DNA of 64,000 bases, taken from contig NZ_JADOBE010000004.1 of the NCBI RefSeq assembly GCF_015637705.1, positions 1 through 64,000 on the forward strand. Reading direction: 5' to 3'. Position 1 is the first letter of the stretch. Each line of letters begins with the position of its first letter. Shown here piece by piece: positions 1 to 64,000 of this stretch. This DNA is from Pseudomonas sp. N040 (lineage in GTDB: Bacteria; Pseudomonadota; Gammaproteobacteria; Pseudomonadales; Pseudomonadaceae). The notes below the pieces were generated by a model that did not search any database, was not told where the DNA came from, and saw nothing but the letters and a program-made list of their open reading frames with translations. The translations under genes were made by a program, and so were the position numbers.

Positions 1-1797
1 CTCGACAACCGGTTCTTCGCCGCCCTCTTCAAACTGGCGGGCGTGCAGGCGGGTGTAATAGCCATTCTGCGCCAGCAACTCGGCGTGGGTGCCGCGCTCG
101 ACGATCCGCCCCTGGTCCATCACCAGGATCAGGTCGGCTTTCTCGATGGTGGTCAGGCGGTGCGCGATGACCAGCGTGGTCCGCCCGCTTACCACCTTGT
201 CCAGCGCCGCCTGGATGTGCCGCTCGGACTCGGTATCCAGCGCCGAGGTGGCTTCGTCGAGAATCAGCAGCGGCGCATCCTTCAGCAGCGCGCGCGCAAT
301 CGCCAGACGCTGGCGCTGGCCCCCGGAGAGCAGCACGCCGTTTTCGCCGACCAGGGTCTCGTAGCCCTTTGGCATGTTCGCGATGAACTCGTCGGCATAG
401 GCATCCTCGGCAGCCTTGCGCACGGCCTCGGCAGGCGCGCCAGCCAGGTCGCCGTAGGCGATGTTGTTGCTCACCGTGTCGTTGAACAGGGTGACGTGCT
501 GGGTCACCAGGGCAATGTGCCGGCGCAGGTTGCGCAGGGTGTATTCCTCTATGTCCAGGCCATCCAGCAGGATCTGCCCTTGTTCATGGTGATAGAAACG
601 CGGCACCAGGCTGGCCAGGGTCGACTTGCCGCTGCCCGAGCGGCCGACCAGGGCGACCATCTGCCCCGGCTCGGCAGTGAAGGAAATGTTATGCAGGACA
701 GGTTTCTCGGTGTCCGGGTACTGGAAGGTCAGATCGCGGACCTCCAGCCGGCCACTGACCCGCTCGCGCTCCTGGGTGCCGTAATCCACCTCGGGCGCCT
801 CATCCAGTTGCTCGAAGATGCTGTCGGCGGCGGCCAGACCTTTCTGGATGGTCGAACTGACTTCCGAGAGCTGGCGGATCGGCTTGGGCAGCAGGCCGGC
901 CATGGTGATGTAGGCCACCAGATCGCCGGCACTGGAGTCGCCGCGCAAATAAAGCACCAGGAACATCAGCACCGCCATGCCGCTATAGATCACCAGCTGC
1001 AGGGTCGGGGTATAGACCGCATTGGTCTTGATCATCTTCAGCTGACGGGCTTCGTTACCCGTGGTCACCTCGCGAAAGCGTTGCTGCTCATAGGGTTCGC
1101 CACCGAAACTGCGCACGACCCGGTAGCCCTGGATGGTTTCCGAAGCGACGTGCGTCACATCGCCCATGGCTTCCTGGATCTGCTTGCTCTGCTTGCGAAA
1201 CTTGCGACTGGCACTCACCACCATCAGCCCGATAAGCGGCAGAATTGCCACCATCACCAGGGTCAGCTTCCAGTTCATCCAGAGCAGGGCGCCGAACAGG
1301 AAGATCACCGACAAGCCCTCGCGAATCACCACCTTGACCGCATCGGTGGCGGCGCCGGTGACCATGGTCACGTTGAAGGTGATGCGCGACACCAGGTGCC
1401 CTGAGTTGTGATTGTCAAAATAGCGGTTCGGCAGTGTCAGCAGGTTGTCGAACAGCGAAAGACGCAGATCCCGAACCACTGCCAGCGAAACCCTGGCCAG
1501 GTAGAAATTGCCCAGGTAGGAACCCACCCCCTGGAACAGGGCAATCAGCACGATCAGCAAGGGGACCGCCATGACCAGATTCAGGTCGCGCAGCAGGGGC
1601 ACCTGGGGAAACAGGCTGGCATTGGGATTGGACAGCCCATCGACAAAATACTTGAGAACGTAGGCCAGCATTGGCTGCGTGGAGGAAAAGATCAGGAAGC
1701 CGAGAATACTGACGGCAAACAGCCCCCAGTAGGGCAGCACATAGCGCAACAAGCGCAGATAAACTTTTAAGTCAGATTGCCGGTTAGAATTGGTCAT
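1..1797 (-). CDS. msbA: Lipid A export ATP-binding/permease MsbA (3' end cut by window edge)
   Basis: ABC transporter of the inner membrane that flips lipid A-core from the cytoplasmic to the periplasmic leaflet. Reading the minus strand from the ATG at 1797 gives 599 codons with no stop before the window edge; the family is about 600 residues, so only a few residues are missing. The N-terminal half is a six-helix exporter membrane domain. The ATPase domain follows: Walker A GRSGSGKST at about residue 385, signature LSGGQ at about 490, then LILDEATSALD and the switch AHRLTT. A purine-rich TGGGGAT precedes the start. It diverges from the kinase-like gene at 1834 with only 36 bp between start codons. 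Its place next to the core-LPS cluster fits the role. Confidence 0.97.
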   Translation of the reverse strand, partial: MTNSNRQSDLKVYLRLLRYVLPYWGLFAVSILGFLIFSSTQPMLAYVLKYFVDGLSNPNASLFPQVPLLRDLNLVMAVPLLIVLIALFQGVGSYLGNFYLARVSLAVVRDLRLSLFDNLLTLPNRYFDNHNSGHLVSRITFNVTMVTGAATDAVKVVIREGLSVIFLFGALLWMNWKLTLVMVAILPLIGLMVVSASRKFRKQSKQIQEAMGDVTHVASETIQGYRVVRSFGGEPYEQQRFREVTTGNEARQLKMIKTNAVYTPTLQLVIYSGMAVLMFLVLYLRGDSSAGDLVAYITMAGLLPKPIRQLSEVSSTIQKGLAAADSIFEQLDEAPEVDYGTQERERVSGRLEVRDLTFQYPDTEKPVLHNISFTAEPGQMVALVGRSGSGKSTLASLVPRFYHHEQGQILLDGLDIEEYTLRNLRRHIALVTQHVTLFNDTVSNNIAYGDLAGAPAEAVRKAAEDAYADEFIANMPKGYETLVGENGVLLSGGQRQRLAIARALLKDAPLLILDEATSALDTESERHIQAALDKVVSGRTTLVIAHRLTTIEKADLILVMDQGRIVERGTHAELLAQNGYYTRLHARQFEEGGEEPVVE

Positions 1798-1833
1798 GCG
1801 GCAAATCCCCACAAGAATGCCAAGAGGTAAAGG

Positions 1834-2436
1834 ATGGAAATTGTAACAGCGCAGCAACTGGAGCGCTGGATCGCCAGTGGAAATGTGCTGGAAAGGGACG
1901 CCCGCGGCCCCAAGGTGATTGCCTTGCCTGACGGGCTGTTCCTGAAGATTTTCTACACCCGGCGCAAACCATTCCTGGCCCGCCTGCAGCCGCCAGCCAG
2001 GACCTTTGCCCGCAACGCCGAACGGCTCCGCCAGGCCGGGATCCCTGCACCGGAAACACAACGGCTATTCTGGCTGGATCGCCCGGCGGGCCTGAGCGCC
2101 TGCCTGTATCACCCCCTGCCCGGGCAATCCATCGAACAACTGCTGCGCCGGAACCCCGAGCAGATAAACCCGCTGCTGCCCTCACTGGCCCTGTTCATCC
2201 GCCGCCTGCACCGGCGCGGTATTTACTTCCGCTCCCTGCACCTGGGCAACATCCTGCAACTGCCGGACGGGCAATACGGGCTGATCGATATCCTTGACCT
2301 GCAATTCAAGTTTGCTGCACTCAATCGCTGGCAAGTGCGGCGCAATTTCGACCATTTGCGCAATTACCTGGCCCGGCAGAAACTGCAGAACTTTCCTATC
2401 GAGCAACTCCTGGCGCTGTATCAAGACGCCCCGTGA
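1834..2436 (+). CDS. Small LPS kinase-like protein (PA4998-type)
   Basis: A 200-residue cytoplasmic protein resembling the lipopolysaccharide/toluene-tolerance kinase-like family found beside msbA in Pseudomonas. Kinase traces visible are a lysine in FLKIF (Lys38), a reduced catalytic loop HLGN at 136-139 where a canonical kinase has HxDxxxxN, and LIDILD at 150-155 at the metal-binding position. The catalytic aspartate of the loop is not evident, so activity is uncertain. The start at 1834 follows AGAGGTAAAGG at good spacing. It is the only plus-strand gene in the first 22 kb. Its last 16 bp overlap the convergent end of waaL. Substrate unknown; involvement in core phosphorylation is inferred from context only. 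Confidence 0.75.
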   Translation: MEIVTAQQLERWIASGNVLERDARGPKVIALPDGLFLKIFYTRRKPFLARLQPPARTFARNAERLRQAGIPAPETQRLFWLDRPAGLSACLYHPLPGQSIEQLLRRNPEQINPLLPSLALFIRRLHRRGIYFRSLHLGNILQLPDGQYGLIDILDLQFKFAALNRWQVRRNFDHLRNYLARQKLQNFPIEQLLALYQDAP

Positions 2437-3605
2437 GGTACCTGTCGACGCGCGGCGTAATACGCCTGCAGCGCCGCCTGCTGGCCTTCGATGATCGCCA
2501 TGAAGGTCGGTAGCCAGAAGTAGACCCACAAGGGCTGCGGTGAGGTCAGCACGCCATTGGTGGTGGTCAGCAGGCTGCCCCAGCCGACCAGCGCCAGCAG
2601 CATCCAGCGCGAACGTGCGCGTATGCCCTGCCAGAAGAACACCGCAGCGAACAGCGCAAACAGCAGTGCACCAAGCACGCCATTCCGGTAAAGCATGGAA
2701 AAATAGCCGCTGTGCGGATGCTGCCACTTGCCCAGAAACAGATAGTCATCCGCACCACAGCCAAGCCAGACATTGCACTGCGTGGTCAGCCGCTGCCAGG
2801 CGTCCTGCCAGATATCGGTGCGATGGCTGAGCCCGCGATTCAGCAGCAGCTCGGCACCACCCAGAAAAAACAGCAGCCCGGCCAGCAGCACGAGCAAAGC
2901 CAGCCCCAGCACCAGCATGCGCTTGGTGACGCAGTACGCCGTAAAGAACAGGCCGAATCCCAGCAATGCCGAGCGCGCCTGGAAGATGCTGCTGCACAAC
3001 ACTACCAGCCCGGCCAGCACCAACAGGCCGAATACCAAAGCCGCACGCGAGTGCCGCTCGAGCCTGTCCGACACATGGAACAGCCAGAGAAACACCAGCG
3101 CACTGGTGATCAGCAAGGATACGTAGACCGGGTTGATATTGACGCCGAGCAAGTACACGTAGCGAACCCAGCGCTCGCCATGCAGCCAGATCCACAGCCA
3201 GTCGACCGCGACCCACAGCAGGATGCCCACACTGGCCAGGGCAAACCAGCTAAACACCTGCTGGACTCCGGGGCGCCCCCCTTCCAGCAACACGCAACTG
3301 GCAAAGAACAGCAGGAGATACAGCGCCTTCTTCAACCCGGCGACATCACTGGCATCCAGCGTCACCATCAGGCTCAGCAGCACGAACAGCCAGGCAAACG
3401 GACGCCACAGGGACATCAGCGCCCGCGGCCGGGCGAGCAGCCAGATGAATGTCGGCAATGCCAGGCCGACATAGAAGACATTGTTGGTGGCCTTGGAGGA
3501 CAGCGGCAAATAGAAGGCCAGGCAAAACAGGCAAAACACTCCAGCGAAAAGCCAGGGAGCGACTGGCGCCAGCTGATTGCGGACATTGCTCATGCAAAAA
3601 CTCAC
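2421..3605 (-). CDS. waaL: O-antigen ligase WaaL
   Basis: Polytopic inner-membrane ligase that transfers undecaprenyl-linked O-polysaccharide to lipid A-core in the periplasm. The 394-residue protein is almost wholly hydrophobic helices, with the Wzy_C/WaaL features of an arginine in QARSALL (about residue 211) and a large periplasmic loop carrying HPHSGYF (about 296-302) before the last helices. The GTG at 3605 overlaps the upstream TGA by four bases (GTGA). An ATG at 3593 is an alternative start giving 390 residues. It is the last gene of the minus-strand LPS run and converges on the small kinase-like gene with a 16-bp overlap. Its place next to msbA matches PA4999. Confidence 0.9.
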   Translation of the reverse strand: MSFCMSNVRNQLAPVAPWLFAGVFCLFCLAFYLPLSSKATNNVFYVGLALPTFIWLLARPRALMSLWRPFAWLFVLLSLMVTLDASDVAGLKKALYLLLFFASCVLLEGGRPGVQQVFSWFALASVGILLWVAVDWLWIWLHGERWVRYVYLLGVNINPVYVSLLITSALVFLWLFHVSDRLERHSRAALVFGLLVLAGLVVLCSSIFQARSALLGFGLFFTAYCVTKRMLVLGLALLVLLAGLLFFLGGAELLLNRGLSHRTDIWQDAWQRLTTQCNVWLGCGADDYLFLGKWQHPHSGYFSMLYRNGVLGALLFALFAAVFFWQGIRARSRWMLLALVGWGSLLTTTNGVLTSPQPLWVYFWLPTFMAIIEGQQAALQAYYAARRQVPHGAS

Positions 3606-4402
3606 AGGTCGGGAAAGGCCTTGACAAGGCCTGATTGCAAGGACTCCAGGCCGGGACGCTGATAAGCGCCAATCAGTTCGTCCAGATTCATGCCCGCCAG
3701 CTCAAGCAACACCTGCCCGCTCAGCGGCTCGGGCTCGGCCAGGGCAAACGCCGAGTAATAATCGACAAACTTGAAATCGGAGATCTGCCCGGAGGACAGG
3801 CGCAGGCGCCGGTTGGGTATGCCGAAGGCATCCGCCACGATCAGGCCGTGCATGCTCGAAGAAAGGATCAGGTCGCAGCCTTGCACCGCACGCAATACCT
3901 CCTCCACCGGCCAGAACACATCAATCAGCATGACCCCTGGCACATTGGCCACTGCCAGCACGCGAGGATCCTGCCGATCGACATAATGCGGAATGATGCC
4001 TATGCGGTGGCGCTTTCCCGGCCTGGGCCGTCCACCCCACCACTCGCCCGCCAGCAAACCGGGATCCCCGAGCGCCGGCCTGGATCGCAAGCCCTCGACC
4101 TGTTCCAGGCTCTTCTCGCCGCGCAAGGCATGGTAGTAGTGCCGCGCCGAAAAGTGCAGGCCCGGTGCATCAGTCCCGGCACCCCAGATGTGCAGCCGGC
4201 GCGGCAAAAGAAACCGCCGAGCCTTGAGCACCCGCGGCAGGATCGAACCGACCGCCATCAGGTCGGCCTTGTGCACCGGGGCATAAACCACCGGCTGGCC
4301 GGACAGCATTTCCACCAACAGGGGCGACAGGTAATCGCCGAAGTTCTGCTGCGCAGGATCGCTGCGACCCTTGCCGCGGCACCAGTAGAGCTTGATCGCC
4401 AT
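3602..4402 (-). CDS. Polysaccharide pyruvyltransferase-family protein
   Basis: 266 residues of the polysaccharide pyruvyl transferase family (CsaB/ExoV/AmsJ-type), which add pyruvate ketals to sugars, usually from phosphoenolpyruvate. Visible landmarks are QNFGDYLSP near residue 19, LGDPGLL at 111-117 and the C-terminal SSSMHGLIVADAFG at 181-194, the strongest family motif. There is no signal peptide or membrane helix, so it is probably cytoplasmic. The ATG at 4402 overlaps the upstream glycosyltransferase stop as TGATG, so the two are translationally coupled. It sits between waaL and outer-core glycosyltransferases, a position with no counterpart in PAO1 as I recall it. The acceptor sugar cannot be read from sequence; pyruvylation of LPS core or a surface glycan is inference. 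Confidence 0.8.
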   Translation of the reverse strand: MAIKLYWCRGKGRSDPAQQNFGDYLSPLLVEMLSGQPVVYAPVHKADLMAVGSILPRVLKARRFLLPRRLHIWGAGTDAPGLHFSARHYYHALRGEKSLEQVEGLRSRPALGDPGLLAGEWWGGRPRPGKRHRIGIIPHYVDRQDPRVLAVANVPGVMLIDVFWPVEEVLRAVQGCDLILSSSMHGLIVADAFGIPNRRLRLSSGQISDFKFVDYYSAFALAEPEPLSGQVLLELAGMNLDELIGAYQRPGLESLQSGLVKAFPDL

Positions 4403-5370
4403 CAGATGCGCAGTCCGTAGCGCAGGCGCAACCAGCCGCGCTGCCAGAAACCCAGTCCGGGCCAGGGCCGCAGGGGCAACTCAATGGCCCGCGCCAGATC
4501 ATGGCCAACCCGCTTGAACGTGAAATGCTGCTCCGCCAGGGCCTGCCCGGCATTGGCAATGCGCGCCGCCAGTTGTGGGTCGGCCCGCAGTTGGCGGATT
4601 TTCTCGACGGCAGCATCCGCCGAGTCATAGAAAAGCACGTTGCGACCATCCTCGAAGCCGAGAGCCGCGCCTTCGTCACCCTGATCCCAGGCAAGCAGCA
4701 CGCAACCGCAGGCCATGGCCTCGAAGTTCTTGATCATGAACTCGCCCATGCCCACATCGGCACTGACGAAAATCCGGATTCGATTGAGCATGACCTGATA
4801 CTCGGCACCGGATCGGGTCCTGGTTACCAGCAACTCGGTCTGCGCCGCGATGGCGTCCAGGACCTGCCGGCGAGGACTATAGGCATCGCCCTTGATACTA
4901 CCCAGAAAAGCCGCCTCGATATCGCGCACGCCGCCCAGGTTGCTGAACATCTGCTCGTCATAGCCCTTGGACACGAAGACCGCATCCACACCCTCGGCAG
5001 ACAGCCGGCGGGCAACTGCAGCGCCTGAAACCAGCACCCGCACCCAGGGCAAGCGCCTGTAGAAGCGCGAATAAGCGCCACGATACTTGCTGTCGACCAT
5101 ATAGTTCTGACAGGCATCGTGCTCCAGAAAGATCAGCCCGGGAATGCCGCGCAGAACCGCAAGCTGGCGGCGCAGGCGTTTCAGCCGGGAAAAGATCACG
5201 ACCCGGTCGAAGCTGGTGTAATCCTGTTCAAGCAAAACCCGCGCAAGATGCAGTTGCTGCGCCTTTTCCAGGCGCACAAGCACACAGCTCTGCAGATTCT
5301 GCCGAATCTGTTCATACAGGCGATCCAGAATCACCCGCTGGTCATCCATAACAACTAACAGGACTTTCAT
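4402..5370 (-). CDS. Glycosyltransferase, GT4/CgeB-like (Ssg paralogue, copy A)
   Basis: 322-residue glycosyltransferase with a GT-B-like layout: an N-terminal MKVLLVVMDD strand, DACQNY near residue 86, and C-terminal KNFEAMACGCVLLAW, which contains the nucleotide-sugar-binding region. It is clearly paralogous to the gene at 7522-8493; both share DACQNY, YRRLP/YQRLP, MLNRIR(I/L)FVSADVG and the NFEAMACGCVLLAW block. I chose the ATG at 5370, preceded by GGAGA, rather than the longer frame reaching 5616, whose extra 82 residues look non-coding and lack homology to the paralogue. TGATG overlap with the pyruvyltransferase gene. Probably adds a sugar to outer core or another surface glycan; donor and linkage unknown. 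Confidence 0.85.
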   Translation of the reverse strand: MKVLLVVMDDQRVILDRLYEQIRQNLQSCVLVRLEKAQQLHLARVLLEQDYTSFDRVVIFSRLKRLRRQLAVLRGIPGLIFLEHDACQNYMVDSKYRGAYSRFYRRLPWVRVLVSGAAVARRLSAEGVDAVFVSKGYDEQMFSNLGGVRDIEAAFLGSIKGDAYSPRRQVLDAIAAQTELLVTRTRSGAEYQVMLNRIRIFVSADVGMGEFMIKNFEAMACGCVLLAWDQGDEGAALGFEDGRNVLFYDSADAAVEKIRQLRADPQLAARIANAGQALAEQHFTFKRVGHDLARAIELPLRPWPGLGFWQRGWLRLRYGLRI

Positions 5371-5733
5371 ATTTCTCCGCAGACATCGGACGAACTGGGA
5401 TGGTAAAGGAAAACTTCTAATCGACTGCTGCAGACCATTAGCCAATCCATTGTACAGGGCTGAACCTTGATGATTCGACTGCATGAGCCTTGCCGCCACA
5501 CATCCGACCACTGCAGGACACACTTCAAGAACGCACCGTTTTCCGTCTCGCAATCCAGCGGAATTTCGCCCAGCTGACCATCCCGCAACGTCGGCGATCA
5601 AGCCCTGTCTCGCCAAGATGCGGGGTGCCGAGCAGAATCGTGACGTTTAAGTATCGGACGCGTCCTGGCAGACGCAACCACGTGGAAAATGCCCTACTGC
5701 CCACGCCGGAGGGCACGAAACCCCGCGAGGCAT
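5371..5733. other. 363-bp gap with no supported gene inside the LPS run
   Basis: This is the only sizeable gap in an otherwise overlapping minus-strand run. Frames crossing it are short, not preceded by convincing ribosome-binding sites, and their translations are rich in Arg/Cys/Trp without recognisable motifs. It could hold a promoter for the pyruvyltransferase-waaL segment or the remains of a deleted gene. No clear sigma-70 promoter or terminator hairpin was identified. Confidence 0.5.
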
Positions 5734-6582
5734 TCAAGCTCCTTTCGCGGCCATCTGCCGGGAGCGCTCCGCCAGATCACGCATGTTTGCCAAAATGGAA
5801 TCGGCCCGCTTCTGCAAATCCGCGCTAAAGCGATATTCGTGCCGAGGCGCAATGGCAATCATGCTCCTGTCCACATGCGCCTCGGCAGGCTCAGGTGAGA
5901 TGGAGAACCCTGCGCCGCACAACCATGCACGCACCATCGGACTGACTGCCACGAAATCACTGCAGTCCAGTACAAAAAGCTTACCGTCAGCGGCGTTGGC
6001 GGCTAGCTCGAGCAAGTTCTCGTTGTAACGGACCCAGGCGCGCAAATAGCGCTCGGCCGCGCGGGGCATGGATAACAGACGCCACAGGGAGGCCTTGCTC
6101 CGGTAATACAGCTTTTTCAATCCCCGCTTTTTACCGATTCGCTGTTCGCGCTTCTTCATGCGGCGGCGCACCAGAGAATCGACGACAAGACGATAATCGC
6201 GAAACACCAGCAGATGATTAGCATCGGGAAGCAACGTCTGGTATTCGCGGTGAAAAAGGCACGTGCGCGGCTCCTTCCAGCCCCACTGAGTTCCGCGTGC
6301 CGCCTTTGTTCCAACCAGATCGCGCATTTCCGCCAGCCGTTGAGCCGAGACCAGCAAGGGTTCGGTCCGCAACAAGCCACCGCAGCGTATGCGGTTGTCT
6401 TTTAAAATGTTTTCGTGCAACTGGAGAAAGTCGATATCTTCATGATGCCCGCGCTCGTTTCCCACGCCAGACCCCAGCAACTCCTGCCCGACATCCAGAC
6501 CGCACGCAGCCAGCCAGGATGCCAGCAAGGATGTTCCGGAGCGATGCATGCCCCAGATGATCAATACATTCGCGTCGCTCAA
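5734..6582 (-). CDS. Sulfotransferase-family protein in the LPS cluster
   Basis: 282 residues. The N-terminus carries the 5'-phosphosulfate loop of PAPS-dependent sulfotransferases, GMHRSGTSLLASWL (residues 11-24). GWKEPRT (101-107) and FRDYRLVVDSL (127-137) follow in the position of the 3'-phosphate-binding segment (Arg...Ser). Family members move sulfate from PAPS to sugar hydroxyls; some proteins with this fold have other roles, so substrate and even reaction need testing. The frame starts at a TTG (6582) that directly follows a TAA, with GGAA about 11 bases upstream; no better ATG lies nearby. A basic stretch occurs around residues 138-170 (RRRMKKREQR, KKRGLKK). It lies between outer-core glycosyltransferases, and I know of no PAO1 counterpart at this spot. 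Confidence 0.78.
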   Translation of the reverse strand: MSDANVLIIWGMHRSGTSLLASWLAACGLDVGQELLGSGVGNERGHHEDIDFLQLHENILKDNRIRCGGLLRTEPLLVSAQRLAEMRDLVGTKAARGTQWGWKEPRTCLFHREYQTLLPDANHLLVFRDYRLVVDSLVRRRMKKREQRIGKKRGLKKLYYRSKASLWRLLSMPRAAERYLRAWVRYNENLLELAANAADGKLFVLDCSDFVAVSPMVRAWLCGAGFSISPEPAEAHVDRSMIAIAPRHEYRFSADLQKRADSILANMRDLAERSRQMAAKGA

Positions 6583-6629
6583 TTATTCGTTCCAAAACGC
6601 AGCTTGTTAAAAACCGTACTAGCAACGGG

Positions 6630-7511
6630 CTAGGACCTGTCTGACACTGACCAGTAACGCCACAGCGCCCGCAAGGTCTTGCCCCGCCATTGATGCAACG
6701 GCAATTCTCCCAACAGCTGACGAAATAGCGCTTGGTCATAGCGCGCGCACTTGAGCAGCATGGAGTTCAAAAACTTTCCGCGAACCTGCGAATAGGCCCA
6801 GTGATCACTGAACTGCTCATAGGTCTTGAGCACATTCTCAACCATGAAACGGTAGTTCTTGTAGGTATTGCTGCCGTGCACCCGGTACTGGGCCAGCACC
6901 TCGCCGAGGATGTCGACGAAGTAACCGGCACGGGTGATTTTCAGCTGAATGTACAGGTCTTCGAGGCGAATCTGCGGGTCGAAGCCACCGACCCGCTCCA
7001 GCGCCTCCCGACGAAACATCAGGGTCGGCGCCGGCGCCCCGGGCTTGCGATTGAGAAACACATCCTCGAAATCCAGGCGCCGCAACGGTAAATCACGCGG
7101 CGCACCGCGCGACTGCCCATCGGCATCTATTTCCTCGATATTGCCGGCACAAATCCCCACTTCCGGCTTGCCCTGCATATAAGCCACCTGCAGCTCCAGA
7201 CGCTGCGGCAGCATTACATCGTCCGAGCCGAATGACACGATCAGATCGCCACGGGCACGCGCGATGCTGTCATTCAGGGTGCGCGACAGGCCCTGGTTGG
7301 CCTGCACGCGAAAATCAAAACCATACTGTTGCTGCAGGCGACGAATGCGTTCGACGCTGTCGTCCGTGGAGCCATCATCGACCACCAGCAATTCGATATT
7401 GCCGTAGGTCTGCGCCAACACACTGCGGATGCTGGCCTCGATATAGGGCGCATGGTTGTAGGACGCGATTATCACGCTGACCAGCGGCTGCTCGGCATTC
7501 ATGGAAGTCAT
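6630..7511 (-). CDS. GT2 glycosyltransferase, outer core (WapR-like)
   Basis: 293-residue GT-A family 2 glycosyltransferase. Near the N-terminus are SVIIASYNHAPYIEASI and VVDDGSTDDS, followed by the metal/nucleotide-binding FGSDDVML and a mid-protein RLEDLYIQLK segment. The frame is open to 8102, but that extension overlaps the next gene; the ATG at 7511 (or 7502) gives a 10-bp gap and the normal GT2 N-terminus. Size, family and position near waaL resemble WapR (PA5000), the rhamnosyltransferase that makes the core acceptor for O-antigen. The intervening pyruvyl-, glycosyl- and sulfotransferase genes make orthology less certain, so I give no symbol. Confidence 0.85.
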   Translation of the reverse strand: MTSMNAEQPLVSVIIASYNHAPYIEASIRSVLAQTYGNIELLVVDDGSTDDSVERIRRLQQQYGFDFRVQANQGLSRTLNDSIARARGDLIVSFGSDDVMLPQRLELQVAYMQGKPEVGICAGNIEEIDADGQSRGAPRDLPLRRLDFEDVFLNRKPGAPAPTLMFRREALERVGGFDPQIRLEDLYIQLKITRAGYFVDILGEVLAQYRVHGSNTYKNYRFMVENVLKTYEQFSDHWAYSQVRGKFLNSMLLKCARYDQALFRQLLGELPLHQWRGKTLRALWRYWSVSDRS

Positions 7512-7521
7512 GCAAAGGCTC

Positions 7522-8493
7522 TCAAGAGAAACGCAGGCGCTGCCATACGGCACGCCAGCCTGTAAGTGGCGGAACACTTGGCCAAGGCTCGGCCAGCAGG
7601 GCCGCCATGCGCGCCGCCAGATGCGTATAGCTGAGCTGCGCCTGAACAAATGCACGGCCAGAATCTGCGATGCGCTGCGCCCGCTGCGGGTCGACGCGCA
7701 ACGCTGCGATATGTGCGCGCAACTCCGCCAGGCTGCTGTAGAGCAACAGGTGCTCGCCGTCCTGCAGGCCGATCGCCGGCTCTTCGCTGCCCTGCCGCCA
7801 GGCCAGCAACACGCAGCCACAGGCCATCGCCTCGAAGTTCTTGGCCATGTATTCGCCCAGTCCCACATCGGCGCTGACGAACAGCCGAATACGATTGAGC
7901 ATCTGCCGATAGGCATCGCCCGGCTCCGTGCGCAACAGCTGCAACGGCTCGACCGAAGCCAGCTGTTCCAGTAATTCCTTGCGCCCGGCATAGGCGGCGC
8001 TGGCGGTACGGCCGATAAAACCCAGCTCGATATCGCGTTGCTGAAGATCCTGTGACCCCGGCTGCAGATACTGCCGCGCCGGGTCGTAGCCCTTTGGCGC
8101 AAAGCTCACCGCAAAGCCTTCGCCTTGCAGCCGCGCGGCGACGCTGGCGCCGGTGACCAGAATCCGCGCTTGCGGCAAGCGCTGATAGAACTGACTGAAG
8201 GCGCCGTACCAGCGCGAATTGCTCAGATAATTCTGGCAGGCATCCTCATCGTAAATCAGCAGCCCGTTGAGCCTGGACAGATAGCCTGTCTGGCGATAGA
8301 CATTCTTGAACGGCAGGTCCAGCAGCACCCGCGCGAAACTCGCCAGATCGATGTCGCGCAATGCTTTGCGCAGGTCGCGTTGCTGTTTTTTCTCCAGCTG
8401 CAGCACGTGCAAGTCCACATGCTTGCCCAGCTCGCCATACAGCGTGCACAGATCCGGCAACCGCGGCGAGGCCGTCAACACCAGTACGCGCAT
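7522..8493 (-). CDS. Glycosyltransferase, GT4/CgeB-like (Ssg-like, copy B)
   Basis: 323-residue relative of the copy at 4402-5370. It starts MRVLVLTASPRLPD and carries DEDACQNYLSNSRW (about 82-95), MLNRIRLFVSADVGLGEYM and KNFEAMACGCVLLAWRQG. Its place directly upstream of the WapR-like gene suggests it corresponds to the Pseudomonas surface-sugar glycosyltransferase Ssg (PA5001); this is by position and size, not alignment. One base separates its ATG (8493) from the stop of the GT2 gene upstream (TGAGATG). Cytoplasmic, with no signal peptide. Probably acts in outer-core or O-polysaccharide assembly. Confidence 0.85.
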   Translation of the reverse strand: MRVLVLTASPRLPDLCTLYGELGKHVDLHVLQLEKKQQRDLRKALRDIDLASFARVLLDLPFKNVYRQTGYLSRLNGLLIYDEDACQNYLSNSRWYGAFSQFYQRLPQARILVTGASVAARLQGEGFAVSFAPKGYDPARQYLQPGSQDLQQRDIELGFIGRTASAAYAGRKELLEQLASVEPLQLLRTEPGDAYRQMLNRIRLFVSADVGLGEYMAKNFEAMACGCVLLAWRQGSEEPAIGLQDGEHLLLYSSLAELRAHIAALRVDPQRAQRIADSGRAFVQAQLSYTHLAARMAALLAEPWPSVPPLTGWRAVWQRLRFS

Positions 8494-8494
8494 C

Positions 8495-9460
8495 TCAGCG
8501 GCCGACCGTCAACAGCAGCGCCTTGCGCAAATAATCCCAGCGCAACGCCTGCGGCGGGCTGCACAACAACGCAATGCGGTAGTAATGCCAGGCCTTGGCC
8601 CGATCCCTGGCGCGCAAGGCCGATCGAAACAGCGACAGGTAGCGCTGTGCCTCATAGCGCTTGCGCAGCGGCTGGCACTCGACCGGCAGACGGGCGAACA
8701 CTTCATGCAACATGCCTCTGGCCGTCGCTTCCTCATCGTCGCGGTTATGTCGCAGGCTGTCGGCATGCTTGTAGATTCGCGCCAGCGGCTGACGGGTTGT
8801 CGCGACAGGCCCGCTCACCAGCAGGTAGGCAAATACCGCGATGTCCTCGCCGCTACGCAGGTTTTCCGGATAAGGCCGCTGCAGCAACAGGTCGCGGCGA
8901 AACAGCGAGCAGCAATGCGAGATGGATATCTTCTTTTCCAGCAGATAGCGCTGGATCAACTGCGCAGGCGTTCCCTTGGCGGGCGTGGGCAAGCGCAGGC
9001 GCTCGCGCCCATCCGGATACACCGAAAGCTGCGCGCCCAGAATCAGCCCCGCCTGGGGATTGGCCGCCAGTACCTCGCGCAGGCTGGCCAGCGCACCCGG
9101 CAGCAACTCGTCATCGGCATCCAGCAGCAGCGCATAGCGGCCGCGTGCCAGGCGAATGCCGTGATTGCGCGCCGCAGCCGCGCCGGCATTCTCCTGGTGA
9201 ATGACCTGAACCTGCGGATAACGCGCCTGATAGGTCGCCAGAACCTCGACCGTGTTATCCCTTGAGCCATCGTTGACCACGATCAGCTCGAGATCATCCG
9301 CCCACTGCCCGAGCACCGAATCCAGCGCGCGCGGCAGCAGGTGGGCGTAGTTGTACGCCGGAATGATCACGCTGATCAGCACCGGCCCGGCCTCGACCAA
9401 ACCGGCTGCCGAGCTGCTGCCCGGCGTTTCAGCTGGTGCTGTCATCACGCTTGACGCCAT
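8495..9460 (-). CDS. GT2 glycosyltransferase
   Basis: 321-residue family 2 glycosyltransferase with SVIIPAYNYAHLLPRALDSV (about 30-49), VVNDGSRDNT, and the DXD-type LLLDADDELLPGAL. A low-complexity N-terminus of about 28 residues precedes the catalytic domain. The ATG at 9460 overlaps the carbamoyltransferase end by 32 bp; ATG 9445 would shorten the protein by five residues and still overlap. No membrane helix is obvious. It occupies the slot where PAO1 has dnpA, a mig-14-like gene and wapH, none of which I see here. Donor and acceptor unknown; outer-core assembly is inferred from neighbours. Confidence 0.85.
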   Translation of the reverse strand: MASSVMTAPAETPGSSSAAGLVEAGPVLISVIIPAYNYAHLLPRALDSVLGQWADDLELIVVNDGSRDNTVEVLATYQARYPQVQVIHQENAGAAAARNHGIRLARGRYALLLDADDELLPGALASLREVLAANPQAGLILGAQLSVYPDGRERLRLPTPAKGTPAQLIQRYLLEKKISISHCCSLFRRDLLLQRPYPENLRSGEDIAVFAYLLVSGPVATTRQPLARIYKHADSLRHNRDDEEATARGMLHEVFARLPVECQPLRKRYEAQRYLSLFRSALRARDRAKAWHYYRIALLCSPPQALRWDYLRKALLLTVGR

Positions 9461-11186
9461 CCTTGACCACCAGGATGTCCTGCATGATCAGGTATTCCAG
9501 GTCGGAGCCGAAGAACATGTCCAGGGCATCGGTCGGTGAGCAGATCATCGGTTCGCCGCGACGGTTCAGCGAGGTGTTCAGCGACACGCCGTTGCCGGTG
9601 AGTTTTTCCAGCTCCAGCATCATGTCGTAGTAGCGCGGGTTGTATTCGCGCTTCAACACCTGGGCGCGCGAGGTGCCGTCTTCGTGCACCACTTCACCGA
9701 CGCGGTTTTTCCACTCGTCATTGACTTCAAAGGTGAAGGTCATGAACGGGCTCGGATGGTCGACCTTGAGCATCTGCGGCGCGACGGTGTCGAGCATCGA
9801 CGGGCAGAAGGGCCTCCAGCGCTCGCGGAACTTGATCTGCGCGTTGATCCGGTCGGCCACGCCTTCCACGCTCGGGCAACCGATGATCGAACGACCGCCC
9901 AAGGCGCGCGGGCCGAACTCCATGCGCCCCTGGAACCAGGCCACCGGGTTGCCGGCAACCATGATCCTGGCGATGCGCTCGGGCATGTTGTCGATCTGCT
10001 GCCAGGTAGGCTTGCTCGGGTGGCGGGCGCAGGCAGCGATCACGTCTTCGTTGCTGTATTCCGGGCCGAGGTAGACGTGCTCCATCTTCTCCACCGGCAC
10101 GCCACGTTTGTGCGAAACGTAAGCGGCCGCACCGACGGCAGTACCGGCATCGCCGGAAGCCGGCTGGACGAACAGCTCCTTGACCTCCGGACGGGCGATG
10201 ATCTTCTGGTTGAGCTTGACGTTCAGCGCGCAGCCGCCGGCAAACACGATCTTGCCGGTCTCCTTGAGGATGTCGCCGAGGTAGTAATCCATCATCTGCA
10301 GCGCCAGCTTCTCGAACAGCGCTTGCATGCTGGCGGCGTAATGGATGTACGGATCGTCGGCGATATCGCCTTCGCGCTTCGGGCCCAACCATTCGATCAA
10401 CTTGGGCGAGAAGTAGAAGCCCTTGCCCTTCTCTTTGTAGCGGCGCAGGCCGATGACGTTGGCGTAGTCGGTGTTGATCACCAGTTCGCCGTTCTCGAAG
10501 GTGGCCAGACGCGAGAAATCATACTTGCTGGCATCGCCGTACGGCGCCATGCCCATGACCTTGAACTCGCCGTCAAGCATCTCGAAACCGAGGAATTCGG
10601 TGATCGCACCATACAGGCCGCCGAGCGAATCCGGATCGAAGAATTCCTTGATCTTGTGGATCTTGCCGTTCTCGCCATAACCGAAGAAGGTGGTGGCGTA
10701 CTCACCCTTGCCGTCGATGCCGAGGATCGCGGTCTTTTCCTTGAAGCCCGAGCAATGGTAGGCGCTGGAGGCGTGGGCCAGGTGGTGCTCGACCGGCTCG
10801 ATCTTGACCTTCTTCAGGTCGAAGCCGAGCTGCTGCAGACACCACTGGATGTGCTTGTAGTAGCGCTTGTAGCGGCGGTTGCCCATGAGGATGGCATCGA
10901 GGGCGCGATCCGGCGCGTACCAGTAACGCTTGGCGTAATGCCAGCGGGCCTTGTCGAAGAGGCTGATCGGCGCGAAGGGAATCGCCACCACATCGACATC
11001 GCCCGGCTTGATTCCGGCCTGTTCCAGGCAGAACTTGGCCGACTCGTAGGGCATGCGGTGCTTGGCGTGCTTGTCGCGCACGAAGCGCTCTTCTTCTGCC
11101 GCGGCAATCAGCTTGCCGTCGATGTACAGGGCCGCAGAAGGGTCATGGCTCAAGGCGCCGGACAGGCCGAGAATGGTCAATGCCAC
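9429..11186 (-). CDS. NodU-family carbamoyltransferase, LPS core (PA5005/WapO-type)
   Basis: 585-residue O-carbamoyltransferase of the NodU/TobZ family, which makes carbamoyl-adenylate from carbamoyl phosphate and ATP and transfers the carbamoyl group to a sugar hydroxyl. Seen are SHDPSAALYIDG near residue 13, the metal-site HHLAHASSAYH (about 133-143), FAGGCALNVKLN, and FGPRALGGRSIIGCPS in the YrdC-like C-terminal part. Pseudomonas core oligosaccharide carries a carbamoyl group on heptose II, and this gene sits where PA5005 does, so that is the likely acceptor. It starts at a GTG (11186) with AGAGG 10 bases upstream. It overlaps the downstream GT2 gene. Confidence 0.93.
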   Translation of the reverse strand: MALTILGLSGALSHDPSAALYIDGKLIAAAEEERFVRDKHAKHRMPYESAKFCLEQAGIKPGDVDVVAIPFAPISLFDKARWHYAKRYWYAPDRALDAILMGNRRYKRYYKHIQWCLQQLGFDLKKVKIEPVEHHLAHASSAYHCSGFKEKTAILGIDGKGEYATTFFGYGENGKIHKIKEFFDPDSLGGLYGAITEFLGFEMLDGEFKVMGMAPYGDASKYDFSRLATFENGELVINTDYANVIGLRRYKEKGKGFYFSPKLIEWLGPKREGDIADDPYIHYAASMQALFEKLALQMMDYYLGDILKETGKIVFAGGCALNVKLNQKIIARPEVKELFVQPASGDAGTAVGAAAYVSHKRGVPVEKMEHVYLGPEYSNEDVIAACARHPSKPTWQQIDNMPERIARIMVAGNPVAWFQGRMEFGPRALGGRSIIGCPSVEGVADRINAQIKFRERWRPFCPSMLDTVAPQMLKVDHPSPFMTFTFEVNDEWKNRVGEVVHEDGTSRAQVLKREYNPRYYDMMLELEKLTGNGVSLNTSLNRRGEPMICSPTDALDMFFGSDLEYLIMQDILVVKDGVKRDDSTS

Positions 11187-11191
11187 AGGTG

Positions 11192-12634
11192 TTAGCCTCT
11201 TTCAGGGCAGGTGCCGGGCACCTGCGGTAAACGTTGGTCGAGCAACTGGTACAGGGCTGAATCAGCCGGCCAGTTGCGCAAGAATCGTGCACGGTCACGC
11301 CCATAGGCACGGGCAAAGCTGCGCTGACTGCGATGTCGCTGCATGGCATCCAGGTCAATCAGCGACCAGCAGCCAGCATCCCAGAACACATTGTACCCCT
11401 TCAAATCACCGTGACTGATGCGTTCACGCACCAGCGCAGCAAACAAGCGCTCCAGCGCCAGAACCTCGGTTTCAGGCGGAGGACTGTGCAGATACGGCTG
11501 GAAGCGCTCGATTATATCTTGGCCCGCCAGGTATTCGGTAACCAGATAGGCCCGCCCGCGCAGCCAGCACCAGCGCCGCTCGAGCACGGCGAGCGGGAGT
11601 GGCGTGGCAATGCCCAGATGCTGCAGGCGGTTGCCTTCGCGCCAGCTGTGCCAGGCCCGGCTGGGCCGCCAGAAACGCTTGCACCAGTGGGCGAAGTTCT
11701 TGATGTTGTAGCGTTTGACCAGCAACGGCCGGCCGTCGAGCTCGACGCGGGCCACCGTGGCTGCGCCGCCGGTCTTGTGAATATGGCCCTGCTCGATGCA
11801 GGCGTCCGGATCGTCCAGCAACGGCTGCAGCGCTTTTTCCGCTTCGCGGCGCACCACCCGCAGGCCGAAGGCGCCGACCCGGGCGCTGAACAGGCTGCAG
11901 TCGCGGCCGATCTTCTTCAGGTAGTCGCGCAGGCGCCAGCGCCGGACCCTGGCGATTTCCGCCTGCAGGGCCTCCAGCGGCAGGGCGTGCTCGCCATTGG
12001 CCAGCAGGTAATGCACCAGCAGCTCTTCCAGGGCAGTCTCGACTTCGGCCGGCAGCTGCGCAAAAAATACCCCGAGGTTGGCCAGTACCTTGTCCCGCGA
12101 CAAGGGCTGCCCCGGGGTTTGCGCTAGGACCCCGCCGCCATCGATGACGAACAGCCGGCCCTGCTGCCGCAGCAGGTTGTCCAGGTGCAGGTCAGCCTGC
12201 CACAGGCCGCGCGCATGCATCTGCCCAATCAGCGCCAGCGCCTCGCCCAGCACGGCTTCGCCGGCAGCCGACAACGATGGCGCGGGCTCCAGCGTGCGCC
12301 AGACATCCCACAGGCTCTGCGCGCCCTCCAGGTAGTCGAACAACAGCCAGCCACCCTGGCCAGGCACGAACCCTTGCGCCAGCAATGGCGGCGTGACCAG
12401 TCCCTGCCCGGCCAGCAGCTGCGCACCCTGCAGTTCGCGCTGGTAATGCCGCTCGGCCTTGCCTCCGACCAGCAGCTTGGCCAGCACGGTGCGCCCCTGC
12501 CATTCGGCCACGCCGACGTAGCGCTGCCCCGGCAGGACCCGCAACAGGCGCTGCAGCCGCAGCGAAGCACCCTCCGCCAGCTCGATCTGCAGCGGCAGCG
12601 GCAGTTGCCGCTCTCGCAATTGGACCAGCTTCAC
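11192..12634 (-). CDS. Double kinase-domain LPS core protein (PA5006-type)
   Basis: 480 residues made of two kinase-like domains in tandem. The first (about 1-230) has a catalytic loop ADLHLDNLL and a metal-binding IDGGG. The second (about 270-470) has a lysine in LLVKRYNIKNFAH, loop HGDLKGYNVF and LIDLDAM. Both keep the aspartate and asparagine expected for phosphotransfer. The protein belongs to the RfaP/InaA-like family that phosphorylates core heptose or related sugars. Its ATG overlaps the stop of the next upstream kinase gene by four bases (ATGA), and its TAA lies five bases before the carbamoyltransferase start. It looks like the PAO1 PA5006 position. Precise phosphorylation site unknown. 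Confidence 0.85.
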   Translation of the reverse strand: MKLVQLRERQLPLPLQIELAEGASLRLQRLLRVLPGQRYVGVAEWQGRTVLAKLLVGGKAERHYQRELQGAQLLAGQGLVTPPLLAQGFVPGQGGWLLFDYLEGAQSLWDVWRTLEPAPSLSAAGEAVLGEALALIGQMHARGLWQADLHLDNLLRQQGRLFVIDGGGVLAQTPGQPLSRDKVLANLGVFFAQLPAEVETALEELLVHYLLANGEHALPLEALQAEIARVRRWRLRDYLKKIGRDCSLFSARVGAFGLRVVRREAEKALQPLLDDPDACIEQGHIHKTGGAATVARVELDGRPLLVKRYNIKNFAHWCKRFWRPSRAWHSWREGNRLQHLGIATPLPLAVLERRWCWLRGRAYLVTEYLAGQDIIERFQPYLHSPPPETEVLALERLFAALVRERISHGDLKGYNVFWDAGCWSLIDLDAMQRHRSQRSFARAYGRDRARFLRNWPADSALYQLLDQRLPQVPGTCPERG

Positions 12635-13380
12635 CGGCGTCCCTCCTTGTCGCGCTGGCGGGCACCCAGCCGGTCCATCCAGTCGTCAACCTGTCGCTCA
12701 CCGCCCAGGTAGGTTTCGAGAAACAGGCGCACGTCCGCCTCTTCCCAGTAGCGGCTAACGCGGCGCAGCAACGGTTCGAGATCCTTGACCCGGTCGCGCC
12801 GGCCGAACCACAGTGGCCGGGTCTTTTCCAGATCGATCAGGCAGGCCTCCCAGGCCGTGCCACGCGTGCGCAGGAAGATGTGCTTGGGATAGAAGCAGCC
12901 GTGCAACTGGCCGGCGCCATGCAGCGTCGCAGCCAGTTGCCCGACTGCCAGGATGATGGCCTGGCGGTGCGCCAGCGCTAGCGTCGACCAGTGCTCCAGC
13001 AGTTGGTGCAGATCGCTCCAGCCATCCAGCGCGCGCGTCAGCAGGATGGCGCGCGACTCGCCCGGTTGCCGGCGCGCGGCGAAGAAGGCCGCGGCCAGTG
13101 CCGGAATGCCCAGCTCGCGATAGCGCTGGATGTTGCGCAACTCGCGGGCAAAGGTCGGCTCGCCAAACGGATGGGCCAGATTGCGCGTCAGGTGATTGGT
13201 CTGACGCTTGAGGTAATAGGCCTGCCCCTCCAACTCCAGCCGGCACACCGTGCTGACCCCGCCGCGCTCGGTGTTCGGCTCGTCCACGGGCTCCAGTTGC
13301 AGCGCCCACAGCGCCTCGAAGCTGGCGAGTCCGTTGCGCTCCAGCAGCGCGCGGTCTTCGGCGGCGATGAAGTCAGTCAT
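12631..13380 (-). CDS. wapQ: LPS core kinase-family protein WapQ
   Basis: 249-residue InaA/RfaP-family protein. It has VCRLELEGQAYYLKRQT (about 45-61; Lys58 is the ATP-lysine candidate) and LIDLEKTRP at the metal-binding position. Its catalytic loop reads LHGCFYPKHIFL, so the usual loop aspartate and asparagine are absent. That may be normal for this subfamily or indicate a pseudokinase. The ATG at 13380 overlaps the wapP stop by four bases, and its own stop overlaps the double kinase start by four. Named from size, family and order (waaP-wapP-wapQ) as in P. aeruginosa. Confidence 0.85.
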   Translation of the reverse strand: MTDFIAAEDRALLERNGLASFEALWALQLEPVDEPNTERGGVSTVCRLELEGQAYYLKRQTNHLTRNLAHPFGEPTFARELRNIQRYRELGIPALAAAFFAARRQPGESRAILLTRALDGWSDLHQLLEHWSTLALAHRQAIILAVGQLAATLHGAGQLHGCFYPKHIFLRTRGTAWEACLIDLEKTRPLWFGRRDRVKDLEPLLRRVSRYWEEADVRLFLETYLGGERQVDDWMDRLGARQRDKEGRR

Positions 13381-14108
13381 TCACGGCCCTCGAAATAGCC
13401 GACGATCTGCCGAATGCGCCGCTTGTCACTGGCATTGAGTTTCTGTCGATCGCGGTACTGCAGATAAAAACGCAGACGCTGGGTCCGGCTCAGGCACTGC
13501 TTGGCCACTTTATCCAGGCAGGCCAGGTCCTTGACGATGCGGTAACGCAGCAACGGCCCCCACCAGAACGCTCCGCCCGGGCAGTCGATGAGAAACACCT
13601 CGCCGGCGGTATTGACCAGCAGGTTGCGCCACTTCAGGTCGTTGTGCACAAAATGGTGGTCGTGCAGGCGGCGGGTCAGGCTGGCAACCTGCCGGCTGGT
13701 CTGGCGCACCCAGGCCGGGTCGGCCAGACGCGCATCGCGGGTCTTGACCAGCTGCGCCAGATCACTGGTATCCGGCAGCCCGCGGGTAATCATGGCGCCC
13801 CGCACGAAAGCACCGTGCTTGCGTTCCAGGCCCCAGGCCAGCACGTGGGCGGTGGGAATTCCCCACTTTTCGAAACGCTTGAGATTCTGCCACTCAGCCT
13901 TGATCCGCGGACGGCCGAGATGCCGGCGCAAGCCCTTGCCGGCCAACCGGTAACGCTTGACGTAGTAACTGACACCGTCCTGCTGCACGCGCCAGACCTC
14001 GGACAGCGGGTCGCGGGTGATGCGCTCTGCGTTGATGGCAAACACCGTATCCAGGCTGGCGAAGTCGGCCAAATGCGCATAATCCGGATCCAGGTTCCAG
14101 CTGGCCAT
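13377..14108 (-). CDS. wapP: LPS core kinase WapP
   Basis: 243-residue cytoplasmic sugar kinase of the RfaP/InaA group. It shows the ATP-binding lysine in SYYVKRYRLAGKG (about 47-59), catalytic loop HNDLKWRNLLV and metal-binding LIDCPGG. In P. aeruginosa WapP phosphorylates inner-core heptose. The frame is open upstream to 14171, but the ATG at 14108 (MASWNLD) forms a TGATG overlap with waaP and gives the usual length, so I use it. Four-base overlap with wapQ downstream. Catalytic residues look intact. Confidence 0.9.
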   Translation of the reverse strand: MASWNLDPDYAHLADFASLDTVFAINAERITRDPLSEVWRVQQDGVSYYVKRYRLAGKGLRRHLGRPRIKAEWQNLKRFEKWGIPTAHVLAWGLERKHGAFVRGAMITRGLPDTSDLAQLVKTRDARLADPAWVRQTSRQVASLTRRLHDHHFVHNDLKWRNLLVNTAGEVFLIDCPGGAFWWGPLLRYRIVKDLACLDKVAKQCLSRTQRLRFYLQYRDRQKLNASDKRRIRQIVGYFEGRE

Positions 14109-14929
14109 CAGAGTGCGTCTCCGTAGCGTTGCTTGCGCGCGTAGAGTTTCTCCGCCTTGCCCTCCAGCCAAGCCAGCAGGCGGGCCTCTTCGCCGAGAAT
14201 CTGGCGCAACGACGGCTGACCCTTGAGTGCGCCAAAGTAGCCGCGGACAAACCGCAGCTTGTCACGCCGGGTCAGGCCGATGTCCAGCGCCGAGAAGTAC
14301 AGCGCGGCCAGATCCTTGTCGCGCCAGCGCTGCGGTGTGGCGGCGCGGGTCTGGGCCCGGTGCAGGTCGATCAGCGACAGCCGGAAATCCTCTGCGGTGA
14401 CCGGTCTGTCGGTGTGCAGCAGGAAGTGGCAGATGTAGCAATCGCGGTGATTCACCCCGGCGCGGTGCATGGCCCCGGTCATCTGCGCCACCGCGGCGAT
14501 CAGCGCACGCTTCAGCCGTGGGGGTGGCGGCACTGCCTGCCAGGTCAGGCTGAAGTCTTCGAGGCTGACGGTCGGTGCCAGCTCTTCGGTAACGATGAAC
14601 GAATGCTGCCTGGCCGGATTGGCACCGCGCTCGCCATAGGCGACGGCGGTCATGGTCGGCACCCCCGCTGCGGTCAGGCGCTGGATGGCCTGCAACTCCT
14701 GGGCGGCGCCCAGCACCGGGCGCTTGGCGCTGAGCAGGTTCTTGAAGATCTCGCCCCAGCCGATGCCGCGGTGAATCTTGACGAAGTAGCCACGCCCGGC
14801 AACCTCGGTACGCAGGGTGCGGCGGCCTTCCAGCTCGCGATAGACCTGGCCCTGCAGCCGCTCGACCTCGGTGAAGGGGTCTTTTCCGGCCCAGAGGGAT
14901 TTGAAGGGTTCGGCCAGCATCAGCTTCAT
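14108..14929 (-). CDS. waaP: LPS core heptose(I) kinase WaaP/RfaP
   Basis: 273-residue kinase that phosphorylates heptose I of the inner core, a step P. aeruginosa needs for LPS export. Seen are GRGYFVKIHRGIGWGE (ATP lysine), the family loop NHRDCYICHFLL and LIDLHRAQTR. The length matches the family (about 268). It starts with an ATG at 14929 that overlaps the waaG stop by four bases and ends in TGATG with wapP, so the waaG-waaP-wapP-wapQ genes form one coupled translation unit. Confidence 0.95.
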   Translation of the reverse strand: MKLMLAEPFKSLWAGKDPFTEVERLQGQVYRELEGRRTLRTEVAGRGYFVKIHRGIGWGEIFKNLLSAKRPVLGAAQELQAIQRLTAAGVPTMTAVAYGERGANPARQHSFIVTEELAPTVSLEDFSLTWQAVPPPPRLKRALIAAVAQMTGAMHRAGVNHRDCYICHFLLHTDRPVTAEDFRLSLIDLHRAQTRAATPQRWRDKDLAALYFSALDIGLTRRDKLRFVRGYFGALKGQPSLRQILGEEARLLAWLEGKAEKLYARKQRYGDAL

Positions 14930-16047
14930 GGGCGCTCCGCCAGGATCACGTCGGCCGCCTTCTGCGGCATCGAATAGAGGTCGGCACAGTCGGCAAACGC
15001 CAGGCCGTTGCGCCCCCAGAAGGCCCGCCGCTCGTCATCGGCGAGCATGTCAGCGACGGTGCGGTCGAGCTGTTCCTGCCGGAACGGGCTGGGCAGCACC
15101 CGCCCGCAATCGGCTTCGGCGATGTAATGGGCATAGCCGCAGACATCGGTGACCAGTACCGGCAGGCCGGACACCAGCGCCTCCAGCAGCACGGTGCCGG
15201 TGTTCTCATTGTAGGCCGGATGGATCAGCAGGTCGGCACCCAGCAGGAAGCGCGGGATGTCGCTGCGACCCTTGAGGATCTCGACCTGCGCGGACACCCC
15301 GAGGGAGCGCGCCTGCAACTGGAAGGCACGCGGATCGTCCTGGCCAATGGCGATCAGCCGGGTACGCTTTTTCAGCTCCCCCGGCAGCGCGGCCAACGCC
15401 TTGAGGCTGCGATCCAGGCCCTTGGTCTTGAAGCCGGAGCCGATCTGTACCAGCAGCAGCGTGTCATCCGCCAGCTGGAACTCGCGACGGAAATCGGCGC
15501 GAATCTCGGCCGCATTGGCCGGCGCGCGGCGGTCCTGGGCGATGCCCGGCGGCAGCAGGTGAAAGCGCTGGCGCGGGGTGTGGTAATGCCGGATGAACAG
15601 CGGCTGCTGCACCTCGGAGATCATCAGGATCTCGGTCTTTGCCGTGGGGGCGAACACTGCCCGCTCGTAGTCGGCGAAGTGCTTGTAGCGGCCCCAGCGC
15701 TGGTAGATCGGGTTGCGCAGGGTCTGCGCCTTGTCCTCGTAGCAGCCATCGGCGGCGTAATACACATCCAGCCCCGGCATCTTGTTGAAGCCGACCACCC
15801 GCGCCACCGGATCACGGGCCAGATCGGCGGCCAGCCAGGCACTGAACTTCTCGTTGCGCCGGTGGTTGAACCAGGCCTTGACCGGCGCTACGCGCACGTC
15901 GAAACCGGCGGGCACCTCGCCCTCCCAGATCGGCGTGTAGACGCGAATGGCGTGACCGCGCTGCTGGCACTCCAGGGCGATGCGCAGGAAGTCGCGCTGC
16001 AACCCGCCGTAGGGAAAGTACTTGTAGAGGACGAAGGCCAGTTGCAT
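14926..16047 (-). CDS. waaG: UDP-glucose:(heptosyl)LPS glycosyltransferase WaaG
   Basis: 373-residue GT4 (GT-B fold) enzyme adding the first hexose-type sugar to heptose II of the inner core. The N-terminus MQLAFVLYKYFPYGGLQRDF carries the acceptor-side GGLQRD motif. The C-terminal domain has PAYNENTGTVLLEALVSGLP with the conserved E-x7-E. The open frame continues to 16335, but that part runs through the repeat element and into waaC; the ATG at 16047 gives the family start. It is separated from waaC by a 91-bp gap holding a REP-like element, the only break in the inner-core part of the run. Confidence 0.95.
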   Translation of the reverse strand: MQLAFVLYKYFPYGGLQRDFLRIALECQQRGHAIRVYTPIWEGEVPAGFDVRVAPVKAWFNHRRNEKFSAWLAADLARDPVARVVGFNKMPGLDVYYAADGCYEDKAQTLRNPIYQRWGRYKHFADYERAVFAPTAKTEILMISEVQQPLFIRHYHTPRQRFHLLPPGIAQDRRAPANAAEIRADFRREFQLADDTLLLVQIGSGFKTKGLDRSLKALAALPGELKKRTRLIAIGQDDPRAFQLQARSLGVSAQVEILKGRSDIPRFLLGADLLIHPAYNENTGTVLLEALVSGLPVLVTDVCGYAHYIAEADCGRVLPSPFRQEQLDRTVADMLADDERRAFWGRNGLAFADCADLYSMPQKAADVILAERP

Positions 16048-16066
16048 CACAGCATTCCCGTCGAGC

Positions 16067-16130
16067 GTAGGGTGGGCCTTGGCCCACCAATCCAGGCGTA
16101 AACATAACGGTGGGCTGAAGCCCACCCTAC
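16067..16130. repeat. REP-like GTAGGGTGG element, copy A
   Basis: 64-bp element with GTAGGGTGGGC at one end and its inverse GCCCACCCTAC at the other. It contains two short hairpins, GGTGGGCCTTGGCCCACC (16071-16088) and GGTGGGCTGAAGCCCACC (16109-16126). It fills most of the waaC-waaG gap and ends nine bases from the waaC stop codon. The two-hairpin layout recalls REP doublets. Confidence 0.8.
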
Positions 16131-16138
16131 AGGAGCAC

Positions 16139-17140
16139 TCATGCATCCTCCCCGGCCAGCAGCAAGGCTTCCAGCTCGGTGCCCACGCGCTGCGCATCCA
16201 GCCCGGCGAAACACGGCTGCTGGCGGTCGCCACTGCCGGCGCCCGGGCCGCTGGCGCACAGGTGCACCTGGCCGCGGCCATAGGCGCCAACCTTGCCCGG
16301 CAGGGTCGGCCCGTACAGCGAGATAGTCGGTACATCGAGGGCGGCGGCCAGATGGCCGAGGCCGGTGTCCACCGCCACGCAGGCCCGCGCCCCGGCGATG
16401 ACCTTGGCCACTCCGGCCAGGTTCAGTTTCGGCAGCACGGCGGCATGCTCCAGGCCGGCGGCGATGCGCTCGGCCCGGGCCTTCTCGACTGCGTTGCCCC
16501 AGGGCAGGCGGATCGCCCAGCCCTGAGCGTTCATCCGTTCGGCCAGGGCGCGCCAGTCGGCTTCCGGCCAGTGCTTGCTGACCCAGGTGGTGCCATGCAG
16601 GAACAGCAGGTAGGGCTGTCCACCTGCATCGGCCATGCTGGCGCGATCCAGCCCGTAGTCGCCCACGGTAGCCGGCAATGGATAGTCCAGCGCCTGGGCG
16701 AACAACTGGCGCAGCCGCTGCACCGCATGCTGCTCGCACGGCACCGCGTAGCCGCGGTCGTAGAAGCGGCTGGCCAGCGGCTCGCGCGCCGAGGCACGGT
16801 CCAGCCCGGCCACCGGCGCCGGCACATAGCGGGTCAGCCAGGCACTCTTGAGCAGGCCCTGGGCATCGAGCACCAGGTCGTAGCGGGTTTCCCGCAGGCG
16901 CGCCTTGAAGCGCCGCCACTCGCCATTGCGCAAGGTTTGCAGCGGATGCTGGCGCCAGCGGCGGATGGCCACCGGGATCACCTGCGCCACCGCCGGATGC
17001 CAGGCCGGGATCTCGGCGAAGCCCTCCTCCACCACCCAGTCGAACTGGATGCCGGGAATCGCCCGGGCGGCGTCAGTCAGCGCGGGGAGCGTGTGAATGA
17101 CATCCCCGAGCGAGGAGGTCTTGATCAGCAATACCCGCAA
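16139..17140 (-). CDS. waaC: LPS heptosyltransferase I WaaC
   Basis: 333-residue GT9 enzyme that transfers the first L-glycero-D-manno-heptose to Kdo2-lipid A in the cytoplasm. It starts MRVLLIKTSSLGDVIHTLPA, the classic WaaC N-terminus, and has FLHGTTWVSKHWPEADW and the C-terminal VAVDTGLGHLAAALDVPTIS donor-binding region. The start codon is a TTG at 17140, one base after the waaF TAG stop; there is no in-frame ATG nearby that keeps the conserved N-terminus. Confidence 0.97.
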   Translation of the reverse strand: MRVLLIKTSSLGDVIHTLPALTDAARAIPGIQFDWVVEEGFAEIPAWHPAVAQVIPVAIRRWRQHPLQTLRNGEWRRFKARLRETRYDLVLDAQGLLKSAWLTRYVPAPVAGLDRASAREPLASRFYDRGYAVPCEQHAVQRLRQLFAQALDYPLPATVGDYGLDRASMADAGGQPYLLFLHGTTWVSKHWPEADWRALAERMNAQGWAIRLPWGNAVEKARAERIAAGLEHAAVLPKLNLAGVAKVIAGARACVAVDTGLGHLAAALDVPTISLYGPTLPGKVGAYGRGQVHLCASGPGAGSGDRQQPCFAGLDAQRVGTELEALLLAGEDA

Positions 17141-17141
17141 A

Positions 17142-18176
17142 CTACTGCACCTCGACCGGGGTGCCGAGCAGACGCTCCAGCGCCTCGATCACCGGCCGCG
17201 GCTTGAGTTCACGCAGGCAGTTGTAATGGCCGAAGCGGCAGGTGCGGTCGAAGCACGGGCTGCAGTCCAGGCCGAGGCGGACAATCTCCACCTGGTCCGC
17301 CAGCGGCGGGGTGAACTGCGGCGAGGTTGAACCATAGACCGCCACCAGCGGCCGGTTCAACGCTGCCGCCACGTGCATCAGGCCGGAGTCATTCGACACC
17401 ACCGCCGTCGCCGCCGAGAGCAGGTCAATCGCCTCGGCCATCGAGGTCAGGCCGGCCAGGTTGACGCACTCCTCGCGCAGGCCGGGGATCAGCCGCGAAC
17501 GGATATCCGCGCAACCGGCCTGGTCGCTTTTCGAGCCGAACAGCCAGACTTGCCAGCCCTCGCGAATCTTCAGCTCGGCGACCTTGGCGTAGTGCTCGGC
17601 CGGCCAGCGCTTGGCCTCGCCAAACTCGGCACCCGGGCACAGCGCCAGCAGTGGACGGTCCAGGCTCAGCGCAAATTTGTCCAGCGCCGCGGCGCGGCTG
17701 GCCGGATCAATCTGCAAGCTTGGGCGCGGGTAAGGTTGCGCCAGCGCCACACCAGGTTCAAAGGCCAGCGCCATGAAGCGCTCGATCATCAGCGGATAAC
17801 GCTGCTTGTCCAGCGTACGCAGGTCATTCAGCAAGCCGTAGCGCAGCTCGCCCTTCCAGCCGGTGCGCCGGGGAATGCCGGCGAAAAACGGCACCAGCGC
17901 CGACTTCAGCGAATTGGGCAGCAGGATCGCCTGGTCGTACCGGCCACGCAGGCTTTTGCCGATCCGGCGCCGCGCGGCGATATCCAGCACGCCGTGGCCC
18001 AGCGGAAAACTCAGCGCGGCGCGCACCTCGGGCATGCGCTCGAGGATCGGCCGGCTCCAGTCGGGCGCCAGCACGTCGATCTGGCAACCCGGATGGCGTT
18101 GCTGCAGGCACTGAAACAGCGTCTGCGCCATCACCATGTCGCCCACCCAACTGGGACCAATGATCAGAATATTCAT
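17142..18176 (-). CDS. waaF: LPS heptosyltransferase II WaaF
   Basis: 344-residue GT9 enzyme adding the second heptose. Seen are MNILIIGPSWVGDMVMAQTL, PGAEFGEAKRWPAEHYA (about 207-223), and VSNDSGLMHVAAALNRPLVA in the donor site. I prefer the ATG at 18176 to the one at 18182 because the GGGA ribosome-binding site directly abuts the latter but is six bases from the former; 344 residues also matches the family. First gene of the long minus-strand LPS run. A strong hairpin lies just upstream of its start. Confidence 0.97.
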   Translation of the reverse strand: MNILIIGPSWVGDMVMAQTLFQCLQQRHPGCQIDVLAPDWSRPILERMPEVRAALSFPLGHGVLDIAARRRIGKSLRGRYDQAILLPNSLKSALVPFFAGIPRRTGWKGELRYGLLNDLRTLDKQRYPLMIERFMALAFEPGVALAQPYPRPSLQIDPASRAAALDKFALSLDRPLLALCPGAEFGEAKRWPAEHYAKVAELKIREGWQVWLFGSKSDQAGCADIRSRLIPGLREECVNLAGLTSMAEAIDLLSAATAVVSNDSGLMHVAAALNRPLVAVYGSTSPQFTPPLADQVEIVRLGLDCSPCFDRTCRFGHYNCLRELKPRPVIEALERLLGTPVEVQ

Positions 18177-18190
18177 GCTCATTCCCAAAA

Positions 18191-18219
18191 TGACCGGGGA
18201 GGCTTGCGCCTCCCGGTCA
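18191..18219 (-). terminator. Hairpin with short T-run just before waaF
   Basis: TGACCGG-GGAGGC pairs with GCCTCCCGGTCA around a 4-base loop, with one bulged G. On the minus strand it is followed by TTTT and then the waaF ribosome-binding site. It could end ilvE transcription or attenuate entry into the LPS run. The U-tract is short, so termination is not certain. Confidence 0.6.
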
Positions 18220-18272
18220 TACCGCATTTTCATTCAATGGCCGGCTTGACGCAGTCTTCAGCCAACCAAACA

Positions 18273-18343
18273 GGATGGGTTGAGCGTAGCGATACCCATC
18301 AGCTTGCGGTGGGTTACGTCGCTTCGCGCCTGCCCCGCCCTAC
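18273..18343. repeat. REP-like element, copy D, supplying the ilvE stop codon
   Basis: It holds a hairpin GATGGGT...ACCCATC (18274-18300), then GGTGGGTTACG and a GCCCTAC end. Reading the minus strand, the CTA of that end (18340-18342) is the TAG stop of ilvE. It is a divergent member of the GTAGGGTGG family. Confidence 0.65.
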
Positions 18344-19260
18344 ACCAGGGTCAGCCAGTCGGCATGCCCGGCGGCCTTGCCGGAGACCAGATCGAAGTAG
18401 GCCTTTTGCAGTTTCTCGGTGACCGGGCCGCGACGGCCGATACCGATCTGCCGCCCGTCGACTTCGCGGATCGGCGTGACTTCGGCGGCGGTACCGGTGA
18501 AGAACGCCTCGTCGGCGATGTACACCTCGTCACGGGTGATGCGCTTCTCCACCACCTTGATGCCCAGCTCGTCGGCCAGGGTGAGGATGGTGTTACGCGT
18601 GATGCCGTTCAGGCAGGAGGTCACTTCCGGGGTGTAGACCACGCCATTGCGCACCAGGAAGATGTTCTCGCCGGAGCCTTCGGCGACATAGCCCTCGGTG
18701 TCCAGCAGCATGGCTTCGTCAGCCCCGCCGGAGATGGCCTCCTGCAACGCCAGCATCGAGTTGATGTAGTTGCCGTTGGCCTTGGCGCGGGTCATCGAGA
18801 TGTTCACGTGATGGCGGGTGAAGGAGCTGGTGCGCACCTTGATGCCCAGCTCCAGCGCCTCGTCGCCCATGTAGGCGCCCCAGTGCCAAGCCGCGACGAT
18901 CACATGCACCTTCAGGCCGCTGGCACGCAGGCCCATGGCTTCGGATCCGTAGAACACCATCGGCCGCAGGTAGGCGCTTTCCAGGTTGTTTTCGCGCACC
19001 ACCGCCCGCTGCGCCTGGTTCAGCTCGTCTTTGCCGAACGGCATCGACATGTTCATGATGTGCGCCGAGTCGAACAACCGGTCGGTATGCGCCTGCAGGC
19101 GGAAGATCGCCGTGCCCGACGGGGTGTTGTAGGCGCGCACGCCCTCGAACACGCCCATGCCGTAGTGCAGGGTGTGGGTCAGCACGTGGGTGGTGGCCTC
19201 GCGCCACGGCACCATTTCGCCGTCATACCAGATCACGCCATCACGATCGGCCATCGACAT
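18340..19260 (-). CDS. ilvE: Branched-chain amino acid aminotransferase
   Basis: 306-residue PLP enzyme (fold type IV) interconverting 2-oxo acids and Leu/Ile/Val with glutamate. Seen are YGMGVFEGVRAY (about 33-44), RAKANGNYINSMLA with the PLP lysine (about 159), and EGSGENIFLVRNG. The length is typical. The ATG at 19260 has AAGGAG 10 bases upstream. The stop codon lies inside a REP-like element. The gene is flanked by the LPS run and glnE on the same strand, each separated by repeat elements, so it is probably transcribed on its own. Confidence 0.97.
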   Translation of the reverse strand: MSMADRDGVIWYDGEMVPWREATTHVLTHTLHYGMGVFEGVRAYNTPSGTAIFRLQAHTDRLFDSAHIMNMSMPFGKDELNQAQRAVVRENNLESAYLRPMVFYGSEAMGLRASGLKVHVIVAAWHWGAYMGDEALELGIKVRTSSFTRHHVNISMTRAKANGNYINSMLALQEAISGGADEAMLLDTEGYVAEGSGENIFLVRNGVVYTPEVTSCLNGITRNTILTLADELGIKVVEKRITRDEVYIADEAFFTGTAAEVTPIREVDGRQIGIGRRGPVTEKLQKAYFDLVSGKAAGHADWLTLV

Positions 19261-19301
19261 ATCGGTCTGCTCCTTTTCAACTGTTCGTTTTCAATCAACG
19301 T

Positions 19302-19380
19302 GTAGGGTGGACGTCGCGCCGCGCGAACGTCCACCAGGCCGGCGGCGGCGGACAAGACCTGCGGTCGTTGCCCAGCCTAC
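19302..19380. repeat. REP-like GTAGGGTGG element, copy C, supplying the glnE stop codon
   Basis: It begins GTAGGGTGGACGT and forms a hairpin GGTGGACGT...ACGTCCACC (19306-19334). It ends CCTAC, whose CTA at 19377-19379 is the TAG stop of glnE on the minus strand. It fills the gap between glnE and ilvE. Confidence 0.65.
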
Positions 19381-22310
19381 GCCAAACCCAATTCCCGCCA
19401 GATGCGCAACACCGTGTGGCGCTCGGCCGCCAGCTGCTCCGCGGGCACCTCGCCCGGCAGCTTCTGCAGTGCCTGGCGGTGTGCCACCGCGCGCAGGGCC
19501 TTGTAGGCTTCCTGCAGCAGGCCGACATCCTCCCGCGGCAATAATCCAAGGTCACGCAGCCCGTCGAGGATGCGGATATTGTCGGTGTAACGCAGCAATT
19601 CCGGGTACTGGTGCGACCAGGCCAAGGCCGCGTATTGCACCATAAATTCAATATCGACGATACCGCCGGCATCCTGCTTGAGATTGAAGGTCTGCCCCGC
19701 GGCGAACGCATTGTCCGCCGTGCCTGCGTTTGTTGCGCGGGTTCCCAGGTTGTCGCGCATCTTAGCGCGCATCTCGCTGACTTCGGCGCGCAACTGCGGC
19801 AGGTCGCGCTCACGCCCCAGCACGCGCCCGCGAATGGCCTCGAACGCGCGGGCGACCCGCGGACAGCCGACCAGCACCCGCGCGCGCACCAGCGCCTGAT
19901 GCTCCCAGGTCCAGGCTTCGTTCTGCTGATAGCGCTCGAAGGCCGCCAGCGAACTGACCAGCAGACCGGAGGCGCCAGACGGGCGCAGGCGCATGTCCAC
20001 TTCATACAGCTGGCCGGAATTGGTCTGGGTGGTCAGCAGGTGAATGATGCGCTGCCCCAGGCGGGCAAAGAACTGCGCGCCATCCACCGGCTTGGCGCCA
20101 TCGGTTTCCGCCTGCGAATCGCCGTCATGGATGAACACCAGATCCAGATCGGAGCCGTGACCCAGCTCGATGCCGCCGACCTTGCCATAGCCGACGATGA
20201 TGAAATCCGGATCGCACAGCGTGCCGTCGGTGCGCCGCGGCGTGCCGTGCCGGGCCACCGTCTGTCGCCAGGCCAGCGCCAGCACCTGCTCGAGGATCGC
20301 TTCGGCCAGCCAGGTCAGGTAATCGCTGACCTTCATCAGCGGCAGGGTGCCGGCGATCTCCGAGGCGGCCACGCGCAAGCGGTGGGCCAGCTTGAAGTGG
20401 CGCAGCGCCTCCATCTGCTGCTCCAGGTCATCCTCGGGAATCCGCATCAGGCGCTCGCGCAACTCCGCCGCCAGCTCCGGCGCCAGCGGCGGATTGAACA
20501 GCCGGCCCTCGTTGAGCAGTTCGTCGAGCAACAGCGGAAAGCGGGCGATCTGCTCGGAAATCCACGGGCTGGCCGCGCACAGGCTGATCAGGCGCTGCAT
20601 GGCGCCGGGATTCTCGCCGAGCAATACCAGGTAGGCCGAGCGCCGGGCGACTTTCTCCACCAGCGGCATGACCCGCTCCAGCACCCGGTGCGGGAACTCG
20701 TGCTCCACCGCCTGCGCCAGCAGACGCGGCATGAAGGCATCCAGGCGCTCGCGGCCCATGCGCTGCATGGCGCGCACCTGCGGCCCGCGCTTGAGGTCGA
20801 GGATCAACTTGAACGCCGCCTCGGGCTCGGCAAAGCCGGCATCCTGCAACTGGCGCACGGCGCTTTCCGGCTCGACCGCCTCCTCCCACAGCGGCAACCA
20901 CTCGGCCCCGGTCGCGCCGGCGACAGGTTCATTCTCATCCTCGTCGGGATCGGCAATGACCTGGCGGAAGTGCCAGTCGATACGCGCGCGCCAGTGCATC
21001 AACTGCTGGTGAAACTCGCCCCAGCCGGCATAGCCCAGCATGCTGGCCACGCGCGCCTGGTCCAGTTCATTGTCCGGCAGCATCTGCGTCTGGCGGTCAT
21101 CGATGGCCTGCAGCGCATGCTCGGTGTAACGCAGGAACTCGTAGCCCTGCTGCAGCTCCTGCACCGCTGCCGCCGGCAGGTAGCCCTGCCCCTCGAGCGT
21201 CCGCAGCACCCCGGGCAGCGAGCGCTGCTGCAGGCTCAGGTCGCGCCCGCCATGAATCAGCTGGAACACCTGGGCGATGAATTCCACTTCACGGATACCG
21301 CCAGCACCGAGCTTGATGTTCTCGGCCATGCCCTTGCGCCGGACCTCCTGCTGAATCAGCTGCTTCATGCCGCGCAGCGCTTCGATTGCCGAGAAGTCCA
21401 GGTAGCGCCGATAGACGAACGGCCGCAGCATTTCCAGCAGGCGCGCCCCGGCCTGCTGGTCACCGCCAACCACCCGCGCCTTGATCATCGCGTAGCGCTC
21501 CCAGTCACGCCCCTGATCCTGGTAATACTGCTCCAGCGCATTGAAACTCAGCGCCAGCGCACCGGCCGAGCCGTACGGGCGCAGGCGCATGTCGGTGCGG
21601 AACACGAAACCGTCGACGGTGATCGCATCCAGCGCCTTGATCAGGCGCTGGCCGAGGCGAATGAAAAACTCCTGATTGTCCAGCGAGCGCTTGACCCCCT
21701 CAGTCTCACCGCCTTCCGGGTAGCCGAAGATCAGGTCGATATCCGACGACAGGTTGAGCTCGAGGGCGCCGAGCTTGCCCATGCCGAGAATCACCATGTG
21801 CTGCGGCTCGCCACTGCGCCGGCCAATCGGCGTGCCGAACTGGGCGGCATGCTGCCGGTAGATCCACTGATAGGCCAGATCGATGCAGGCATCCGCCATG
21901 TCCGACAGATCGCGGCAGGTTTCCACCAGTGCCGCCTGGCGCGTCAGGTCACGCCAGATGATGCGCAGCTGCTGGCTGTTGCGAAAGCGCCGCAAGCGCC
22001 GCCCGAGCTCGTCTTCGTCGGCGCAGCCGGCCAGGCGTTCCTCGAGCAGCGCGCGCAGCTCCCCGTGCGCCAATGGCCGCTGCAACAGGCCGCTGGTCAG
22101 CAGCTCGCGCAGCAGCTGCGGATCGCGCTGCGCCTGCCCGGCGACAAAGTCGCTCAGCGCCGCGACGCGCCGAAACGCCTCAGCCCACCCGGCCGGCCAG
22201 TCCTGGCTGCCGATACCCTGCTCGGCCATGGCCGCAAGCAGGCCCTGTTCGGCACGCCCGGCGCAGGCCTGCAGAAGCGCGGGAAGGGGTGACAGCAGAG
22301 GCAAACTCAT
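19377..22310 (-). CDS. glnE: Bifunctional glutamine synthetase adenylyltransferase/adenylyl-removing enzyme
   Basis: 977 residues, the normal GlnE length. It adds and removes AMP on glutamine synthetase in response to PII, tuning nitrogen assimilation. There are two nucleotidyltransferase domains. The N-terminal deadenylylating domain has GMGKLGALELNLSSDIDLIF (about 174-193). The C-terminal adenylylating domain has GYGKVGGIELGHGSDLDLVF (about 698-717), each with the paired aspartates. The ATG at 22310 has AAGGATAG upstream. It diverges from aceE over 247 bp. Its stop codon is inside a REP-like element. Confidence 0.97.
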   Translation of the reverse strand: MSLPLLSPLPALLQACAGRAEQGLLAAMAEQGIGSQDWPAGWAEAFRRVAALSDFVAGQAQRDPQLLRELLTSGLLQRPLAHGELRALLEERLAGCADEDELGRRLRRFRNSQQLRIIWRDLTRQAALVETCRDLSDMADACIDLAYQWIYRQHAAQFGTPIGRRSGEPQHMVILGMGKLGALELNLSSDIDLIFGYPEGGETEGVKRSLDNQEFFIRLGQRLIKALDAITVDGFVFRTDMRLRPYGSAGALALSFNALEQYYQDQGRDWERYAMIKARVVGGDQQAGARLLEMLRPFVYRRYLDFSAIEALRGMKQLIQQEVRRKGMAENIKLGAGGIREVEFIAQVFQLIHGGRDLSLQQRSLPGVLRTLEGQGYLPAAAVQELQQGYEFLRYTEHALQAIDDRQTQMLPDNELDQARVASMLGYAGWGEFHQQLMHWRARIDWHFRQVIADPDEDENEPVAGATGAEWLPLWEEAVEPESAVRQLQDAGFAEPEAAFKLILDLKRGPQVRAMQRMGRERLDAFMPRLLAQAVEHEFPHRVLERVMPLVEKVARRSAYLVLLGENPGAMQRLISLCAASPWISEQIARFPLLLDELLNEGRLFNPPLAPELAAELRERLMRIPEDDLEQQMEALRHFKLAHRLRVAASEIAGTLPLMKVSDYLTWLAEAILEQVLALAWRQTVARHGTPRRTDGTLCDPDFIIVGYGKVGGIELGHGSDLDLVFIHDGDSQAETDGAKPVDGAQFFARLGQRIIHLLTTQTNSGQLYEVDMRLRPSGASGLLVSSLAAFERYQQNEAWTWEHQALVRARVLVGCPRVARAFEAIRGRVLGRERDLPQLRAEVSEMRAKMRDNLGTRATNAGTADNAFAAGQTFNLKQDAGGIVDIEFMVQYAALAWSHQYPELLRYTDNIRILDGLRDLGLLPREDVGLLQEAYKALRAVAHRQALQKLPGEVPAEQLAAERHTVLRIWRELGLA

Positions 22311-22389
22311 GGTCTATCCTTGGAAATCAATGACTGACAGAAGCCTTGCGCGGCAGCAACCGGACCCGGCCGTCACGCGCAAGATTTTA

Positions 22390-22404
22390 TGTAGTTTTGC
22401 TACA
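22390..22404. promoter_or_regulatory. Dyad operator-like site 1 upstream of aceE
   Basis: TGTAGTTTTGCTACA, a TGTAG-N5-CTACA dyad in the glnE-aceE divergent region. Its exact reverse complement is repeated at 22441-22455. The paired arrangement is typical of a transcription-factor operator. Regulator not identified. Confidence 0.6.
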
Positions 22405-22440
22405 AAAAGTGTGTCTCAAGAGCGCCTGAACGCGTTAATA

Positions 22441-22455
22441 TGTAGCAAAACTACA
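22441..22455. promoter_or_regulatory. Dyad operator-like site 2 upstream of aceE
   Basis: TGTAGCAAAACTACA, the exact reverse complement of site 1. Dyad centres are 51 bp apart, close to five helical turns. It directly abuts a possible -10 (TAATAT, 22436-22441), so bound protein would interfere with a promoter here. Confidence 0.6.
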
Positions 22456-22557
22456 GGCCGGCAACCCCGGTTGTAGCCGAACCCACTGCCGCCACCCACC
22501 CCGGTGGCGAGCAAACTGGCGACCGATTCTGGAAGCCTTTGAGCCCTGGAGCAAGCC

Positions 22558-25203
<2,646 letters not shown>

Positions 25204-25272
25204 GTCATGAAAATGGCACCGGTACTTACCCTCCGGCCAGCAATAGGCCTTAGCTGTAGCGGAGCGTTTTTT

Positions 25273-25337
25273 GTAGGGTGGGCTTCAGCCCGCCAGTACC
25301 AGCGCAGGTCGTTGCGGTGGGCTCAAGCCCACCCTAC
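25273..25337. repeat. REP-like GTAGGGTGG element, copy B
   Basis: 65-bp element in the aceE-aceF gap. GTAGGGTGGGC at the left end is inverted as GCCCACCCTAC at the right. It contains two hairpins, GGTGGGCTTCAGCCCGCC and GGTGGGCTCAAGCCCACC. It closely matches copy A. It ends 11 bases before the aceF ribosome-binding site and may modulate aceE-aceF readthrough. Confidence 0.8.
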
Positions 25338-25358
25338 GTTTTGCCAAGGAGATGGATT

Positions 25359-26984
25359 GTGAGTGAGTTGATTCGCGTACCCGATATCGGCAACGGCGAA
25401 GGTGAAGTGATCGAGCTGCTGGTCAAGGTCGGTGATCGCATCGAGGCCGACCAGAGCCTGCTGACCCTGGAGTCGGACAAGGCCAGCATGGAAATCCCCG
25501 CGCCGCGCGCCGGCGTGATCACCGCCCTGCACGTAAAGCTCGGCGACAAACTGAAGACCGGCGACGACCTGCTGGAGCTGGAAGTGGCGGGCGACGCCGC
25601 CACCGTGCCCGCCAGCGCAGCACCACCCGCGCCGCCCGCAGCGGCTGCCGCCGTCCCGGCACCAGCGCCGGCAGCCGCCCCGGCAACCGCCAACGCGGCG
25701 CCACAGGACATCGCCGTGCCGGACATCGGCTCCTCGTCCAAGGCCAAGATCATCGAGCTGCTGGTCAAGGTCGGTGACACGGTGACAGAGGATCAGTCGC
25801 TGCTGGTGCTGGAGTCAGACAAGGCCAGCATGGAAATTCCCTCGCCGGCCGCCGGGGTGGTCAGCGCACTGTACGTCAAGCTGGACGACGAAGTCGGCAC
25901 CGGCGACCTGATCCTGCAACTGCAGGGCAGCACCCCGGCCGCCAGCGCAGCGGTTGCACCGCCTGCGGCCGAGCAGGCTGTCGCAGCCCCCGCCACCGCT
26001 CCCGCGCCAGCGGCCAGCGCGCCCATGCCGGCAGCCACAGCCGCCGCGGCCAGCGCGCCAGCCAGCACTGGCAAAGTCCACGCTGGCCCTGCTGTACGCC
26101 AGTTGGCCCGCGAACTGGGTGCCGACCTTGCGGCGGTAACCGCGAGTGGACCGCATGGCCGCATCCTCAAAGAAGACGTGCAGCTGTTCGTCAAACAGCA
26201 GCTGCAAAAAGCCAAACAGACATCCGGCACTGGCGCCACTGGCGGCGCAGGCATCCCGCCGATTCCGGAAGTGGATTTCAGCAAGTTCGGCGAAGTCGAA
26301 GAAGTGGCGATGACCCGCCTGATGCAGGTCGGCGCCGCCAACCTGCACCGCAGCTGGCTCAACGTGCCGCACGTGACGCAGTTCGACAATGCCGACATCA
26401 GCGAACTGGAAGCCTTCCGCAACGCGCAGAAAGCCGTGGCCGAAAAAGCCGGGGTGAAGCTCACCGTGCTGCCATTCCTGCTCAAGGCCTGCGCGCACCT
26501 GCTGCGCGAGCTGCCGGATTTCAACAGCTCGCTGGCGCCATCGGGCAAGGCGCTGATCCGCAAGAAATACGTACACATCGGTTTTGCCGTGGACACCCCG
26601 GACGGGCTGCTGGTGCCGGTGCTACGCGACGTCGACCAGAAGAGCCTGCTGCAACTGGCCGCCGAAGCCGCCGAGCTGGCGGAGAAAGCGCGCACCAAGA
26701 AGCTCTCGCCGGATGCCATGCAAGGCGCCTGCTTCACCATTTCCAGCTTGGGCCATATCGGCGGCACCGGCTTCACGCCGATCGTCAACGCGCCGGAAGT
26801 AGCGATTCTCGGTGTCAGCAAAGCCAGCATGCAGCCGGTATGGGACGGCAAGGCGTTCCAGCCACGCCTGCTGCTGCCGCTGTCGCTGTCCTACGACCAC
26901 CGGGTGATCAACGGCGCCGCCGCGGCACGCTTCACCAAGCGCCTCGGCGATGTACTGGCGGATATCCGTACGCTGTTGCTGTAG
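25359..26984 (+). CDS. aceF: Pyruvate dehydrogenase E2 component, dihydrolipoamide acetyltransferase
   Basis: 541-residue core subunit that carries acetyl groups on lipoyl lysines to CoA. Two lipoyl domains are visible (ESDKASMEIP at Lys41 and again at Lys155), joined by Ala/Pro-rich linkers. A peripheral-subunit-binding domain follows (AGPAVRQLARELGADL), then the catalytic domain ending with SYDHRVINGAAAARFT, which contains the active-site histidine. The frame is open to 25278, but that upstream part is repeat element. The GTG at 25359 has AAGGAGA seven bases upstream and gives MSELIRVPDIG, the family start. The TAG stop falls in a REP-like element. Confidence 0.97.
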   Translation: MSELIRVPDIGNGEGEVIELLVKVGDRIEADQSLLTLESDKASMEIPAPRAGVITALHVKLGDKLKTGDDLLELEVAGDAATVPASAAPPAPPAAAAAVPAPAPAAAPATANAAPQDIAVPDIGSSSKAKIIELLVKVGDTVTEDQSLLVLESDKASMEIPSPAAGVVSALYVKLDDEVGTGDLILQLQGSTPAASAAVAPPAAEQAVAAPATAPAPAASAPMPAATAAAASAPASTGKVHAGPAVRQLARELGADLAAVTASGPHGRILKEDVQLFVKQQLQKAKQTSGTGATGGAGIPPIPEVDFSKFGEVEEVAMTRLMQVGAANLHRSWLNVPHVTQFDNADISELEAFRNAQKAVAEKAGVKLTVLPFLLKACAHLLRELPDFNSSLAPSGKALIRKKYVHIGFAVDTPDGLLVPVLRDVDQKSLLQLAAEAAELAEKARTKKLSPDAMQGACFTISSLGHIGGTGFTPIVNAPEVAILGVSKASMQPVWDGKAFQPRLLLPLSLSYDHRVINGAAAARFTKRLGDVLADIRTLLL

Positions 26985-27066
26985 CCGGCAGGGTGGAAAA
27001 CGCCGCTGGCGGCTTTTCCACCGGCACATTGGTGGATAAGGCCTGTGACCGTTATCCACACCCTAC
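26981..27066. repeat. REP-like element, copy E, overlapping the aceF stop codon
   Basis: It begins GTAG (the TAG at 26982-26984 ends aceF), then CCGGCAGGGTGG. One hairpin is GGTGGAAAACGCCGC with GCGGCTTTTCCACC (26992-27022). A second is GGTGGATAA with TTATCCACACC (27031-27062). It ends CCCTAC. It could also act as the aceF terminator. Confidence 0.65.
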
Positions 27067-27118
27067 CCGGCGCGACTATGGGTTAATCTGCGCGCACCGC
27101 AACGCACGAGCTTCTCCC

Positions 27119-27589
27119 ATGGCAAACCGCCGCTACAGCTGCATCGGCCTGTTCAACCCCAAGTCCCCGGAAAACGTTGGCGCGGTGATGCGCGCCGCCG
27201 GCTGCTACGGGGTCAATTCGGTGTTCTATACCGGCAAGCGTTATGCCCGCGCCCAAGATTTCGTCACCGACACCAAGAAAGTCCATCAGGACATCCCGCT
27301 GATCGGCGTGGATGATCTGGAGCAGATCATCCCCTTGGGCTGCACCCCGGTGGCGGTGGAGATGGTCGAAGGCGCCCGCGACCTGACCACCTTCACCCAC
27401 CCGGACCGCGCCATCTATATCTTCGGCCCGGAAGACGGCTCGCTGGACAAGAAGGTCCTGGCCTGGTGCGAAGAGGTCATTTACATTCCCACCAACGGCT
27501 GCATGAACCTTGCGGCGACCGTCAATGTGGTGCTCTATGACCGCCTGGCCAAGGGCCTCAACACCCGCTCCGGCCCGCAATTTGGCTGA
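27119..27589 (+). CDS. SpoU/TrmH-family RNA 2'-O-methyltransferase
   Basis: 156-residue SPOUT-fold protein. The three SpoU motifs are visible: motif 1 [16 protein letters not shown] (about 13-28), motif 2 [12 protein letters not shown] (about 100-111) and motif 3 [20 protein letters not shown] (about 124-143), where the knot binds S-adenosylmethionine. Probably methylates a ribose in tRNA or rRNA; the target cannot be read. The frame extends to 26840 inside aceF, but the ATG at 27119 is the first sensible start. In PAO1, as I recall it, dipA lies between aceF and msrA; it is absent here. Confidence 0.85.
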
Positions 27590-27624
27590 CCGCCAGACCC
27601 GCTGCATTGCCGAGGTATCCCGTC

Positions 27625-28269
27625 ATGGTCCTGCGCTCGCAAATCCTTGCCCACAAACTGCAACTGCCGACCGCCGAACAGGCCTTGCCCGGCCGCGCCA
27701 CGCCACTGCCGGTGCCGGCCGCGCACCTGGTCAACGGGCATGCCCTGCAACCACCCTTTCCAGCTGGCCTGCAGCAGGCCATTTTCGCCCTCGGCTGCTT
27801 CTGGGGCGCCGAGCGGTGCTTCTGGCAGCAGCCGGGGGTGTGGAGCACCGCGGTCGGCTATGCCGGTGGCTTCACCCCGAATCCGACCTACGAGGAAGTC
27901 TGCTCCGGGCTTACCGGCCACACCGAAGTGGTTCTGGTGGTGTTTGATCCCCAACTGACCAGCTATGCAGCCCTGCTCAAGGTCTTCTGGGAGGCGCACA
28001 ACCCGACCCAGGGCATGCGCCAGGGCAACGACAGCGGCACCCAGTACCGCTCGGCGATCTACTGCTGCGATGCCGGACAACTGGCCGCCGCCCAAGCCAG
28101 CAAGGCACAGTTCGAACAGGCCCTGGAGGACGCCGGCTTCGGCCCGATCACCACGGAAATCGGCATGGCGCCGCCCTTCTACTACGCCGAGGGCTACCAC
28201 CAGCAGTACCTGGCCAAAAACCCCGGCGGCTATTGCGGCCTCGGCGGCACCGGCGTCTGCCTGCCGCCT
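27625..28269 (+). CDS. msrA: Peptide-methionine (S)-S-oxide reductase MsrA
   Basis: Reduces the S epimer of methionine sulfoxide in proteins, using thioredoxin. The catalytic GCFWGAE puts the nucleophilic cysteine at residue 58; [18 protein letters not shown] and [21 protein letters not shown] are family signatures, with resolving cysteines near the C-terminus. The reading frame is open to the TAA at 28285-28287, giving 220 codons; the C-terminal residues from 28270 to that stop (PPEPTLP) are part of the protein, so its true end is 28287. The ATG at 27625 follows GAGG. A MITE-like element begins right after the stop. trxC at 41.8 kb could supply reducing power. Confidence 0.9.
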
Positions 28270-28287
28270 GAGCCGACCCTGCCGTAA

Positions 28288-28427
28288 CAGACCGTTGAAA
28301 AACGTCGGCGAGGCAGCCGAGACAAGGCGAAAACAGGCGAGAAAGCGCAGTTTACGAGTGGTAAATGAGCATTTCGAGCCTGTTTTCAACGCAGTATCGG
28401 CAACGCAGGTAGTTTTTCAACGGTCTG
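28288..28427. mobile_element. MITE-like element with 16-bp perfect terminal inverted repeats
   Basis: 140 bp bounded by CAGACCGTTGAAAAAC (28288-28303) and its exact inverse GTTTTTCAACGGTCTG (28412-28427). It has an inner inverted pair AAAACAGGC (28330-28338) and GCCTGTTTT (28378-28386). There is no coding capacity. It begins directly after the msrA stop and ends 17 bases before the next start codon. No clear target-site duplication is visible. Such GACCGTTGAAAAAC-bounded sequences recur in Pseudomonas genomes as far as I recall; a parent transposase is not in this window. Confidence 0.75.
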
Positions 28428-28444
28428 GCAAAGGAGACCCGGCC

Positions 28445-28849
28445 ATGCATGCACCCACCGAAGTCCGCCACCTGAGCCAGACCATCGCCTGCCCGCTGCA
28501 ACGCGCCTACGCCCATCTCTGCGTGCCGGAACATTTCTGCCAGTGGGCCTCGGGCCTGGCCAGCGGCTTGGAACAAGTCGATGGCCAGTGGTTCGCCAGC
28601 ACGCCACAGGGGCGCCTGCGCATCGAGTTCAGCCCGGCCAACAGCTACGGCGTACTCGATCACTGGGTGCATGTCGCCCCCGGCCACAGCGTTTATGTGC
28701 CGCTGCGTCTGCTGGCCAATGGCGACGGTAGCGAGCTGATTCTCAGCCTGTTCCGCCAGCCGGGCATGAGCGACCAGCAGTTCGAGGCAGATGCACAGTG
28801 GGTGCAGCGCGACCTGCAGGCCGCCCGGCAACTGCTGGAATCGCTCTAG
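28445..28849 (+). CDS. SRPBCC (START-like) domain protein
   Basis: 134-residue protein with the look of the polyketide cyclase/SRPBCC ligand-binding fold. An N-terminal strand is followed by a short helix region PLQRAYAHLCVPEHFCQWASG, then alternating strands, and a long C-terminal helix (QQFEADAQWVQRDLQAARQL). The ATG at 28445 has GGAG nine bases upstream, just past the MITE-like element; the frame open to 27965 is msrA shadow. Its TAG stop shares CTAG with the convergent rlmJ stop. Ligand and role unknown. Confidence 0.75.
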   Translation: MHAPTEVRHLSQTIACPLQRAYAHLCVPEHFCQWASGLASGLEQVDGQWFASTPQGRLRIEFSPANSYGVLDHWVHVAPGHSVYVPLRLLANGDGSELILSLFRQPGMSDQQFEADAQWVQRDLQAARQLLESL

Positions 28850-29697
28850 GAGCCTGTCGGCTTTTCCTCGATCAGCCAGTCCAGCCGCCAGTCACCCGCG
28901 CTCTGCGCCAGCGCCTGTGCCAGCCAGGGCAGCAGGCTGCGCAGTTCATCCTCCAGACCCCACGGCGGGTTGGCGATCACCAGCCCGGAGCCACTCAGGC
29001 GCGTGGCGTCATCCGCCGGGTGAACCAGCAGCTCAACGCGCAGCAACTTGGGCGCACTGCTGCCGGTCAACTGGTTATAGAAGCGCTTGAGCTGGCGCGC
29101 ATCCTTGATCGGATACCAGATCACCACGATTGCCTGACGCATCCGGCCAATCGCTTCATTGAGTGCCTTGACGCAACGCTCCAGCTCATCGGCCTGCTCG
29201 AACGGCGGGTCGATCAGCAGCACCGCGCGCTTTTCCCGTGTCGGCATTAGAGCCCGCGGTACATGCCAACCTTCGCCCAGATGCACCGCCACCCGGTGAT
29301 CGAAGTGCATGTTTTCTTTGAGCAACTGGCCGTCTTGCGGATGCTTCTCGTTGCAGTGCAGGCGGTCCTGCGCGCGGCTCAGCTGGCGCGCCAGCTCCGG
29401 TGAACCGGGGTAATAGCGCAACTGCCCATCCGGATTCAGCTCGTGGATCACCCGCAGGTAGTCGGCGCACACTTGCGGCACAACTGACGCCTGCCAGAGG
29501 CGGGCGATACCCTGCAGGAACTCGCCGGTGCGGCTGGCCTGGTCGGCAGCGAGGTCATACAGCCCGACACCGGCGTGGCTGTCCAGATAGGCATAGGGCG
29601 CATCCTTTTTCGCCAACAGGGCAAAAATCCGCGACAGGGTCAGGTGCTTGAGCACATCGGCATGGTTGCCGGCGTGAAAGGCGTGGCGGTAATTCAT
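28846..29697 (-). CDS. rlmJ: 23S rRNA (adenine2030-N6)-methyltransferase RlmJ
   Basis: 283 residues beginning MNYRHAFHAGNHADVLKHL, the characteristic YhiR/RlmJ N-terminus. It has YLDSHAGVGLYDL (SAM-binding) and LLIDPPFEQADE, which carries the catalytic DPPF (about 165). It methylates A2030 of 23S rRNA before ribosome assembly. Converges on the SRPBCC gene with a four-base overlap (CTAG serves both stops). Divergent from the acyl-CoA dehydrogenase over 170 bp. Confidence 0.95.
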   Translation of the reverse strand: MNYRHAFHAGNHADVLKHLTLSRIFALLAKKDAPYAYLDSHAGVGLYDLAADQASRTGEFLQGIARLWQASVVPQVCADYLRVIHELNPDGQLRYYPGSPELARQLSRAQDRLHCNEKHPQDGQLLKENMHFDHRVAVHLGEGWHVPRALMPTREKRAVLLIDPPFEQADELERCVKALNEAIGRMRQAIVVIWYPIKDARQLKRFYNQLTGSSAPKLLRVELLVHPADDATRLSGSGLVIANPPWGLEDELRSLLPWLAQALAQSAGDWRLDWLIEEKPTGS

Positions 29698-29867
29698 CGA
29701 AGGTTCCTCGCTAGGCCGCGAATTCTATCAGCCCGGCCGCCAGCGGGCTTGCATTGCCGCAGCCAGGCGCACTTTGGCCGCTTTATCACGCACATGGATG
29801 AAGCTGGGCGTGCGCCCGGCAGCGGCCTAAGCTGGCCGCCATCGTTCATCCAACCGAGGCGCACCCC

Positions 29868-31670
29868 ATGGCCGAACAACTGCTCAGCTCCCGTAACCTG
29901 GCCTTCGAACTCTATGAAGTGCTCGATGCGCAGGCCCTGACCCAGCGCGAGCGTTTCGCCGAACACAGCCGCGAAACTTTCGACGCCGCCATCGGCACCG
30001 CGCGCAGCATCGCCGAGGAACTGTTCGCCCCGCACAACCGCAAGAACGACGAACACGAACCGCAGTATGTGGACGGCGCCGCCGTGCTGATCCCCGAAAT
30101 CAAGCCGGCGCTGGAAGCCTTTATCGAGGCCGGCTTCCTCAACGCCACCCGTGATTTCGAGGTCGGCGGCATGCAGCTGCCCAACCTGCTGTCGCAGGCC
30201 TGCTTCGCCCACTTCCAGTCGGCCAACATCGCCACCAGCTCCTACTCAATGCTGACCATGGGCGCCAGCAACCTGATCGAGAGCTTCGGCAGCGCCGAGC
30301 AGAAGGCGCGCTTCCTGCAGCCGATGATCGACGGCCGCTTCTACGGCACCATGGCGCTGACCGAGCCGCACGCCGGCTCCTCGCTGTCCGATGTGCGCAC
30401 CAAGGCCGAACCGCATGCCGACGGCAGCTACCGGCTCAAGGGCAACAAGATCTTCATCTCCGGCGGCGACCAGCCGATCTCCGAGAACATCGTGCACATG
30501 GTGCTGGCCCGCCTGCCCGATGCGCCACCCGGGGTGAAGGGCATCAGCCTGTTTATCGTGCCGAAGTTTCTGGTCAACGACGATGGCTCGCTCGGCGCAC
30601 GCAACGACGTGATTCTCGCCGGTCTGTTCCACAAGATGGGCTGGCGCGGCACCACCTCCACCGCCTTGAACTTCGGTGACAAGGGCGAGTGCGTCGGTTA
30701 TCTGGTGGGCAAACCGCATGCGGGCCTGAGCTACATGTTCCAGATGATGAACGAAGCGCGCATCGGCGTCGGCATGGGCGCCACCATGCTCGGCTACGCC
30801 GGCTACCTGTACTCCCTCGACTACGCCCGCCAGCGCCCGCAGGGCCGTCAGCCGGATGGCAAGGACCCGACCAGCCCGCAGATCGCCATCATCGAGCACA
30901 CCGATGTGCGGCGCATGCTGCTGACGCAGAAAGCCTACGTCGAGGGCGCCTTCGACCTCGGCCTGTATGCCGCGCGGCTGTTCGACGACACCCATAGCCT
31001 ACCGACCGAGGAAGAGCGCAAGACCGCGCTGGAACTGCTCGACCTGCTGACGCCGATCGTCAAATCCTGGCCTTCGGAGTTCTGCCTCAAGGCCAACGAA
31101 CTGGCCATCCAGATCCTCGGCGGTCACGGCTACACCCGCGAATACCCGGTGGAGCAGTACTACCGCGACAACCGGCTGAACCCGATCCACGAAGGCACCC
31201 ACGGCATCCAGTCGCTCGACCTGCTTGGACGCAAGGTGTCAATGAACAACGGCGCCGCACTCAAGCAGCTGACCCGCCTGATCCACGCCACCTGCCAGCG
31301 TGCCTCTGGCTACGAAGCGCTGGACGCCCTGCGCCTGCCGCTGGAGCAGCATGTGGCGCGCCTGCATCAGGTCACCCTGGCCCTGCTCGGCGACCTGATG
31401 CAGGGCAAGGTCAATCAGGGCCTGGCCAACTCCGCGCTGTACCTCAAGGTCTTCGGCCATGCGGTGATCGGCTGGCGCTGGCTGGAGCAGGCGATCCGCG
31501 CCACTCAGGGGCTGCAGCAGGGCAACGCGGCTGATAGCGATTTCTACCGCGGCAAGCTGCAGGCGGCGCGCTGGTTCCTGACCTGGGAAGTGCCCGGCTG
31601 CCAGCATGAGCTGAACCTGCTGGAAGCGCGGGATGACACTTGTCTGGGGATGCAGGAGGGGTGGTTCTGA
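29868..31670 (+). CDS. Acyl-CoA dehydrogenase (PA5020-type)
   Basis: 600-residue FAD enzyme of the long acyl-CoA dehydrogenase group, oxidising acyl-CoA to trans-2-enoyl-CoA. Seen are YGTMALTEPHAGSSLSDVRTK (FAD/substrate-binding), GNKIFISGGDQ, and the C-terminal GGHGYTREYPVEQYYRDNRLNPIHEGT, which carries the catalytic-region glutamate of this subfamily. Extra C-terminal sequence of about 130 residues follows, as in FadE-like forms. The ATG at 29868 has GAGG nine bases upstream. Monocistronic; a giant palindrome follows downstream. Substrate chain length not readable. Confidence 0.93.
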   Translation: MAEQLLSSRNLAFELYEVLDAQALTQRERFAEHSRETFDAAIGTARSIAEELFAPHNRKNDEHEPQYVDGAAVLIPEIKPALEAFIEAGFLNATRDFEVGGMQLPNLLSQACFAHFQSANIATSSYSMLTMGASNLIESFGSAEQKARFLQPMIDGRFYGTMALTEPHAGSSLSDVRTKAEPHADGSYRLKGNKIFISGGDQPISENIVHMVLARLPDAPPGVKGISLFIVPKFLVNDDGSLGARNDVILAGLFHKMGWRGTTSTALNFGDKGECVGYLVGKPHAGLSYMFQMMNEARIGVGMGATMLGYAGYLYSLDYARQRPQGRQPDGKDPTSPQIAIIEHTDVRRMLLTQKAYVEGAFDLGLYAARLFDDTHSLPTEEERKTALELLDLLTPIVKSWPSEFCLKANELAIQILGGHGYTREYPVEQYYRDNRLNPIHEGTHGIQSLDLLGRKVSMNNGAALKQLTRLIHATCQRASGYEALDALRLPLEQHVARLHQVTLALLGDLMQGKVNQGLANSALYLKVFGHAVIGWRWLEQAIRATQGLQQGNAADSDFYRGKLQAARWFLTWEVPGCQHELNLLEARDDTCLGMQEGWF

Positions 31671-31735
31671 GACTGACGATGTAAAGCTTGCCGTGCCAAC
31701 AGTGTTGGAGCATCTTCCCTTGTTCGATAGCTTTG

Positions 31736-32260
31736 GGTTGCGCCCCCCCCTCGGGCGCCTCACTTTTCTTTGCTTGTGCAAAGAAAAGTAAGCAAAAGAA
31801 ACACCCCCCTGCATACGGGTCTCGCTGCGCTCGACTTCCCTCGCGCCGGCGTTGCTCCGCAGGCACGCTCCGAAGGACCATCCATGGTCCATCGGAGCTT
31901 TCTCGGCGTCCTGCCTCGAAACCTGCTGCGCAACACTTCTGCTCGGCCTCCTGACGGGGACGGTCCGACTACCGAAGCCGAGCATTTCCAACGAATCGGC
32001 GCCTGACGTGCACGGACTGACAGTCCCGTCAGGAGGGTGAGCGGAGTCGGTGTGGAGGGGGTTGAGTCGCATGGATGCGACGAAAGCTGCGCTGGGCCAT
32101 GGACGGCCCATCGCAGCGGGCCCCTGGAGCGCCGATGGAGCGAACGAACCCGAAATGCAGCGAAGCGAAATGAAGGGCCGAATGCCGGGGGCGCTTTCTC
32201 TTTGCTTACGTTCTCTTTGCGCAAACAAAGAGAAAGTGAGGCGCCGTGCAAGGCGCAACC
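31736..32260. repeat. 525-bp imperfect giant palindrome (two inverted arms of about 260 bp)
   Basis: The outer ends are GGTTGCGCC (31736) and GGCGCAACC (32260). Both arms then carry GGCGCCTCACTTT and an A/T-rich TTTGCTT..GCAAAGA..AGCAAA block. Further in, each has a local hairpin with GGACCATCCATGGTCC (31876-31891) or its counterpart GGGCCATGGACGGCCC (32094-32109). Near the centre lie CCTCCTGACGGGGAC (31947-31961) and GTCCCGTCAGGAGG (32023-32036). The open frames across it have no gene-like features. It sits between an acyl-CoA dehydrogenase and nhaP2. Confidence 0.8.
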
Positions 32261-32322
32261 GGTAGATCGGGCCACGGAATGCGCAACGCGTTGACACCAG
32301 CACACACCAGCCAACACCTTCT

Positions 32323-32353
32323 TTGACACCCCGCCAAAGCCCCGGGTTAGAAT
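32323..32353 (+). promoter_or_regulatory. Sigma-70-like promoter for nhaP2
   Basis: Perfect -35 TTGACA (32323-32328) and -10 TAGAAT (32348-32353) with a 19-bp spacer, slightly long. It predicts a leader of roughly 55 bases before the nhaP2 start. A second TTGACA occurs at 32291. Confidence 0.5.
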
Positions 32354-32413
32354 CCCGGCATGCACCCTGCATGATGGAAGCATCCTCCCGCGCCCCTCAC
32401 CGGAGTAACCCCC

Positions 32414-34156
32414 TTGGACGCCAGCAGCATCAACAGCCTGTTCCTGATCGGTGCACTGCTGGTGAGCCTGAGCATCCTGGTGAGCAATTTCGGCTCGCGT
32501 TTCGGCATCCCGATCCTGGTGATTTTCCTCGGCGTGGGCATGCTCGCCGGCGAGGACGGGCTGGGCAAGATTGCCTTCGATGACTACTCCACCGCCTACC
32601 TGATCGGCAACCTGGCGCTGGCCATCATCCTGCTGGATGGCGGGATGCGCACCCGGGTCGCCAGTTTTCGCGTGGCGCTGTGGCCGTCGCTGTCGCTGGC
32701 GACCTTCGGCGTGCTGCTGACCGCCGGGCTGACCGGCGTCGCGGCTGCCTGGCTGTTCCAGCTGAGCCTGCTGGAAGGCCTGCTGGTTGGCGCCATTGTC
32801 GGCTCCACCGATGCCGCCGCGGTGTTCAGCCTGCTCGGCGGCCGCGGCCTGAACGAACGGGTCAGCGCCACCCTGGAAATCGAGTCCGGCAGCAATGACC
32901 CGATGGCGGTGTTCCTCACCGTGACCCTGATCAGCATCATCAGCCACGGTGAAGCACTCAGCTGGGCGCTACCGCTGGAGCTCTTGCGCAATTTCAGCAT
33001 TGGTGCCGCCATCGGCTTGGGCGGCGGCTGGTTGTTACTGCAGGTGATCAACCGCCTGCAACTGGCCAATGGCCTGTATCCGCTATTGGTGGTCAGTGGC
33101 GGGCTGCTGCTGTTTGCCATCACCAACTGGCTGGACGGCAGCGGCATCCTGGCGATTTATTTGTGCGGGCTGGTGCTGGGTAACCGGCCAATCCGTTCGC
33201 GGCACGGCATTCTGCACATGCTGGATGGGCTGACCTGGCTGGCGCAGATTGGCATGTTCCTGGTCCTCGGCCTGCTGGTCACCCCGCATGAACTGTTGCC
33301 GATTGCTTTGCCGGCGCTCGGGCTGGCAATGTGGATGATCCTGTTTGCCCGGCCGCTTTCCGTGTTTCTCGGGTTGATGCCGTTTCGCGCCTTCCATGAT
33401 CGCGAAAAAGCCTTCATTGCCTGGGTCGGATTACGCGGTGCGGTGCCGATCATTCTCGCGGTGTTCCCGCTGATGGCCGGACTGGAAAATGCCCAGCTGT
33501 TCTTCAATCTGGCGTTCTTTATCGTGCTGGTGTCGTTGCTGCTACAAGGCGCCAGCCTGCCCTGGGCGGCCAAGCTGCTGAAGGTCATAGTGCCGCCGGA
33601 CCCGGCGCCAATCTCGCGGGCCGGCCTGGAGATCCATCCGACCAGCGAATGGGAGCTGTTCATCTACCGCCTGGGGGCCGAAAAATGGTGCATCGGCGCG
33701 CCCCTGCGCGCCCTGAAAATGCCTGCCGGCACGCGGGTCGCCGCGCTGTTCCGCGGCAGCGAACTGTTGCACCCGTCGGGCAGTACCACCCTGCAGGCAG
33801 CCGACATCCTCTGCGTGGTCGGCCATGAACATGACCTGCCGGCACTCGGCAAGCTGTTCAGCCAGGCCCCGCAACGCGGGCTCGACCTGCGCTTCTTCGG
33901 CGACTTCGTGCTGGAAGCGGATGCCGAACTTTCTGCGGTGGCGGCACTCTATGGTCTGCAACTGGGGCAGATCGACGGCCGCATGGCCCTGGGCCGCTTC
34001 ATCGCCCATGAAATCGGCGGCCAGCCGGTAGTCGGCGACCAGGTCGAATGGAATGGCCTGACCTGGACCGTAGCCGTGATGGACAACAACAAGGTGCGCA
34101 AGGTCGGCGTCAAATTCCCCGAAGGCGAACGCCCGGGCCCCGCCTTGTTCCTCTAG
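32414..34156 (+). CDS. nhaP2: Potassium/proton antiporter NhaP2 (CvrA family)
   Basis: 580-residue cation/proton antiporter (CPA1). The first 390 or so residues are about 12 membrane helices with [15 protein letters not shown] and [13 protein letters not shown], where conserved aspartates bind cations. The cytoplasmic C-terminal part is a TrkA-C/RCK-like domain ([20 protein letters not shown]) followed by a CorC-HlyC-like domain ([20 protein letters not shown]). It exports K+ and protects against excess potassium and osmotic shifts. The start is a TTG at 32414 with GGAGTAA eight bases upstream. mscK follows 73 bp downstream, a sensible pairing for ion and turgor control. Confidence 0.92.
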
Positions 34157-34229
34157 ACTGAACCGCGGGTAGCGTCTTGCGCCAGCCCGGCAACCCTCTT
34201 CCATCGCCAGCGAGTTTTTACACATCACC

Positions 34230-39090
<4,861 letters not shown>

Positions 39091-39148
39091 GTCGCCCCTG
39101 AACAAAGCAGGCCATCTCCCCCCTGCCAGAGAGATGGAACCCGGCTGG

Positions 39149-39196
39149 TATAAGTTTATTGTTATATCAAAATGCAAATTAATTCTTTTAAAGAAT
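39149..39196 (+). promoter_or_regulatory. AT-rich promoter/operator region before the TSUP gene
   Basis: A TGGTATAAG extended -10 (core 39149-39154) lies in an AT-rich island, followed by the perfect 7-1-7 dyad ATTCTTTTAAAGAAT (39182-39196). No good -35 is visible, which would fit an activator-dependent promoter. With sulfur genes downstream, a sulfur regulator such as CysB is a guess. Confidence 0.45.
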
Positions 39197-39262
39197 ATTC
39201 GGGAGTGATTATCTTCCCACCACCAGGTTCAATCCAGACCCTTCGCTTGCAAGGCCGCCCTC

Positions 39263-40237
39263 ATGAAAATCCGCAACCTCGACCTGAGCCAGAACCCGAT
39301 CAATTCGGAACACTCTCAACTGGGTATTCCGCCTATCGAGGAAAGCATCTCTCATCCCGGGAATCATCCGATCCTGCGCGCCGCAGTCTGGTTTGCAGCG
39401 CTTACGCTGATATTGCTTCTGGGCATTCTCGCCTGGCGGTTGTTCTTTGGAGACAACCAACTCAGCGGCCTGGAGATCATTGAGCAGACTCTGCACAACC
39501 CGGTTTTCTGGAGCGCACTGGCTGTTGGTTTTCTGGCACAGGCGATCGACGGCGCACTGGGTATGGCCTATGGCATTACCGCTACCACCTTTCTTCTCAG
39601 CACTGGCGCATCACCCGCAGCCGCCAGTGCCAGCGTGCACATCGCCGAGGTATTCACCACCGGCATGTCGGGCATTTCCCATGCAAAGCTCGGCAACGTC
39701 AAGAAATCACTGTTTTTGCGCCTGCTGCTGCCCGGGATCATCGGTGCGGTATTAGGCGCAGTGCTCATCACCCAGTTTGACGGCAAAGTGCTCAAGCCAT
39801 TCATTTCTGCCTACTTGCTGCTGATGGGCCTGTACATCCTGAGCAAGGCCTATCGCCATGTGGTCAAGCGCAAGGCGCCCAGGCACATAGCAAAACTGGC
39901 ACTGTTCGGCGGCTTTGTTGATGCGGCTGGAGGCGGTGGCTGGGGGCCTGTCGTCACCAGCAGCCTGATCGGCTCGGGCAGTGATCCGCGCACCACGATT
40001 GGCTCGGTCAATTTCGCCGAATTCTTTCTCACCATTGCCAGTGCAACCTCGTTCATCCTGCTGGCCGGGGAGCCCAACACCTGGACGCTGGTCGCCGGCC
40101 TGGTGCTTGGCGGCTTGTTCGCCGCACCTTTCGCGGCCCTGCTGTGCAAAAACCTGTCCGCCAGGACGCTGCTCACCATGGTCGGTTGCCTGATTACCTT
40201 CATCAGTGCCTACAACCTCTACACGGCGCTGGGTTGA
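39263..40237 (+). CDS. TSUP family (TauE/SafE) anion/sulfur-compound permease
   Basis: 324 residues with a polar N-terminus of about 38 residues, one helix (39-61), and then a TauE/SafE domain of about seven helices in two halves. Each half carries a related motif: AQAIDGALGMAYGITATTFLL and GGFVDAAGGGGWGPVVTSSLI. Members move sulfite, sulfoacetate, thiosulfate or other small anions. Inner membrane. The ATG at 39263 has AAGG 10 bases upstream. An AT-rich promoter region lies upstream and metY follows, so a role in sulfur-compound export or import is a reasonable inference. Confidence 0.85.
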   Translation: MKIRNLDLSQNPINSEHSQLGIPPIEESISHPGNHPILRAAVWFAALTLILLLGILAWRLFFGDNQLSGLEIIEQTLHNPVFWSALAVGFLAQAIDGALGMAYGITATTFLLSTGASPAAASASVHIAEVFTTGMSGISHAKLGNVKKSLFLRLLLPGIIGAVLGAVLITQFDGKVLKPFISAYLLLMGLYILSKAYRHVVKRKAPRHIAKLALFGGFVDAAGGGGWGPVVTSSLIGSGSDPRTTIGSVNFAEFFLTIASATSFILLAGEPNTWTLVAGLVLGGLFAAPFAALLCKNLSARTLLTMVGCLITFISAYNLYTALG

Positions 40238-40439
40238 GGGGGCCGGGCAGCTTGCAAAAACAACTCCGTTAGCGATCCGCAACAAGGCCAGCACCAGCAG
40301 AGCCTGTCGCATTACGCAGACAAGGAGCAGAAGTCGTGGGGATACCCATTTGGCCACGCAACTCTTTGTCCCGGAGCATTGACCGCCAGCGATCCGTTTC
40401 CCATGATGGGGAAACATGCACGCATCAAGGAACACACCG

Positions 40440-41717
40440 ATGAAACTGGAAACCCTGGCCATCCACGCCGGCTACAGCCCCGACCCGACCACCAAGGCGG
40501 TGGCCGTGCCGATCTACCAGACCACCTCCTACGCCTTCGACGACACCCAGCACGGCGCCGACCTGTTCGACCTGAAGGTCGCCGGCAATATCTACACGCG
40601 GATCATGAACCCGACCAACGATGTGCTGGAGAAACGCGTGGCGGCCCTGGAAGGCGGTGTCGGTGCGCTGGCGGTAGCCTCCGGCATGGCCGCCATCACC
40701 TACGCCATCCAGACCATCGCCGAGGTCGGCGACAACATCGTCTCGGTGGCCAAGCTGTATGGCGGCACCTACAACCTGTTCGCGCATACCCTGCCACGCA
40801 TGGGGATCCAGGCACGCTTCGCCGCGCATGACGACATCGCCGCCCTGGAAGCCCTGATCGACGAGCGCACCAAGGCCGTGTTCTGCGAGTCGATCGGCAA
40901 TCCGGCCGGCAACATCATCGACCTCCAGGCCCTGGCCGAGGCCGCCCACCGCCATGGCGTGCCGCTGATCGTCGACAACACCGTGGCCACCCCGGTGCTG
41001 TGCCGTCCGTTCGAGCACGGCGCCGACATCGTGGTGCACTCGCTGACCAAGTACATGGGCGGCCACGGCACCAGCATCGGCGGCATCGTGGTCGACTCCG
41101 GCAACTTTCCCTGGACACAGCACAAGGAGCGCTTCGCCCTGCTCAATACCCCGGATGTGTCCTACCACGGCGTGACCTACACCGAGGCCTTCGGCCCGGC
41201 TGCGTTCATCGGCCGCTGCCGGGTGGTGCCACTGCGCAACATGGGCGCGGCGCTCTCGCCATTCAACGCCTTCCTGATCCTGCAAGGCTTGGAAACCCTG
41301 GCGCTGCGCATGGAGCGGCATTGCGCGAATGCCCTGCAAGTCGCCCAGTTCCTCCAGCGCCACCCGCAGGTGGCCTGGGTCAAATACGCCGGCCTGCCCG
41401 ACCACCCCGAGCACCAACTGGCCCAGCGCTTCTGCAGCGGCCAGCCGGCCGGCATTCTCTCCTTCGGAATCCAGGGCGGCCAGGAAGCCGGCGCGCGCTT
41501 CATCGACGCCCTGCAACTGGTGGTGCGCCTGGTGAATATCGGCGATGCCAAGTCGCTGGCCTGCCATCCTGCCTCGACAACCCATCGCCAACTGAATGAC
41601 GAGGAGCTGGAGAAAGCCGGAGTTCCGCGCGACATGGTGCGCCTGTCGGTCGGCATCGAGCATATCGATGACATCCTCGCCGACCTGGGCCAGGCGCTGG
41701 CCGCGGCCAACGCCTGA
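40440..41717 (+). CDS. metY: O-acetylhomoserine sulfhydrylase (Cys/Met metabolism PLP enzyme)
   Basis: 425-residue PLP enzyme making homocysteine from an activated homoserine and sulfide. Seen are GYSPDPTTKAVAVPIYQTTSY (about 11-31), SGMAAITYAIQTI, and the PLP lysine in VVHSLTKYMGGHGTSIGG (about 198-215). The C-terminal SLACHPASTTHRQL is the family end motif. The ATG at 40440 has AAGGA nine bases upstream; the ATG at 40416 lacks a good ribosome-binding site. A 201-bp gap to the TSUP gene has no obvious terminator, only a short GTTTCCC/GGGAAAC pair at 40396-40415. Confidence 0.95.
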   Translation: MKLETLAIHAGYSPDPTTKAVAVPIYQTTSYAFDDTQHGADLFDLKVAGNIYTRIMNPTNDVLEKRVAALEGGVGALAVASGMAAITYAIQTIAEVGDNIVSVAKLYGGTYNLFAHTLPRMGIQARFAAHDDIAALEALIDERTKAVFCESIGNPAGNIIDLQALAEAAHRHGVPLIVDNTVATPVLCRPFEHGADIVVHSLTKYMGGHGTSIGGIVVDSGNFPWTQHKERFALLNTPDVSYHGVTYTEAFGPAAFIGRCRVVPLRNMGAALSPFNAFLILQGLETLALRMERHCANALQVAQFLQRHPQVAWVKYAGLPDHPEHQLAQRFCSGQPAGILSFGIQGGQEAGARFIDALQLVVRLVNIGDAKSLACHPASTTHRQLNDEELEKAGVPRDMVRLSVGIEHIDDILADLGQALAAANA

Positions 41718-41745
41718 GCCGAACGGTGCACTTGATATTCGCCAC

Positions 41746-41784
41746 GGCGGCTCCAGATAGGGAGCAAGCCCTGCTGGAGCCGCC
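41746..41784 (+). promoter_or_regulatory. Perfect 11-bp stem covering the trxC Shine-Dalgarno
   Basis: GGCGGCTCCAG (41746-41756) pairs exactly with CTGGAGCCGCC (41774-41784); loop 17 bases. The right arm contains GGAG (41776-41779), the only well-placed ribosome-binding site for the ATG at 41787. Folded, it would block initiation. It might instead be a GC-rich end structure for metY. Confidence 0.6.
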
Positions 41785-41786
41785 CG

Positions 41787-42221
41787 ATGAGCGACGCATT
41801 ACTGATTCCCTGCCCGCATTGCAACGGCTTGAGCCGTATCCCCGCCGCGCGCCTGCGCGATGCCCCGCACTGCGGGCGCTGTAAACAGGCGCTGCTGCCG
41901 GACACGCCATTTGCGCTAAGCCAGGCCAGTTTCGCCAGCCAGCTCAAGGGCGACCTGCCGCTGCTGCTGGATGTCTGGGCCGACTGGTGCGGCCCCTGTC
42001 GCGCCTTCGCCCCGACCTTCGCCCAGGCGGCCCGCCAGCTCCGCGGGCGCTGCCGACTAGGCAAGCTGGACAGCGAAGCCAATCCGCAACTGTCAACCCA
42101 GCTCGGCATCCGCTCGATCCCGAGCCTGATCCTGTTTCGCCAGGGCCGTGAAGTTGCCCGCCAGAGCGGCGCCCTGGCCCTGCCGCAATTGCTCGCCTGG
42201 TTGCAGCAACAGGGCGTCTGA
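41787..42221 (+). CDS. trxC: Thioredoxin 2 (zinc-binding)
   Basis: 144-residue thioredoxin with an N-terminal zinc ribbon (CPHC at residues 9-12 and CGRC at 29-32) and active site WCGPC at 67-71, followed by the conserved cis-proline in IRSIPSLILF. It reduces protein disulfides in the cytoplasm and, in E. coli, responds to oxidative stress. The start codon is preceded by a hairpin that contains the Shine-Dalgarno. 69 bp after metY on the same strand. Confidence 0.95.
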   Translation: MSDALLIPCPHCNGLSRIPAARLRDAPHCGRCKQALLPDTPFALSQASFASQLKGDLPLLLDVWADWCGPCRAFAPTFAQAARQLRGRCRLGKLDSEANPQLSTQLGIRSIPSLILFRQGREVARQSGALALPQLLAWLQQQGV

Positions 42222-42314
42222 GCTGTTCGGTCAATCCGCAGGGAGCGTCACGGTCATAGGCTGGCGCGCGTCCAGCCCTTAGCCTGCAGGCAGTCAATCC
42301 CGTGGAGAACCCGC

Positions 42315-42758
42315 ATGTCCATGCCCAGCGAACTGGTACGCCAGCTCACCGAAGAACAGATCGCCTTCGTCCAGCGCAGCGGGCTCAAGGCCGAAGTCGC
42401 CGAACCGGGCTTCGTACGCCTGCGCATGCCGCTGGCCGGCAACCAGAACCACATCGGCAGCATGTACGCCGGGGCGCTGTTCACCCTGGCGGAAATCCCC
42501 GGCGGGGCGCTGTTCATGACCAGTTTCGACGTGCAACGCTTCTATCCGATCGTCAAGGAAATGAACCTGCGCTTTCGCCGGCCAGCCACCGGCGACATCC
42601 TGGTCGAGGCACGCCTGCCTGCCGAGCAGATCGCCGAGATCAGCGCCCGGGCGCTGGCCGAGGGCAAGGCCGACTATCGCCTGGAACTGGAGTTGAAGGA
42701 TGCCGGCGGGGAAGTGGTGGCGGTCAGCCAGGGGCTGTACCAGATGCGCCGGCGCTGA
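42315..42758 (+). CDS. Hotdog-fold thioesterase-like protein (DUF4442/PaaI-like)
   Basis: 147 residues with a single hotdog domain. MPLAGNQNHIGSMYAGALF (about 38-56) leads into the long central helix region TLAEIPGGALFM, followed by four antiparallel strands ending in SQGLYQMRRR. Relatives include acyl-CoA thioesterases and the C-terminal domain of YiiD; no catalytic residue can be assigned with confidence. The ATG at 42315 is used, with an alternative Met three codons on. Converges on the ParA gene. Confidence 0.75.
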   Translation: MSMPSELVRQLTEEQIAFVQRSGLKAEVAEPGFVRLRMPLAGNQNHIGSMYAGALFTLAEIPGGALFMTSFDVQRFYPIVKEMNLRFRRPATGDILVEARLPAEQIAEISARALAEGKADYRLELELKDAGGEVVAVSQGLYQMRRR

Positions 42759-42773
42759 GCCTGCGGCAGCGGA

Positions 42774-42796
42774 CGCCCCGGCGCAGTACCGGGGCG
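42774..42796. terminator. GC-rich hairpin between convergent genes
   Basis: CGCCCCGG and CCGGGGCG around a 7-base loop, lying between the hotdog gene and the convergent ParA gene. It lacks a T-run on either side, so intrinsic termination is doubtful. Confidence 0.4.
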
Positions 42797-42812
42797 GGGG
42801 CGGGTTGTACGG

Positions 42813-43586
42813 CTAGTTGCCCGACTCGAGCAGGCGGTGCAGTTCGACGAACTGCTGGGTCAGCTTGTGCCGCGGATCCAGGTGGATCAGCGGCATGCAC
42901 GCCTGGTGTGACTCGCGCATGCGTACCGAACTCATCAGGTTCACCGGCAGCACTGGCAGGCCTTCCTCGCTCAGTTCGTCGAGCAACTGCTGTGGCAGGG
43001 AGGCGCGCGGCTGGAACTGGTTGACCACGATGCCCTCGACTTGCAGGTCCTCGTTGTGGTCGTCGCGCAGTTCTTCGATTTCCGCCAGCAGGCCATACAG
43101 CGCCTGGCGCGAGAAACTGTCGCAGTCGAACGGGATCAGCACACGATCGGCAGCTATCAGCGCGGAGACGGTATAGAAGTTCAGCGCCGGCGGGGTATCC
43201 ATGTAGATGCGGTCGTAGTCACCGGCCAGGTCCTCCAGCAACTTAGCCAGCTTGTTGATCTTGTGCTTGGCCTCCAGCTTGGGCTGCAGGTCGGCCAGTT
43301 CGGCCGTGGCGGTAATCACATGCAGGTTGTCAAACGGCGTTTCATAGATGTCGACCTTGCCCTTCTTGCTGAACGCGCCGGACGACAGCGTCTGCTTGAA
43401 GAACTCGGCGATGCCGATCGGGATGTCGGCGCCCGTCAGGCCGGTCAGGTAATGCGTCGAGTTGGCCTGGGAGTCCAGGTCGATCAGCAGGGTCCGGTAG
43501 CCCTCTGCCGCGCTGACTGCCGCGAGGTTGCAGGCGATGCTCGACTTGCCGACACCCCCTTTCTGATTGAACACTACACGCCGCAT
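42813..43586 (-). CDS. ParA/MinD-family ATPase (PA5028-type)
   Basis: 257-residue P-loop ATPase with the deviant Walker A KGGVGKSS (residues 9-16), the switch-I-like LLIDLDSQANSTHYL and YMDTPPALNFY (Walker B region). It is an orphan: no ParB gene or parS-like repeats are seen nearby, so it is probably not the chromosomal partition ATPase, which lies elsewhere in Pseudomonas. Orphan ParA-like proteins position cell-surface or chemotaxis complexes; the cargo here is unknown. The gene starts with ATG at 43586, 80 bp from hemE. Confidence 0.88.
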   Translation of the reverse strand: MRRVVFNQKGGVGKSSIACNLAAVSAAEGYRTLLIDLDSQANSTHYLTGLTGADIPIGIAEFFKQTLSSGAFSKKGKVDIYETPFDNLHVITATAELADLQPKLEAKHKINKLAKLLEDLAGDYDRIYMDTPPALNFYTVSALIAADRVLIPFDCDSFSRQALYGLLAEIEELRDDHNEDLQVEGIVVNQFQPRASLPQQLLDELSEEGLPVLPVNLMSSVRMRESHQACMPLIHLDPRHKLTQQFVELHRLLESGN

Positions 43587-43666
43587 CGGTCATTCCCCCA
43601 CATCATTAATTCCAAGAAATCCAGCGCACCGCCGCCAACTGACGCGGTCCGCCCGTTGCACTGCCG

Positions 43667-44776
43667 TCACACGCCTGCCTGGTGACTCTCTGTTTCCTGG
43701 TGACGCACGTTTCCCTGGTGATAGGGCGCCGAAAACTCGTGCACCGCCTCGATAAAGGCCCCGGCATGCGCCGGATCGACTTCCGGCGTGATGCCGTGGC
43801 CGAGGTTGAACACGTGGCCGCTGCCGCTGCCATAGCTGGCCAGGATACGCGCCACCTCGGCACGGATCGCCGCCGGCCGGGCATACAGCACCGTCGGATC
43901 CATGTTGCCCTGCAAGGCGACCTTGTCACCCACCCGCGCGCGCGCCTGGCCGAGGTCGCAGGTCCAGTCCAGGCCCAGGGCCTCGGCACCGGTCGCCGCC
44001 ATCGATTCCAGCCACAGCCCGCCATTCTTGGTGAACAGGATCACCGGCACCTGCCGGCCCTCGTGCTGGCGAATCAGGCCGTTGACGATCTGCTGCATAT
44101 AGGCCAGGGAAAACTCCTGGTAGGCCGCCGCGGACAGGCTGCCACCCCAGGTATCGAAGATCTGCACAGCCTGCGCACCGGCGCGGATCTGGCCATTCAG
44201 GTAACCGGTGACCGCTTGTGCCAGCTTGTCGAGCAGCACATGCATGGCCTGCGGGTTGTCGTAGAGCATGGCCTTGGACTTGCGGAAATCCTTCGACGAA
44301 CCGCCCTCGACCATGTAGGTGGCCAGGGTCCAGGGGCTGCCGGAAAAGCCGATCAGCGGCACCCGGCCATTCAGCGCGCCGCGGATGGTACGCACGGCAT
44401 CCATCACATAGCCGAGGTCCTGCTCCGGATCGGGAATCGGCAGGGCCTCGATATCGGCCGCCGTGTTGATGACCTTCTTGAAGCGCGGTCCTTCACCGGT
44501 CTCGAAATACAGGCCCTGGCCCATGGCATCCGGAATGGTCAGGATGTCGGAGAACAGGATGGCCGCGTCCAGCGGGTAACGCTCCAGCGGCTGCAGGGTG
44601 ACTTCGCAGGCAAACTGCGGATTCTGCATCAGGCTCATGAAGTTGCCGGCCTTGGCACGGCTGGCGCGGTATTCCGGTAAATAGCGACCGGCCTGACGCA
44701 TCATCCAGACCGGGGTGACGTCCACCGGCTGCTTCAGCAGGGCGCGCAAGAATCGATCATTTTTCAGCAGGGTCAT
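43667..44776 (-). CDS. hemE: Uroporphyrinogen decarboxylase
   Basis: 369-residue enzyme of haem synthesis converting uroporphyrinogen III to coproporphyrinogen III. Seen are [16 protein letters not shown] (about 21-36), the substrate-binding [15 protein letters not shown] with its aspartate, and [17 protein letters not shown]. The usual protein ends near SAPYHQ at about residue 355. Here a tail [17 protein letters not shown] follows, coded by an 18-bp tandem repeat. Start ATG at 44776 with CGGAAGC upstream. Separated from gltD by a strong terminator. Confidence 0.97.
43678..43731. repeat. 18-bp tandem repeat at the hemE 3' end
   Basis: CCTGGTGA recurs at 43678, 43696 and 43714, exactly 18 bp apart, with partly conserved spacers (CTCTCTGTTT, CGCACGTTTC). 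On the minus strand this encodes repeating HQxxxx units that lengthen HemE. Confidence 0.7.
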
Positions 44777-44823
44777 GGCAAGCTTCCGAGTTGAGTGCGG
44801 CTATTTTCGCAGAGCCCTATGTA

Positions 44824-44849
44824 AAAGGCACGGCGGATGCCGTGCCTTT
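44824..44849 (-). terminator. gltD terminator
   Basis: Perfect stem AAAGGCACGGC / GCCGTGCCTTT with a 4-base loop. On the minus strand it is followed by TTTTAC, so it should end gltBD transcription. A T-run also follows on the plus strand only weakly. Confidence 0.85.
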
Positions 44850-44876
44850 CGTCATGCTGCGTGACTTGCGTCAGTA

Positions 44877-46307
<1,431 letters not shown>

Positions 46308-46357
46308 TCAACAGCAACTTCGCGGGAACGCCTCGAAGCTGCAAGAAAATCAGGGGT

Positions 46358-46378
46358 AAGCGGCCCGCTTGGCCGCTT
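46358..46378 (-). promoter_or_regulatory. Hairpin between gltB and gltD
   Basis: AAGCGGCC / GGCCGCTT with a 5-base loop, 10 bases from the end of the gltB gap and about 60 from the gltD start. No clean T-run follows, so it may be a processing or partial-termination signal setting the subunit ratio. Confidence 0.4.
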
Positions 46379-46387
46379 TGCGCTGCG

Positions 46388-49300
46388 TTATTGCGGGTTG
46401 GCCCGGGTGCTGGATAGCAGGGACGCCAGGTTTGCTGCCTTCGGCTTGACCAGCCAGAACTTGCGCAGGTAGTCGTCCAGATTCTCCATCAGGTTGCGGC
46501 CCCAGTCGCTGGCCGTTTCCTCCACGTACTCTTGCAGCACTTCCTGCAGATGGCTGCGGTAGCCCTCCATCGCCTCACTGCTGATCCGCTGGATTTCCAC
46601 CAACTCATGGTTGACCCGATCGACAAAGGTATTGTCCAGGTCGAGCACGTAGGCGAAACCGCCGGTCATGCCCGAACCGAAGTTGTACCCGGTCTTGCCG
46701 AGCACACAGACAAAACCACCGGTCATGTATTCGCAGCAGTGGTCACCGGTACCCTCGACAACCGCATGCGCGCCGGAGTTGCGCACGGCAAAGCGTTCAC
46801 CTGCGGTACCCGCGGCAAACAGCTTGCCGCCGGTAGCACCGTACAGGCAGGTGTTGCCGATGATCGCCGATTCCTCGGTCTTGAACGGACTGCCGGCTGG
46901 CGGCGCAATCACCAGCTTGCCACCGGTCATGCCCTTGCCCACGTAGTCGTTGGCATCGCCCTGCAGGTACAGATGCAGGCCGCCGGCATTCCACACGCCG
47001 AAGCTCTGCCCGGCAGTTCCCTTGAAGCGGAAGGTGATCGGCGCGGCGGACATGCCCTGATTGCCATGTGCCTTGGCGATTTCACCGGAAATCCGCGCAC
47101 CGATGGAGCGGTCGCAGTTGCAGATATCCAGGCTGAACTCGCCGCCGCGCTTCCCGGCAATTGCCGCGCGGGCCATGTCGACCATCTTCTCGGCCAGCAG
47201 GCCCTGGTCGAACGGCGGGTTGCGGTCAACCTCGCAGAACTGCGGCTTGTCTGCCGGAATGTGCGCACTGCCGAGCAGCGGGCTCAGGTCCAGATGGCTC
47301 TGCTTGGCGGTTTCACCCGGCAGCATTTCCAGCAGGTCGGTGCGCCCGATCAGCTCGCCCAGGCTGCGCACGCCGAGCTTGGCCAGCCACTCGCGGGTTT
47401 CCTCGGCGATAAAGGTGAAGAAGTTCACCACCATGTCGGCCGTGCCGATGAAGTGGTCCTTGCGCAGCCGTTCATTCTGCGTGGCCACCCCGGTGGCGCA
47501 GTTGTTCAGGTGGCAGATGCGCAGGTACTTGCAGCCCAGCGCAATCATCGGCGCCGTGCCGAAACCGAAGCTTTCGGCACCCAGAATGGCGGCCTTGATC
47601 ACATCCAGGCCGGTCTTCAGGCCACCGTCGGTCTGCACCCGCACCTTGCCGCGCAGGTCGTTGCCGCGCAGGGTCTGGTGGGTTTCCGCCAGGCCCAGTT
47701 CCCAGGGGCTGCCGGCGTACTTGATCGATGACAGCGGCGACGCACCGGTACCACCGTCATAACCGGAAATGGTGATCAGGTCGGCATAGGCCTTGGCCAC
47801 GCCGGCGGCGATGGTGCCCACGCCCGGCTCGGCAACCAGCTTGACCGATACCAGCGCCTGCGGATTGACCTGCTTGAGGTCGAAAATCAGTTGCGCCAGA
47901 TCCTCGATCGAATAGATGTCATGGTGCGGCGGCGGCGAAATCAGCGTGACGCCGGGCACGGCATAGCGCAGGCGGGCAATCAGGCCGTTGACCTTGCCGC
48001 CGGGCAACTGGCCGCCCTCGCCGGGCTTGGCGCCCTGGGCCACCTTGATCTGCAGCACCTCGGCATTCACCAGGTATTCCGGCGTGACACCGAAACGGCC
48101 GGTGGCCACCTGCTTGATCTTCGAACTGCGCACGGTGCCGTAACGCGCCGGGTCTTCACCGCCCTCACCGGAGTTGGAACGGCCACCGATGCGGTTCATC
48201 GCCTCGGCGATGGCTTCGTGGGCCTCCGGCGACAGCGCACCGAGGGAAATCCCGGCGGCATCGAAGCGCTTGAAGATCGACTGCAGCGGTTCGATCGCGT
48301 CGATCGGCAGCGGTTGCTCGGCCAGCTTTACCTTGAGCAGGTCGCGCAGCATGGACACCGGACGGTTATCCACCAGCGCCGTGTACTCCTTGAAGCGCGC
48401 GTAGTCACTCTGCTGCACCGCAGCTTGCAGGGTATTCACCACATCCGGGTTGTACGCATGGTACTCACCGCCGTAGACGAACTTCAGCAAACCACCCTGC
48501 TGGATCGGCTTGCGGCTGCTCCAGGCCTCGGCAGCGAGCAGTTTCTGCTCGGCCTCGAGATCGACGAAACGGGCACCCTTGATGCGCGACGCCACGCCGC
48601 GGAAACTGAGTTCCACCACGTCGTCGGCCAGGCCCACCGCCTCGAACAGCTGGGCGCCGCGATACGACGCAATGGTGGAAATGCCCATTTTCGACAGCAC
48701 TTTCAGCAGGCCTTTGGAAATGCCCTTGCGGTAGTACTTGAAGACTTCCTGCAGATCGCCCAGCACCTCGCCGGTGCGAACCAGATCCGCCAGCACCTCA
48801 TAGGCGAGGTACGGGTAAACCACGCTGGCACCGAAACCACAGAGCACGGCGAAATGATGCGGGTCGCGCGCCGTGGCGGTTTCCACCAGGATGTTGCAAT
48901 CGCAACGCAGGCCCTGCTCGACCAGCCGATGGTGCACGGCACCCACCGCCAGCGCGGGATGTGCCGGCAACTTGCCCGGAGCGATGGCGCGATCACTGAG
49001 CACCAGCAGCACCTTGCCGGCACGCACGGCCGCCTCGGCCTGGTCGGCGATGGCACGCACGGCCGCTTCCAGGCCGACATCCTCGGCATAGTTGAGGTCA
49101 ATGTGCTCGCGTGCAAAGCCCGGCCGCTCCAGCGTCAGCAGGGTCTGCCATTTCGCCGGCGAGATCACCGGCGAACTGAGAATCAGGTGATTGGCGTGGC
49201 CCGGAGACTCCTCGAAGATGTTGTGTTCGGCGCCCAGGCAGGTCTCCAGCGACATGACGATCGCTTCGCGCAGCGGGTCGATCGGCGGGTTGGTCACCTG

Positions 49301-50833
49301 CGCAAACTGCTGGCGGAAATAGTCATAGGGCGAGCGCACGCGCTGCGACAGCACCGCCATCGGCGTGTCATCGCCCATCGAGCCGACAGCTTCCTGGCCC
49401 TGCTCGGCGAGCGGACGCAGCACCTGGTCACGCTCCTCGAAGGTGACCTGGAACATCTTCATGTACTGCTTGAGCTGCTCACCGTCATAGCTGGCGGCAC
49501 CATTGTCCTCATCCAGCGAGGCCTGAATGCGCAGGGCACTCTGGCGCAACCACTGCTTGTACGGATGGCGCGACTTCAGGCGGCTGTCGATATCATCCGA
49601 CTGCAGCACCTGCCCGGTTTCAGTGTCGATCGCAAGAATCTGCCCGGGGCCGACCCGGCCCTTGCCGATGACGTCCTCGGGCTGGTAGTTCCACACGCCC
49701 ACTTCGGAAGCCAGGGTGATATAGCCATTCTTGGTAGTCACCCAGCGCGCCGGACGCAGGCCGTTGCGATCCAGCAGGCAGACGGCATAGCGCCCGTCGG
49801 TCAGGACTACGCCAGCCGGACCATCCCAGGGCTCCATGTTCAACGAGTTGAACTCGTAAAACGCCCGCAGATCGGCATCCATGCTTTCAACGTTCTGCCA
49901 GGCCGGCGGAATGATCATGCGCAGGCCGCGGAACAGGTCCATGCCGCCGGTAACCATCAGCTCCAGCATGTTGTCCATGCTGGAAGAGTCCGAACCCACC
50001 CGGTTGACCAGCGGGCCCAGCTCGTCCAGATCGCCAATCAGCTCATTGGCGAACTTGCTGCGCCGGGCCTGCGCCCAGTTGCGGTTGCCGGTAATGGTGT
50101 TGATCTCGCCATTGTGGGCAAGGAAACGGAACGGCTGGGCCAGCGGCCACCTGGGCAAGGTATTGGTGGAAAACCGCTGGTGAAACACGCAGATTGCCGT
50201 CTGCAGGCGCTCATCCCCCAGATCCGGGTAGAACTGCTGCAAGTCCGCCGGCATCATCAGGCCCTTGTAGATGATGGTCTTGGGCGAAAAGCTGCAGATG
50301 TAGTGATCCGTGTCAGCCGCGTTGGCAACCGAGGAGCGGCGGCGCGCAACAAACAGCTTGATGGCGAACTGCTGATCGCTCAGCCCGTCACCACCAATAA
50401 ATACCTGCTCGATCTGCGGCAGGCGCTCCAGGGCCAGCCGGCCCAGCACGGAGCTATCCACCGGCACCTGACGCCAGCCAATCAGCTGCAGGCCAGCCGC
50501 CAGAATTTCACGGTTCATGTTTTCACGAGCAGCCGCAGCCCGCGCAGGGTCCTGATTGAAGAACACCATGCCCACCGCATATTGCTGCGGCAGCTCGACA
50601 GAAAAGTGCTCTTTGGCCTTGGCGCGCAGGAACAGGTCGGGCTTCTGGATCAGCAACCCGCACCCATCTCCGGTCTTGCCGTCGGCGTTAATCCCGCCAC
50701 GGTGGGTCATGCAGGTCAAGGCCTCGATGGCCGTCTGCAACAGATGGTGACTGGCCTCACCCTGCATGTGGGAGATCAGGCCGAAGCCGCAGTTATCCTT
50801 GAACTCATCAGGATGATATAGACCCGCTTTCAT
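46388..50833 (-). CDS. gltB: Glutamate synthase (NADPH) large subunit
   Basis: 1481-residue enzyme forming glutamate from glutamine and 2-oxoglutarate. The glutaminase nucleophile is Cys15 in [11 protein letters not shown], exposed after removal of a 14-residue propeptide. The FMN/synthase domain shows [12 protein letters not shown] and [20 protein letters not shown]. The 3Fe-4S cysteines lie in [20 protein letters not shown], and the beta-helix C-terminal domain is Gly-rich. I use ATG 50833 ([11 protein letters not shown]), the family start, rather than the GTG at 50845. A good sigma-70 promoter lies upstream. Confidence 0.98.
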
Positions 50834-50923
50834 AGACGCTCTCACCAGAAACTTCTTTCAAATTCAATCAGTTACCTTACGCGCAGGTCAATGCGCCAGC
50901 TTTGCGCAGGCAAAAGGGAGGTC

Positions 50924-50952
50924 ATTGTACATATCCACCCAAGTCGTCACAA
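50924..50952 (-). promoter_or_regulatory. Sigma-70-like promoter for gltB
   Basis: On the minus strand: -35 TTGTGA (50952-50947), 17-bp spacer, -10 TACAAT (50929-50924). It gives a leader of about 85 bases before the gltB ATG. Confidence 0.6.
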
Positions 50953-51000
50953 ATGTTGATGACGACCCAGTGGAACCAGATGTCGCCTGAGCGAAGGAAA

Positions 51001-51035
51001 GTCAGGCGCGCCACTGCTAGTGGTGACGCCCTGAC
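51001..51035 (-). terminator. damX terminator
   Basis: GTCAGGCGCGCCACT pairs imperfectly with AGTGGTGACGCCCTGAC across a 3-base loop. On the minus strand it is followed by TTTCCTT. It lies 12 bases past the damX stop and closes the pil-aro-damX run. Confidence 0.6.
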
Positions 51036-51046
51036 CCGCGGGCGGT

Positions 51047-52672
51047 TCAGCGCCCCGCGGACATCTCTTGCTGGATGCTGGCAAAGGTCTTGGGCCAGGG
51101 CTTGCCCGCCTGGATTTTTGCCGGCAAGGTCTGTACCGCAGCCTGCGCAGCATCACGACCGGAAAAGACCCCATAGGTCACCACATACATAGGCGCCCCC
51201 TGGTGCAACTTCATGAAGTAATGGTAATCGCCGCCATTCTGCTTCACGAAAGACTTCGCGCTGGCCTCCGACCGGGTCCCGAGAATTTGCAAGGTAACCC
51301 GCGAGGCCTCCTGCGCCCTGTACCACTGGCTGCCTGCCGAAGCGCTGGCCGTGACTGCTGGCGGCTTCGGCTTGGGTTGATCCTGCACTACAGGTAGCGC
51401 TGTCGCGGACGCCACTGGCGCAGCTGCAGAAGCGACCTCAACAGCTGCCGTGACCGGTGGAACCTGAGCGGCAGCGCTACCGGGCGCACCCGACGCGGAC
51501 ACAGGGGGGGCGACTTGAGCCGGCGCCTGGGAATTCGGCAGGGGCAATGGCACCAGCGCGCCGGGCGACTCGGCCGCTACCACGACAGGCCCGGCAACCG
51601 TTTCGGCTGGAGCAAGAACCTCTTGCGCGCCAGCAGCGTCCTCTCCCTCAGCATTCCCGGAGGCCTGCGCCAGGGGCTCCCTGATAATCGGCTGGACTAC
51701 TTGCGGCGTAGCGCTGGCGCTGCTGGAAAACTCCACTGTCGGCGCCCTGCTCGGGACCTCGGCCCCTGCCTGCCCAGAGCCGGCAGTGGCGGGGACGAGC
51801 ACCTCACCCGGCACCGGCCCAGTATTACTGTTCATCAACCACGCACCACCCACGACCGCGGCAGCAATAACCAGTGCAAGCACATGCTTCTTCGGTAGAC
51901 CGAACGAAAAACCCCGCGCACCCTGCGCCCCGCGATCGGCCAGCATCGCCTCGATCATGGTGTCTCGCGCCACCTGGTTGATTGCCCCCGGCCAGCCCTC
52001 GGACTCCGCGTGAATGCTCTCGATCTGCTCATCGGTCAGCAGCTCCAGCGACTGGCCAGCCCCCTCAAGCCGCAGCGCGAGATACTCGCGGGTTTCTGCA
52101 TCGGTGTATGGCTGCAGCTCTACGCAGTGAACGCTTGCCGGATCCTCGGCCAGCAGACCAAGCCGTGGCGCAAGCTCGGCCTCGGCGAAGAGAAATACAT
52201 GCAAGCGACCTGCGCCGTTGCCTGCCGCCAACGCGATCAAAACCCTCAACGCCTGATCGTCAAGCCGACCCGCATCATCCACCAGCAGATACACTTCCTG
52301 GCCTGTCACTGCCAGTTGGCCAGCCCGCGACAAAATCGCGTCGACCGCAGGAGAACTGGCTCCCACCCCACTGGCTACAAGCTTCAAGACTGCCGCAGAA
52401 GCTCCGGACTCACGGCCCGACAACACAATGCTGTGCACCGACTGCTTATTGGTGCTGGCGACCAAGGCCTGGCGCAACAAGGTTTTGCCACTGCCCTTCG
52501 GGCCAGCCACCAACAACAGCTGTTGGCCGTAGCGGGCCAAATGGTGCAACTGGCCCAGAACGGACTTTCTCTGTGCGGGGTAAAACTTGAAGCCAGGGAC
52601 TCGAGGAGTGAATGGATCATGGCTGAACTGGTAGTACCCCAGAAGCGCTTCGTCGGCATGCAAACTAGTCAT
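51047..52672 (-). CDS. damX: DamX-like AAA ATPase/SPOR-domain cell-division protein
   Basis: 541 residues. An N-terminal AAA+ ATPase domain of the ExeA/DamX type has Walker A AGPKGSGKTLL (about 51-61) and VYLLVDDAGRLDD (Walker B). One membrane helix LALVIAAAVVGGAWLM (about 264) follows, then a long Ala/Pro/Val-rich linker and a C-terminal SPOR domain (about 460-535), which binds denuded septal peptidoglycan. The frame reaches 52723, but ATG 52672 with GAGG upstream leaves a 10-bp gap to aroB instead of an overlap. Last gene of the run, as with E. coli aroK-aroB-damX. Confidence 0.9.
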   Translation of the reverse strand: MTSLHADEALLGYYQFSHDPFTPRVPGFKFYPAQRKSVLGQLHHLARYGQQLLLVAGPKGSGKTLLRQALVASTNKQSVHSIVLSGRESGASAAVLKLVASGVGASSPAVDAILSRAGQLAVTGQEVYLLVDDAGRLDDQALRVLIALAAGNGAGRLHVFLFAEAELAPRLGLLAEDPASVHCVELQPYTDAETREYLALRLEGAGQSLELLTDEQIESIHAESEGWPGAINQVARDTMIEAMLADRGAQGARGFSFGLPKKHVLALVIAAAVVGGAWLMNSNTGPVPGEVLVPATAGSGQAGAEVPSRAPTVEFSSSASATPQVVQPIIREPLAQASGNAEGEDAAGAQEVLAPAETVAGPVVVAAESPGALVPLPLPNSQAPAQVAPPVSASGAPGSAAAQVPPVTAAVEVASAAAPVASATALPVVQDQPKPKPPAVTASASAGSQWYRAQEASRVTLQILGTRSEASAKSFVKQNGGDYHYFMKLHQGAPMYVVTYGVFSGRDAAQAAVQTLPAKIQAGKPWPKTFASIQQEMSAGR

Positions 52673-52682
52673 GAATTCCTCT

Positions 52683-53786
52683 TCAGTCGTGAAGCTGTCC
52701 CACAATGGCACGATAATCCGCACTCAGCGTGGCATGTAAAATCTCTTCGGGATAATCACCAACTACCATGGCTTCACCCAGCTTGCGCAACAGTACAAAC
52801 CTGATGCGCCCATCCTGAACCTTCTTGTCTATGGCCATATGTTGGAGAAAGTGTTCGGCGGTCATTTCCACAGGGGGAATAACCGGCAACCCCGCACGCC
52901 GCAAAAGCCGAATGCCGCGATCGCGCTCTTCGCTACTCAGGAAACCCAGCAAACGCGACATTTCCAGCGCCATGACTGTTCCTGCGGCAACCGCCTCGCC
53001 GTGCAGCCAGACCCCATAGCCCATGTGCGTCTCGATTGCATGCCCAAAGGTATGCCCCAAGTTTAGCGTCGCGCGCAATCCCGTTTCGCGCTCATCCAGC
53101 CCAACGACGCGCGCCTTGGCTTCGCATGACCGGCGAATGGCTTCAGTAAGCGCGTCAGCCTGCAGCGCGATAATCTGCTCAAGGTTGTGCTCAAGCCACG
53201 CGAGGAAGCCCTCGTCGCAAATCAAGCCGTACTTGATGACCTCCGCCAGGCCTGAAGAAAACTCACGGGGCGGCAGCGTTTTCAGGGTATCCGTATCAAT
53301 CACAACGGCCTTCGGCTGATAAAAAGCACCGACCATGTTTTTTCCCATGGGGTGATTAATCCCGGTTTTACCACCGACGGAAGAATCTACCTGCGAAAGC
53401 AGTGTTGTCGGGACCTGGATGAAATCGATCCCCCGCTGATAACAGGCCGCTGCAAACCCCGCCATATCGCCAATCACGCCACCACCCAGGGCGATAATCG
53501 TCGACTTACGATCAAAGCGAGCACCGAGAAGACCATCAAAGATTAACTGGAGAGTTTCCCAAGTCTTGTAAGACTCCCCGTCTGGCAAGGTAACAACAGC
53601 CACATCGTAACCGGCAAGTGCCGAACACAGCGCATCAAGGTAGAGCGGCGCCACCGTTTGGTTGGTAACGACAGCAACCTGCTTCCCCGCCAGATGATCT
53701 GCAAAATACTGTGCACGACCGAGAATGCCCGAGCCGATATAAATCGGGTAGCTGCGTTCACCAAGTTTTACATAAAGAGTCTGCAT
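52683..53786 (-). CDS. aroB: 3-dehydroquinate synthase
   Basis: 367-residue NAD-dependent enzyme, second step of the shikimate pathway, converting DAHP to 3-dehydroquinate. Seen are [21 protein letters not shown] (NAD-binding, about 97-117), [19 protein letters not shown] (about 126-144), and zinc ligands in the [12 protein letters not shown] region. Length typical. Start ATG at 53786, 46 bp after aroK. Confidence 0.98.
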
Positions 53787-53832
53787 GAAGCCCTCCGGAA
53801 AAGGGCCATAGAATATCGCAGTTCACGCTTGG

Positions 53833-54354
53833 TTAACTGCCCGAGCCAGTCTGTAGCTGATCAAGAATTTCCTGAACCACGACCCGCGGAGGGCGCTCGT
53901 CCGTCTCTATCACTATATCGGCAATTTCTCTGTATAGCGGGTCACGCACCGCCATCAGATCGACAAGAACCTGCCCGGGATTGGAAGTTTGCAGGAGGGG
54001 TCTGTTTCTATCGCGCGAGGTTCGCCCTAGCTGCTGTTCAATCGAGGTGTAGAGGTAAATAACCCGCCCGCCGGCCTTCAGCGACTGCCTGTTAGCCGGC
54101 CTCAAGACTGCACCACCGCCGGTTGCAAGAACGATCCCGTCAAGCTCGCACAACTCCGCAATCATCGCTTGCTCACGCTCACGAAATCCCTGCTCACCCT
54201 CAACATCAAAGATCCAGGGGATATCGGCGCCAGTTCGCTGCTCGATTTCCTTATCGGAATCCTTGAATGGCATTCGCAACTCTTTGGCAAGCAAACGCCC
54301 GATGGTGCTTTTACCAGCACCCATCGGGCCAACCAGAATCAGGTTCTGCACCAC
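53833..54354 (-). CDS. aroK: Shikimate kinase I
   Basis: 173-residue P-loop kinase phosphorylating shikimate. Walker [10 protein letters not shown] at 9-17, shikimate-binding DSDKEIEQR and [10 protein letters not shown], and [10 protein letters not shown]. It starts with GTG at 54354 directly after the pilQ TGA; a second GTG follows at 54351. This tight link of aroK to pilQ is normal in Pseudomonas. Confidence 0.97.
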
Positions 54355-56439
54355 TCACAGTTCCGGTGTAATTGCCGAGCCACTCATGATCCGCGGGGTG
54401 AGGAAAATCAACAACTCGCTTTTCTGGTCTACTACAGCCGTGTTCTTGAACAGCTGGCCCAAGTAAGGCAGGTCACCCAAGAACGGCACCTTCTCAACTG
54501 TCTTGCTCTGGGTGGTTGAAAACACTCCACCAATTACAATTGTCTCACCATCACGAACGAGTACTTTTGCATTTACTTCATTCGTCTTGAGTGAAGGCAC
54601 GCCGTTAATACGGGGAACTGTTTCGTCAATGTCATCCTTATTGACCTTCACTTCCATGATGACCTGATCATCCGGCGTAATCTGCGGAGTCACCTCAAGA
54701 GAAAGCACCGCCTCCTTGAACTGAGTAGTGGTTGCACCACTGGAGGAAGCCTCTTGATATGGAATTTCCTTACCCTTGAGGATCTTAGCGGTTTCCTTGT
54801 CAGAAGTTACAACCTTTGGTTGGGAAATAACCTCCCCATTCCCGGTCGACTCCATGGCGGTCAACTCCAGATCCAGAATGGTGTTATCGGTAATAAAGCC
54901 AAGATTCAGACCGGATGTCGGCGCAGCTGCACCGAGGTCAACATAAGTCGGAATACCGCCCGCGTCAGGCAATACTCGGTCTCTTACCGCGGTACTACCA
55001 CCAACCACCCAGTTATTATCGCCAACACTCAGACCGCGCCATTTGACACCAAAATCCTTTTTGAAGCCGACATCCGCCTCGACAATCCGCGCCTCGATAA
55101 GAACCTGCCGCACGGGTATATCAAGCTGTGCCACAACCCTTCTCAGCTCGTCCAGGCGCTCCTGGGTTTGGTACGCAATGATGCTGTTGGTCCGGTCATC
55201 CACCGTGATTGAGCCGCGCCCGGCAGCCCCGCCTGATCCTTCTTCATCCGCTGCGGTGACGCTCTCAAAAAGCTTGGCAATATCTGCTGCCTTCGCGTAA
55301 TTGACCTGTATCAGCTCGCGCCGCAGCGGCGCCAGCTCCGCCATCAGTTGCTGCGATTCAAGTTCCTGCCTTTCACGTGCAGCAATCTCGTCAGCAGGCG
55401 CAATCAACAGCACATTACCGATCTTGCGCTGATCCAGACCCTTGGTCTTCAGCACCAGATCCAGTGCCTGATCCCAGGGCACATTCTGCAATCGCAGCGT
55501 GATACTGCCCTGCACACTGTCACTGGCCACAAGGTTCAGATCGGTAAAGTCGGCGATTAGTTGCAAAACGGAACGAACATCAATGTCCTGGAAATTTAAG
55601 GACAGCTTCTCCCCAGTGTACGCAAAGCGATTTTCATCACGCTTCGCCTTCTCGGCCTGGGTGAGTGGCTTAACGCTAATCGTCAGCCGCTTATCCGTCT
55701 GATAAGCCATGTAGTCATAGGATCCCGTAGGTTCAATAACCACTGTCGCCTTACCAGCCTGATCTGTAGCACTGACAAACCGCACCGGTGTGGCAAAGTC
55801 CTGAACATCCAGACGAACCCGCAGCGACTCAGGCAGGCCGGTATTGGCAAACTCCAGCTTAATTTTGCCACCCAGGTCAGTAATATCCGGGCTTATCGAT
55901 GCCGCGGAAAGATCGATTACGACATTGCCCTCACCTTGAGGGCCGCGCTGGAAGTCAATCGCGCTTATTGTCTTGCCTGCAGGCTGATAGGCCGCAGTTG
56001 AAGCGCCATTGTACTTGGCTGCCGCGGTCGACGGCGCGACCGTATTGCTTGCCGAAGATCCGCCTTCACCTACCACTACGAAAACACTGTTTCCTTCGCT
56101 ACGGACGCTATACGGCTTCAGTGTTGAAAGATTGACTATCAGGCGGGTGCGGTCTTTGGTCTCCACAATTGTCATGCTTCTGGCCGCACCTACAGCAATC
56201 TCGCGATTTTTCTGGCCGAGCTTATTCGCCACTCCCGGAAAATCAAGGGCAATTCGCGCAGGCTGCTCAATGGTATATCCGCGCGGCGCAGCAACAGGCT
56301 GATCAAACTGCAATTTCAATTCAACGCTTTCACCGGGCAATGCGCCCACATCAATCGCCTCAAGATCCGCAGCAAACAGGGCAGTTGAAGTCAATGCGGT
56401 TAGCAAGGCGAAACCTATACGCGCCAGGGAGCTATTCAT
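54355..56439 (-). CDS. pilQ: Type IV pilus secretin PilQ
   Basis: 694-residue outer-membrane secretin through which the pilus passes. Signal peptide MNSSLARIGFALLTALTSTALFAA (first 24 residues). Two AMIN peptidoglycan-binding domains follow, then N0/N1 domains (LNFQDIDVRSVLQLIADFTD), and the secretin beta domain with EVTPQITPDDQVIMEVKV and VLVRDGETIVIGGVF. The frame is open to a GTG at 56487 with an ATG at 56478; I prefer ATG 56439 because it places the signal peptide at the N-terminus. Fifty bases follow the pilP stop. Confidence 0.93.
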   Translation of the reverse strand: MNSSLARIGFALLTALTSTALFAADLEAIDVGALPGESVELKLQFDQPVAAPRGYTIEQPARIALDFPGVANKLGQKNREIAVGAARSMTIVETKDRTRLIVNLSTLKPYSVRSEGNSVFVVVGEGGSSASNTVAPSTAAAKYNGASTAAYQPAGKTISAIDFQRGPQGEGNVVIDLSAASISPDITDLGGKIKLEFANTGLPESLRVRLDVQDFATPVRFVSATDQAGKATVVIEPTGSYDYMAYQTDKRLTISVKPLTQAEKAKRDENRFAYTGEKLSLNFQDIDVRSVLQLIADFTDLNLVASDSVQGSITLRLQNVPWDQALDLVLKTKGLDQRKIGNVLLIAPADEIAARERQELESQQLMAELAPLRRELIQVNYAKAADIAKLFESVTAADEEGSGGAAGRGSITVDDRTNSIIAYQTQERLDELRRVVAQLDIPVRQVLIEARIVEADVGFKKDFGVKWRGLSVGDNNWVVGGSTAVRDRVLPDAGGIPTYVDLGAAAPTSGLNLGFITDNTILDLELTAMESTGNGEVISQPKVVTSDKETAKILKGKEIPYQEASSSGATTTQFKEAVLSLEVTPQITPDDQVIMEVKVNKDDIDETVPRINGVPSLKTNEVNAKVLVRDGETIVIGGVFSTTQSKTVEKVPFLGDLPYLGQLFKNTAVVDQKSELLIFLTPRIMSGSAITPEL

Positions 56440-56489
56440 TCTCAGGTTCCGTTCTTTAGCTTGATAAATATTATTCATTTTACCCACCC

Positions 56490-57014
56490 TTAAGTGCGCT
56501 CTTTGAGCGGGATACTTCGAGGGCGCTCCAACCAGCCACCTTCACCATCAGGAACGATTTCAATGACATCAACTGCCGAGTTGGTAATCTCTACAATGCG
56601 CCCATGATTTCGCCCAAGATAATCGCCCACTTTGACACGATGAACTCCGCCGGCACCACGAACCAAGGCGTTTAATCCAGTATCGTTTGCAAGCGTTCCG
56701 ACCATCTCGAAGACTTCGATATTGAACCCTTCAAGAAACTGCTTGATGCGCGCCTCATCCGGCTTAACATCTTTCGAGCTCTTTTGCTGGGCCAAGAGAT
56801 CAATCTTCACCGACGGCTGAAAGGGCGAACGCAAAGCCGACGCCGTATAGGTAAACGCCTCATACGGCTGAAATTTCGGAAGGGGTTCGATTGAGCCTTT
56901 AGGTCTGGCCCGCACCTCATCCATGAAGGTTTGAAGGTCGGAAAAATCCCCGCCACCACAGCCAGAAAGCATTAAAAAAGGAATAACGGCATAACAAAGG
57001 CTAGGGAATCTCAT
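56490..57014 (-). CDS. pilP: Type IV pilus lipoprotein PilP
   Basis: 174-residue inner-membrane lipoprotein. The lipobox LSGC places the lipidated cysteine at residue 19. After a flexible region, a C-terminal beta domain (GLNALVRGAGGVHRVKVGDYL) binds the PilQ periplasmic part. It links the PilMNO platform to the secretin. Its ATG overlaps the pilO stop by four bases. Confidence 0.95.
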   Translation of the reverse strand: MRFPSLCYAVIPFLMLSGCGGGDFSDLQTFMDEVRARPKGSIEPLPKFQPYEAFTYTASALRSPFQPSVKIDLLAQQKSSKDVKPDEARIKQFLEGFNIEVFEMVGTLANDTGLNALVRGAGGVHRVKVGDYLGRNHGRIVEITNSAVDVIEIVPDGEGGWLERPRSIPLKERT

Positions 57015-57634
57015 TTTTGCAGCCCTTTGTCGTTATAACGATAGGTCTTGGCCAGCACACTCATGCGCAACCTTGAAGGCTCCCCGGGACTTGCCGGTGC
57101 CACTTCGAAATCATGCAGGGTGACAATCCTTGGCAAGCTTGAAACTCCGCTCACAAAAGTCGCCAGGTCGTGGTATCCGCCCTCAACGACAATCTGTATG
57201 GGCAGCTCGATATAGAATTGCTGCTGAACCTCTGGCAGCAACTTAATTTCAGAAAACTCCAATCCACTGGCCAAGCCGGTTCTGGTTATATCCTCAAGCA
57301 ATCCGGGAACCTCCGTATCACTTGGCAATTGACGAAGCAGGGCACCAAAAGAGGTTTCCATTTCCTTCATCTGCTCTTTGTAGGCTTCCAGATTCGCAGC
57401 CTGAAAAGCCTTGGTCGAAAATTGATCGCGCAACAAAGACTCTTCGACCTTCTGCTGGTCAAGCTGCAGCTCAATATCCTCAAGATGCAATTTGTATCCG
57501 GCAACCACCACCACAATTAACAAAATAATGCAGGTGATTGCCTTCACCGGAGCAGGCCAAGAGCCGGCATTGTTCATATCAAGGTTTGCAAGATCGATCT
57601 TGCGAAGGCTTTCCAGCGACTCAGCAAAACTCAT
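57011..57634 (-). CDS. pilO: Type IV pilus assembly protein PilO
   Basis: 207-residue bitopic protein: short cytoplasmic N-terminus, one helix (AITCIILLIVVVVAGYKL, about 32-49), a periplasmic coiled coil, and a ferredoxin-like C-terminal domain. It dimerises with PilN in the alignment complex. Four-base ATGA overlaps on both sides. Confidence 0.95.
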   Translation of the reverse strand: MSFAESLESLRKIDLANLDMNNAGSWPAPVKAITCIILLIVVVVAGYKLHLEDIELQLDQQKVEESLLRDQFSTKAFQAANLEAYKEQMKEMETSFGALLRQLPSDTEVPGLLEDITRTGLASGLEFSEIKLLPEVQQQFYIELPIQIVVEGGYHDLATFVSGVSSLPRIVTLHDFEVAPASPGEPSRLRMSVLAKTYRYNDKGLQK

Positions 57635-58205
57635 TTCCTGGCCCCTTCTGCATCACTCACGACAGGCGTTACCTGCTGCACACTCATGGTAAATACATTG
57701 GCCTGATCGACCCCGCCCGAAGTAACCGCCTTGACTTCAGACAGATTCGGCGATGCAAGCCATTCAGAACCATCCATGTTACGCATCAGGCTAGAAACCC
57801 GGTTATTCGACTCAGCCGCGCCAGTGACAGCAATATTGCTCCCCGTCATCTTGAGGCGGGTGAAATGAACACCGTCCGGCAATGTGCGGACAAACTGGTC
57901 AAATATGCGCCCGATAATGGAACGGTTCCCCTGCAGATCCTGAATGATCTTCATGCGTTCAAGCAGCTGCTGGCGACGAACTTTCAACTCGCTGATTTCC
58001 TTGATTCTCGCGTCCAGCACCGCTATCTCTTTCTTGAGAAATTCATTGCGCGCAATCTGATTGTCGACAGCTGCGTTCAGGTACTGATCGCCAACAAAAA
58101 CCAGGCCGCAGGCAACTATCAATACCCCAGCAAGCGTGACCAGAAATTGTTGTTTGCGCTCCTCGCGAAGCTGTTCGCGCCACGGCAGTAAGTTGATGCG
58201 CGCCA

Positions 58206-58206
<1 letters not shown>
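57631..58206 (-). CDS. pilN: Type IV pilus assembly protein PilN
   Basis: 191 residues starting MARINLLPWRE, the conserved N-terminal peptide that binds PilM. One helix follows (about 20-41), then a periplasmic coiled coil (EIAVLDARIKEISELKVRRQ) and a ferredoxin-like domain. TGATG overlap with pilM. Confidence 0.96.
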
Positions 58207-59297
<1,091 letters not shown>

Positions 59298-59322
59298 TTA
59301 CGGAAGGTTTATATTTTTCTAC

Positions 59323-59351
59323 ATTAAATAACAGTCTTGACAGAAGCGCAA
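59323..59351 (-). promoter_or_regulatory. Sigma-70-like promoter for pilM
   Basis: Minus strand: -35 TTGCGC (59351-59346), 17-bp spacer, -10 TTTAAT (59328-59323). Leader of about 45 bases to the pilM GTG. Divergent from the ponA promoter. Confidence 0.5.
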
Positions 59352-59376
59352 ATGGCGACCCCGCAAAAAAACCGCT

Positions 59377-59382
59377 TATAAT
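59377..59382 (+). promoter_or_regulatory. Consensus -10 for ponA
   Basis: Perfect TATAAT about 70 bases before the ponA start. The -35 position (about 59354) is poor; a perfect TTGACA at 59337-59342 is too far upstream (34-bp spacer). Confidence 0.45.
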
Positions 59383-59451
59383 GTGATCAGTTTTTCGTTT
59401 CAGGTTATTCCTCTCGCATAACCCATTCTTTTATCTGGAAATCTAAAAGCC

Positions 59452-61857
59452 TTGATACACCTGATAAAGTTTTTCTGGTGGTCTTTCGTAGCTGTTTTTT
59501 GCGGGCTATTGCTCAGTTTAAGCGGCGCCTTTCTCTACCTCAGCCCCAGCCTGCCTTCTGTCGAGACATTACGCAGCGTTCAGCTGCAGATGCCTCTCAG
59601 GGTTTTCAGTAGCGACAGAAAGCTGATTGCCGAATTCGGCGAAATGCGGCGCACGCCAATTCGATTCGCCGACATTCCAACCGACTTCATCAATGCACTG
59701 TTAGCGGCCGAAGATGACAACTTTGCCAATCACCATGGCGTAGACCTGACCAGCCTGGTACGCGCGAGCTCCGAGCTATTAAGGAGCGGGCACATCCAGA
59801 CAGGCGGAAGTACCATCACCATGCAGGTGGCAAAAAACTTCTTCCTTTCCAGCGAGCGCAGCTTTTCCAGAAAGATCAATGAAATTTTGCTAGCCCTGCA
59901 AATCGAGCGGGAACTCAGCAAGGATGAAATTCTGGAACTTTACGTGAACAAGATTTACCTCGGCAATCGCGCCTATGGTATCGAGGCAGCCGCACAGGTT
60001 TACTACGGCAAATCCATCAGGGATGTCAGCCTGTCACAGATGGCCATGATTGCCGGGTTGCCCAAAGCTCCCTCACGCTACAACCCCCTGGCTAACGCCC
60101 CGCGCAGCAAAGAGCGCCGCGACTGGATTCTCGGGCGGATGTACAAGCTCGGCCGGATCGATCAGTCACGCTACGACGCGGCAATTGCCGAACCTATCGA
60201 CGCCAGCTACCACGGCCCGACGCCGGAACTGAACGCCCCCTATATAGCCGAAATGGTTCGCGCAGAAATGGTTGGCCGTTACGGCAGCGATGCCTATACC
60301 GAGGGCTTTCAGGTCACAACTACCGTTCCCAGCCATTTGCAGGATGCGGCGACCAGCGCAGTTCGCCAGGGGCTGACAAATTACGACGCGCGTCATGGCT
60401 ACAGGGGGCCGGAAGCTCGCCTGCCCGGAATGACCAAAAATACCTGGCTGGAAGAGCTGGCCAAGCACCGCAGCATTGGCGACCTTGAACCCGCGATTGT
60501 CACCCAGGTCGAGCAAAGCGGCATTCTGGTGTTGACCAGGAGCGGCGAAGAAGTAGCTGTCCCGTGGGAAAGCATGAAGTGGGCCCGGCCATTTTTAAGC
60601 ACCAACAGCATTGGCAGTCGCCCGCAAAAACCCGGCGATGTAGCCCAGGTCGGCGACCTGATAAGGGTAAGCCGCGGAACGGATGGCAGTTTCAGTTTTC
60701 GTCAGATTCCGGCAGCCCAGGCCGCCCTGGTTTCCCTTGATCCGCGCAACGGCGCAATCCGCGCCCTGGTCGGCGGCTTCTCATTCGAGCAAAGCAACTA
60801 CAACCGTGCCGCCCAGGCAAAGAGGCAGCCAGGGTCAAGCTTCAAGCCCTTCCTCTACAGCGCCGCCCTTGACCACGGCTTTACAGCTGCCAGCCTGGTC
60901 AATGACGCGCCAATTGTCTTCCAGGAGGCCGGCATGGACGAGGCCTGGCGACCGAAGAACGACAACGATACCTTTCTCGGCCCGATACGCCTGCGCGAAG
61001 CCCTGTACAAGTCACGCAACCTGGTTTCGATCCGCGTTCTTCAGGCCATCGGCATCAATTACGCCCTCGATTACGTAAGCCGGTTTGGCTTCAACAAAGA
61101 GGACCTGCCGCGCAACTTTTCCCTAGCCCTGGGCACTGCAAACCTGACACCACTGGAAATCGCCAGCGGCTGGAGCGTTTTTGCCAACGGCGGCTTCAAG
61201 GTCTCGCCCTACCTGATTGAACGCATTGAAAGTCGTGATGGCCAGGCATTATTCATAGCCAATCCTGCGAGCATCCCCGCACCACAGGAATCAGTCGCCG
61301 TCGAAATAAATGAAGCCCCCTCTGACACTACTGACACCTCGCCAGTCCTGGCCGAACGTATTGTCGACGCGCGCACGACGTACATTCTCACCAACATGCT
61401 GCAGGATGTAATCAAGCGCGGCACCGGTAGACGCGCCCTGGAAATGCAGCGCAACGACCTGGCCGGAAAGACCGGCACCACCAACGAATCGAAAGACAGC
61501 TGGTTCTCCGGCTTCAACGCGGATTACGTGACTACCGTGTGGGCCGGCTTTGACCAGCCGGAAAGCCTCGGGCGCAATGAATACGGCGGCACGGTTGCCT
61601 TGCCCATCTGGATCAGCTTCATGAGCGCCGCCCTAAAGGACCAGCCGGAGCACCTGCTACCCGAACCCGACGGCATCAAGACCCTGCGCATAGATCCGGT
61701 GACCGGCCGGGCAGCCGCCCCAGGGACCCCTGGCGCCTACTTCGAACTGTTCAGGAGCGATGATTCGCTCCCGAGCATGGGTGAACAATCCCCTGGCTCG
61801 GCAGCACCGGGCGGCCCGTTGCCTGCGGACGAAAGTACGCCCATCGACCTGTTCTGA
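59452..61857 (+). CDS. ponA: Penicillin-binding protein 1A (bifunctional)
   Basis: 801-residue class A PBP that polymerises and cross-links peptidoglycan. One N-terminal membrane helix. The GT51 glycosyltransferase domain has AAEDDNFANHHGVDL, which contains the catalytic glutamate (about 84), and GGSTITMQVAKNFF. An OB-like insert follows. The transpeptidase domain has SxxK in GSSFKPFLY, SRN (YKSRNLVSI) and KTGTTNES. The start is a TTG at 59452, with weak GGAA further upstream; other starts downstream would clip the helix. Divergent from pilM, as in P. aeruginosa. Confidence 0.96.
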   Translation: MIHLIKFFWWSFVAVFCGLLLSLSGAFLYLSPSLPSVETLRSVQLQMPLRVFSSDRKLIAEFGEMRRTPIRFADIPTDFINALLAAEDDNFANHHGVDLTSLVRASSELLRSGHIQTGGSTITMQVAKNFFLSSERSFSRKINEILLALQIERELSKDEILELYVNKIYLGNRAYGIEAAAQVYYGKSIRDVSLSQMAMIAGLPKAPSRYNPLANAPRSKERRDWILGRMYKLGRIDQSRYDAAIAEPIDASYHGPTPELNAPYIAEMVRAEMVGRYGSDAYTEGFQVTTTVPSHLQDAATSAVRQGLTNYDARHGYRGPEARLPGMTKNTWLEELAKHRSIGDLEPAIVTQVEQSGILVLTRSGEEVAVPWESMKWARPFLSTNSIGSRPQKPGDVAQVGDLIRVSRGTDGSFSFRQIPAAQAALVSLDPRNGAIRALVGGFSFEQSNYNRAAQAKRQPGSSFKPFLYSAALDHGFTAASLVNDAPIVFQEAGMDEAWRPKNDNDTFLGPIRLREALYKSRNLVSIRVLQAIGINYALDYVSRFGFNKEDLPRNFSLALGTANLTPLEIASGWSVFANGGFKVSPYLIERIESRDGQALFIANPASIPAPQESVAVEINEAPSDTTDTSPVLAERIVDARTTYILTNMLQDVIKRGTGRRALEMQRNDLAGKTGTTNESKDSWFSGFNADYVTTVWAGFDQPESLGRNEYGGTVALPIWISFMSAALKDQPEHLLPEPDGIKTLRIDPVTGRAAAPGTPGAYFELFRSDDSLPSMGEQSPGSAAPGGPLPADESTPIDLF

Positions 61858-61878
61858 ACCCGGTATAGCCAACAGCAA

Positions 61879-61906
61879 AAAGCCCCCGTCTTTCGACGAG
61901 GGCTTT
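61879..61906. terminator. Bidirectional terminator between ponA and maeB
   Basis: AAAGCCCCCGTC pairs with GACGAGGGCTTT (one mismatch) around TTTC, with A-rich sequence before and T-rich after. It serves both converging genes. Confidence 0.8.
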
Positions 61907-61936
61907 GGTTCAGTGCTTCATAAAGCTAACCAGTGG

Positions 61937-63205
<1,269 letters not shown>

Positions 63206-63291
63206 TTTGGCGACACCATTCTTTATGCGCATGGGTAAAGCGGGCAGGCGAGAATAACCAATACACCCTGACCTAACAAGCGAGGGCTGGC

Positions 63292-64000
63292 CTAGCGAGC
63301 CAGCTTGAGCATACTTCCGGGCGCAACTTCTCCGCTCGGATAAAGGCCATTCAGCAGGCGAATGCGAGCCACCTTGTCGCCCGGAAGGTCGGCTGACCCG
63401 GCCAGGCTTTCCAGCGTTTCTCCCGGCTTGACCTGCACCACATGGATCCGCACCGGCTGAGCCAGGGCTTTCTCCTTCGCGGTCAACGCCCGGAAACTGT
63501 TGATCACCGCCATAAACTGATTGTCCTCGCTTTCCAGCGAGCCTGGTGCCTTGACCACGCCAATGAACATGTAGACCTGCTGGCCTTTCACAATCAGCGC
63601 CACCCGTCGCGCCGGCTGGCCGGGGATAACCGCCGTGACCCCGGAAAGCCCGTCACGCTGAAAACTCTCCTGCATGGCCAGACGTTGATCGCCGACCTGC
63701 TTCCTGAGCATTTCTTCGGGCGTCAGGCGCGCGTCGAACTCACCCATCTTCAGGGCAACGAAGGCTTGCTGATCCGCGGTGTGGATAACCACCGCATCAG
63801 GGCGATTGAGCAGCTCCCAGCCTTGCGGGATACCCAGGGTGAAGTCGAGCCCGGCATGGAAAAACTGCTGTCCCCGACGCACGCCCTGCTCGGCCGAGTC
63901 GCCCAACGGCAGGCCTTCGAGATGCTTGAGGAAGGCCTGGCGGTTTTCCAGCTGCTGGCCACTGGCCAGCGCCCGGGCCGGACCGATTACCTGCTTGAGC
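63292..64000 (-). CDS. M48-family metalloprotease, C-terminal part (cut by window edge)
   Basis: At least 235 residues are in the window, with the N-terminal part beyond its right end. The frame continues upstream past a TTG at 63906 to the edge (LKQVIGPARALASGQQLEN), so that TTG is internal. Visible are HLEGLPLGDSAEQGVRRGQ and FHAGLDFTLGIPQGWEL, as in the region after the protease domain of PA5047-type M48 proteins, then a C-terminal LysM-like segment (VKPGETLESLAG). The HExxH site is not in view. Probably a periplasmic or secreted protease; assignment rests on the C-terminal segment and synteny with maeB. Confidence 0.75.
   Translation of the reverse strand, partial: LKQVIGPARALASGQQLENRQAFLKHLEGLPLGDSAEQGVRRGQQFFHAGLDFTLGIPQGWELLNRPDAVVIHTADQQAFVALKMGEFDARLTPEEMLRKQVGDQRLAMQESFQRDGLSGVTAVIPGQPARRVALIVKGQQVYMFIGVVKAPGSLESEDNQFMAVINSFRALTAKEKALAQPVRIHVVQVKPGETLESLAGSADLPGDKVARIRLLNGLYPSGEVAPGSMLKLAR

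Follow-up and report, generated by a model that had tools for sequence, protein, structure and literature searches.

We sought to identify the nature of a 525-bp inverted structure between two genes of Pseudomonas sp. N040, at positions 31736-32260 of a 64,000-nucleotide stretch of its genome (hereafter the window). A first-pass annotation, made from the letters alone, had described two inverted homologous arms that each hold small hairpins of their own, and had proposed a composite of two inverted repeat copies, a non-coding RNA locus or a recombination hot spot. It had also named arms that align only over short motifs as grounds for giving up the idea. The arms are diverged homologues and not a near-perfect palindrome. 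In a global alignment of 31736-31959 (224 bases) with the reverse complement of 32025-32260 (236 bases), 166 of 240 columns were identical (69%), and 200 shuffles of one arm reached 53% at most. By BLAST, the element shares 67% identity with its reverse strand over query positions 19-510 (E 5.5e-33), so that the inverted arms lie at the place described and align well past the short motifs.

Parts of the inverted element

The plus strand of the element folds at -295.8 kcal/mol (z -14.4), a value matched by 0 of 100 shuffles, and the small hairpins inside each arm are seen both in the sequence and in the folds. The parts of this copy and its flanking genes are as follows.

29868-31670, plus strand: acyl-CoA dehydrogenase, the upstream gene (Pfam)
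31736-32260, no strand: whole inverted-pair element, copy E01 (about 18 places in the genome; alignment of copies)
31736-31758, no strand: left GC-rich hairpin, GGTTGCGCC...GGGCGCC (sequence; alike in other copies; counterpart at 32240-32260)
31759-31792, no strand: left terminal hairpin, CTCACTTTTCTTTGC / GCAAAGAAAAGTAAG (inverted repeat, alignment of copies)
31833-31958, minus strand: left arm, a TwoAYGGAY-like RNA unit read outward (model R1, 119.4 bits; the arm is within the set from which the model was built)
31880-31885, minus strand: hexaloop AUGGAU of the second hairpin, left arm (sequence, fold)
31908-31912, minus strand: pentaloop AGGAC of the first hairpin, left arm, with N missing (sequence, fold)
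31959-32024, no strand: centre between the arms, varying in length and sequence among copies, with no sigma-70-type promoter-like site
32025-32151, plus strand: right arm, a TwoAYGGAY RNA unit read outward, with three-way junction (R1, 139.6 bits, by construction)
32071-32076, plus strand: hexaloop AUGGAU of the first hairpin, right arm (sequence, fold)
32099-32104, plus strand: hexaloop AUGGAC of the second hairpin, right arm (sequence, fold)
32194-32240, no strand: right terminal hairpin, CTTTCTCTTTGC...CAAAGAGAAAGTGAG (inverted repeat, alignment of copies)
32240-32260, no strand: right GC-rich hairpin, GGCGCCGTGCAAGGCGCAACC (sequence, alignment of copies)
32414-34156, plus strand: Na+/H+ exchanger with TrkA-C and CorC_HlyC domains, the downstream gene (Pfam), which by name we take to be CvrA/NhaP2

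The earlier description of a site between metabolic genes is right for the dehydrogenase, while the exchanger is not metabolic in the strict sense. The open frames within the element had been judged non-coding, and we agree: no Pfam domain matches the two longest (377 and 395 amino acids, minus strand), which extend in antisense into the genes on either side, and a protein-coding reading was rejected.

An RNA motif read outward from each half

The right arm matches the RNA family TwoAYGGAY (RF01731) at 32059-32123 on the plus strand with 47.2 bits, above the curated Rfam cut-off of 43, while the left arm alone (31861-31924, minus strand, 32.2 bits) stays under it. The hallmarks of the family, two GGA-loop hairpins on a junction and covarying stems, are present in the arms. 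Rfam gives clan CL00106 for the family and files it as cis-regulatory; in the accessible text of the 2010 publication it appears as a probable RNA that is not cis-regulatory (Weinberg 2010, PMC2864571). Folded alone, the right arm has a stem, an internal loop whose two sides both carry GGA, and a three-way junction from which two hairpins branch (z -4.3, 0 of 200 shuffles as good); the fold of the left arm reaches z -2.8, with 1 of 200 shuffles as good. The unit of the element is thus a structured RNA motif, in keeping with the non-coding RNA locus first proposed. Rsm/Csr models of Rfam gave nothing over cut-off in the window. At 59431-59724 of the window, on the minus strand, Rfam places a full-length asponA (anti-ponA antisense RNA; 170.7 bits, cut-off 113). 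Matches of microRNA models lay under their cut-offs and were taken as chance matches to long hairpins.

Covariation was assessed on an alignment of the 33 arms found in this genome (128 columns). Standard pairs occupy 90.4% of the pair cells, and two-sided changes occur in 17 of 33 pairs. The cells with two-sided changes number 125 against 47.3 +/- 6.6 in shuffled alignments (0 of 500 as high), counts that are inflated by left and right arms being two related classes. When the partners were slid by one to three columns, the two-sided cells fell to 0 to 15. The measure of further pair types was not above shuffles (113 of 500 as high).

Since a G-U wobble reads as an A-C mismatch on the opposite strand, the two can be compared strand by strand. 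On the outward strand the 33 own arms hold 94 G-U against 8 A-C cells (12 and 5 of 32 pairs); for the 84 distinct arms of other genomes the figures are 116 against 19 (16 and 8 of 32 pairs). These are counts of cells in related arms and not of events, and they omit one pair of the model whose partners are in fact both loop bases; with it included they become 94 to 13 and 116 to 44. The asymmetry speaks for an outward-strand RNA rather than a cruciform or an antisense RNA. Of the very large cruciform or RNA hairpin that had been envisaged, the strong fold stands, and the wobble pairs shift the balance from cruciform to outward RNA. On the same strand an arm of 161 bases has on average 7.7 GGA and 0.24 TCC; letter shuffling leads one to expect 5.4 GGA per arm, and the GGA richness is partly base composition.

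GGA is conserved in both hairpin loops. Of the 33 own arms, all 33 have it in the first loop, preceded by an N that is U in 25, G in 3, A in 1 and missing in 4; the second loop has GGA in 32, with N being U in 24, G in 5, A in 3 and missing in 1, and X being U in 16, C in 14 and A in 3. In arms of other genomes A(N)GGA is found in 84 of 85 first loops and 78 of 85 second loops, the departures being mainly of one form, ACACGACGU, which stands in 7 second loops and has no GGA. According to the accessible text of the RsmE study (PMC4005645), the high-affinity site is an ANGGAX hexaloop sitting directly on a stem, with N looped out and free in identity, and some RsmZ loops lack N, which lowered affinity in most of the cases tested. 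Because the loops here vary as A(N)GGAX, the variable positions are those that are free in the published site, and the arms carry the paired A(N)GGAX loops directly on a stem that a CsrA/RsmA site calls for. By the same account, the first loop of the window's left arm, in which N is missing, would in most cases be the lower-affinity form. CsrA binding of TwoAYGGAY was predicted from the motif in 2014, when it was still called a family of unknown function (PMC4333381, in its accessible part).

A dispersed pair of divergent arms

The element is a dispersed inverted-pair repeat, apparently non-coding, in which each half is a TwoAYGGAY-type unit read outward. Searched with 31700-32300, the own genome (3.67 Mb in 33 contigs) returned 66 matches, which resolve by position to 18 element places and 7 places with terminal-hairpin sequence only. 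Four of the 18 sit at contig ends, as repeats are expected to. With a covariance model made from 33 arms, these 33 and no further arm were recovered at E 0.001 among the best 150 of 2505 candidates. They form 16 pairs, every one divergent with the left arm on the minus and the right arm on the plus strand, and one single arm; the 18th element place, at a contig start, holds no arm. The genome search for single arms that the first-pass annotation had recommended therefore turned up one among 33, and its conjecture of two inverted copies of a repeat proved apt, the dispersed repeat being built of two inverted units.

Some copies carry further peculiarities. Five centres (own genome G000, C28:121215, C29:248697, C32:202462, C12:11981 and C23:191690) contain additional palindromic sequence (GTAGGGTGGAAAACGCC or similar), which may be a further small repeat lying inside the element. 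At three contig ends (the right ends of L005 and L006 and the left end of L009) the copies break in the terminal hairpin at CACAAG and, judged by eye, run on into partly similar sequences, as if an insertion sequence had entered the same hairpin loop three times. This is at most a hint of an insertion target, and the recombination hot spot suggested earlier was not shown.

Is the pair a recent product of this locus? Among 80 relatives' loci with the acyl-CoA dehydrogenase the element was found in none (BLAST, E 1e-3), and Rfam gave nothing over cut-off in the 18 of these loci that were scanned. In 34 of the 80 the exchanger gene is the next one downstream, starting within about 430 bases, and in 16 of those 34 the gap between the two genes is about 136-428 bases, against 743 here. 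Comparison with relatives had been proposed as a way of dating the inversion. We built an arm tree on 127 columns, with few forks resolved, from the 33 own arms and 39 arms of other genomes (72 in all); matches shorter than 110 bases and the arms of G017, G089, G079, G080, G026, G010, G030 and G031 were left out. Every one of the 17 own right arms falls into a group with arms of G028, G008 and G072 (support 96/93). Of the 16 own left arms, 11 fall with arms of G066 and G001 (support 100/98), and the other five, the window's included, attach at the next fork outward, where support (90/85) is not firm. As own arms group by side with arms of other genomes, a recent local inversion was judged unlikely. 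The arm types are common to several genomes, and the inverted pair is therefore probably older than the species.

The occurrence of the motif is patchy, often with many matches in one genome. In the relatives search, TwoAYGGAY scores over its cut-off in 19 of 57 genomes (36 of the 57 belong to the same genus, own included); it does so in 29 of the 40 genomes behind named loci, and in 16 of 369 genomes drawn from the class, own among them, against 0 of 14 control genomes. With strict filters, 17 of the 36 same-genus genomes have no match at E 0.001, which implies that the element is not essential; the same holds for 8 of the 40 genomes, including P. taiwanensis, P. batumici, P. gingeri and P. 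syringae PA-6-8C. Arms per genome, which are lower bounds, number at least 52 in the genome of the P. kilonensis locus, where all 52 scored candidates were matches, at least 46 in P. libanensis and at least 36 in P. thivervalensis. Carriage by phage or plasmid was rejected: the element is in 0 of 50,697 phage records and in 2 of 72,556 plasmid records, both partial, one of these being 4.9 Mb long and so likely a chromosome.

Pairs of divergent arms are also found in other Pseudomonas and in further families of the class. In 45 tool-chosen loci elsewhere, a set that leaves out two own loci, neighbouring arms were divergent in 16 (one with a partial partner), tandem in 1 and convergent in 1; 28 of the 45 show no second arm within the model threshold, and two loci are without any arm. 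With a loop-and-stem pattern applied to 47 loci (2 own), 19 were divergent, 1 tandem and 1 convergent. By eye, L203 and L277 from other Pseudomonas and L226 from another family of the class share the order terminal hairpin, arm, centre, arm, terminal hairpin, despite having little sequence in common. At L222 (365-1180) the inverted repeat continues into the flanks for about 25 more bases, where both sides share the motif GGTCTGATCCAACATCCTGG. Some pairs in other Pseudomonas adjoin a C4 antisense RNA or its a1b1 targets (L243 58-110, L266 1-66 and 127-179, L259 1096-1148; in Rfam, two a1b1 and one C4 over cut-off and one a1b1 below). C4 antisense RNA with a1b1 is a mark of P4-like phage.

Explanations for the repeat

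REP and REPIN sequences are inverted pairs of palindromic units scattered between genes, as the element is; REPINs are far shorter, and the units here are RNA motifs of about 160 bases. MITEs are likewise short intergenic repeats, some with inverted ends, and the R0-R200 repeats of P. fluorescens, to which we liken the element by their descriptions in the accessible text (Silby 2009, PMC2718517), are short and intergenic, some with inverted ends, and show a tail-to-tail bias. Compared with both, the element is larger and has internal RNA structure, and no duplicated target site was evident by eye. Its arms share with RF01731 the two GGA-loop hairpins on a three-way junction. That model describes a single unit, whereas here the unit is half of a divergent pair with terminal hairpins, at tens of arms per genome, and the loops follow A(N)GGAX, which is wider than AYGGAY. 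GGA-bearing hairpin loops are also what the arms have in common with the RsmX/RsmY/RsmZ and CsrB/C decoys, and the average of 7.7 GGA per arm stands beside the eight GGA motifs given for RsmZ of P. fluorescens (PMC4005645, accessible text). Those decoys are genes under GacA control, according to the accessible part of a review that lists one to seven per species and, in its table, RsmZ1-7 and RsmY1-2 for Azotobacter vinelandii (PMC7366521); the arms here belong to dispersed repeats for which no promoter was found. No sigma-70-like site lies in 31600-32500, promoter-like sites upstream of 85 arms were no better than in one shuffle each, and thus the promoter of its own that an Rsm/Csr decoy sRNA gene has was not found in this sigma-70-type search.

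Since the hairpin tips match the RsmA/CsrA docking site, the element may be a mobile decoy for RsmA/CsrA. We give somewhat better than even credence to the reading, drawn from sequence comparison, in which the arms would be paired RsmA/CsrA decoys or landing sites within a spreading, MITE-like repeat. An arm transcribed outward would fold to the three-way junction with its two A(N)GGAX loops side by side, and these paired loops would fit one RsmA/CsrA dimer, so that each copy could act as a decoy or as a local landing site for RsmA. The own genome has one CsrA match, and RsmZ is over its cut-off; RsmZ and mRNAs would then face competition from the roughly 66 loops of the 33 arms for the one RsmA found. 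The repeat itself would spread as a non-autonomous, MITE-like element, settling mostly downstream of genes. In RNA reading through the whole element, the arms would pair into one long hairpin that hides the loops: folding as a single strand is about 59 kcal/mol more favourable than folding as two halves, and the arm loops should accordingly be hidden in read-through RNA. Display of the loops would thus depend on where transcription starts, and would need internal starts or folding during transcription. A replacement of RsmY by TwoAYGGAY is not supported. RsmY has no match over cut-off in the own genome (best 25.1 bits, cut-off 57) and is over cut-off in 34 of 35 other same-genus genomes, 18 of which 35 also have a TwoAYGGAY match at E 0.001, so the two RNAs often coexist; in the remaining genome, G014, RsmY is under cut-off only, and neither RNA is over it.

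Plain non-autonomous mobile DNA of the MITE type, whose hairpins would serve a transposase or replication as DNA and whose GGA loops would be incidental, is in our view an unlikely explanation. It is consistent with the many alike copies per genome, their patchy occurrence among species and their placement between genes, and also with the ends, both of which are inverted, with an end motif common to G017, P. thivervalensis, P. kilonensis and P. libanensis. The wobble asymmetry and the loop conservation point instead to an RNA of one strand, and no target-site duplication was evident by eye in the flanks of copies in the own and other genomes. Of 35 ends in G017, 9 are unpaired and the others form 13 facing sets 456-797 bases apart; at these distances no longer copy that could house a transposase was apparent, and no autonomous relative with a transposase was found among the 13.

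Gene orientation bears on two further readings. A crude codon-composition test assigned neighbours on both sides in 13 of 17 own copies, of which 8 lie tail-to-tail between convergent genes, 5 between codirectional genes and 0 head-to-head. Such placement would suit a bidirectional terminator or insulator that catches transcripts of the flanking genes, with arms that are mainly stem-loops. Fuller copies add to this an outer hairpin, CGGATTNNNAATCCG, followed inward by the T-run TGCTGATTTT, at 10 sites in the own genome, 9 of them at most 150 bases from a copy and 1 beside a hairpin-only fragment, against 0 for the reversed pattern used as a control; a different outer hairpin replaces CGGATTNNNAATCCG in G017, P. 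thivervalensis, P. kilonensis and P. libanensis. By eye, the gap in several relatives holds a GC hairpin with a T-run running into TTGACA ahead of the exchanger gene, which is not seen in the window, where the element stops shortly before TTTGACA. We nevertheless consider termination improbable as the main role, as the window copy is without the outermost hairpins, its stretch has 2 terminator-like sites against 1.3 +/- 1.2 in shuffles, and a terminator needs neither a conserved A(N)GGAX loop nor a three-way junction. The orientations also count against the proposal that a few copies in untranslated regions are cis-acting RsmA sites regulating their neighbours, the others being dead. Copies do adjoin genes, and the Rfam filing agrees, but with none of the 13 head-to-head, though 5 lie upstream of one codirectional gene, and with the 2010 marking of the family in PMC2864571 (accessible text) as not cis-regulatory, we hold this to be very improbable.

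The TwoAYGGAY motif and its predicted CsrA binding are already known; in the main texts of freely accessible papers we did not find TwoAYGGAY described as a dispersed or inverted-pair repeat. Recognition of the motif as half of a divergent pair, with at least 52 arms in one genome, would explain its patchy distribution. The Csr/Rsm system controls secondary metabolism, motility and biofilm in Pseudomonas. Going beyond the favoured reading of paired RsmA/CsrA decoys, we put forward tentatively, as a possibility that we rate rather below even, a selfish repeat of several Gammaproteobacteria families that carries such decoys in outward pairs, of which TwoAYGGAY is one half, and whose copy number tunes, or sabotages, Csr/Rsm. 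The locus thereby raises the question of whether mobile repeats feed GGA decoys into the Csr/Rsm system.
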